From contig JABHKC010000021.1 in NCBI GenBank assembly GCA_018692315.1, forward strand, positions 1-38,126: 38,126 bases of DNA. Direction: 5' to 3'. The notes under the pieces are model-generated. The model was not told where the DNA came from and ran no database searches. It saw only the letters and a program-made list of their open reading frames with translations. Of this stretch, positions 1 through 38,126 are shown piece by piece (positions within the stretch are counted from its first letter, which is position 1; every line of letters starts with the position of its first letter). The position numbers and the translations under genes are program-made. This stretch comes from Bacteroidota bacterium. Lineage in GTDB: Bacteria; Bacteroidota; Bacteroidia; Bacteroidales; JABHKC01.

Positions 1-461
1 ACATGAACTCCATTTTTATTTAAAAAATTAATGTTTTTTATCAAAGCTTGCATTTGTCTGTATTACAGAATATTAACATCATTTTGCTTGTTTTTGTGAA
101 TTATGCAGGCTAAATATTTCTTCTGAAAAAATAACTGATACTAATGATGGCTTCATTGAGAAAGTAGTAAAATGCTTTGAAAATAAATATTCGATTTTAT
201 CTATTGCATTTTTAGTATTTAATTCATTACTAAATATTAGCTCATTATTTTTTTTGAATAGATCAAGTATAGTAATTAGGATATGAATTTTGCTATCAAA
301 ATGTCTGTAAATTGCTGGTTCGGTAATACCTATTTTTTTTGCAAGATTTTTTATTGTCAATCCTTGTATTCCTTTATTGGCAATTAATTCTAAAGCTACT
401 TCAACTATCTCTTTTGCCTCTCTGTTTGCATTTCTACAGTTTCATTATTTAATAATTTCAT
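1..461 (-). pseudogene. TetR-family transcriptional repressor, frameshifted remnant
   Basis: An N-terminal helix-turn-helix of the TetR type is readable (ITEPAIYRHFDSK, the recognition-helix signature). The true start is probably the ATG at 461-459, giving MKLLNNETVEMQTERQK, but this frame hits TAG. The homologous sequence continues one frame over (EIVEVALELIANKGIQG), as if one A were missing from a run of A near 411-417. After NSQKQAK the frame stops at 79-81, and TetR-like sequence (MQALIKNINFLNKNG) reappears in another frame behind a further stop. At least two lesions therefore break the gene, and it also runs off the left edge. A sequencing error could explain one lesion but hardly all. 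Promoter and operator upstream look intact. Target genes are unknown. Confidence 0.75.
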
Positions 462-475
462 AAATTAATTCGTTG

Positions 476-506
476 CAAAGTTAGTTAGCATTTACTAACT
501 TCCAAA
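476..506 (-). promoter_or_regulatory. Bacteroidota promoter of the tetR remnant
   Basis: On the minus strand TTTG (506-503) is followed after 19 nt by TAACTTTG (483-476), an exact match to the TTTG-N19..21-TAnnTTTG consensus. It lies 15 nt upstream of the inferred ATG at 461. Confidence 0.7.
478..501. promoter_or_regulatory. Palindromic operator overlapping the promoter
   Basis: AAGTTAGT-N8-ACTAACTT is a perfect inverted repeat with 8-bp arms. It fills the spacer between the two promoter boxes and overlaps the -7 box. Such a site is what a TetR dimer would bind for autorepression; the assignment is inferred from position and symmetry. Confidence 0.65.
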
Positions 507-554
507 TTATTTTGTAATTTTTTTTCTATTTTCTTTAATAGTAAATGTATTTAG

Positions 555-656
555 CTGAATTACAGACCTCATAAACAAAATGTTTATAGACGATTTAACG
601 AGCAGTACGAAATTCTCGATTATTATGAAGATGAGGAGATTGAGGAGGAAGAATAG
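555..656 (+). pseudogene. C-terminal coding remnant with acidic tail
   Basis: One open frame encodes about 33 residues containing HKQNVYRRFNEQYEILDYY, ends in an acidic run DEEIEEEE, and stops with TAG at 654-656. There is no ATG, and a TAG lies just upstream at 552-554. The biased, protein-like composition suggests the tail of a lost gene, but I do not recognise the family. The rest of the 461-780 gap holds the tetR promoter and a possible -7 box TAATTTTG at 712-719 for the next gene. Confidence 0.3.
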
Positions 657-779
657 TATATGTAGTTTACTAACACTATGGCAATAATATAAAATATCTA
701 AATATAATTTTTAATTTTGTAAACAAAATCTTTGTATTAGATTTTTTGAATATAGGCTTGAAAGTAAAAATATGATAGA

Positions 780-1562
780 ATGAATAAATGGATAAAATTG
801 AGTATAGACTATGCAAACCAGCGTTCTTATTTGGACGACTTATTTAAAGTTTATCCAACTATTCCAGATGGGATTAGAGATATAAATGAAGATGTTTGGA
901 ACGATGTTGAAAAAGCGTTTATAAAGAAAAACAATATCTTGTTGATTAAAGAACTACTTAAACTTGATTTATTCCCAATAAAAGATAGTTATATTGCTTA
1001 TCTTAAGAGAGATAAAAATGCTATTGAAAGAAATCCTAAAACAATCAATCGGATTAGTGGTCGATTATACGAAATGGGATTAGATAAAATATTTGAAAGA
1101 TGCTCAGAACCAAAAGAAACCAATCGACAAATTGGACCAATGTTTAAAGAATGGTTAAATACTAAGTCGTTGGGAATACAGCCAGTTTTATTAGATGATT
1201 TTTTATCGAATAATGATGATGCAATTCTTGACGCAAGCGATAATGCAATGATGAATTTTGCCAGCGAACATCTAAATTATAAACATGACAAAGGGCTTGA
1301 TTTTGTGGCAAGGTTTAACGGAAAATATGTTATTGGAGAAGCAAAATTTTTGACTGATTTTGGTGGCCATCAAAATGCTCAGTTTAATGATGCAATAAAT
1401 ACAATAGAATCAAAAGGTGTTAAAGCTATTAAAATTGCTGTATTAGATGGTGTTCTTTATATTAAAGGACAAAGTAAAATGCACAAATCAATTACCGAAC
1501 TTTATAAAAATCATAATATTTTGAGTGCATTGATTTTGCGTGATTTTTTATATCAACTTTAA
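780..1562 (+). CDS. Type II restriction endonuclease, PD-(D/E)XK type
   Basis: This 260-residue protein probably cleaves the DNA site protected by the methyltransferase encoded 11 bases downstream. The C-terminal third has a PD-(D/E)XK core: Asp174 in KGLDFV, then Glu187 and Lys189 in VIGEAKF, followed by a helix with GGHQNAQFNDA. The N-terminal two thirds are mostly helical with no known motif. Size, the GLDF..GEAKF layout and the adjacent beta-class methylase recall the Tsp45I-type restriction enzymes, but that is a recollection of family style and the recognition site cannot be read from the sequence. The ATG at 780 is chosen because an upstream ATG at 772 runs into TGA after two codons. 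Genes in the order R then M with such tight spacing are probably co-transcribed. Confidence 0.75.
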   Translation: MNKWIKLSIDYANQRSYLDDLFKVYPTIPDGIRDINEDVWNDVEKAFIKKNNILLIKELLKLDLFPIKDSYIAYLKRDKNAIERNPKTINRISGRLYEMGLDKIFERCSEPKETNRQIGPMFKEWLNTKSLGIQPVLLDDFLSNNDDAILDASDNAMMNFASEHLNYKHDKGLDFVARFNGKYVIGEAKFLTDFGGHQNAQFNDAINTIESKGVKAIKIAVLDGVLYIKGQSKMHKSITELYKNHNILSALILRDFLYQL

Positions 1563-1573
1563 ATCAATTTCTT

Positions 1574-2635
1574 ATGGAAAATATATTGATAAAAGGAGAA
1601 AATATTGAAGCCTTAGATTTGTTGATTAAAGATCGTAATCTTAAGGGTAAAATCGATTTGATTTATATTGATCCCCCATTTGCAACAAATGGAAACTTCA
1701 CAATTACCGATGGTAGAGCTACCACAATCAGTAATTCCAGAAATGGTCAAATTGCTTATTCTGATAAAATTAGAGGAACTGAATTTATAGAATATTTGAA
1801 AAAAAGGTTGGTTTTATTAAGAGAATTAATTTCAACACAAGGATCGATATATTTACACATAGATTATAAAATTGGTCATTATGTGAAAATAATGATGGAT
1901 GAAGTTTTTGGTATTGATAATTTCAGAAATGACATTACTAGGGTTAAATGTAATCCTAAAAACTTTAAGAGAGTTGGATATGGTAATATGAAAGATTTAA
2001 TACTTTTTTATTCAAAAACTAAAAAACCAATTTGGAACGAACCAAAAGAGCCTTATAGCGAAAATGATAAAACTAAACTTTTTTCAAAGTTAGAAAATGG
2101 AGGTAGAAGATATACGACAGTTCCTATTCATGCACCGGGAGAAACTCTAAACGGTAAATCATCGCAGGCATTTAAGGGACTACTGCCACCAAAAGGACGA
2201 CATTGGAGAACAGACGTTGAAACACTGGAAAAATGGGATAAACAAGGCTTGATAGAATGGTCTTCTACAGGCAATCCGAGAAAAAAAATATATGCTGACC
2301 AACAAGATGGTAAAAGAGTTCAAGATATTTGGGAGTTTAAAGATCCGCAATATCCAACTTACCCAACCGAAAAAAATCAAGCTTTGTTAGATTTGATTAT
2401 TCAAACATCATCAAATCAAAATAGTATTGTCTTAGATTGTTTTTGTGGCTCGGGAACTACTTTAAAATCAGCACATTTGCTGAAAAGGAAATGGATTGGT
2501 ATTGATAATTCTGAATTGGCAATTCGAGCTACCATAAATAAAATGGATACAATCGTTGCAGACTTATTTGTAAAAAAACCTGAATATGAATTTGTTGAAA
2601 TGAAAGAAACACAACTTATTAATTCTCAGTTTTAA
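1574..2635 (+). CDS. DNA methyltransferase, beta class (N6-adenine or N4-cytosine)
   Basis: This 353-residue enzyme transfers a methyl group from S-adenosylmethionine to DNA and should protect the host from the endonuclease just upstream. The catalytic motif IV DPPF is at residues 33-36. The SAM-binding motif I, DCFCGSGTT, is at residues 288-296. The order motif IV, target recognition region, then motif I defines the beta class. The intervening region (about 150-265) is the likely target recognition domain. DPPF/Y is more common in adenine enzymes, so N6-adenine is favoured but not proven. Together with the preceding gene it forms a complete type II restriction-modification unit placed next to decayed sequence, as expected for an acquired module. 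Confidence 0.88.
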   Translation: MENILIKGENIEALDLLIKDRNLKGKIDLIYIDPPFATNGNFTITDGRATTISNSRNGQIAYSDKIRGTEFIEYLKKRLVLLRELISTQGSIYLHIDYKIGHYVKIMMDEVFGIDNFRNDITRVKCNPKNFKRVGYGNMKDLILFYSKTKKPIWNEPKEPYSENDKTKLFSKLENGGRRYTTVPIHAPGETLNGKSSQAFKGLLPPKGRHWRTDVETLEKWDKQGLIEWSSTGNPRKKIYADQQDGKRVQDIWEFKDPQYPTYPTEKNQALLDLIIQTSSNQNSIVLDCFCGSGTTLKSAHLLKRKWIGIDNSELAIRATINKMDTIVADLFVKKPEYEFVEMKETQLINSQF

Positions 2636-2678
2636 CTTAATATCTCAAATATTGATATTGGTTTTAAAGAGAAAAAAC

Positions 2679-3608
2679 TCACTTCTTCTGCTTCCTAAGC
2701 CAAATTTTATTTCCAACTTTTGGCTCGTTGCCTTTGGCCATAAGGTTTTTTTTGTATAGTTTGTCGAGTTTTATTCCATATTTTTGAGAGATAGAATACA
2801 TGGTATCTCCGCTTTTCACTTTATGAAATTCGTATTTTTTGTCGGCTTTCGATCTTTTTGGCTGAATGTATAATTTTTGTCCTTCCACGAGTTTGGCGTT
2901 TGTGGTGGTTTCGTTATATTTTGTTAGTTGCCAGCTCATTAGTCCGAGGTCTTTACTGATTTTTGCAAATGTGTCTCCTTTTTTTACTACAATATATTTT
3001 ACGCGATTGTAAGTTTTAATTTTTCTGCTTTTCGATGAAGAGGATAGTTTGTTTTTACTTTTTTTTGTCTTGTTTTTTGCAACTAATTCATTGTCATTCG
3101 ATTGGTATTTCTCTTCATCAAATCTGTGAAGTTCGTTATCTTCAATTATTGTAATCAAAAGCTGAGGATATTTTGGATTTGTTGCATAACCGGCTTTTTT
3201 CAAACCTTTTGCCCATCCTTTATAATCAGTAATTTCTAAGTCGAACAAAGCAGAATATCTTGGTTTTTTCAAAAACTCACTATGGTCTTCGTATGATTCT
3301 TTTACAGAATTATATTTCCTAAAGCATTCGTGTTTTTTGTCATCGTCTTTATACATTTTTTTTCCTGTCCAACTGCTATGGCATTTTATACCGAAATGGT
3401 TATTAGCTTTTCGCCCAAGTTTGCTGTTTCCATTGTCAGATTCTAGCAGTCCCTGAGCAAGAGTTATGCTCGCTGGAATACCACTTCGTTTCATTTCTTT
3501 GATGGCAATTTCTTTATATTTCTCAATGTAATCATGTCGGGTAATTTTTTGCGAAAAAGCAAAAACTTGGATGGAAACTATTATTAATATCAAAAATATT
3601 CTTTTCAT
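2679..3608 (-). CDS. Secreted glucosaminidase with two LysM domains
   Basis: This 309-residue peptidoglycan hydrolase has an N-terminal signal peptide (residues 1-19, FLILIIVSIQVFAFS). A glucosaminidase/FlgJ-like lysozyme domain follows at about 25-165: SITLAQGLLESDNG carries the presumed catalytic Glu56, and NNHFGIKC is also typical. A Lys/Ser-rich linker leads to two LysM repeats at about 204-250 and 261-306, each starting with Y/FxxVKxGDT, which would anchor it to the cell wall glycan. The protein should act in the periplasm on murein, in growth or separation. It is the last gene of a minus-strand block, about 48 bases after the lipoprotein gene. No partner in the window points to a more specific role. 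Confidence 0.88.
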   Translation of the reverse strand: MKRIFLILIIVSIQVFAFSQKITRHDYIEKYKEIAIKEMKRSGIPASITLAQGLLESDNGNSKLGRKANNHFGIKCHSSWTGKKMYKDDDKKHECFRKYNSVKESYEDHSEFLKKPRYSALFDLEITDYKGWAKGLKKAGYATNPKYPQLLITIIEDNELHRFDEEKYQSNDNELVAKNKTKKSKNKLSSSSKSRKIKTYNRVKYIVVKKGDTFAKISKDLGLMSWQLTKYNETTTNAKLVEGQKLYIQPKRSKADKKYEFHKVKSGDTMYSISQKYGIKLDKLYKKNLMAKGNEPKVGNKIWLRKQKK

Positions 3609-3656
3609 AATTTATTATTGTTTAATATCAAAATGGCTGCAAAATTCAAATTTCAA

Positions 3657-4703
3657 TTAATTAAAACAAAAAAACTGCGGAATTATTCCAACTGCGAACG
3701 AATCTAATTTTGAACCGGAGGAAGAATATCTGTAAATAATCCCATTTTGAAGGTAATCTTTTGCATCAGAAAAATATATATCGGAATTTTCAGGATCAAG
3801 CCCTAAGCCATAGATATTGTTTTTGTTTGCCGAAATAAAATTTGATTTAGGTAAATTGTCATCATAAATAGACATTCTAAAAATATCTCCATCAGCAAAA
3901 AACAATGTATCTCTCACACCATTAGTATTCAAATTTGTTGGCGAAGAATTGGTTTCAGGGAAGAGAAATGATTTTTCAATTTCCATATTGGTAGGATTAA
4001 ATCGAATTAATTTGGCATTCCCACTTTTCCCATAAATATTTCCGCAAAGTACCCATATTTTTTCATTTTTGTCAATTACGATACTGTTTGGTGCAGCTGA
4101 AGTTTCTAAAGAATCGATTATTAAATTAGTATAAACATCTATTTTTAAAATTTGATTACCTCCAATATTTGCTACAAAAAGTTCATTTTGGAAAAATAGC
4201 ATTTGTTCGCACCAGCCATTGCAATTTATTTCCGATGCAATTTGCTTTTGTTCAAGATTTACAACTTGAATTGAATTGCTATACAAATCTGTTACATAGG
4301 CTTTTTCATTATTGATAACTTGAATATGTCTGGGAGAAACAAAGCCAATAATTGTTCCTACAGATTCGAAATTGTTGATTTTTACTATTTCAACTTTTTG
4401 CGAATTATTGATTACAATGCATGCCAGCGAATCGTAAATAGACATTGATTGAGCAACATCTCCGAGTTTTTTTAAGTTTCTATTATAAAAAATATGATTG
4501 CTAACTTCTTTCGAGTTTTTAGAATAAAAGGAAACCGAGCTATTTTCCCATTGAAAGTTTCCTTCATTTAAAACAAAAACTCCTTTATCGAATTTTTCAA
4601 TTGTTGAAATATCATTTTCTTTTTCACAACTACAAAATACAAAAAACCATAATAGGAAAATTAGGTTTAAATATTGAAAATCAAAAGAATAATGTTTTGT
4701 CAT
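3657..4703 (-). CDS. YncE/DUF5074-like beta-propeller lipoprotein
   Basis: This 348-residue protein begins with a hydrophobic segment ending FFVFCSCEKEN, a Bacteroidota-style lipoprotein signal with Cys26 (or Cys24) followed by charged residues. The remainder is a chain of short beta-strand repeats typical of YncE/NHL-like propellers, for example GVFVLNEGNF, AYVTDLYSNSIQVV and LFVANIGGNQILKID. The GVFVLNEGNF start is characteristic of the DUF5074 surface proteins that often accompany TonB-dependent receptors, especially cobalamin ones. No such receptor is adjacent here. The role is probably ligand binding or cell-surface structure; a substrate cannot be named. The upstream gap 4704-4798 shows no clear promoter. 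Confidence 0.7.
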   Translation of the reverse strand: MTKHYSFDFQYLNLIFLLWFFVFCSCEKENDISTIEKFDKGVFVLNEGNFQWENSSVSFYSKNSKEVSNHIFYNRNLKKLGDVAQSMSIYDSLACIVINNSQKVEIVKINNFESVGTIIGFVSPRHIQVINNEKAYVTDLYSNSIQVVNLEQKQIASEINCNGWCEQMLFFQNELFVANIGGNQILKIDVYTNLIIDSLETSAAPNSIVIDKNEKIWVLCGNIYGKSGNAKLIRFNPTNMEIEKSFLFPETNSSPTNLNTNGVRDTLFFADGDIFRMSIYDDNLPKSNFISANKNNIYGLGLDPENSDIYFSDAKDYLQNGIIYRYSSSGSKLDSFAVGIIPQFFCFN

Positions 4704-4798
4704 TTGTTAATTACTTATTGAACATTGAGTGTTGAATATTTTTTTATTGAGCGTTTTTATATTTAAATCAATGAATAAACTATTCGAAAAACCATAAT

Positions 4799-5656
4799 TT
4801 AAATATCTTTAGGAGTTGCCATTTCATTTTTAGTTTGTGAGTTTTTAATATGCAAATCTCTTTGAGGAAATGGAATAACAATATTATATCTTTTGAAATT
4901 GTCGTTTATCGTAAATCGAACATCACTTTTTATATTTTCAACACGAAAAGATTTATGTGTCCAAAAAAATAGTTGAAAATCGAGCGATGAATTTCCAAAA
5001 TCATTAAATCTGACAAATGGTTTTGGCTCATTGGGAATATCTTTATGAAAACTTGCACAATCTAATAAAATGTGTTCCACTAATTTCACATCACTTCCGT
5101 ATGCAACCCCAACATTTATAGAAAATCTGGTTTTTTTTTCAATATGACTCCAATTAATTACGTTCTCGTTTATAAATCGCGAATTTGGAATAATCATAAC
5201 TATATTATCTCGTGTTTCAACGAGCGATGTGCGGAGTCCGATTAATTTCACTTTCCCCACAACATCGTCAAGTTCAACTATATCGCCAACTTTCAAGCGT
5301 CCTTCGAAAAGTAGAAAAACACCGGATACAATATCATTAAAAATTTGTTGGATACCAAGCCCCAAACCAACCAACAGAGCTGCCGAACTTGCAATAAGAA
5401 TTGTAATATTTATCCCAATTGTGTCGAGCATAATACTGATAGCAATAACCCAAAGTGTATATCTCACAATTTGATATATGGAATTGCTTTTTTTAGCATC
5501 AATTTTAGCTTTCGAGGAGGTTTTTTTTAATAATTTTTTAAAAACTAGTTGTAAAATTCTGGTAACGAGAATTGTAGCAATAATTATTAAAACATGATAA
5601 ATTGTGAGGTTAAAATTATCGGCTTCTATAATTTTATATTCTAAAATGTCTTTCAT
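4799..5656 (-). CDS. Small mechanosensitive ion channel, MscS family
   Basis: This 285-residue inner-membrane protein has three hydrophobic segments at about 16-38, 64-84 and 86-118. The last is the Gly/Ala-rich pore helix (SSAALLVGLGLGIQQIFND). A beta domain follows (GRLKVGDIVELDDVVGKV, then TRDNIVMIIPNSRFI), and then the cytoplasmic alpha/beta domain. This is the classic MscS fold without the large periplasmic extension of MscK. It should open on membrane tension to release osmolytes. It starts 22 bases after the cdaA stop and is very likely co-transcribed with it. That placement suggests coordination of turgor control with c-di-AMP, which regulates osmolyte transport in other bacteria; a direct link is inference only. 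Confidence 0.9.
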   Translation of the reverse strand: MKDILEYKIIEADNFNLTIYHVLIIIATILVTRILQLVFKKLLKKTSSKAKIDAKKSNSIYQIVRYTLWVIAISIMLDTIGINITILIASSAALLVGLGLGIQQIFNDIVSGVFLLFEGRLKVGDIVELDDVVGKVKLIGLRTSLVETRDNIVMIIPNSRFINENVINWSHIEKKTRFSINVGVAYGSDVKLVEHILLDCASFHKDIPNEPKPFVRFNDFGNSSLDFQLFFWTHKSFRVENIKSDVRFTINDNFKRYNIVIPFPQRDLHIKNSQTKNEMATPKDI

Positions 5657-5678
5657 AAATATTTTATAAAAACATATA

Positions 5679-6461
5679 TTAATTTGAAATAAATTCCTGT
5701 TCTAAAATTTCTGTAAGTTCGCTGTAATCTAATTTGGTATTCAGATTTCCTGATTTTATTACCGAAATATTTCCGGTTTCCTCAGAAACAATTACTACCA
5801 TAGCATCCGATTTTTCAGAAATGCCAATTCCGGCTCTATGCCGCAAACCGAATTCGGGAGGCAATTCTTTTTCGGTGAGTGGTAAAACGCAGCGTGCAGC
5901 AAGAATTTTTTCTCCGCGAATTACTATTGCTCCATCGTGCAATGGGCTGGTTTTGTTGAAGATACTTACAATAAGCCTGCTCGAAGTAGTGGCATCTATA
6001 ACATCTTTTAATTGAATTAAGGAAGATAATTTTGTTCGTTTTTCTATCACCATTAGAGCTCCTGTTTTCGATATCGACATTGCTCGACAGGCTTTAACAA
6101 TAGATCGAACTTTAAGATTGTGCTGATCTTGTACTATATTTGGTAGCAATCTCGAAAAAGAAAACTTACTATTAGAAAAGTATTTTGTCCCAATCATTAG
6201 TAAAGCTCGCCGGAGTTCTTCCTGGAAAACAATGATCAGGGCTATTACACCAACTCCAATAAATTGCCCTAATATTGAGCTAAGTAGCTCCATGTTAAAA
6301 GCTTTTACTATGAGCCACATTAGGTAAACTAAAAATATTCCAATGAAAATATTTATGGCAACAGTTCCACGAATTAACATATATAACTGATAGAGCAAAA
6401 ACGCAGTTAATAATACATCAAGAATATCGAAAAATCTTATTGAAATGAAAAGTGTGAGCAT
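5679..6461 (-). CDS. cdaA: Diadenylate cyclase (c-di-AMP synthase)
   Basis: This 260-residue enzyme condenses two ATP into cyclic di-AMP. Three transmembrane segments occupy about residues 8-80, followed by a short coiled stretch and the DisA_N/DAC catalytic domain from about 100. The two signature motifs are intact: D176-G177-A178 in SPLHDGAIVIRGEKI and R207-H208-R209 in GLRHRAGIGISE. Length and topology match CdaA rather than DisA or CdaS. It lies between folP (96 bases upstream) and the MscS gene (22 bases downstream), an order frequent in Bacteroidota. There is no CdaR homologue beside it, unlike in Firmicutes. Confidence 0.95.
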   Translation of the reverse strand: MLTLFISIRFFDILDVLLTAFLLYQLYMLIRGTVAINIFIGIFLVYLMWLIVKAFNMELLSSILGQFIGVGVIALIIVFQEELRRALLMIGTKYFSNSKFSFSRLLPNIVQDQHNLKVRSIVKACRAMSISKTGALMVIEKRTKLSSLIQLKDVIDATTSSRLIVSIFNKTSPLHDGAIVIRGEKILAARCVLPLTEKELPPEFGLRHRAGIGISEKSDAMVVIVSEETGNISVIKSGNLNTKLDYSELTEILEQEFISN

Positions 6462-6556
6462 ATAGCAGGAAATTTGAAATTGAAAAACAGAAATATGGCT
6501 TTCTTTTTTTTAGCGAGTTTTATTTTAAGAATTATGTACATTTTTAACTTGTAAAT

Positions 6557-7471
6557 TTAAGAATTACTAATTTCTAAACTCGTATTTTTAAACATATTAA
6601 ATATTTTGATTGTTTCTAAAGCTTCTTTTACATCGTGAACTCGCAGAATTGAAGCACCATTTTGCACAGCAATTGTGTTAAGCACTGTTGTTCCGTTCAG
6701 TGATTCATTTGGCGAAATATTAAGTAGTTTGTGTATCATCGATTTTCTCGAAAATCCCACGCAAATAGGTAATTCAAGAATTTTGAAATTATCTAATTTA
6801 TCTAACAATTCGTAATTATGTTCAAGCGATTTGCCAAATCCGAAACCAGGATCAACAATTATATCGTTTACACCGAGAATTTTTAATTTGTCTACTTTTT
6901 CGCTAAAATATTTTAATATTTCATTCGATATATCTTTATATGTAGGATTTTTCTGCATGTTTTTGGGCTGTCCCTGAATGTGCATCAATATGTATGGAAG
7001 TTGTTTTTCTGCAATCGTTTCAAACATTTTGTTATCGAAAGTGCCGGCAGAAATATCATTTATAATAAAATCTCCAAAATTTTCTGTGATTGTTTCAACT
7101 ACATTGGAACGGAAAGTATCGATAGAAAATATTGTGTCAGAAAAGTTTTTTCTAAGAATTTCCAAAACAGGCATAAGTCTGGTAAGTTCATCAGATTCTG
7201 AAATAAATTCGGAACCGGGGCGTGTAGAATTTGCTCCAATATCAATAATTGTTGCTCCTTCTTCGAGCATTTTTTCGGTATGAGATAGAATACTTTTTTC
7301 ATTCGAATATTTTCCGCCATCGTAGAAAGAATCCGGCGTAACATTCAAAATTCCCATAACAATTGGCGACGAAAGGTCAATCAGTTGTCCATTGCAGTTG
7401 ATAGTGTATGTATGTGAGAAAAAACTTTCTGAACTACTATAATTCAGTTTTTTGTTATTTTTTGCAATCAA
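6557..7471 (-). CDS. folP: Dihydropteroate synthase
   Basis: This cytoplasmic enzyme joins 6-hydroxymethyl-dihydropterin pyrophosphate and p-aminobenzoate to give dihydropteroate in folate synthesis. The protein of about 304 residues has the pterin-binding signatures MGILNVTPDSFYDGGKY (from residue 39), DIGANSTRPGS, SIDTFR, NDISAG, DPGFGFGKS and GFSRKSMI, and a C-terminal RVHDV. No ATG lies at the expected N-terminus. The first start-capable codon is TTG at 7471-7469, two codons after an in-frame TGA, and the first in-frame ATG (MGILNV) would remove the first strand of the barrel. TTG is therefore proposed. A -7 box (TAAATTTG) lies 44 bases upstream. Confidence 0.95.
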   Translation of the reverse strand: MIAKNNKKLNYSSSESFFSHTYTINCNGQLIDLSSPIVMGILNVTPDSFYDGGKYSNEKSILSHTEKMLEEGATIIDIGANSTRPGSEFISESDELTRLMPVLEILRKNFSDTIFSIDTFRSNVVETITENFGDFIINDISAGTFDNKMFETIAEKQLPYILMHIQGQPKNMQKNPTYKDISNEILKYFSEKVDKLKILGVNDIIVDPGFGFGKSLEHNYELLDKLDNFKILELPICVGFSRKSMIHKLLNISPNESLNGTTVLNTIAVQNGASILRVHDVKEALETIKIFNMFKNTSLEISNS

Positions 7472-7514
7472 TTTTCAATTGTTAAAAAAAATTAAAATTA
7501 TCTTCTATAATCTG

Positions 7515-7522
7515 CAAATTTA
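7515..7522 (-). promoter_or_regulatory. Candidate -7 box for the folP-cdaA-mscS unit
   Basis: TAAATTTG on the minus strand matches TAnnTTTG and sits 44 bases before the proposed folP start. I see no good TTTG at the -33 position, so support is partial. Confidence 0.35.
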
Positions 7523-7586
7523 AAATATTTATAATTCACATATGTTTAATAATGGTACTTTTGTTTTTTATTTAATCATTTTTGAA

Positions 7587-8138
7587 GTGAGCAAAACGAA
7601 CGAACAATTTGACGAAATAATAAAAATCTGTGAAGAGGTTTTTGTAAAAAAATTACAAGACTACGGAACTGCCTGGCGAATTTTGCGATTAAGTTCTGTT
7701 ACAGACCAGATTTACATCAAAGCAAACAGAATTAGAAGCATTGAATTAATTGGCGAAAAGAAAATTGATGAAGGGCAAAAGGACGAATTTATTGGGATAA
7801 TAAATTACGGAATCATCGGATTAATTCAGCTTGAATTAGGAATTTCTGAAAAAGCCGATTTGCCGATTAACAAAGCGAGAGATTTATACAAAAAAATCTT
7901 CCTTAGAGCCAAAAATTTGATGATTGATAAAAACCACGATTATGGCGAAGCATGGCGAAGTATGCGTGTAAGTTCATATACCGATTTGATTTTGATGAAA
8001 ATAAACCGTACAAAACAAATTGAAAATAATATGGGGCAAACTTTGATTTCAGAAGGAATAGATGCTAATTATTTCGATATGATAAATTATTCTGTTTTTG
8101 CTCTCATAAAAATTGAATTGGAACAGGATAAGAAATAA
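7587..8138 (+). CDS. DUF1599-domain protein with internal duplication
   Basis: The protein is 183 residues from a GTG start at 7587, which gives (M)SKTNEQFDEIIK. A more distal ATG at 7542 would add a hydrophobic, unlikely leader. Two copies of one domain of about 80 residues are visible. Both share the pattern K..DYG.AWR..R.SS.TD.I..K.NR...IE followed by an INY......I.(L/I)EL motif (DYGTAWRILRLSSVTD and DYGEAWRSMRVSSYTD). This is the DUF1599 family, suggested elsewhere to relate to nucleotide modification; no function is established to my knowledge. It is divergent from folP and followed by the BT_3928-type gene, a neighbourhood conserved in the phylum. Confidence 0.75.
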   Translation: MSKTNEQFDEIIKICEEVFVKKLQDYGTAWRILRLSSVTDQIYIKANRIRSIELIGEKKIDEGQKDEFIGIINYGIIGLIQLELGISEKADLPINKARDLYKKIFLRAKNLMIDKNHDYGEAWRSMRVSSYTDLILMKINRTKQIENNMGQTLISEGIDANYFDMINYSVFALIKIELEQDKK

Positions 8139-8158
8139 TTATGAATTATGAATGACTA

Positions 8159-8201
8159 TTAGCTTTTAGCTATTTGCCTTTAGCCAACAACCAAAAGCTA
8201 A
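8159..8201. repeat. Intergenic inverted repeat
   Basis: TTAGCTTTT (8159-8167) pairs perfectly with AAAAGCTAA (8193-8201). The loop has further TAGC/GCTA-like words (TTAGCTA, TTTAGCC). AT-rich 'agctttta' palindromes like this are scattered between genes in this phylum. It may end transcription of the DUF1599 gene, but no T-run follows. Confidence 0.4.
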
Positions 8202-8245
8202 AATCTTACATGAAATAGTAAATAATAAATAGAAAATTAAAAAAG

Positions 8246-9472
8246 ATGCGATTTTTAAGATTTATAAGCAGAATATTTATTGGAATTGTTTTTATTTATT
8301 CCGGATTTGTAAAAGGAATTGATCCGCTTGGCTCAACATATAAATTTATTGACTATTTTGAAGCCTTCGGTTTAGGATTTTTGGATTCTTTTGCTCTTCC
8401 ACTAGCTATATTTTTAAGTACAGCAGAGTTTGTGATTGGGATTTCGATGTTTTTTGGAGTGAGAATGAAACATGCTACACTGGCAACCGTGTTGTTTATG
8501 GCAGTTTTTACTCCACTAACTTTTTATCTGGCAATAGCAAATCCTGTAACAGATTGTGGTTGTTTTGGAGATGCACTAATTTTGACAAACTGGCAAACTT
8601 TTTGGAAAAATATAGTAATTCTGATACCAACAATTTTCGCTTTTTACCAGAGGAAAAATTTTATTAAAAAATATAATTTCTTAGCCGAATGGTCAGTAGT
8701 TGTCATCTTTGTGATGATAATGACAAGTACTTCGATATTTTCGTACAAGCATTTGCCCATTATCGACTACCGACCTTATAAGACAGGAACATATATTTCT
8801 GAGGGAATGATCGTCCCTGAAGGTGCACCCATAGATGAATACGAAACAACTTTTATCTATGAAAAAGATGCGACAGAAAAGGAATTCTCGCTTAGCAACT
8901 TGCCCGATTCTACCTGGTCCTGGAAAGATACTAAAAACGAATTAATAAAAGAAGGTTATCACCCACCAATTCACGATTTCGATATTCAATCTATTTATGG
9001 GGAGGTAATTACGGATATAGTTTTGGCTGATGAAGGATATACTTTTTTGTTAATTTCATATGATCTTACAGAATCGGATATTTCCTCTCAACAAAAAATT
9101 AATGAACTTTCGGACTATTGCCTCGCTAACAATCACAATTTTATTTGTTTAACATCATCAACATCGGAGATTGATGACTTTGTTGATAATACTGGAGCAA
9201 ACTACCAATTTTACAATACAGATGAAATTACCTTAAAAACAATTATCCGCTCAAATCCGGGATTAGTTCTGTTAAAAAGTGGTGTTATTCTCGGAAAATT
9301 TCATTACAACGACATACCGGAAGTTGAAGAATTTAATGATAATTTTCTGTCATATTTTCTCAAAAAATATAGACAAAAAAATGAAAATCTGTTTAGAATA
9401 AGCCTCGGTTTATCACTGTTTTTAGTTTTGAGTTTATTTGTTTTGATTAATTTTTTTAAGGTTCGTAAATAA
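8246..9472 (+). CDS. DoxX/MauE-like membrane protein, BT_3928 type
   Basis: This 408-residue inner-membrane protein has four N-terminal transmembrane helices within about 1-135 (FISRIFIGIVFIYSGFVKGI is the DoxX-like start). The MauE-type motif TDCGCFGDA follows the third helix. A further helix lies at about 150-170, then a periplasmic thioredoxin-like region (about 225-375: ITDIVLADEGYTFLLISYDL, then NPGLVLLKSGVILGKF) and a final helix at 385-405. The thioredoxin-like part lacks a CxxC redox pair. The family is conserved in Bacteroidota next to DUF1599 and usually tpiA, but its role is unknown; a redox or quinone-linked task is suggested only by DoxX/MauE similarity. Here a permease gene follows instead of tpiA. 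Confidence 0.75.
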   Translation: MRFLRFISRIFIGIVFIYSGFVKGIDPLGSTYKFIDYFEAFGLGFLDSFALPLAIFLSTAEFVIGISMFFGVRMKHATLATVLFMAVFTPLTFYLAIANPVTDCGCFGDALILTNWQTFWKNIVILIPTIFAFYQRKNFIKKYNFLAEWSVVVIFVMIMTSTSIFSYKHLPIIDYRPYKTGTYISEGMIVPEGAPIDEYETTFIYEKDATEKEFSLSNLPDSTWSWKDTKNELIKEGYHPPIHDFDIQSIYGEVITDIVLADEGYTFLLISYDLTESDISSQQKINELSDYCLANNHNFICLTSSTSEIDDFVDNTGANYQFYNTDEITLKTIIRSNPGLVLLKSGVILGKFHYNDIPEVEEFNDNFLSYFLKKYRQKNENLFRISLGLSLFLVLSLFVLINFFKVRK

Positions 9473-9518
9473 TTTAAAATCAATTTATTATATTGATTTT
9501 ATAGTTCAAAAAAAATGA

Positions 9519-10598
9519 ATGTTTTATTTTATAATCAAACGAATCCTATATGGAATATTAGTTTTATTTGGAGTTGTTTCGCTTGTTTTTTTTCTATTTA
9601 ATTTATTGCCGGGCGATCCTGCAAGACTAATGCTCGGACAAAGAGCCGACAATAATTCTATTGAAATGATAAGGAAAGATATTGGTACGGATAGACCTAT
9701 TCAGTGGCAATATCTTAAATATTTGAACGATGTTTCTCCACTTTCCATTTTTAATTTTAAGGATAAAAACAGCTATTTTTTTCTTGACAAAAAGAAATAT
9801 AAAAAGCGTTTTGAACTATTCAAAATTTCTGATAATGTAATTATTCTGAAAGCTCCATATTTAAGAAGATCGTATCAGAGCAAAGAATTCGTTTCAGAAA
9901 TAATTTCTTCTAGTTTTTTAAACACGTTCATATTAGCATTTTCAGCAATGTTTTTTGCAAGCATAGTTGGAATATTTTTTGGAATTATTGCAGCCATCAA
10001 AAAGGATAGTTGGTACGATAGGTCGTTGTTGGTTTTATCTGCATTTGGAATGTCCCTGCCATCATTTTTTGCAGCAATACTGGTTGGTTGGATTTTTGCT
10101 TTTGTTTTGGGAAAATATACAGGATTGAATCTGACCGGAAATCTTTATGTAATTGACGATTTTGGCGAAGGCGAATTTTTACAATTAAAAAATTTGATTT
10201 TGCCTGCTTTTACATTGGGAATTCGTCCATTGGCTATTATTTTGCAATTATCGAGAAATTCTCTACTTGAAGTTCTTGAGCAGGATTATATAAGAACAGC
10301 CAAAGCAAAAGGACTTAGTTATGTGCGGATTATTCGTAAACATGCTTTAAAAAATTCTTTGAATCCTGTATTAACATCAATTTCAGGCTGGTTTGCCTCA
10401 TTGATGGCAGGAGTTGTTTTTATTGAATATATTTTTGGCTGGAAAGGCTTGGGATACATTATTGTAGATGCACTTAATAAATACGATTTGCCAATTGTAA
10501 TGGGCTGTGTGATATTTATTTCGCTAATATTTATTTTGACAAATATTATTGTCGATTTGATTTATAAGAGATTAGATCCGAGAGTGAAATTAATGTAG
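9519..10598 (+). CDS. ABC transporter permease, DppB/OppB type
   Basis: This 359-residue integral membrane subunit of a peptide/nickel-type ABC importer or related transporter starts with the typical FYFIIKRILYGILVLFGVVS helix and LLPGDPARLMLG. The BPD_transp_1 core spans about 135-350, with the EAA loop at EQDYIRTAKAKGLSYVRIIR. About 90 residues of polar sequence with Lys/Tyr-rich stretches separate helix 1 from the core, as often seen in Bacteroidota homologues. The usual partners (DppC permease, binding protein, ATPases) are absent: the next gene is on the other strand. It may work with subunits encoded elsewhere. Confidence 0.85.
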   Translation: MFYFIIKRILYGILVLFGVVSLVFFLFNLLPGDPARLMLGQRADNNSIEMIRKDIGTDRPIQWQYLKYLNDVSPLSIFNFKDKNSYFFLDKKKYKKRFELFKISDNVIILKAPYLRRSYQSKEFVSEIISSSFLNTFILAFSAMFFASIVGIFFGIIAAIKKDSWYDRSLLVLSAFGMSLPSFFAAILVGWIFAFVLGKYTGLNLTGNLYVIDDFGEGEFLQLKNLILPAFTLGIRPLAIILQLSRNSLLEVLEQDYIRTAKAKGLSYVRIIRKHALKNSLNPVLTSISGWFASLMAGVVFIEYIFGWKGLGYIIVDALNKYDLPIVMGCVIFISLIFILTNIIVDLIYKRLDPRVKLM

Positions 10599-10628
10599 CA
10601 AGGGATTAAAAAGAAAGCACAAAACCGG

Positions 10629-12737
10629 TTAGTTACAATATAGTTGCATCAAAGCCTGAGCATCTTTAATACCCAAATTATATGCATTATTTAAATCGTT
10701 GCAAGCTTCGTTAAACCTTTCTAATTTTATCAAAGCCCGACCACGGTTCATAAAAACAATGGCACTATTTGGATTTAAAGTTAAGGCTTTATTATAATCT
10801 TTAATAGCTGCATGATAATTTTGCTGATTGTAATAGCTGAAACCTCTGTTTATGTACGATTGTGCAAGCTTTGGTTCAATTTCGATACTTTTATTAAAAT
10901 CAACAATAGCATTCCTAAAATCGCCTTGTCTGGCAAACGACAATCCTCTGTTCATATATGCTACAGGGTCTAGTGGCGACAGATTTATTACGATATTAAA
11001 ATCTGAAATTGCATCATTGTGTTTCCCTAAGTTTGCATTTATTGCACCACGACTTAGCCATGTTTTTGGGTTATTTCTGTCCTTTTCAATAGCAATATTA
11101 AAATCTTTTATTGCTTCTTCCGGCTTGCCTTGAAAGTTTTTAACATTGCCTCTATTTAGATAAAGTTCAGCATTGTCAGGGGCAAGCGTTAGAGCTTTAT
11201 TGTAATCTTGTATTGCATTTTTATAATCGCGTGCCTGTGTGAATGTTATCCCTCGATTTAAATAAAATTGATAATTCTTCGAATCCAAACGAATTGCTTT
11301 ATTATAATCATTCAATGCTTTTTGGTATTCTTTCATTTCAAAAAAAGCATACGCTCTATTGCTCCATGCTTCTGGACTATTCTTATGTTTTTTAATGGTG
11401 TCGTCCCACAAACTGAAGCTATTTTCCCAAACTTTTGTTCTGTTTATACAAGCTACTGATAAAACTAAAATATAGACTGACAAAATAACCTTTGTTGTTA
11501 AAAGAATTTTCCTCTTTTTCTTTTCAATGAATAAATATAAATATGCAATCAATACAAAAATACCTATGGAGGAAATATATGAATATCTATCTGAAATAAT
11601 GGAATATGTATTAGGGAAAAATTGCAGCAATAGAACAATATTTATCGTAAAAAAGAGCAAGCCAAAAGTTAGTAATTTGTCTTTTTTATAAAAATAAATT
11701 ATTGAGCTCAATATTCCCAAAGATAATGCTGTCAAAATATAATAATAAAATGGAATTTGGTCGGGGTATGGATAAATTGCTGATAGATTGATTGGAATTA
11801 TTAGTTTAAAAATGTATATAAAATACCCATATCCGGCATATATAAACTTCTCAAATACAGAATATTGTGTTTCTTCTCCTTCAGAAAAATAAATAGTAAA
11901 AATACCAAAAATTATAGCTAAGATTAGAAATGGAGCCTTTTCTAATATTACTTTGAAGGAAAATAGTTTTCGATCTAAGAAAAAATCTATTGCAATAATG
12001 CAAAGCGCCAGTGTAACAGCCTGAGATTTAACGAACAATGAAAAGACAAATAAAGCAAGTGAAATGAAATAAAATATTTTTGATTCTTCCTTTAAATATT
12101 TGATATATGTATTGATTGACAAAAGGAAAAAAAGCGAGTAAAGCAGGTCTTTTCTTTCTGTTATCCATGCAACTGATTCTACGTGCATAGGATGTATTGC
12201 AAATAAAAAAGCAACAATAATTGCAATTTTTAATTCTTTAAAAAGCATTTTGCATAACCAAAAAACTGCTATTGTGTTTATCAAATGTAATGCAATATTT
12301 ATGAAATGGTAGAACCAAGCCTGATTTTTAGCAAAATAATAATCAATTGAAAATGATAGCATTGTGAGTGGTTGATACATTCCATTGAAAGTACTTGAAA
12401 ATATTTTTTTTATACTTTCAAAAGACAGATTCCGGATTAATTGATTTTGAAGTACATATGAAGGATCGTCCCAATTTGTGAAACTTGCAAAAATTGCAGG
12501 ATAAAAAGAAATAATACTTGTGATTAGAATTCCTGCCAGCCAAAAGTATGAGTATTTTAGGGCTATTAAGCTTTTGTGTTTTATTTGTGCAAATATTAAA
12601 GTTAGCAATGGAATACTAAATAATACAATAAATGATTTTGATAAATTTGGTTTTTCTGATCCTATCAAATCATTGAAAATAGAAAAATCTATTATAAGAA
12701 TAATAGCAATGGCAATAAATGGAATAAATTTCTTCAT
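10629..12737 (-). CDS. TMTC-like multi-pass glycosyltransferase-C fold protein with seven TPRs
   Basis: The protein is 702 residues from the ATG at 12737 (MKKFIPFIAIAI). An ATG 18 codons upstream is possible but adds a non-hydrophobic leader. About ten to twelve transmembrane helices fill residues 1-440. An acidic motif NWDDPSYV sits in the first large loop (Asp90, Asp91), and HPMHVESVAWITERKDLL follows, a signature shared with TMTC/PMT-type protein O-mannosyltransferases of the GT-C fold. Seven 34-residue TPR repeats make up the C-terminus, each starting like xYLNRG or WSNRA. By analogy it may transfer a sugar from a lipid carrier to exported proteins, with the TPRs binding substrate; activity is inferred. 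It is convergent with the permease gene. Confidence 0.65.
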   Translation of the reverse strand: MKKFIPFIAIAIILIIDFSIFNDLIGSEKPNLSKSFIVLFSIPLLTLIFAQIKHKSLIALKYSYFWLAGILITSIISFYPAIFASFTNWDDPSYVLQNQLIRNLSFESIKKIFSSTFNGMYQPLTMLSFSIDYYFAKNQAWFYHFINIALHLINTIAVFWLCKMLFKELKIAIIVAFLFAIHPMHVESVAWITERKDLLYSLFFLLSINTYIKYLKEESKIFYFISLALFVFSLFVKSQAVTLALCIIAIDFFLDRKLFSFKVILEKAPFLILAIIFGIFTIYFSEGEETQYSVFEKFIYAGYGYFIYIFKLIIPINLSAIYPYPDQIPFYYYILTALSLGILSSIIYFYKKDKLLTFGLLFFTINIVLLLQFFPNTYSIISDRYSYISSIGIFVLIAYLYLFIEKKKRKILLTTKVILSVYILVLSVACINRTKVWENSFSLWDDTIKKHKNSPEAWSNRAYAFFEMKEYQKALNDYNKAIRLDSKNYQFYLNRGITFTQARDYKNAIQDYNKALTLAPDNAELYLNRGNVKNFQGKPEEAIKDFNIAIEKDRNNPKTWLSRGAINANLGKHNDAISDFNIVINLSPLDPVAYMNRGLSFARQGDFRNAIVDFNKSIEIEPKLAQSYINRGFSYYNQQNYHAAIKDYNKALTLNPNSAIVFMNRGRALIKLERFNEACNDLNNAYNLGIKDAQALMQLYCN

Positions 12738-12860
12738 AAAACATCTATAATTAAGCATGGCGAAATTACAAAAATTATTTAGGCCTACCAATATCGAATA
12801 TTTAGTACAATATTAATTTTGCTTGTAAAATGTTAATACATATGATACAAATCTTATTAT

Positions 12861-12893
12861 TTCGTTTTTTTTTGGAAATATTTAGTTACTTTG
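12861..12893 (+). promoter_or_regulatory. Candidate promoter of the TPP-riboswitch transcript
   Basis: TTCG (12861-12864), 21 nt, then TTACTTTG (12886-12893). Each box differs by one base from TTTG and TAnnTTTG, and the spacing puts the start of RNA right at the riboswitch. Confidence 0.4.
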
Positions 12894-12900
12894 CATCAGA

Positions 12901-12975
12901 AATGGGGTGCTTAATTTTATGGCTGAGATCATACCCTTTGAACCTGAAACGGGTAATGCCGGCGTAGGGAACAAG
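12901..12975 (+). ncRNA. TPP (THI-box) riboswitch
   Basis: The conserved thiamine pyrophosphate aptamer words appear in order: GGGGTGC at 12904-12910, GGCTGAGATCATACCC (pyrimidine-sensor arm with CUGAGA), TTGAACCTGA, then GGGTAATGCCGGCGTAGGGA closing the aptamer. It lies in the leader of a TonB receptor gene, so the receptor is expected to be shut down when thiamine pyrophosphate is plentiful. Confidence 0.95.
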
Positions 12976-12987
12976 ATATGAACAACC

Positions 12988-13027
12988 TCATTACAATATT
13001 TGTTGAACTTAATTTTTGTTGTAATGA
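12988..13027 (+). promoter_or_regulatory. Start-codon-sequestering hairpin (riboswitch expression platform)
   Basis: TCATTACAA (12988-12996) pairs perfectly with TTGTAATGA (13019-13027), which contains the ATG at 13024. The 9-bp stem would occlude the start codon, a translational output for the riboswitch just upstream. No T-run follows, so it is not a terminator. How ligand binding switches the hairpin is not evident. Confidence 0.55.
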
Positions 13028-15465
13028 AAAAACTATTATTCGTTAATTTTTTATTTTTTTTGTTCTTTTTCGGATTTTCACAATCAAATATCACCGGTAA
13101 AATTACCGATGAAAAAGGAAATGCACTAATTGGAGCAAATGTGATTTTGGAAAATACATTCTACGGAACTTCCACAAGTTTAGAGGGAAAGTTTAGGTTT
13201 ATAGATGTAAAAAATGGTGATTATAATTTGCTTGTTTCGTACTTAGGTTATAATGAATTTAGGAAGAAAATTTCTGTTTTGGTGGATATATCTGTTGACA
13301 TAACTTTGAGTTCTTCATCGGTGTTGTCAGACGAAATTGTGGTTAAAGCGATTCGAATTTCATCAAAGGGATCATCATCATATACAAAAGTTAGCAAACA
13401 GGAAATTGAAGAAAACAACAACGGTCAGGATATTCCATACATTTTGGAATTGACTCCATCATTAGTTTCAAGTTCCGATGCCGGTGGTGGAATTGGATAT
13501 ACAAGTTTTCGTATTCGAGGAACTGACATGAACAGGATAAATATTACAGTGAATGGAATTCCACTGAATGATCCCGAATCGCACGGAGTTTGGTGGGTGA
13601 ATATGCCCGATTTTGCAAGTTCAGTTGAAAATATACAAATTCAGCGCGGTGTTGGGAATTCAACAAACGGTTCGTCTGCATTTGGTGCTTCTGTCGATTT
13701 TCAAACAAATTCCTTGAATGAAAAACCATATGCAAAAATTAATTCTGTAGCCGGTTCTTTCAATACTTTTAAAAACTCTGTATCGGTCGGAACAGGTTTA
13801 ATTGATAACAAATTTGTTGTTGAAACTCGGTTTTCGAAAATTAAATCTGATGGATATATTGATAGGGCATTTTCCGATTTACAATCGTTTTATCTTTCGG
13901 GAGCTTATTATGGAAAAAAAAGTATTTTCAGGATAAATCTAATGTCCGGGAAAGAGAAAACATATCAGGCTTGGTGGGGCGTTCCTGAAGAAGTTATTGA
14001 TACAAACAGAACTTATAATTCATATTTTTATGATAATGAAACGGATAATTACCAACAAGATCACTTGCAGGTTTTCTATTCAAAACAAATAAATCAGAAT
14101 TTGAATTTGAACCTTGCACTTCATTATACAAAAGGGGAGGGCTATTACGAACAATTTAAGGAAGCCAAAAAATTTTCTGATTATGGTTTAGAGCCAATTT
14201 TTGTCGGCAACGACTCAATAATTGAAAATTTGATGGGAATCAATCCGGAATATTTCGAAGACGGTTATATAAAACGTACCGATTTGATACGAAGAAAATA
14301 TCTCGACAACGATTTCTATGGTCTAACATATTCTGTAAATTATAAAAAAAATCTTGTTGATGCTACAATTGGAGGATCCGTAAATACATATGAAGGAAAA
14401 CATTTTGGGAGATTAATTTGGGCACAATTTGCAAGCAATTCAAGCATAAACCATGAGTGGTATAACAATGTTGGAGAAAAGTCGGACTACAATATTTTTG
14501 GAAAAATAAACTATCAGTTTGCCGAAAAACTGAATTTATACGGAGACTTGCAGTACCGAAATATTGAATATGAAATTAATGGAATTGATGACGATTTAAG
14601 AGATATTTCTCAAGAACATACATTCAATTTTATTAATCCGAAGATTGGCTTATTTTATGAAATTAGTAATAAGCAGAATCTGTTTTTGTCTTATTCAATA
14701 GCGAACAGAGAACCAAATAGGGGAAATTTTATTGATTTGGAACCAGGACAGGCCGAACCAAAAGCCGAAACTTTGAATGATTGGGAGTTTGGGTATAAAT
14801 TTCATACTAAAGATTTTTCGTTTGGCTCAAATTTATTTTACATGAATTATAAAGATCAACTCGTATTAACAGGTCAATTGAACGATGTTGGAAATCCGGT
14901 AATGGAAAATGTTAAGGAGAGTTTCCGTTCCGGTATCGAAATTTCAATGGCATGGAAACCAGTTAGTAAGCTGAGATGGGATATGAATGCAACATATAGT
15001 CAAAATAAGATTTTAGACTATAGCGATAAAGTTGTAGATTGGGACTACTGGCCACCAGAATATGTAAGCACTGATTATGAAAAGACAAATATTGCTTTTT
15101 CGCCGGAAATTGTTGCTGCCAGCAAATTGTCGTATTCAATTTTTAAAGGAATGAATGTTTCACTTATTTCGAAGTATGTTGGCGAACAGTTTGTTGATAA
15201 TACCTCAGATGAAAGTCGTAAATTAGATTCATACTTTTTAAATAATCTTAAAATTGGATATGTTCTTCAATCTAAGCTCATTGAAAAAATTGAAATTTCT
15301 GTACTTATAAATAATATTCTCAATGTTGAATATGAAAGCTATGCAAGTGTTTATCGTCAGTATTGGTCTGATTGGGAAACTGGAGATAGGTATTATTCTA
15401 ATAATTTAACATATTTTCCACAAGCCGGAACAAATTTCCTATTAAGTTTAAAACTCAGTTTTTAG
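13024..15465 (+). CDS. TonB-dependent outer-membrane receptor, probably for thiamine
   Basis: The protein is 813 residues from ATG 13024. An upstream TTG at 13000 is rejected because the signal peptide begins at MKKLLFVNFLFFLFFFGFSQ. A CarboxypepD_reg-like beta domain occupies about 22-105 (GKITDEKGNALIGANVIL). The plug domain follows at about 115-230 (IPYILELTPSL, FRIRGTDMNRINITVNGIPLN, GVGNSTNG). The 22-strand barrel runs to a C-terminal aromatic FLLSLKLSF. It imports a ligand across the outer membrane using TonB energy. The upstream TPP riboswitch identifies the ligand as thiamine or a precursor; thiamine-regulated receptors of this kind are known in Bacteroidota. The usual inner-membrane transporter gene does not follow. 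Confidence 0.9.
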   Translation: MKKLLFVNFLFFLFFFGFSQSNITGKITDEKGNALIGANVILENTFYGTSTSLEGKFRFIDVKNGDYNLLVSYLGYNEFRKKISVLVDISVDITLSSSSVLSDEIVVKAIRISSKGSSSYTKVSKQEIEENNNGQDIPYILELTPSLVSSSDAGGGIGYTSFRIRGTDMNRINITVNGIPLNDPESHGVWWVNMPDFASSVENIQIQRGVGNSTNGSSAFGASVDFQTNSLNEKPYAKINSVAGSFNTFKNSVSVGTGLIDNKFVVETRFSKIKSDGYIDRAFSDLQSFYLSGAYYGKKSIFRINLMSGKEKTYQAWWGVPEEVIDTNRTYNSYFYDNETDNYQQDHLQVFYSKQINQNLNLNLALHYTKGEGYYEQFKEAKKFSDYGLEPIFVGNDSIIENLMGINPEYFEDGYIKRTDLIRRKYLDNDFYGLTYSVNYKKNLVDATIGGSVNTYEGKHFGRLIWAQFASNSSINHEWYNNVGEKSDYNIFGKINYQFAEKLNLYGDLQYRNIEYEINGIDDDLRDISQEHTFNFINPKIGLFYEISNKQNLFLSYSIANREPNRGNFIDLEPGQAEPKAETLNDWEFGYKFHTKDFSFGSNLFYMNYKDQLVLTGQLNDVGNPVMENVKESFRSGIEISMAWKPVSKLRWDMNATYSQNKILDYSDKVVDWDYWPPEYVSTDYEKTNIAFSPEIVAASKLSYSIFKGMNVSLISKYVGEQFVDNTSDESRKLDSYFLNNLKIGYVLQSKLIEKIEISVLINNILNVEYESYASVYRQYWSDWETGDRYYSNNLTYFPQAGTNFLLSLKLSF

Positions 15466-15480
15466 AATTGAGTTTTATTT
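15450..15480 (+). terminator. Terminator overlapping the receptor stop codon
   Basis: AAAACTCA (15450-15457) pairs with TGAGTTTT (15469-15476), followed by ATTT. The receptor's TAG (15463-15465) lies in the loop. Confidence 0.6.
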
Positions 15481-15574
15481 TATGCTGTGGCTGTTTTGCA
15501 GAAATATGCAGAAATAAATCAGCGAAATCAGCGGAATATTTCGAACTTCACATATTAAAAAGAACAAGCAAAAA

Positions 15575-17128
15575 TTATAGAATAATCTCGTCCCCGTTTG
15601 AGTCAGTAAAATGATATTCTAAAAAACCATATGATGAAACAGTCTGAAGTTTTACTCTAATTTTATGCTTAAATCGCCATTTTCTGATTAATGACCAAAA
15701 ACCTTTTGTAAGGTAAGCAGAAATAAAATTATGAACTTTTAAGGTAATTTTTGAAGAATATGGTCTGTTTTTGGCAATATATTTCAAATTATTTTCAATT
15801 TCGTCAACAATAAGAATACTAGCTTTTATTTCGCCGCTTCCCTTGCATGTTGGACATTTTTCAACAGTTTTGATATTCATTTCGGGGCGCACTCGTTGTC
15901 GAGTAATTTGCATTATTCCAAATTTGCTTAGTGGCAAAATGCTATGTTTACTCGGATCTTCCGCCATAATTTCTTTCATGCGAGCGTACAGTTGTTTGCG
16001 GTGAGCTAATTCTCGCATATCAATAAAATCAATAACGATTATTCCACCCATATCTCTAAGTCGCAATTGTCGGGCAATCTCATCGGCAGCTTCGAGATTT
16101 ACTTCAATAGCACTAAGTTCTTGACTTTCTGTATTTTTCGATCTGTTTCCACTATTTACATCAATAACATGCAATGCTTCTGTATGTTCAATTACAAGAT
16201 AAATTCCGTTTTTAATTGTAACTGTTTTACCAAAAAGAGATTTTATTTGTTTATCAACCCCAAATTGTTCGAAAATAGGGACGTTTCCGTTATAGTACTT
16301 TACAATTTTTTGTTTTTCGGGTGCAATATCTTCAATAAAACCTCTTACATCTTTATATGTACTTTCATCGTTGATGTAAATACTATTAAATGAGGAATTT
16401 AGAACATCACGTAGAATTGTTGAGGTTCTGTTTAGTTCGCCAATTATTAGCTCCGGTGGTTTAACACTTCCTAATTTTATCAATGCTTTTTCCCATTTCG
16501 AAATCAGATTTTTTAATTCATTATCAATTTCAGAAATTGTTTTACTTTTCGCGGCAGTTCTGACAATTATACCGTAGTTGTTTGGTACAATGCCTTTTAA
16601 AGCTTCTTTTAATCTTTGTCGTTCTTCTTGCGATCGAATTTTCTGTGAGATTGATATTTTATTCGAGAAGGGGATAAGCACAATATTCCTTCCCGGAAGG
16701 GAAATTTCACCACCAAGGCGTGGACCTTTAGATGATATTGGTTCTTTTGCAATTTGTACTAAAATTATATTTCCTTCAGAAAGTACCTGAGATATTTTGC
16801 CGTTTTTGTCGATATCATCTTCAGGATTGAATTTAGAAAATGCCGGAAGTTTGTATTTCGAAGAGTTTGCTAACCAAACTAACTTATTGAATGATTGGAG
16901 CTGATGACCTAAATCAAGATAGTGTAAAAAGGCATCTCGTTTATATCCAATATCAATAAATGCTGCATTCAGCCCGGGCATAAGTTTTTTTACTTTGCCA
17001 AGGTAAATATCGCCTACAGAAAAGCTTTTGTTGGGTTTGTCTTTGTTTAATTCAATTAAATCTCTATCTTTTAATAGAGCTATGGTAATGGTTTTTGAAG
17101 TTACATCTATTACTAATTCGTTGTTCAC
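15575..17128 (-). CDS. rng: Ribonuclease G/E family endoribonuclease
   Basis: This 517-residue single-strand-specific endonuclease acts in rRNA maturation and mRNA decay. The S1 RNA-binding domain lies at about 37-125 (VGDIYLGKVKKLMPGLNAAFIDIG). The DNase I-like catalytic domain holds the two metal-binding aspartates, Asp323 (HVIDVNSGNRSKN) and Asp367 (GGIIVIDFIDM). The zinc-link cysteines are Cys425 and Cys428 in KCPTCKGSGEI. There is no long C-terminal scaffold, so it resembles RNase G in size. It lies downstream of the bS22-like and HU genes, an order common in this phylum, but more than 400 bases and a terminator separate them. Confidence 0.93.
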   Translation of the reverse strand: MNNELVIDVTSKTITIALLKDRDLIELNKDKPNKSFSVGDIYLGKVKKLMPGLNAAFIDIGYKRDAFLHYLDLGHQLQSFNKLVWLANSSKYKLPAFSKFNPEDDIDKNGKISQVLSEGNIILVQIAKEPISSKGPRLGGEISLPGRNIVLIPFSNKISISQKIRSQEERQRLKEALKGIVPNNYGIIVRTAAKSKTISEIDNELKNLISKWEKALIKLGSVKPPELIIGELNRTSTILRDVLNSSFNSIYINDESTYKDVRGFIEDIAPEKQKIVKYYNGNVPIFEQFGVDKQIKSLFGKTVTIKNGIYLVIEHTEALHVIDVNSGNRSKNTESQELSAIEVNLEAADEIARQLRLRDMGGIIVIDFIDMRELAHRKQLYARMKEIMAEDPSKHSILPLSKFGIMQITRQRVRPEMNIKTVEKCPTCKGSGEIKASILIVDEIENNLKYIAKNRPYSSKITLKVHNFISAYLTKGFWSLIRKWRFKHKIRVKLQTVSSYGFLEYHFTDSNGDEIIL

Positions 17129-17497
17129 AATTTCGTCTTCAGTGTTTGTCCGAAAGTTTATTCTTTCAGTTAATTTATCTATTTGTTGCTGAAATTATTT
17201 CTATATAATATATTATTCTAAATAATTATTTTTCATTTAAAATATCTGCTAATTTATATATTTCAACATTAAGATTGACAATGAATTATGATAATTTCAA
17301 GAAATAAATATTTATACTTGAATTTGGACTTTGTAAAAGGCAAAAGAAATTCAATAAGGTATTTCAGATATGAAGCTATTTTCAAGCTATCGAAATGGTA
17401 CCTTTAATTATTTCTAATTATGATTCAATAGTTATTTATGCCGAAACGCATAATTATTCTCAAATTTTGATTGTTGAATTGCAACTGTACCAAATGG
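17129..17497. other. Intergenic stretch without a supported gene
   Basis: This is the AT-rich leader region of the RNase G gene. A 38-codon ATG frame exists on the plus strand near 17287-17405, but it has no recognisable domain, ribosome binding site or composition bias. No tRNA or known RNA motif was seen. Confidence 0.5.
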
Positions 17498-17530
17498 AAA
17501 AACCTAAAGAATTTTATCCTTTAGGTTTTT
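17498..17530. terminator. Bidirectional hairpin terminator downstream of the bS22-like gene
   Basis: AAAAACCTAAAG (17498-17509) pairs perfectly with CTTTAGGTTTTT (17519-17530) around a 9-nt loop. The strand leaving the small minus-strand gene ends in a U-rich arm. Confidence 0.7.
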
Positions 17531-17565
17531 ATCATTTTGTTACAAAAAAATATTAAAAAATGAAA

Positions 17566-17658
17566 CTATTTTCTCTTTTTATGTCTATTCTTTCTTAGTC
17601 TTTTTTTTCGCTTATGCGTTGACATCTTATGTCTTTTCCTTTTTTTACCGCTTGGCAT
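17566..17658 (-). CDS. Small basic ribosomal protein, bS22/mS38 (AURKAIP1/COX24-like)
   Basis: This 30-residue protein starts MPSGKKRKRHKMSTHKRKKR and continues with a run of Arg/Lys/His to the stop at 17566. More than half of its residues are basic. It matches the short Bacteroidota proteins annotated as AURKAIP1/COX24-domain, whose core (KKRKxHKMxxHKxKKxxRKxR) corresponds to mitochondrial mS38 and mycobacterial bS22 of the small ribosomal subunit. It is below usual ORF cut-offs. A strong hairpin terminator follows at 17498-17530 and the HU gene lies 92 bases upstream on the same strand. A role at the small-subunit decoding region is inferred from these relatives. Confidence 0.85.
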   Translation of the reverse strand: MPSGKKRKRHKMSTHKRKKRLRKNRHKKRK

Positions 17659-17750
17659 ACTCTAAATTTTTATTTTCAACAATCAATTAATGTAATGAAT
17701 AATAAATATGTTTGATAATTTTTACAAGCATATTTAAATTTTGGGAATAA

Positions 17751-18035
17751 TTATTTAATATTATCTTTCACCTTGGAAACAAAGGTTTTTGCAGGCTTAA
17801 ACGATGGAATGTAATGTTCAGGAATTACAATAGTAGTATTTTTAGAAATATTACGGGCTGTTTTTTCAGCTCTTTTTTTCACAATAAAACTACCAAAGCT
17901 TCTTAAATAAACATTATTTCCTTTTCCAAGAGAATCTTTAACTGTTTCCATAAAAGCTTCTACAACTTTTAAAACAACAAGCTTTTCAACGCCTGTATTT
18001 TTTGCAATTTCATTTACAATATCAGCTTTTGTCAT
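17751..18035 (-). CDS. HU-family DNA-binding protein
   Basis: This 94-residue nucleoid protein has the complete HU/IHF fold: helix-turn-helix dimer part (TKADIVNEIAKNTGVEK), GSF saddle motif (VYLRSFGSFIVKKR), and a beta arm ending in IPSFKPAKTFVSKVK. The arm motif reads ARNISKNTTIVIPEHYIPSF, with Ile-Pro where HU has the intercalating Pro. It bends and compacts DNA. A -7 box TATATTTG occurs at 18101-18094 on the minus strand, without a clear -33 partner. Confidence 0.92.
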   Translation of the reverse strand: MTKADIVNEIAKNTGVEKLVVLKVVEAFMETVKDSLGKGNNVYLRSFGSFIVKKRAEKTARNISKNTTIVIPEHYIPSFKPAKTFVSKVKDNIK

Positions 18036-18194
18036 GTCTTTTCGAATATTAAGTTATTAGTATATTATATCAAAATTTTTATTTTCAAGGGTGCAAATAT
18101 AAATATATTTTTATTAATAAAAAATTCATTATCAATAATTTTCATATAATTTTAGTGGAGTTTTTCTCAGAATTGCAATTTTTTGATGATTAGA

Positions 18195-19115
18195 TTATTT
18201 TTTTAGTAAGTCTTTTACATAGTGAATTTTATCTTCTAATGGCGTATAACCATCTATCCAATGAATTTTTGTTCCATTTTTTTGCATTCTTCTGAACCAT
18301 GTCATTTGACGTTTTGCAAATCTATGAATTTCGGTATTTAGTTTTGCGAACATATTGTCGTAAGAAAGTTTGCCAACTAAATAGTATGTAATATATTTAT
18401 ATTCAAGTCCATAAGCAATTAGTGATTCTTCGCTTACACCGCTTTCAAGAATACTTTTTACTTCTTCTATCATCCCTTGTTTCATGCGTGATTCTAACCT
18501 TTCTGTGATTCTTTTTCTGCGAGATTCTCTATCATAGTTTATTCCTATGTTTAAAGAATTTATTTCAGGAAATTCTAATATTAATTTAGGATTAGACTTA
18601 TTGAATGATTCTATTTCTATGGCTCTGATTAGGTTTTCTGCATTTTTTGTGTCGGTAGTGTTATGAAGTTTTTTCATTGAGGAAAGGATTTCTATTAATT
18701 CATTATGCGACTTTTCTTCAAGGTTTTGTCTTAATTCTGCATTTTTGGGGACTTCAATCAATTGGTATTCTTTCAAAACAGATTCGATATACAAACCCGT
18801 ACCACCACAAAGAATTGGTAATATTTTCATATCTGACAAGTTTTTAAATACTGAGATAAAATCGTTTTGAAATTCAAAAACACTATATTGATAACCAGGA
18901 TTTTTTATGTCGATTAAATGATATTTAATAGCTTTATTTTCGATTTTATAATCTTCATAGTCTTTTCCTGTTCCTATATTCATTGTTCTGTACACTTGTC
19001 GTGAATCGCCGCTAATGATTTCACTTCCAAGAATATATGCGAGATTTGCTGCTAATGTAGTTTTCCCCGTAGCGGTAGCTCCCAAAATTGTTATTAGATT
19101 ATATTTTGTATTCAT
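18195..19115 (-). CDS. miaA: tRNA dimethylallyltransferase
   Basis: This 306-residue enzyme prenylates A37 of tRNAs reading UNN codons. The P-loop GATATGKTT is at residues 12-20, the substrate motif ISGDSRQVYRTMNIGTG follows, then LCGGTGLYIESVL. The C-terminal region has the tRNA-contact segment GLEYKYITYYLVGKLS and RFAKRQMTWFRRM. All family landmarks are present at normal length. It is divergently transcribed from the Yip1 gene. Confidence 0.96.
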   Translation of the reverse strand: MNTKYNLITILGATATGKTTLAANLAYILGSEIISGDSRQVYRTMNIGTGKDYEDYKIENKAIKYHLIDIKNPGYQYSVFEFQNDFISVFKNLSDMKILPILCGGTGLYIESVLKEYQLIEVPKNAELRQNLEEKSHNELIEILSSMKKLHNTTDTKNAENLIRAIEIESFNKSNPKLILEFPEINSLNIGINYDRESRRKRITERLESRMKQGMIEEVKSILESGVSEESLIAYGLEYKYITYYLVGKLSYDNMFAKLNTEIHRFAKRQMTWFRRMQKNGTKIHWIDGYTPLEDKIHYVKDLLKK

Positions 19116-19249
19116 GAAAATTACTTTTGATTAATTTCTTTTTGTTTCAAATAAAAAAAATAAACACTTCTTCTAAAAAGTAATAAATTTATCTATTCAG
19201 CAATGTAATAAAATTATATTTTTGTCGGCAATTTAAATATAATTTAAGA

Positions 19250-19810
19250 ATGGATTTAAAATTTATTATAGAAAGGGTGAAAGGGATTATTTCGATTCCT
19301 GCAAAAGAGTGGAAAATAATTCAAAATGAAATAGTTGACAGAAATGATTTAATAAAAAAATATGCGCTTCCTTTGATAGGAGTAGGTGCATTATTTACAT
19401 TGGGGGGAACTGCACTGTTTGGAACGTACTCATTATTATATACTTTTCTAAATGCCATTTCAGTATTTGTTACTTATTTTCTTGGAATGTACATTTCTGC
19501 TTTTGCTATTAATGAAATAGCTCCAAGTTTTGGTTCAAGAAAAGATATTAATGTGTCATTTAAACTTGTAATTTATTCATCAACAGCTATTTATTTAGCA
19601 ATTATAGTCTCTGGAATTCACCCAGACATTTTTGGTTTTGTAAAAATATTCTATTTTTACTCAATATATCTTTTCTGGCTTGGTATTACTCCAATGCTTC
19701 ATACACCAGAAGATAAAAAGCTGGGTTTTGTTATAGTATCAATTTTAATTTTTGTAGTTGTTAACAATTTGATAAAATTGATTTTAACTAAAATGATTCC
19801 AATTTATTAA
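19250..19810 (+). CDS. Yip1-domain integral membrane protein
   Basis: This 186-residue protein starts with an amphipathic region carrying IISIPAKEWKIIQNE, the usual lead-in of bacterial Yip1/YIP family proteins. Five hydrophobic segments follow between residues 40 and 180 (for example LPLIGVGALFTLGGTALFG and LGFVIVSILIFVVVNNLIKL). The bacterial function is unknown; eukaryotic relatives act in membrane traffic. A possible -7 box TATTTTTG is at 19217-19224. It is followed by smpB 72 bases on. Confidence 0.75.
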   Translation: MDLKFIIERVKGIISIPAKEWKIIQNEIVDRNDLIKKYALPLIGVGALFTLGGTALFGTYSLLYTFLNAISVFVTYFLGMYISAFAINEIAPSFGSRKDINVSFKLVIYSSTAIYLAIIVSGIHPDIFGFVKIFYFYSIYLFWLGITPMLHTPEDKKLGFVIVSILIFVVVNNLIKLILTKMIPIY

Positions 19811-19882
19811 TTATTATTTAAATGAATCGAAATTTCAAAAGTCTTAATTTACTGAGAGTGATTTAGCTAAACAACTTTATAC

Positions 19883-20332
19883 ATGTCGGCTACAATAAAT
19901 ATTAAAAATAAGAAAGCAGAATACTTATTTGAGATTGTTGAAGAATATTCTGCTGGAATTATACTTACCGGAACAGAAATTAAATCTTTACGGTATGGAA
20001 AAGCAAGTATTGCTGAGGCTTTTTGTTATTTCAAAAAATCAGAACTTTGGGTGAAGGGGATGCATATTGCTGAATATAAATATGGTACTTACAATAATCA
20101 CGAACCAAAGCGTGAAAGAAAACTGCTGCTAAACAGGCAAGAACTGAAAAAACTCGAACGAAAGACTAAAGAAAAAGGTTTTACTATTACAACTACTCGG
20201 CTCTTTATAAATGAAAATGGATTAGCAAAAGTTGATATCGCTCTGGGGAGAGGTAAGGGAAAACGAGACAAAAGAGAAGATCTGAAACGAAAAGATGCGA
20301 AAAGAGATATGGATAGAGGTAGAGTTTATTAG
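19883..20332 (+). CDS. smpB: SsrA-binding protein SmpB
   Basis: This 149-residue partner of tmRNA in ribosome rescue has family motifs [41 protein letters not shown]-like [13 protein letters not shown], and the basic C-terminal tail [20 protein letters not shown] that inserts into the mRNA channel. No tmRNA gene lies in the window. A strong bidirectional terminator follows. Confidence 0.96.
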
Positions 20333-20364
20333 TTCTTTTCTATACTTTGAAATAATTGCAAATA

Positions 20365-20401
20365 AAAAAACCTCCAAAAATTTAATTTTTGGAGGTTTTT
20401 T
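20365..20401. terminator. Bidirectional terminator between smpB and the EF-G-like gene
   Basis: A 16-bp perfect stem (20365-20380 with 20386-20401, core CCTCC/GGAGG) has A/T-rich arms on both sides and a 5-nt loop. It would end both convergent transcripts. Confidence 0.85.
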
Positions 20402-20424
20402 AAATTATTAATCAATTATCAATT

Positions 20425-22578
20425 CTACTGTTCTTCCTGCTCTTTTTCGTATGCTTTAATCAGGTCTATTTGTATATCGCCAGGAACCTGAGCATATTCT
20501 GAAAATTTCATCGAATACATAGCTCTTCCTTGCGAAAGCGAACTCAAAGCTGTGGAATACTTGTTCATCTCGGCAAGAGGAATTTTTGCTGTAATTTTTT
20601 CATAGCCTTCTTCACTGCTCATTCCTTGTACAACACCTCTTCTTCCCTGTAGGTCGCTCATTACATCCCCCATTCTTTCGCTTGGAACCAAAACTTCGAC
20701 AAGATAGATTGGCTCAAGAATTTTTGGTCCTGCTTCTTTAAAAGCAACACTAAAAGCATTTCTTCCGGCAAGTTTAAAAGATATTTCGTTTGAATCAACA
20801 GGGTGCATTTTTCCATCGTAAACACAAACTCTGATATCGCGGGCATAGGAACCTGTAAGCGGCCCTTCTTCCATTTTTTCCATTAAACCTTTCAGTATGG
20901 CAGGTAAAAATCTTGCATCAATAGCGCCTCCTACAATGCAATTTACGAAGACCAATTTTCCGCCCCAAGGCATATCGTGTTCGTCCAAACCTCGCACATT
21001 TACCGTAATTTCTTTATCTTTTGCTTTGTATTTTGAAGGATTTGACATTCCGGGCGTAAATGGTTCAATTACCATGTGAACTTCGCCAAATTGACCAGCT
21101 CCACCAGATTGCTTTTTATGGCGGTAGTCTGATTGTGCAACTCTTGTAATTGTTTCACGATAAGGTATTTTTGGAGCTACAAATTCTGTTTCGAGTTTGA
21201 ATATATTATCTAAATGCCATTTTAGAATATTCAAGTGATATTCTCCCTGGCCATGAATGATAATTTGTTTCAACTCTTTCGAATATTCAATTTGGTATGT
21301 TGGATCTTCCTGAGACATTCTACCAAGAGCTTCACCAAGTTTTTCTTCGTCGCCTTCGCTGAGTGGTTTTATTGCTGAACGATATTTTGGATTTGGAAAT
21401 TCAATAGCATCGTATGTGAAATCTGCTGATGAAATATTAAGTGTTTGGTTCGATTTTGTGTTTTTTAATTTCACAGTTGCACCAACATCGCCAGCTACCA
21501 TTTTTTCAACTTTGGTTCTGTTTTTTCCGGCAACTACATAAAGTTGGCTTAGTCGTTCTTTGGTGTAATTATTTTGATTTACAAGGTCCATTCCTTCCGA
21601 AACTTCGCCCGACATAACTTTGAAAAAATTTATTTCTCCAATATGAGACTCAACCGATGTTTTAAAAACAAACAAAGAAGTATTGCCGCTTTTATCACAA
21701 ACTACATCGTTTCCTTCTGCATTTTTGGGAGTTGGCATTTCATAAGGTAGTGGGGCAACATTGTCAATAAATTCCATCAGTCTATTTACTCCCATATTGC
21801 TTTTTGCAGAAATACAAAATACTGGAAACATACCTCTCTGAATGAGTCCGGCTTTTATTCCTTTTCGCATCTCATCTTCTGTGAGAGTATCGTTTTCGAA
21901 GAAAAGCTCCATTAAACTTTCGTCATTTTCTGCAGCCTTTTCAATTAGCTCGCTTTGAAGTTCTTCAGCCTTCTCTTTTTCGTTGGCAGGAATATCTAAA
22001 ATTTCGGTTTTACCATTATCTGAAAATTTTAGCATTTTCATTTTTATGACATCAATTACAGTATCGAAGTCTATTCCCTGATTGACAGGGTATTGTGCAA
22101 GAATTACATTGCTGCCAAACCTTTCTTTGAGTTGATCGACAGTTTGCTCAAAGTTTGTTTTGTCGTGATCTAAATGATTCACAGCAAACATCATAGGTTT
22201 GTTGTAATTTTTTAGATGTCTTCCAACAATTTCGGTACCTACTTCAACTCCATTCTGGGCATTCATTAAGACAACGGCAGTGTCCATAATTCTTAAAGAA
22301 GAAATTACTCCTCCAACGAAATCGTCCATTCCGGGAGTATCGATAAAGTTTATTTTCGAATCCTTAAATTTTGTATATAGAATAGTTGAAAATACAGAAT
22401 TTGTATTTTCGTGTTCTATTGTATTATTATCGGAGACAGTATTTTTACTTTCAACATCACCTCTTCTGTCAATAATGCCACCTTCAAAGAGCATCGATTC
22501 TGCTAATGTTGTTTTTCCTGAACCTGAATTACCAACTAAAAGAATATTTTTTATTTGGTTGAAGTCATAAACTTTCAT
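20425..22578 (-). CDS. fusA2: EF-G-like translation factor (EF-G2 type)
   Basis: This 717-residue paralogue of elongation factor G has domains I-V in order: GTP-binding domain (about 1-270), domain II, III, IV (TRVAQSDYRHKKQSGGAGQF) and V. The G domain is atypical. The P-loop is GNSGSGKTT (16-24), switch I lacks the RGITI consensus, switch II reads DTPGMDDF so that Met84 replaces the catalytic His of DTPGHVDF, and G4 is NHLD (134-137) instead of NKxD. Bacteroides has an EF-G2 reported to promote translocation without GTP hydrolysis under carbon starvation; this protein fits that description by sequence. It has its own promoter and terminator and is not in an str operon. Confidence 0.85.
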   Translation of the reverse strand: MKVYDFNQIKNILLVGNSGSGKTTLAESMLFEGGIIDRRGDVESKNTVSDNNTIEHENTNSVFSTILYTKFKDSKINFIDTPGMDDFVGGVISSLRIMDTAVVLMNAQNGVEVGTEIVGRHLKNYNKPMMFAVNHLDHDKTNFEQTVDQLKERFGSNVILAQYPVNQGIDFDTVIDVIKMKMLKFSDNGKTEILDIPANEKEKAEELQSELIEKAAENDESLMELFFENDTLTEDEMRKGIKAGLIQRGMFPVFCISAKSNMGVNRLMEFIDNVAPLPYEMPTPKNAEGNDVVCDKSGNTSLFVFKTSVESHIGEINFFKVMSGEVSEGMDLVNQNNYTKERLSQLYVVAGKNRTKVEKMVAGDVGATVKLKNTKSNQTLNISSADFTYDAIEFPNPKYRSAIKPLSEGDEEKLGEALGRMSQEDPTYQIEYSKELKQIIIHGQGEYHLNILKWHLDNIFKLETEFVAPKIPYRETITRVAQSDYRHKKQSGGAGQFGEVHMVIEPFTPGMSNPSKYKAKDKEITVNVRGLDEHDMPWGGKLVFVNCIVGGAIDARFLPAILKGLMEKMEEGPLTGSYARDIRVCVYDGKMHPVDSNEISFKLAGRNAFSVAFKEAGPKILEPIYLVEVLVPSERMGDVMSDLQGRRGVVQGMSSEEGYEKITAKIPLAEMNKYSTALSSLSQGRAMYSMKFSEYAQVPGDIQIDLIKAYEKEQEEQ

Positions 22579-22635
22579 TCTTTACTTATTTTTAAATTTA
22601 TATATCGTATTATACTTATTTTCAATAAATCGCCA

Positions 22636-22665
22636 CAAAAATACTTTTATTTTTCTTATGGCAAA
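22636..22665 (-). promoter_or_regulatory. Promoter of the EF-G-like gene
   Basis: Minus strand TTTG (22665-22662), 18 nt, TATTTTTG (22643-22636). The spacer is one base short of the usual range. It lies about 58 bases before the gene. Confidence 0.5.
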
Positions 22666-22739
22666 TTATTTTTCATAGCACCTCAAAATAATATTTAGCC
22701 TTTTCTTTATCCAATTTAGAAAAAATGTTACGATCAAGT

Positions 22740-22773
22740 TTTGAAATTATTTGAGAAAATAGTATTACATTTG
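22740..22773 (+). promoter_or_regulatory. Candidate promoter of the exported SprB/FGE-like gene
   Basis: TTTG (22740-22743), 22 nt, TACATTTG (22766-22773). The spacer is one base over the consensus, and the boxes match exactly. It implies a leader of about 115 bases; nothing else was recognised in 22579-22893. Confidence 0.4.
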
Positions 22774-22893
22774 TCATGAGAGTTGGTATTTTTGTTTTGC
22801 ACTTAATAGATAATTTGAAATACCGAAATTACTTCTCTCTTTTTTTATGCTTGTTAAATGTTTACTTGAAATATTAATATTAAGAAATTAATT

Positions 22894-25725
22894 ATGAAAA
22901 CTTCAAATAATATGTTCGAAAACTTGTTGATTATTCTTTTATTAACTATTTTATCTACAAACATTCATGCACAGCTTTCTTTTTCATTTTCGCCGAGTAC
23001 TTCAAGCTTAGGCGAAAATGTTACTCTCACAATAACATCTAATAATATGAATTTTTCGGATGATGCCTCTTGTATTTGTCTTAATTGCAATTATGTTAAT
23101 ACATCCAATTTATTTTTAGTTCAGAATATCTCCAATTATGGCAACGTTTCTTATATCATTCCAGTTCAAATAAATGTTATAAGTTCTACAGAAATAGAGG
23201 CAGACTTTGCCTTTGATGCAAGTCATTCTGTAGGTGATTATAGTTTAGTAATTGGCTATCAAAGTAGTTGTTCGGTAACAAGTATCGACTATTTTCATAT
23301 AGATCCATCAATTGCAATTTCGAATAATGTGTTTGTACTTGGCACAAACCTTTCAGTTACTTTCACCGGACTGGGTGTAGAATTTGGTCAAGTTTCTGAA
23401 ACTTGCAACTCATATTGGACAGGATACGGACGTTTTGATTTTATGTCAATTTGGTCGAATAGCATTGAAATAACAAATGGTACCAATATCATTGAGCCAA
23501 ATATTATTAGCAATTTGGTGTTTAATTACACAAACAATAATAGCTATAACAGTCAATTTGATGCAAGTTTTTTTGTCCCGGTCAATAACCCAATTGGTTA
23601 TTATGACATTGTTATTAATGCTGCTCCAGGTTGTGAATTAGTTGAAGTAAATGCAGTATTAATTGCTAACAACTATCCTTCATGGACTTTCATCAACACA
23701 GGTGTTTTTCATACTATTCTGGCTCAGGACACAATCCCTGCAAGCGTTAATGGAGTTCAGATTTCAACAGGTGATTATATTGGAGTTTTTTATGATTTGG
23801 ACTCGGGAGGAGTTGCTTGTGGTGGATACGCACAATGGACAGGTAGCCAAATTTCACTTTTCGCCTATGGAACACAAAGTGGTATGAACAATGGTTTTGC
23901 ACAAAATGAAGAATTCAAATGGAAGATATGGCGAGTTGCTGACCAAAGTGAGTGGGATGCCGAAGCTACATACAGTGCTGGAATGCCAAATCAATCACAT
24001 TTTTTTGTTGGAGGGTATAGCAACTTAACTCTACTGCTTGTCTATTCAGAAATTGAAATTAGCTATAATAATACTAATATCAGTTGTTATGGCGATTCAA
24101 GCGGAGTAATTAATATTACAGTAATGACCGGACTCCCTCCTTTTAATTTTATATGGTCGAATGGGGCAACATCGGAAGATTTAAATAATTTGCCTATGGA
24201 TACGTACTATCTAACAGTTATCGACTTTGCAAGCCAAATACTAATTGACACCTTTGAATTAACTCAACCAGCTACTTCTCTATCTATAAGCTCCACAAAA
24301 GGCGATGTTTCTTTTGAAAGCTTTAGCGATGGTTGGATAGACCTAACAGTTACAGGTGGAGACCCTCCTTATATTTTTGCATGGAACTCTGGTCATTATT
24401 CTGAAGACATTTCAGGATTACCAGAAGGAACATATATAGTAACAGTAACTGACATAAATCAATGCGAAAGAATAACTGAAATAGAAATTGCTGATGGTGC
24501 AAGCACACAATATGTAAGTTTAAATTCCGGCTGGAATATTATTTCTACATATATTGACCCAATATATTCATTGTTAGATTCTGTTTTTGCAGAAATTGAA
24601 AACAACCTTATGATAGTCAAAAATTATTCAGGCAATATTTATTGGCCGCAATATGGCATCAATCTTATTGGAAATATGATAATAGGAGAAGGCTATCAAA
24701 TAAAAGTTTTCACTACTGATTCGCTTCGTTTTATTGGTGCCAAACTTGTTCCCGAACTAACACCTATTCATGTCCCTGAGGGTTGGAGCATAATAGGATA
24801 TTTAAGACTAAACGCCTCACCCATTGATTTAATGCTTAATACAATTAGCCCAAGTATTGAAATAGTGAAAGATCAAATTGGTTTAGTTTATTGGCCGCAA
24901 TACGGTTTCAATCTTATTGGCGATATTGCACCCGGGCAAGGATACCAATTAAAAACTACCAATGCTGACACTCTGATTTATCCTCCAAATGTATATCCCG
25001 GTTTTGTTCTAATCCCATCCGGATTTTACGATATAAATGGCACAACTGTTTTTCTTAGCTCATACCAAATGAGCATGTATGAGATAACACATACAGAATT
25101 TATCCAATTTTTAAATAGTATTGGCTGCAATGCAAATGGTAGCTTCAATGATCCCGTTTATGGCAATATTGAGTATATAGACATGGGTACTAACTGTGCA
25201 ATAGACCATAATAGTAGCGGTTTTTATTTTGACGATAATACTTATGCAAGCTCAGTTAATTGTCCGGTAATGGAGGTAAGCTGGTACGGTGCAAATGCGT
25301 ATGCTTTGTGGGCAGGAGGAAGACTGCCCACTGAAGCAGAGTGGGAAGTAGCTGCACGAGGTGCTGCAGAAGCTTTAGCGGCGGGAACATATAATGATAA
25401 TTATGCAGGTTCAACATCACTCGCAAATTATGGCTGGTATAGCTCTAATAGTGGTAATAATACACATACAGTAGGCACAAAACTACCAAATGAAATAGGT
25501 CTGTATGACATGAGTGGTAATGTTTATGAGTGGTGTCAGGATTGGTATCAAACTACTTATCCTAATAGTACACAAAATCCGACCGGACCAACAACAGGCT
25601 CAAGCAGAGTCCGTCGTGGTGGTGGTTGGTATAGCAGTGGTAGTGATTGTAGAGTATATAGTCGTGGTGGTTCTAATCCGAATTTTAGCTCCAGAACAGT
25701 AGGTTTTCGTATAGTTTTACCATAA
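22894..25725 (+). CDS. Large exported protein with SprB-like repeats and a C-terminal FGE/SUMF1-like domain
   Basis: The protein is 943 residues. A signal peptide (LLIILLLTILSTNIHAQ) precedes two Ig-like N-terminal regions. A GDYIGVFYDLDSGGVACGGY segment at about 290-385 is followed by two SprB-type repeats (about 388-535; ISCYGDSSGVINITV and IFAWNSGHYSEDISGLPEGT). Then a duplicated module of about 75 residues at about 542-610 and 629-697 shares IYWPQYGINLIG / VYWPQYGFNLIG. The C-terminus (about 705-943) is an FGE-sulfatase-like fold (MYEITHTEFIQFL, GGRLPTEAEWEVAARG, MSGNVYEWCQDWY, GFRIV). The first active-site Cys of true formylglycine-generating enzymes is Ser914 here while Cys919 remains, so catalysis is unlikely. 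No type IX C-terminal tag is evident. Probably a surface or secreted adhesin-like protein. Confidence 0.8.
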   Translation: MKTSNNMFENLLIILLLTILSTNIHAQLSFSFSPSTSSLGENVTLTITSNNMNFSDDASCICLNCNYVNTSNLFLVQNISNYGNVSYIIPVQINVISSTEIEADFAFDASHSVGDYSLVIGYQSSCSVTSIDYFHIDPSIAISNNVFVLGTNLSVTFTGLGVEFGQVSETCNSYWTGYGRFDFMSIWSNSIEITNGTNIIEPNIISNLVFNYTNNNSYNSQFDASFFVPVNNPIGYYDIVINAAPGCELVEVNAVLIANNYPSWTFINTGVFHTILAQDTIPASVNGVQISTGDYIGVFYDLDSGGVACGGYAQWTGSQISLFAYGTQSGMNNGFAQNEEFKWKIWRVADQSEWDAEATYSAGMPNQSHFFVGGYSNLTLLLVYSEIEISYNNTNISCYGDSSGVINITVMTGLPPFNFIWSNGATSEDLNNLPMDTYYLTVIDFASQILIDTFELTQPATSLSISSTKGDVSFESFSDGWIDLTVTGGDPPYIFAWNSGHYSEDISGLPEGTYIVTVTDINQCERITEIEIADGASTQYVSLNSGWNIISTYIDPIYSLLDSVFAEIENNLMIVKNYSGNIYWPQYGINLIGNMIIGEGYQIKVFTTDSLRFIGAKLVPELTPIHVPEGWSIIGYLRLNASPIDLMLNTISPSIEIVKDQIGLVYWPQYGFNLIGDIAPGQGYQLKTTNADTLIYPPNVYPGFVLIPSGFYDINGTTVFLSSYQMSMYEITHTEFIQFLNSIGCNANGSFNDPVYGNIEYIDMGTNCAIDHNSSGFYFDDNTYASSVNCPVMEVSWYGANAYALWAGGRLPTEAEWEVAARGAAEALAAGTYNDNYAGSTSLANYGWYSSNSGNNTHTVGTKLPNEIGLYDMSGNVYEWCQDWYQTTYPNSTQNPTGPTTGSSRVRRGGGWYSSGSDCRVYSRGGSNPNFSSRTVGFRIVLP

Positions 25726-25865
25726 TGCAAAAGGTATTGCCGGATAACTTCAACTGAAAAATTAAAATTCAAGGCTCCCAAGTTTTTAAATTGAGAGTCT
25801 ATATGCTTTGGATGACTGGCTTTATGGATAAGTATAATAAAGAAATTAACATTTTCCAGTAAGTT

Positions 25866-26678
25866 CTACTTAACAAACATAAGCGAAGTACTTATTTCAC
25901 TTTTTAATAGTTTAATTTCATTTGCTCGAAAAAGTGAATTTAGGATAGCTTGTTTTTGGTTCAATAAGAAGAAACATAAATCCGCTTCCAATGTTTTTGA
26001 TTGCTGCAAACTTGCAAAGTCGATATGTTTGTTTTTTGCTTTTGTTGAATGAATAGCATAATCTACCTTGTTTCTTTCCAAACTTTCTATTGCTTCATTT
26101 CGCTTGATTTCGGATTTTTGCTTTTGTTCCGGTTTTTTGGCTTTGCCTTGAACAATTATAATTTTTGCATTGTTAAATTTTCCGAAAAAGTTTGCCCAGG
26201 ATACTTTTTCTTTATTTTCGCAATTGAAGTTTAGCGGTATTATAACATTTTTATAAAAATTCTTTTCAGATAACTTGTTTTTAATAACAATAACCGGCTG
26301 CTGAGAACTTTTGATAATCTGACCTACAGTTTCAATATTGTATTGGGTGCTAATATGGTTTTTATTGTATCCAATTATTAAAAAAAGTGCATCAACTTTT
26401 TTGGCAATTTGTAGAATCGTTTCGTCCAACTTTCCTTCCAGAGCAAAATAAAAAGTCTTTACGAAAAACTGATTGTTTATGTCTGTTGCGTAATCGTGCA
26501 ATTCGGCTCTAATATTTGAAATGTTCTCTGAAATTTTGGCAGAGGTTTTATTTTTTACAAATAGAATGTTCAAATCTGCATCAAAAATCTTCGCCAGCAA
26601 TGCTGAATGTTCAACTGCATAGCGGCTTATTTTCGAGAAATCGGTCAATACTAATATTTGCTTTTTTTTTGTTTTCAA
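25866..26678 (-). CDS. Universal stress protein with two UspA domains
   Basis: This 270-residue cytoplasmic protein begins KKQILVLTDFSKISRYAVEHSALLAKIF, the first UspA strand and helix. The first domain is complete to about 135 (QQPVIVIKN). The second, about 138-270, is more diverged and lacks a clear GxxGxx(9)G(S/T) nucleotide-binding motif. Proteins of this type help cells persist under stress; the ligand cannot be told. It lies 74 bases downstream of the signal peptidase-like gene on the same strand. Confidence 0.8.
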   Translation of the reverse strand: MKTKKKQILVLTDFSKISRYAVEHSALLAKIFDADLNILFVKNKTSAKISENISNIRAELHDYATDINNQFFVKTFYFALEGKLDETILQIAKKVDALFLIIGYNKNHISTQYNIETVGQIIKSSQQPVIVIKNKLSEKNFYKNVIIPLNFNCENKEKVSWANFFGKFNNAKIIIVQGKAKKPEQKQKSEIKRNEAIESLERNKVDYAIHSTKAKNKHIDFASLQQSKTLEADLCFFLLNQKQAILNSLFRANEIKLLKSEISTSLMFVK

Positions 26679-26752
26679 AATGATTGATGAAAATTAGAAT
26701 TTTGAATTGTTTTTAATTATTCGTTCAGATTAAATTTAAAAGGAAAAATGTT

Positions 26753-27709
26753 TTAGAATATTCCACCAATTATATGATCTTCAGGGAGAAATCCCCAGTG
26801 TCGCGAATCGTTTGCATTGTCGCGATTATCATCCAAAACAAAATAGTAGTTTTTTTTGAAAGTATATGTCTGGGTTTCAGAATTATTGATGAATATTTTG
26901 TTCTGCTTAATTTCAAAGAAATTTGATTCATAAATCTCAATTATTTTTTTGTATAAATATATGTTTTTATGGTTTAGACTGACTGTTGCTCCTTTTTTAG
27001 GAATACTTACAGCTCCAAAATAATCTTTATTCCAATGAAAATATCCACTTTGCGGAAATATTGTATTAAAGCCATTTCCTTTGATTACTTCCTTTTTTCG
27101 AAGGTTCATAATATATGGTTCGGTTTTCAGTTTCTGGGCATTTTTTTTGGTTAAAGGCAAATCGTAAACGCCAATTTCTGCTACCAAATTTATTTGAGTG
27201 ATTCCGTATTTTCTGATTGTTTCAGTTGTAAAAAGCATTGAGTCGCAGCCATTTGTAGTTATTCTATAATTGTGCTGAATATTTACAGGATTTTCAATTT
27301 CTTTTTGGTTTATGAAAACCTTTTTGTTTTGTATCTGTAAATTATCGCCTGGCAGACCTACACATCTTTTTACTAAAATTGGCTTTTTATCAATAGGAAG
27401 GTCGTTTAATCCTGGAGTATTGAAAGCTATCAAATGGTTATGATTTATTCCCGAAAATTTGGGTATTCTAAAATATGGCAATTGAATAAGTGGAGAATAT
27501 AAATTCGAAAAAAACGGTACTGAAAGTAATGTTATTGGGAATCTAATTCCAAATTTAGTTTTGTTGATATACACTAACTCATCTTCTACAATGGTTTTCT
27601 CCATCATTTTTGAGTCCATTTTGTGTATTTCTACTACAAAAGTTCGTATCAAAATCAATAAAACCAAAAGAATTAATAGAAATTTTATTACGCGAATTGT
27701 TTTTTTCAC
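26753..27709 (-). CDS. Signal peptidase I-like protein lacking the catalytic serine
   Basis: This 318-residue membrane protein has one N-terminal transmembrane helix (about 8-25). Aligned without gaps to the other signal peptidase in this window, its box B reads DSKMMEKT against PTPSMEKS, so Met35 takes the place of the nucleophilic Ser. The general-base Lys114 is kept in VKRCVGLPGDNLQI, and box E is DDNRDNANDSRHWG rather than GDNR. Ser33, two residues away, is a poor substitute. The rest of the fold is well preserved over 280 residues, so this is not a decaying gene. It may be a non-catalytic partner or chaperone for signal peptidase; that is inference. Similar signal peptidase-related genes beside lepB occur in Bacteroidales. 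Confidence 0.85.
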   Translation of the reverse strand: MKKTIRVIKFLLILLVLLILIRTFVVEIHKMDSKMMEKTIVEDELVYINKTKFGIRFPITLLSVPFFSNLYSPLIQLPYFRIPKFSGINHNHLIAFNTPGLNDLPIDKKPILVKRCVGLPGDNLQIQNKKVFINQKEIENPVNIQHNYRITTNGCDSMLFTTETIRKYGITQINLVAEIGVYDLPLTKKNAQKLKTEPYIMNLRKKEVIKGNGFNTIFPQSGYFHWNKDYFGAVSIPKKGATVSLNHKNIYLYKKIIEIYESNFFEIKQNKIFINNSETQTYTFKKNYYFVLDDNRDNANDSRHWGFLPEDHIIGGIF

Positions 27710-27901
27710 AAATTTGGGAGATTCAATTATTTACAATTTTGTATCATGCCAGGAATAGATAACTTATTTAATGGATTGATTTTTAACTATGATTGTGATA
27801 GAACTTGAACGTTCCGGATATGCCCAGAAAGGGAAATTGCCTACTGAAGTTTTATATTTATTACTTTGCTTTATTTACCGATTCGCTTTATTAAAAAGCT
27901 C

Positions 27902-27928
27902 CAAAACCCTTACTGGGTATAGGTTTTG
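27902..27928 (-). terminator. Hairpin downstream of the 57-residue membrane protein gene
   Basis: CAAAACC (27902-27908) pairs with GGTTTTG (27922-27928), with inner CCC/GGG words. On the minus strand it is followed by GAGCTTTTT. It separates the small gene from the next signal peptidase-like gene. The rest of 27710-27901 shows nothing I can support. Confidence 0.5.
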
Positions 27929-27942
27929 TTGTAGCTTGTTTT

Positions 27943-28116
27943 TTATTTTAATTCTTTATTATATTTTCGGCCAGAATAATGACCTATATAATAAAAGATT
28001 AAAAATGGAATCATTATAAATCCTGAATATTTCTCAAAGAAGTCAAAATAAATTAATGCTAGTGAGACTGCTGATATTAGAATTATCATTAAAATGTCAA
28101 ATATTTTATTTCGCAT
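27943..28116 (-). CDS. Small two-helix membrane protein
   Basis: This 57-residue frame with ATG at 28116 begins MRNKIFDILMIILISAVSL. Two hydrophobic helices (about 7-24 and 31-46) flank a short charged turn DFFEKYSG, and the tail is basic (GRKYNKELK). It lies on the same strand as, and between, the two signal peptidase genes, and a hairpin terminator follows. Composition and the positive C-terminal tail look like a real membrane peptide, but no family is recognised. Confidence 0.5.
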   Translation of the reverse strand: MRNKIFDILMIILISAVSLALIYFDFFEKYSGFIMIPFLIFYYIGHYSGRKYNKELK

Positions 28117-28369
28117 ATTAGATTTTATTTAATAGTATGTTTTACTTTAATTATTAAGTTGATTCGCTTAGTAGTATTTTTTTAATTATTTTATTTTCGT
28201 TTAAATATCTATTGACATTAACGTTAGAAAGAGTTCCTTTTTTTGGTTTTTTAATGAGCTACAACATTACAATAAAGCTTAAATATCTAAATATATATTT
28301 ATCAAAAATCTATATATCTCTTTTGATTTAGATACTACTTTCAAGCCAAAAATCTTACAGCCAAAAAAT

Positions 28370-30163
28370 CTAATTTACAGAATTAAAAAGTCGGTTCCAT
28401 CTAATCTTTCCACCGAAAAGACTTTTATCCTTATCCAGCGAAAGCCAAATAAAAACAGCTTTACCTACTATATGATCGTCTGGGACAAAACCCCAAAATC
28501 TGCTGTCTGCAGAATTGTGCCGATTGTCTCCCATCATCCAATAATAGTCCATTTTAAAAGTATATTTATCAATTTCTTCACCATTAATAAATATTTTGTT
28601 TGCTTTGGTTTCAAGATCATTTTCTTCGTAAACATCAATTAATCTTTTGTAAAGAGGCAAGTTGTTCATATCCAAGTCAATAGTAACTCCTCTTTTTGGG
28701 ATAACAAGAGGTCCGAAAAAATCAACATTCCAATTGTATTTTTTGCTAAGAGGGAAAATATCCTTGTCTCCTTTTCCTTTCTTTAGTGGGTATTTTTCTA
28801 CTTTGACAACGTTTGAGAGGCTTTTTATTTTTTGAACTTTATCTTCTGTCAAAGGTATAGCATAGAGCCCATGTCCTGCAATATTTATATCATCTTTGGC
28901 AATACCAATTTTGCTGAAATTTCTTTCCGAAATAGATGAACCATTAGTGTAAACATAATACATAAATTGTTTGTTCGCTATATTTTCTTGTAATTCTGAG
29001 TTGATAAAGACATCGCCATTTTCGATGTATAAAGTGTCGCCCGGAATTGCAACACATCGTTTAATATAATTTTCTCGCTTATCAACCGGTCGATAAACAA
29101 TTTCTCCAAATTTAGCTTCATTTCGGTAAACCTCTTTTCGCCCAAATTCTTTTAATAAACTATAGTAGCTTTGGTTCGACTGAAATACGGTTGATACAGT
29201 ATCGCCTTCAGGATAATTAAAGACCACAGCATCGTTTCTTTCCACTTTACCAAATCCTGCCAAACGATGATAAGGCCAACTAACGATTTCTGAAAAAGAT
29301 TTAGTGTGTTTTGTGAAAGGAAGTGTGTGATGAACAAATGGAAAAGCTACCGGCGAGTTCGGTACTTTGGGCCCGTAGCTCACTTTGCTTACGAAAAGAT
29401 AGTCGCCAACCATAAGTGATTTTTCCATTGAGGGAGTGGGAATGGTGTAGGCTTCAATAAAGAATATTCTAATTATTGAGGCGGCAACTACTGCAAAAAC
29501 TATAGCATCGATCCATTCTACAGCTACATTTTTTTTCTTTTCGTTGCGTTTGTTCCAGAATGCCCAATTTATTTTTTTGCTTACATAAATATCGAATAAA
29601 ATCGGAATTCCTAACATTAACCAAAAGTTTGTAAGCCAAACAATCCACAACAAATATATTGACAAAGCTATACCAAGTTTCAGCCATTTGTTTTTTGCTA
29701 TTTTGCTATATTTTTCGTTTTCAATTTTCACTACTGTGGAACCACTCAATTTGTTGTGCAATAGATTTGAAATTCCTGAAGTAGATTTTGAACTGAAAAG
29801 CATTAAAATAATCGAAAAAATCCCAAGTAAAAATTTTGTAGAAGTTCTGATTATTATATTTAGAAAACTTATTGGATTTGAATTATCGCTGGAACTACGA
29901 ACAGCCATTTGCCGCAAAGATTTTCCAATTGTGTTTTTGTTGAAAAGAAGCAGGAATGTTTCATAAATGAAAAATGAAACTATGTAAACAACTAATTTTA
30001 GCCATCCAGGGAAAGTAAAATTAGGAAATGCGATATAACTTATTACTGATAATATTAATATTAATAACAAACTATCGATGAAAAATGCGGTTGAGCTATC
30101 CGAAATATTTGCCGATTCAAATTTCTTTTTCTTTGAAGTGATTGTTGATTTTCTTTTATTCAT
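28370..30163 (-). CDS. lepB: Signal peptidase I with an N-terminal RDD domain
   Basis: This 597-residue membrane protease removes signal peptides of exported proteins. The catalytic pair is complete: Ser245 in YTIPTPSMEKSLMVGD and Lys368 in YIKRCVAIPGD. Box E is GDNRHNSADSRFWG. Before the usual Bacteroidota helix region (LTNFWLMLGIPILFDIYVSKK, about 178-197) there is an extra domain at about 20-150 with RDD-family landmarks: AFFID (Asp30), NTIGKSLRQMAVRS, IIIRTSTKF (Arg106) and LLHNKLSGSTVV. The usual homologue is over 100 residues shorter. It starts 14 bases after the dapB stop, so the two are co-transcribed. Confidence 0.92.
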   Translation of the reverse strand: MNKRKSTITSKKKKFESANISDSSTAFFIDSLLLILILSVISYIAFPNFTFPGWLKLVVYIVSFFIYETFLLLFNKNTIGKSLRQMAVRSSSDNSNPISFLNIIIRTSTKFLLGIFSIILMLFSSKSTSGISNLLHNKLSGSTVVKIENEKYSKIAKNKWLKLGIALSIYLLWIVWLTNFWLMLGIPILFDIYVSKKINWAFWNKRNEKKKNVAVEWIDAIVFAVVAASIIRIFFIEAYTIPTPSMEKSLMVGDYLFVSKVSYGPKVPNSPVAFPFVHHTLPFTKHTKSFSEIVSWPYHRLAGFGKVERNDAVVFNYPEGDTVSTVFQSNQSYYSLLKEFGRKEVYRNEAKFGEIVYRPVDKRENYIKRCVAIPGDTLYIENGDVFINSELQENIANKQFMYYVYTNGSSISERNFSKIGIAKDDINIAGHGLYAIPLTEDKVQKIKSLSNVVKVEKYPLKKGKGDKDIFPLSKKYNWNVDFFGPLVIPKRGVTIDLDMNNLPLYKRLIDVYEENDLETKANKIFINGEEIDKYTFKMDYYWMMGDNRHNSADSRFWGFVPDDHIVGKAVFIWLSLDKDKSLFGGKIRWNRLFNSVN

Positions 30164-30177
30164 TTTACTCAGTATAA

Positions 30178-30891
30178 TTAAAGTTTTAATAAATCTTCCA
30201 TGCCAAATATTCCTGTTTTCCCGGCAGTAAATTCGGCTGCTAAAATTGCACCAAGAGCAAAACCTTTTCTATTTTTAGCCTCATGTTTCAATTGTATGCT
30301 ATCAACGTGCGAATCATATTTAATTGTATGTTCTCCTGTAACATTTTCCAGCCTGAATGATTTGATATTAATTTGATTGTCCTCAGTTCCTTCGCTTGTC
30401 CACGATTTTTTTCGGTCAATTTCTGAAACAATTTTGTTTGCCAAAGTTATGGCAGTTCCGCTCGGAGCATCAAGCTTTTCGGTGTGATGAGTTTCTTCTA
30501 TGCTAACATCATAGTTCTCGAAACCATCCATAATTTTTGCAAGTTTTTTATTAAGTTCGAAAAAAATATTTACTCCAAGGCTGAAATTTGATGCGTAAAA
30601 AAAAGTCTTTTCGTTTTCTATGCAAAAAGTTTTTAGTTTGTCGTAATTCGATAGCCAACCTGTTGTTCCTGAAACTACCGGTACATTTGCTTCGAAGCAT
30701 TTCATATAATTGTCGAAAGCCGATTTTGGATTTGTAAATTCAATGGCAACATCAGAATTCTTTATAATGTCTTTATTGAGATTATTCAAATTGTCAAAAT
30801 CAATTTTTGCAACAATTTTGTGATTTCTTTCAAGGGCAAGTTTCTCAATTTCTTTGCCCATTTTGCCGTAGCCAATTATTGCAATATTCAT
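30178..30891 (-). CDS. dapB: 4-hydroxy-tetrahydrodipicolinate reductase
   Basis: This 237-residue NAD(P)H-dependent enzyme acts in the lysine/diaminopimelate pathway. The nucleotide-binding GYGKMGKEIEKLA is at residues 7-19. SGTTGW, ASNFSLGVN, the catalytic region VSIEETHHTEKLDAPSGTA, and C-terminal VTGEHTI are all present. It heads the dapB-lepB unit, as in many Bacteroidota. It supplies peptidoglycan precursor and lysine. Confidence 0.96.
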   Translation of the reverse strand: MNIAIIGYGKMGKEIEKLALERNHKIVAKIDFDNLNNLNKDIIKNSDVAIEFTNPKSAFDNYMKCFEANVPVVSGTTGWLSNYDKLKTFCIENEKTFFYASNFSLGVNIFFELNKKLAKIMDGFENYDVSIEETHHTEKLDAPSGTAITLANKIVSEIDRKKSWTSEGTEDNQINIKSFRLENVTGEHTIKYDSHVDSIQLKHEAKNRKGFALGAILAAEFTAGKTGIFGMEDLLKL

Positions 30892-31024
30892 AATATCAAT
30901 TATTTAGTTGTTTGAAATGTATTGCCTTTTTCGATTATCAAATTGTTTGACTGAATTTTAGAGAGTTATCTAAAATTAGCTATCCAGATTAGAACATTTC
31001 TTTGTCGAAATCTTTGATCAAAAA

Positions 31025-31048
31025 AAAAGGAAGTTCACACTTCCTTTT
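31025..31048 (-). terminator. Terminator of the thrS-infC-rpmI-rplT operon
   Basis: AAAAGGAAG (31025-31033) pairs with CTTCCTTTT (31040-31048). On the minus strand the stem runs into eight Ts, 72 bases after the rplT stop. Confidence 0.8.
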
Positions 31049-31119
31049 ATTTTAGTTTTATTTTGGATATAATGAATCATTAAAAATATTTCAAACTTAA
31101 TTTGTTTGCGATTCACTAA

Positions 31120-31464
31120 TTATTTCACAAGATTCACAATTGCTTCAAAGGCTTTTGGATGGTTCATTGCCAAATCAGCAAGTGTTTTTCTGCTTAGTTC
31201 AACATTATTTTTATGAATTTTACCCATAAATTCTGAATACGAAAGTCCATGCAATCTGGCTGCTGCATTTATTCTCTGAATCCACAATCCTCTGAAATTT
31301 CTCTTTTTGGTTTTTCTATCTCTATATGCATACTGCAGTCCTTTTTCGTATGCGTTTTTGGCTACTGTCCAAACATTTTTTCTTCTTCCGAAGTAACCTT
31401 TTGTTTTTTTAAGTATTCTTTTTCTTCTGTGCTTTGATGCTACTGAATTTACCGATCTTGGCAT
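31120..31464 (-). CDS. rplT: 50S ribosomal protein bL20
   Basis: This 114-residue protein starts [20 protein letters not shown] and has the typical [40 protein letters not shown] and C-terminal helix. It is needed early in large-subunit assembly. In several phyla L20 binds its own mRNA and represses the operon. A structured element just upstream (31480-31534), repeated before rpmI, is the likely site here. It is the last gene of the operon. Confidence 0.98.
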
Positions 31465-31479
31465 AATAAACTGTTTTAT

Positions 31480-31534
31480 GAATGATTAGCGGAAACAATC
31501 TTTAGTTTCTCTTTACAGCTAATTCACTCTGGTT
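31480..31534 (-). promoter_or_regulatory. Leader RNA element A, before rplT
   Basis: The RNA reads GAGUGA-A-UUAGC (31529-31518), pairing with GCUAA-UCAUUC (31490-31480): 11 bp with one bulged A. An internal loop holds UGUAAAGA. An inner helix GAAAC (31509-31505) pairs with GUUUC (31496-31492). The sequence words AACCrGAGyGAATTAGCyG, AAAGAGAA, TTCCGCTA and TTTATTATGCC recur in element B. Confidence 0.65.
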
Positions 31535-31565
31535 TTAACTTAATTATTTAATACAAAATTTTAGA

Positions 31566-31763
31566 TTATTTCATGGCTAAGCATTGCTTAATATTATTAA
31601 GGTCAGCCTTATCTACTATTGTGAAATAAGTAAGATTTCTCTTTCTTTTTTTAGATTTTTTCGTTAGGATATGACTTTTATAAGCATGTTTTCGCTTTAT
31701 TTTTCCTGTGCCGGTAATCGAAAATCTTTTCTTTGCACCGGCTAATGTCTTCATCTTTGGCAT
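31566..31763 (-). CDS. rpmI: 50S ribosomal protein bL35
   Basis: This 65-residue protein is read from [20 protein letters not shown], the conserved L35 start. Longer in-frame sequence upstream is leader RNA, so ATG at 31763 is chosen. The body is Lys/Arg-rich ([20 protein letters not shown]). It lies between infC and rplT, with a copy of the leader element on either side. Confidence 0.97.
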
Positions 31764-31778
31764 AATAAATTCTATTTT

Positions 31779-31844
31779 GAGCTTATAGCGGAACCTTATA
31801 ATTATCAATTAAAACTGTTCTCTTTCGGCTAATTCGCTCCGGTT
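31779..31844 (-). promoter_or_regulatory. Leader RNA element B, before rpmI
   Basis: A second copy of the rplT leader. GAGC (31839-31836) pairs with GCUC (31782-31779), UAGC (31831-31828) with GCUA (31789-31786), and an inner GAAC (31820-31817) with GUUC (31794-31791). The internal loop keeps CGAAAGA. Relative to element A, the fourth outer pair changes from U-A to C-G and the third from G-U to G-C, so pairing is kept while sequence changes. Confidence 0.65.
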
Positions 31845-31917
31845 TGTATAAATTAATTTTTATTTGGATTATTCTGTATATAAATGTATTAAGGTTGAAA
31901 TCCGATAATCTGAATAT

Positions 31918-32481
31918 TTATTTCTTTTTAGCTTTCGGAGAAATAAACATTATCATTTTTTTTCCTTCAAGTTTAGGTAGTTGTTCTACTTTTCCGTACT
32001 CTTCAAGTTCCTGGGCGAGGCGCAACAGAATTATTTCTCCTTGCTCTTTAAAAACTATTGATCTTCCTCTGAAGAAAACAAAGGCTTTAACTTTTGAGCC
32101 TTCTTCAAGAAATTTTACGGCATGTTTCAATTTGAAATTAAAATCGTGTTCATCGGTATTGGGCCCAAATCTAATTTCTTTGACAGTAACTTTACTGGTT
32201 TTTGCTTTGATTTCTTTTTGTTTCTTTTTTTGCTGATATAGAAACTTCTGATAATCAATTACTTTGCAGACCGGAGGATTTGCTTTTGGCGAAATTTCAA
32301 CCAAGTCTAAATCTAAATCGTCTGCAATTTTTATTGCTTCTCTTAACGAAAAAATTCCAGGATTATCAATATTGTCTCCAACAATTCTAACAACCGGTGC
32401 TTTAATTTTGTCGTTTATCAAAAACTTCGATTTCTGTTCCGGAAATCTGTTTTGTCCCCTATTAAATCTCTTAACTGCTAT
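31918..32481 (-). CDS. infC: Translation initiation factor IF-3, probable AUA start
   Basis: This 187-residue factor keeps the subunits apart and proofreads initiator tRNA and start codon. The N domain [19 protein letters not shown] and C domain ([32 protein letters not shown]) are complete. No ATG, GTG or TTG stands at the expected beginning. The Bacteroidota-like N-terminus ([19 protein letters not shown]) is open only back to an in-frame TAG, and ATA at 32481-32479 lies 8 nt after AGGAGG. A TTG at 32421 would cut off 20 residues of basic tail. A rare start codon fits known IF-3 autocontrol (AUU in Escherichia coli), where IF-3 discriminates against its own start. Confidence 0.9.
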
Positions 32482-32489
32482 TTTAAAAT

Positions 32490-32495
32490 CCTCCT
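32490..32495 (-). promoter_or_regulatory. Strong Shine-Dalgarno deciding the infC start
   Basis: AGGAGG on the minus strand sits 8 nt before the ATA at 32481. Strong Shine-Dalgarno sites are unusual in this phylum, which makes the placement informative. Confidence 0.75.
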
Positions 32496-32523
32496 ATACT
32501 TTAGTTATAAAATGTATTTTCTA

Positions 32524-34479
32524 TTAATCTTCAATAGGTTTAAGTTGCTTTTCAACTTCCGTTTTTATTAATTCAGCAAATTCTTCAATCTTAAATACTC
32601 CTTTAACACCTTCGCCTTGTCTTCTTACTGACACAGTCAGGCTTTTTTCTTCATTTTCGCCTACAATTAACAAATAAGGAATACGGCGTAACTCACTATC
32701 TCTTATCTTTTTACCTATCTTTTCATTACGCTCATCAATAATGCCGCGAATATCGTAATTATTTAGAACTTCCAAAACTTTTTTTGAATATTCGTTATAT
32801 TTTTCACTTATAGGCAGCAAAATGAACTGCTCGGGAGTCAGCCACAGCGGAAATTTTCCTTTTGTGTGTTCAATCAAAACTGCAACAAATCGTTCCATAG
32901 AACCAAATGGAGCTCTGTGAATCATTACGGGTTGGTGCTTTTGATTGTCATTCCCTGTATATTCTAAATTGAACCTTTCCGGCAGATTATAATCAACCTG
33001 AATTGTTCCGAGCTGCCAACTTCTGCCAAGTGCATCTTTAATCATAAAATCGAGTTTCGGACCATAAAATGCAGCTTCGCCAATCTCAATAACAGTATTT
33101 AAGCCTTTCTCTTCGCAGGCTTCCATTATTGCTTTTTCGGCTTTTTCCCAGTTAGAATTGCTTCCAATATATTTCTCAGAATTATTTGGGTCTCGTAGCG
33201 ATATTTGGGTTGTAAAATCTTCAAAATCTAATGTTTTGAAAATGTATAATACAATATTAATTACCTTAATAAATTCGTCTTTTAGCTGGTCGGGGCGGCA
33301 AAAAATGTGTGCATCGTCCTGAGTAAATCCTCTTACTCTGGTTAGACCGTGAAGTTCGCCGCTTTGTTCATATCTGTAAACAGTTCCAAATTCTGCATAC
33401 CTAATAGGCAATTCTTTGTAAGAGTGCGGTTTAGCTTTGTACAATTCGCAGTGATGCGGGCAGTTCATTGGTTTTAGCAAAAATTCTTCTCCTTCGGCAG
33501 GAGTCGAAATTGGCTGAAACGAATCTTTTCCATATTTCTCGTAATGCCCGGAAGTTATATATAGTTCTTTTCGTCCTATATGAGGGCAAATCACAGGTTC
33601 GTAGCCATGAGCTTTTTGTGCTTTTTTAAGGAAATTTTCTAATCGTTCGCGAAGCATTGCACCTTTTGGCAACCAAAGAGGTAATCCTTGTCCTACGTTT
33701 TGCGAAAAAGTGAAAAGTTCTAATTCTTTACCAATTTTACGATGATCTCGTTCTTTAGCTTCTTCAAGCATCACGAGATATTCGTCCAGAAATTTTTTCT
33801 TCGGAAACGAAATCCCATAAACTCTGGTAAGTTGTTTTCTGTTTTCGTCTCCACGCCAATAAGCACCGGCTATACTTGTAAGCTTCACAGCTTTTATGAA
33901 TCCTGTATTTGGCAGATGCGGACCTCTACACAAATCGGTAAAATTTCCTTGCGTATAAAGGCTTATGGTTCCATCTTCGAGTTCGCTGATTAGCTCAACT
34001 TTATACTCATCACCTTTTTCTTCAAAATAATCTAATGCCTCTTTTTTCGAAATTTCTTTACGAATATATTCTTGCTTCTGTCTTGCAAGTTCGAGCATTT
34101 TATTTTCAATTTTCGCAAAATCGTTGTCCGAAATTGTATTTTCTCCAAGATCTACATCATAATAAAAACCTCTGTCGATAGTTGGTCCGATGGCTAATTT
34201 TACTCCCGGGAAGTAATGTTCCAAAACTTCAGCCATTAAATGTGCCGACGAATGCCAAAAAGCATGTTTTCCTTCATCGTCGTTCCATGTATGTAGTTTT
34301 ATTGTGGTATCAAAATTTATTGGACGCATTGCATCCCATATTTCGGCGTTCACAGAAACGGCAATAACTTCTTTTGCCAGCCTTGAACTTATACTTTTGG
34401 CTATATCTATTCCGTTTATTCCTGAAGGAAATTCCTTAATGTTTCCGTCAGGAAATGTTATTTTTATTAATTCGTTCAT
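32524..34479 (-). CDS. thrS: Threonyl-tRNA synthetase
   Basis: This 651-residue enzyme charges tRNA(Thr). The TGS domain spans about 1-62. The editing domain has [17 protein letters not shown] and a C-terminal [12 protein letters not shown]. Class II catalytic motifs are [17 protein letters not shown] and [11 protein letters not shown], with zinc ligand Cys in MNCPHHC. The anticodon-binding domain closes the protein ([15 protein letters not shown] onward). Full length and all motifs are intact. It heads the operon with infC 42 bases downstream and has a well matched promoter. Confidence 0.98.
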
Positions 34480-34499
34480 CTAAAAATTTTTAAAGCCGG

Positions 34500-34532
34500 C
34501 AAAGATATATATTTTCTGCTTCCAAAAGCAAA
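34500..34532 (-). promoter_or_regulatory. Promoter of the thrS-infC-rpmI-rplT operon
   Basis: Minus strand TTTG (34532-34529), 21 nt, TATCTTTG (34507-34500): an exact consensus match, with the -7 box ending 20 bases before the thrS start, so the 5' leader would be very short. Confidence 0.75.
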
Positions 34533-34536
34533 ACAA

Positions 34537-34710
34537 TTATTTTCTTTTTCTCCTTAATTTAAACCAGTTGAATATAAAAATGATTGCTGCGAAAATAAAG
34601 CCGAAAACAATTGATTTGAGTAAGTTTTCGTACAAGAAATATTCGATAATACCAAATACAGATCCGGCTAATAATGACAACAGAAGTAGGTTTTTATATT
34701 TACTACTCAT
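34537..34710 (-). CDS. Small two-helix membrane protein
   Basis: This 57-residue frame with ATG at 34710 begins MSSKYKNLLLLSLLAGSVFG. Two hydrophobic helices (about 7-26 and 33-49) are followed by a strongly basic tail KLRRKRK. Same length and layout as the frame at 27943-28116, although sequence identity is low. It ends 5 bases before the thrS promoter. No family is recognised. Confidence 0.5.
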   Translation of the reverse strand: MSSKYKNLLLLSLLAGSVFGIIEYFLYENLLKSIVFGFIFAAIIFIFNWFKLRRKRK

Positions 34711-34835
34711 AGCTCAATAAATAATGTGACAAATTAATAAAGTGAAAAATTACTGTATATTTACAGATTAGATTTTTTTAATCCGTGAATTTGTGGGCTT
34801 ACTTATTTTTTGATAAATGCTTTCATTCCAGACAA

Positions 34836-35306
34836 CTATTTTTTCTTTTCCGCTGGAAATTCGTAAAATATTTTACCCACAATTTTCCATCCTTCCTCAA
34901 ATTTATATAATGATAAATAATCAATATATTTTAATTCTTTGCCAACATAAAATTCAATTTTGGCACTTGCAGCGGTTCCTGAGACATCTACATACAAAAA
35001 TTTTATGGATACTCTATCTTCATCTTTTTTGGGTAGTTTGCCATTTTTTTTGTCAATTTTCATGTTTTCAATCCAATTATAAATAGGATAGTTCCACATA
35101 GAATTTCCTTGCCCTATTCCAATCAAACTAAAGCCCGGGTGAAATCCATTGCTTACAGCCTTTTCATCGCCATCGTTTATAAGTCCGTCAATGTATGCAC
35201 TTTGAATAACTTTTTTGATTGCATCTTTTTCTTTTTCATCATTTTGTGCATTTACAATTATACAGGATGCAAACAGTAATACAGATAGTACAATAATTTT
35301 TTTCAT
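34836..35306 (-). CDS. Exported NTF2-like (lumazine-binding type) protein
   Basis: The protein is 156 residues from the ATG at 35306 (MKKIIVLSVLLFASCIIVNAQ, a signal peptide). A further upstream ATG adds 13 unneeded residues. The mature part starts KDAIKKVIQSAYIDGLINDGD and continues with a curved-sheet domain of the SnoaL/NTF2 kind, DRVSIKFLYVDVSGTAASAKIEF, ending with GWKIVGKIFYEFP. This is the putative lumazine-binding-like family common in Bacteroidota; function unknown. A -7 box TACCTTTG lies at 35350-35343 on the minus strand. Confidence 0.7.
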   Translation of the reverse strand: MKKIIVLSVLLFASCIIVNAQNDEKEKDAIKKVIQSAYIDGLINDGDEKAVSNGFHPGFSLIGIGQGNSMWNYPIYNWIENMKIDKKNGKLPKKDEDRVSIKFLYVDVSGTAASAKIEFYVGKELKYIDYLSLYKFEEGWKIVGKIFYEFPAEKKK

Positions 35307-35458
35307 GGTTTTAAATATTTTATTAAAAATTAAATAAAAATCCAAAGGTACGTTTTTAGTGTAGCTTTTTCGAGAAAATTATTGAGTAATCGTAATAAAT
35401 TTATTGTATTCATAATCAATTTTTTAATATATCTGATGTCTTCGGCGTTTAGTTCAAT

Positions 35459-35475
35459 CCCGATTTTTGATCGGG
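35459..35475. repeat. Small GC-rich hairpin
   Basis: CCCGAT-N5-ATCGGG, with a flanking T/G wobble, stands out from AT-rich surroundings. It lies downstream of the cassette-like methyltransferase gene. No T-run follows on the minus strand, so it may belong to the recombination site rather than end transcription. Confidence 0.45.
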
Positions 35476-35510
35476 GCTCAGTAGTTTTTCGCTGTATTTA
35501 TATTCTTAAG

Positions 35511-35520
35511 TGTTAGCCGC
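35511..35520. repeat. Cassette boundary core, left copy
   Basis: TGTTAGCCGC is the exact reverse complement of 36217-36226. The methyltransferase TAA stop (35515-35513) is embedded in it, as is typical for genes in integron cassettes, whose reading frame ends at the recombination site. Confidence 0.5.
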
Positions 35521-36184
35521 TGGCATTCATATTTTTAATCTTTTCTGCTATCAAATATATTCTTTCAGATTGAAATTCAAAATCATACATTGGTTGTCTT
35601 TGATTAATCTCAATAATTTTAAATCCATATTTATCAAGGTATCCTTTTAAATCATTTTGCGTGTATGTTCTGTAAAATACTGGAGTCTCGTTTTCATCAA
35701 AGTATCCATAGAAATCTCCTGCATGTACTGTAATTGCAATCTTTCCGTTTATTTTAATCATTTTATTAAAATCGGCAAATAATCCATTTAGTTTTTCATC
35801 TGGGATATGAATAATCGAATAAAAAGCATTTATCCCGTCAAAGGATTCTATCTCAAATTCCATCTCGGTCATATCCATTTGTCGAAAGTCAATCTTAGAA
35901 AATTTTTGCTTTGCAGTTTGAATACAATTTTTTGATAAATCAATGCTTGTTACGTTGAATCCCTTACCGCTAAAATATCTAGCTTGCTGAGCTGTTGAAC
36001 AACATCCAATATCTAAAATATTTCCTTTTTGCTTAATCGATAAAATGAATCGGTCTAAAAAATCTTTGTCATAAGGTTTCTTAATCAACTCATCGGAATA
36101 TTGGTTAAAGTAATCAAGATGTTCTTTATCATAGTAATCAGAACAAGAATTCTTAGCTTTCTCTATATCAATATTTTTATCCAT
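35513..36184 (-). CDS. Class I SAM-dependent methyltransferase, cassette-like gene
   Basis: This 223-residue protein has the SAM-binding motif I ILDIGCCSTAQQARYF at about 56-71, then acidic VTSIDLS, motif FRQMDMTEMEF and INAFYSIIHIPDEKL. A C-terminal substrate region follows. It resembles small free-standing methyltransferases of accessory regions; the substrate is unknown. The gene is framed by a perfect 10-bp inverted repeat (35511-35520 and 36217-36226) and follows an integrase tail on the same strand, so it may have arrived as a cassette. No promoter of its own is evident. Confidence 0.8.
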   Translation of the reverse strand: MDKNIDIEKAKNSCSDYYDKEHLDYFNQYSDELIKKPYDKDFLDRFILSIKQKGNILDIGCCSTAQQARYFSGKGFNVTSIDLSKNCIQTAKQKFSKIDFRQMDMTEMEFEIESFDGINAFYSIIHIPDEKLNGLFADFNKMIKINGKIAITVHAGDFYGYFDENETPVFYRTYTQNDLKGYLDKYGFKIIEINQRQPMYDFEFQSERIYLIAEKIKNMNASG

Positions 36185-36194
36185 TTATCATTTG

Positions 36195-36226
36195 TGTTAG
36201 GAGTTTCGTCCTGCTTGCGGCTAACA
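36195..36226. repeat. attC/attI-like recombination site, right copy
   Basis: TGTTAG (36195-36200) and CTAACA (36221-36226) are inverted and enclose a smaller AGGA/TCCT hairpin. The outer core GCGGCTAACA is the exact inverse of the left boundary. The layout (GTTAG...CTAAC with nested pairing) recalls single-strand-folded integron sites, although it is shorter than a full attC. Confidence 0.5.
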
Positions 36227-36275
36227 TTGGTATAAACAGAAAATTCCGTTTATTTCTTTATTATTATTTTTTGTT

Positions 36276-36401
36276 TTAAATATCCATATCATCGAAAGGA
36301 TTAGCAATATCATTGAACTTTGTGCTTAATACATGTGTGTATATTTCAGTTGTTTTAATTGGTTCATGCTCTAATATTGATTGACTTTGATATTCATTAA
36401 T
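36276..36401 (-). pseudogene. C-terminal remnant of a tyrosine recombinase / integron-type integrase
   Basis: An open stretch of 41 codons from just after TAG (36404-36402) to TAA (36278-36276) reads INEYQSQSILEHEPIKTTEI followed by YTHVLSTKFNDIANPFDDM. This is the catalytic C-terminus of a tyrosine recombinase: the His of the L(G)HxxxKTT box (Gly replaced by Glu) and the nucleophilic Tyr of EIYTHV. The NPFDD end is the style of IntI-like integrases. The remaining 250 or so residues are missing; the sequence to the right carries a group II intron tail instead. Confidence 0.8.
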
Positions 36402-36530
36402 CTAAATTAAAAATCCATTGCAAAAATATAAGAATTCTGTTTGCTCGCAAAGTGTTTTTGTCTTTTAACTAGAATCCCAAGCCTGAGAGATTTCCTTCTG
36501 AGCATCAACTCAAATTTTCTTTTGCTGAAT

Positions 36531-36636
36531 GAACCGCTAAGTACGAGACCCGTACGCTTAGTGGCACTTCGGCAGGCTCAGCAGAGCTGTGAGAGGTGCA
36601 CTGGCGGCTATTTTGCCATCAGCCGCCTACTCGATT
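36531..36636 (+). mobile_element. 3' end of a group II intron (domains V and VI), truncated
   Basis: GAACCGCTAAGTACGAGACC begins a domain V-like hairpin (36531-36565): arms CCGCTAAG and CTTAGTGG, upper stem TACG/CGTA. Then TGTGAGAGG, a domain VI-like stem TGGCGGC...GCCGCC (36602-36627) and the terminal CTACTCGATT (36627-36636) usual in a bacterial intron family. Only about 100-200 bases of the intron remain; the frame through it (LNEPLSTRPVR) resembles the read-through of such tails. An extra segment of about 20 bases splits the V-VI linker (36566-36588). The 3' end abuts the stop of the next gene. Confidence 0.65.
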
Positions 36637-36652
36637 AGCTGGTGTTTTTCTA

Positions 36653-37816
36653 TTAAATTTCTTTTCGTTCTAAATCTCCAAATATTTTAAAGTCATTTGT
36701 TCCTGGTTCAGAAATACAATACTCATTTTCTCGATACCAAGTGTAGGTTTTGTTTTTATTGTATTCACCAATCTCATTTAAATAATCAATCTTGGATTTA
36801 TCCCTTTTTGCATTATTGTAAATTGTAAATGCTTTTATTGCAAGGTTACATCCGTTTTGTTTTGAATCAATGAGCCTATTAATGGCGGATTCATACTCCC
36901 AAAATTCATTTAGTAGGAATATTGGTTGATAAGTTTCCTCTTCTATTATTACTTTATCATTCTCGATGATTTTTATAACTGATTTAAATTCGTCTGTGAC
37001 TTCGTGATAAAAATTTAGTCGTAATTCTGTGTTAAAACTGATTTTGTTCTTACTTGTAAATTGAATGTTCCTAAATGACAAATCATGTAAAGAAATAAAG
37101 TAATTACCATTTTTGGCAGCACCAAATGAAAGCCGTGATGTATTATTATTCAATCTATAGTCAACGATAGGATTAAATTCATTTTCAAAACTTTGTTCAG
37201 GGATATACAGCCCTAAATAAAAATCAAATTCCGAATATTTACGAATAAATCTAATTCCGATTTCAAGAACTATTTTTGATAACCTTAGGAGTATTTCCTC
37301 TAAAACTCTTGTGTTTCCAAATCCAATATTTTTATTTAGTAATTCTTCCTCTGGTTCAGCTATGGAAAGAGAATAATGTGAGCCGCCTAATTTATTTGAA
37401 AATAGTTTTATCAGGTCTTCAATTGAATAATACTTTGTTTCTATTTGTATTAGCTCTTTCTTTAAATATTCATCAAGATTTGTCTTCTTTTGATTAAAAT
37501 CTTGCTTTTCAACAGATAAAATAGGAGGTGTAACTCCAAAGACAAGTCCTTTCGCTGAGTCTATTGTAATTATATTTTGTTCAATAAAATAAAATTCTGT
37601 TTGATAATCTAAGATTTCTGCAATGTCGATTAAAAGTGATTTTGATTTTGAGCTTTTTTCACACAACAATGAACGCAATTGACCAATAATAGGAATTATT
37701 AGATATGATTTTCCATTATCAATTTGCTTTATTAAGTCTTTTAGAATGTTAATCGAAGTATATAATTCAACGAATCTTGTTAATAAACCTTTCTTTTTTG
37801 GATTATAGTCGCTCAT
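36653..37816 (-). CDS. Protein of unknown function
   Basis: The protein is 387 residues and not recognised. The N-terminal 60 residues are helical and basic (KKKGLLTRFVELYTSINILK), followed by a mainly helical half with SIEDLIKLFSNKLGGSHYS. From about 195 the sequence turns to alternating strands (FYLGLYIPEQSFENEF, YFISLHDLSFRNIQF, ELRLNFYHEV), suggesting a beta-sandwich, then a charged C-terminus. No signal peptide or membrane segment. A -7 box TATCTTTG sits at 37887-37880. It is enclosed by the 3' ends of two oppositely oriented group II introns, so it belongs to accessory sequence. Confidence 0.7.
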   Translation of the reverse strand: MSDYNPKKKGLLTRFVELYTSINILKDLIKQIDNGKSYLIIPIIGQLRSLLCEKSSKSKSLLIDIAEILDYQTEFYFIEQNIITIDSAKGLVFGVTPPILSVEKQDFNQKKTNLDEYLKKELIQIETKYYSIEDLIKLFSNKLGGSHYSLSIAEPEEELLNKNIGFGNTRVLEEILLRLSKIVLEIGIRFIRKYSEFDFYLGLYIPEQSFENEFNPIVDYRLNNNTSRLSFGAAKNGNYFISLHDLSFRNIQFTSKNKISFNTELRLNFYHEVTDEFKSVIKIIENDKVIIEEETYQPIFLLNEFWEYESAINRLIDSKQNGCNLAIKAFTIYNNAKRDKSKIDYLNEIGEYNKNKTYTWYRENEYCISEPGTNDFKIFGDLERKEI

Positions 37817-37904
37817 TTTTTTTCTTTTAAATACCAGCGTAGAGTAGAGCCTGATAGCCTATTCATATTTTTTTTTCTACAAAGATAATAAAATTAGTTA
37901 GACT

Positions 37905-38126
37905 ATCAGTACCCCTTCATCAAACCGTACGTGAAGTTTTCCCTCATACGGCTTACCGATAGAGTTCTTCATTGAGCTTTCGCAAGGGTTTTCAAACGAG
38001 CATACTTTTCCAAGTCTAACAGCCATTTGCCTTTCACAAATGTACTGTATGGGTGTTGGCGTAACACCTTGTGCGCTTTCCTTCCTTTGCTTGGCTCTAA
38101 TGTATAGCTTCCTTTGAAAAACACGA
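37905..38126 (-). mobile_element. 3' part of a group II intron (domain V), running off the right edge
   Basis: On the minus strand a 33-base segment at 37954-37922 reads AAGCCGTATGAGGG, a short loop, then CTTCACGTACGGTTT. This is the near-universal domain V hairpin of group II introns (GCCGTAYG...CGTACGGYT). GATGAAGGGG follows, where domain VI should start; I could not define the exact 3' splice point. The frame through domain V gives the familiar HVRFDEG read-through. A second open frame of 51 codons ends at 37969 and may be the tail of the intron-encoded protein. The intron body lies beyond the window. Confidence 0.7.

Follow-up and report, generated by a model that had tools for sequence, protein, structure and literature searches.

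A compact stem-loop resembling the L20 site of 23S rRNA, present before both rpmI and rplT in a Bacteroidales genome and conserved before rplT through much of Bacteroidia

The ribosomal protein genes rpmI and rplT of a Bacteroidota bacterium (order Bacteroidales) are each preceded by a copy of the same compact RNA element, whose core, by its sequence and pairing, copies the junction of helices 40 and 41 (H40-41) of 23S rRNA, the known binding site of ribosomal protein L20. Both copies lie in a contig of 38,126 nt (JABHKC010000021.1, assembly GCA_018692315.1), which we analyzed as a whole and refer to as the window. We consider it likely that each copy is a translational operator to which free bL20 binds, with repression of the cistron that follows. 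The element before rplT is conserved through much of Bacteroidia without being universal in the class, and it covaries in the way expected of a folded RNA.

In the window, infC, rpmI and rplT follow one another in this order downstream of thrS, all on the minus strand and co-directional, as assigned by Pfam (Table 1). The infC-rpmI gap is 154 nt long and the rpmI-rplT gap 101 nt. A promoter-like site was found before thrS, called Bacteroidota-type by a consensus that we take to be the one used in this phylum. The same promoter scan gave no promoter-like site in either the infC-rpmI or the rpmI-rplT gap, and a promoter inside the gaps was therefore dropped as a reading; the sequence of both gaps also has no T (U) run between either element and its start codon. 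The original prediction had placed the elements before rpmI and rplT, which holds, their location being more exactly the two intercistronic gaps. Elsewhere in the window, a TPP riboswitch match at 12898-12987 (+) scored 55.4 bits, barely above the gathering score of 54.3, and a group II intron match (RF00029, 47.4 bits) lies at 37839-37956 (-), close to the contig end.

Table 1. Features of the infC-rpmI-rplT locus in the window and parts of the two elements
Feature	Positions	Strand	Basis or detail
Terminator-like hairpin with T run, 3′ of rplT	31020..31053	(-)	Sequence
rplT, ribosomal protein bL20, putative repressor	31120..31464	(-)	PF00453, E 3.7e-42
Element before rplT	31480..31529	(-)	Minimum-energy fold; R1 match 31477-31537; conservation; covariation
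rplT copy, outer helix P1	GAGUGA 31529-31524 / UCAUUC 31485-31480; UUAGC 31522-31518 / GCUAA 31490-31486	(-)	
rplT copy, loop and closing pair	J UGUA 31517-31514; AAG 31513-31511	(-)	Bulged A31510; closing pair G31511-C31491
rplT copy, inner helix P2	GAAAC 31509-31505 / GUUUC 31496-31492	(-)	
rpmI, ribosomal protein bL35	31566..31763	(-)	PF01632, E 5.3e-27
Element before rpmI (second copy)	31779..31839	(-)	Minimum-energy fold; R2 match 31776-31847; descriptor
rpmI copy, outer helix P1	GAGC 31839-31836 / GCUC 31782-31779; UAGC 31831-31828 / GCUA 31789-31786	(-)	
rpmI copy, loop and closing pair	J CGA 31827-31825; AAG 31824-31822	(-)	Bulged A31821; closing pair G31822-C31790
rpmI copy, inner helix P2	GAAC 31820-31817 / GUUC 31794-31791	(-)	
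infC, initiation factor IF-3	31918..32487	(-)	PF00707 and PF05198; start codon unfixed, translated interval from 32487
thrS, gene directly upstream of infC	32524..34479	(-)	Pfam
Bacteroidota-type promoter-like site TTG...TATATCTTTG before thrS	34500..34531	(-)	Promoter scan

Both gaps carry the blocks AACCrGAG, GAATTAGC, TTCCGCTA and TTTATTATGCC in identical order, which bears out the original prediction that one element occurs twice. The differences it had pointed out between its copy A (the rplT copy) and its copy B (the rpmI copy) are present as well, at outer pair 3 (G-U versus G-C) and pair 4 (U-A versus C-G). Its helices were also correct, and what it overlooked is the G-C pair that closes the inner helix beside a single bulged nucleotide. 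The minimum-energy fold of each copy is the structure given in Table 1, with an additional small hairpin in the long loop of the rpmI copy, and the core cytosine (C31491 for rplT, C31790 for rpmI) lies exactly 27 nt upstream of the start codon in both. Compared with shuffled sequences, the rplT copy is unusually well folded (z -3.49), and the rpmI copy alone is no better folded than its shuffles (z -0.96). For that reason, the case that the element is more than a chance fold rests on its relatives, not on the two copies alone.

Read 5′ to 3′, the core consists of G-(C/U), a loop, AAG, one bulged nucleotide, a hairpin, C and (G/A)-C, where the loop between G-(C/U) and AAG measures 3-5 nt in 135 of the 152 matches to a descriptor of the element before rplT. 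The counterpart in E. coli 23S rRNA is G1002 G1003 U1004, CCCA, A1009 A1010 G1011 and U1012, followed by the inner helix C1013-G1017 (CAUGG) / C1145-G1149 (CCAUG), by C1150, and by A1151 C1152 C1153, so that the order of the parts, the pairs and the bulge are the same in the two RNAs. The 23S rRNAs of Bacteroides finegoldii, Hymenobacter volaticus and Persicobacter psychrovividus also keep this arrangement, the closing pair being A-U instead of G1011-C1150 in Bacteroides and Hymenobacter and G-C in the leaders. No 23S rRNA was found in the window's own assembly, and the likeness thus rests on the 23S rRNA of other organisms. At the pair next to the loop, the 152 descriptor matches before rplT have C-G 131 times, U-A, as in 23S, 16 times and U-G five times. 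The G-C and C-G pairs and the AAG occur in both window copies and in all 88 rows of alignment A6 (described below), whose seed was chosen for this core.

As described in PMC6962249, the H40-41 junction is bound by the C-terminal domain of L20, which in E. coli represses rpmI by way of a structure resembling that junction; the L20 leaders described from elsewhere retain two G-C pairs and an AA dimer (PMC7247131). Among L20 chains of solved ribosomes, chain Q of 7JIL, from Flavobacterium johnsoniae, is one of the two nearest to the L20 encoded here. The present element has the features that mark an L20 leader acting by rRNA mimicry: two consecutive G-C pairs with an AA dimer, and the H40-41 layout of loop, AA, closing pair, bulge and helix. 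It also has a place before a gene of the L20 operon, with one checked whole-genome match, in genome G516, lying before rplU instead.

To follow the element in relatives, we collected rplT loci from 80 named genome records together with regions from genomes of the order, class and phylum. Where a relative has both gaps, the one between rpmI and rplT is mostly long and element-bearing, and the one between infC and rpmI is often short. Two covariance models were built: R1, from an alignment (A5) of 21 relatives that excludes the window, and R2, from an alignment (A6) in which R1 was widened to 88 matches, including the window's rplT copy and excluding its rpmI copy. Alignment A5 replaced the seed alignments A3, A7 and A8, in which internal-loop columns were misplaced, and A4, which held a wrong, tRNA-like slice of 51 bases from locus L137; these four were used for no model. 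Searched with R1, which contains no sequence from the window, the window's rplT copy scores 23.9 bits (E 0.2 in 488 kb). In a scan of the window's own 4.98 Mb genome with R2, the rpmI copy is the sole match at E <= 1 (27 bits, E 0.078); the rplT copy is unlisted in that scan, though R2 finds it in locus L002.

Across three sets of loci of the class, which include seed loci, R2 matches lie before rplT at E <= 1 in 68 of 99, 90 of 97 and 35 of 58. The first set gave 69 matches, one of which (L096) lies inside rplT and was left uncounted; the second gave 92, the two beyond the 90 lying before rpmI; and the third comprises 32 of 40 loci of the order and three of 18 other loci of the class. A match is absent from 31 of 99, seven of 97 and 23 of 58 loci, some of which carry divergent forms visible by eye, and R2 gave no match before rplT in 22 loci of other classes. 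The descriptor gave a similar picture, occurring before rplT in 152 of 250 loci of the class, compared with four of 2500 shuffled gaps, and in none of 15 loci of other classes (those of the 22 with an identified start). The distance from the core C to the ATG is 24-29 nt in 142 of the 152 matches.

Whole-genome scans placed the element in the same position. R1 matched 36 of 149 genomes at E <= 0.001, once in each, and every match is located 8-14 nt upstream of rplT; seeds had come from 14 of these genomes and not from the other 22. Among 393 genomes of the order, 224 had R2 matches at E <= 0.01, with two matches each in G438, G516 and G532. Our check of position covered 29 of these matches beyond the R1 set, all 29 with a known rplT position and all 10-13 nt upstream of rplT, many of them in genomes that are R2 seeds; the known exception is the second match of G516. 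Of 296 genomes of the phylum, 12 had R2 matches at E <= 0.01; each of the 12 belongs to the window's class, and a manual comparison with rplT positions put every match just upstream of that gene. Since scans of whole genomes miss weak matches, as with the window's rplT copy, these counts are lower bounds. In one relative (L093), a Bacteroidales-1 (6S-like) RNA lies 3′ of rplT at 3039-3215 (+), with 186 bits; this is a separate RNA beside the same gene.

The original prediction had been staked on conservation and covariation of these gaps in related genomes, and a covariance-model search found both to be strong. In A6 (88 sequences aligned by the model), 94.6% of cells are paired, compared with 70.8% after shuffling, 245 cells carry double changes compared with 66, and the covariation score is 0.635 compared with 0.177, each of these three values never being reached in 500 shuffles. 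Controls in which the partner strand was slid gave 32-43% paired. The other two of the five measures showed no excess over shuffled alignments, namely pairs changed on both sides (8 versus 7.5) and further pair types (27 versus 27.7). Because A6 is fitted to the structure, we additionally ran an alignment-free test anchored on primary sequence only, with one C(G/A)C 23-32 nt before the ATG and G(C/T)...AAG upstream, anchors that are present in 208 of about 250 loci. In these 208 loci, P2 pairs 0 to 3 are paired in 92, 97, 93 and 83%, compared with shuffled means of 43, 74, 53 and 49, and each P2 pair occurs with at least five pair types. P1 pairs 2 to 4 are paired in 86, 76 and 63%, compared with 67, 43 and 49 when shuffled, and the outermost P1 pair tested did no better than one slid version (63 versus 68%). 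P2 and the inner part of P1 are therefore well supported, and the register of the outermost part of P1 varies.

The twin arrangement of the window, which the original prediction took as the basis for separate control, is not general, since in most of the relatives sampled a site is recognised before rplT alone. The descriptor occurs before rpmI in six of 261 loci, compared with six of 2610 shuffled gaps: in the window, L173 (genome G438), L194 (G363), L283, L287 and L300. Besides the window, twins are found by model match in G438, G363 and G532, and by eye in G326 (L176); G438, G532 and G326 belong to one family. The rpmI copies of G438 (E 8e-4) and G363 (E 0.088) were found by R1 and later put into the R2 seed, and in G532 two R2 matches 299 nt apart flank rpmI. 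In a further family (L283, L287 and L300, plus L297-L299 by eye), the site stands before rpmI, and no site was recognised before rplT. For two of these relocated loci infC lies 242 and 272 nt upstream; in the other four the stretch examined gave no infC. Several members of this family also have a TACCTTTGC-like promoter site close upstream, seen by eye.

A double copy is thus rare among the relatives and a single copy widespread, and the ancestral state in the class was probably one site before rplT. The two hairpins are nearly identical in G438 and similar in the window, and they differ in G363 and G532; their likeness in G438 and the window therefore suggests that these twin copies arose by duplication or conversion within the genome. 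A protein tree of IF3, L35 and L20 from 134 loci was too weak to count the origins of twins, the window's clade having a support of 0.28 and G363 falling in another clade.

The same core also occurs before rplU-rpmA. In G516, the second R2 match lies upstream of the L21 gene, its end 19 nt away from it, with the L27 gene next. The strict descriptor, applied to 115 regions upstream of rplU, gave 26 matches, of which two are out of register. Limited by position, the descriptor matches 25 of 115 regions (L308/L311 and regions among L311-L427), compared with three of 1150 shuffled ones, and the core is visible by eye in about a dozen further loci outside this count. R2 itself matched three of 30 rplU loci at E <= 10 (L311, L332 and L312, the last at E 0.23). 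The evidence for the element before rplU consists of a single R2 match from the first scan, two or three others in the fetched loci, the descriptor and reading by eye. In its commonest form, GGGU-J-AAG-N-helix-C-ACCC or AGGC...GCCU, the rplU element resembles 23S at least as closely as the element before rplT does. No such element was seen at the window's own rplU (L323). Eight rplU leaders (L322, L327, L331, L386, L413, L415, L422 and L424) share a GGAGGTAAC or TAACCTGT-like block after the element, and several of the eight have ACAG just before the ATG, which may allow extra pairing.

The presence of the core before rplU-rpmA in part of the order suggests a wider L20 regulon, with either L20 or L21 as the reader; E. 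coli rplU-rpmA is described as unresponsive to its own products (PMC10931766). We give a somewhat better than even chance to the broader reading that L20 controls a small regulon in the window's order by means of one rRNA mimic, acting at rplT in most sampled genomes, at rpmI where the site was duplicated in a few (and, in another family of the class, where it stands in place of the rplT site), and in trans at rplU-rpmA in part of the order.

The most likely mode of action of the element is the following. The RNA would imitate the H40-41 junction: its outer helix finishes with two G-C-type pairs in a row and opens into an asymmetric loop whose last nucleotides are AA, and the inner hairpin follows, closed by a G-C pair beside which a single nucleotide is bulged. 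L20 made in excess of free 23S rRNA would bind this mimic fold. As 15 nt separate the end of the outer helix's 3′ arm from the start codon, bound L20 would be expected to obstruct the 30S subunit or keep it away and so to halt translation of the cistron concerned, such that surplus L20 would shut off its own production and that of its neighbour. With a duplicated site before rpmI, repression could act on L35 and L20 separately, with no need of translational coupling. That L20 reads the element, as the original prediction had proposed without remarking on the 23S likeness, is well supported, because conservation and covariation are strong and the core reproduces L20's site on 23S rRNA; binding and repression are what we infer from these comparisons.

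Among other explanations, a protein-binding operator with a different ligand, namely L35, IF3 or L21, fares best, though we regard it as unlikely. Sites also occur before rpmI and rplU, so the identity of the ligand cannot be read from the flanking gene alone; however, it is specifically the L20 site on rRNA that the core copies, and by far the commonest place by descriptor is directly before rplT. Slightly less likely still is an element without a ligand, such as a standby or unfolding structure that sets how fast initiation or mRNA processing proceeds. Such a role would fit the constant spacing to the ATG, and leader structure may matter more in Bacteroidota, which are described as initiating without Shine-Dalgarno pairing (PMC10931766), yet it needs no conserved unpaired AAG, bulge and closing C arranged as in 23S rRNA, and the checked matches sit at L20, L35 and L21 genes.

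A bL20-bound translational operator is preferred over transcriptional control because the spacing to the ATG is tight, a T run is lacking, and both gaps separate genes of one direction and showed no promoter-like site in the scan. Transcription attenuation, with the hairpin as terminator or antiterminator, is the way L20 is described as acting in Bacillus subtilis (PMC6097659, PMC10931766), and we dropped it here as very improbable, since neither copy is followed by a U run, both stand between genes just before start codons, and attenuation does not need the tight spacing observed. Chance similarity or a low-complexity artefact of AT-rich gaps, to which the plain fold of the rpmI copy alone might point, is in effect refuted for the rplT element by the shuffled gaps and the covariation.

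Compared with known L20 systems, the element is a new scaffold of a known kind, distinct from both the E. coli operator and the Rfam family RF00558. The E. coli rpmI-rplT operator likewise mimics H40-41, represses translation, as we infer for the present element, and precedes rpmI like one of the copies here. It is described as having two sites, a long-range pseudoknot and an irregular hairpin, which act jointly before rpmI, with rplT following by coupling (PMC6962249, PMC10931766). In contrast, each cistron in the window has its own compact stem-loop, one per gap in the fold found, and relatives commonly have just one site, before rplT. RF00558 (L20_leader, Firmicutes) is, as proposed for the present element, an L20-binding junction of two helices that controls an infC-rpmI-rplT operon, but the B. 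subtilis leader is described as lying before infC and working by transcription termination (PMC6097659, PMC10931766), whereas both elements here lie after infC and have no U run. We ran the comparison to the Rfam L20 leader that the original prediction had called for, and found no RF00558 match over the gathering cut-off in the window, 61 genomes of the phylum, 20 relatives and 16 further loci. Matches below the cut-off in the phylum (30-35 bits versus 58.7), with gene positions unmapped, were taken as chance. No Rfam 15 family matched the gaps in the window and relatives scanned.

The candidate L20 motif of Deltaproteobacteria (Eckert and Weinberg 2020) shares the two consecutive G-C pairs and the AA dimer, but it belongs to another lineage and has a scaffold that differs, by its description, from earlier L20 leaders, description being the level at which we compared it (PMC7247131). 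L20 leaders are described there from Gammaproteobacteria and Firmicutes, along with this candidate, and the L20 motifs named in the part of that article drawn on here include none from Bacteroidota. No Bacteroidota L20 leader was found named in the portions consulted of PMC9976891, PMC7160235, PMC11109978, PMC2864571 and PMC9723704. The statement in the original prediction that no Bacteroidota version had been described nevertheless needs correcting, as HMP2_39 (Fremin and Bhatt 2021), one of thousands of structured candidates, is described as 49 bp long, mostly from Alistipes and directly upstream of L20, and is a possible leader (PMC8040213). An Alistipes sp. locus (L111) carries the present element upstream of L20 (R2 E 3.5e-4), and HMP2_39 is probably a piece of it, judged by description rather than by letters. 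Spread through the class, rRNA likeness and a second copy are not given for HMP2_39 in the account drawn on (PMC8040213). As far as searches of the literature (supplements excluded) and of Rfam 15 reach, the spread through the class, the close likeness to the rRNA junction, the duplication or relocation to rpmI and the presence before rplU are new.

L20 feedback has so far been established in Gammaproteobacteria and Firmicutes. If the proposed reading is true, Bacteroidia, a major gut and marine class whose ribosomes work without Shine-Dalgarno pairing, would gain a compact L20 operator that reproduces the rRNA site almost exactly, and the element would give a new Rfam-type family for annotation. 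Its natural variants, whether single, twin, relocated or before rplU, form a ready series on the movement of an operator between cistrons, and bear on how the L35:L20 stoichiometry may be kept when the genes need not be translationally coupled.
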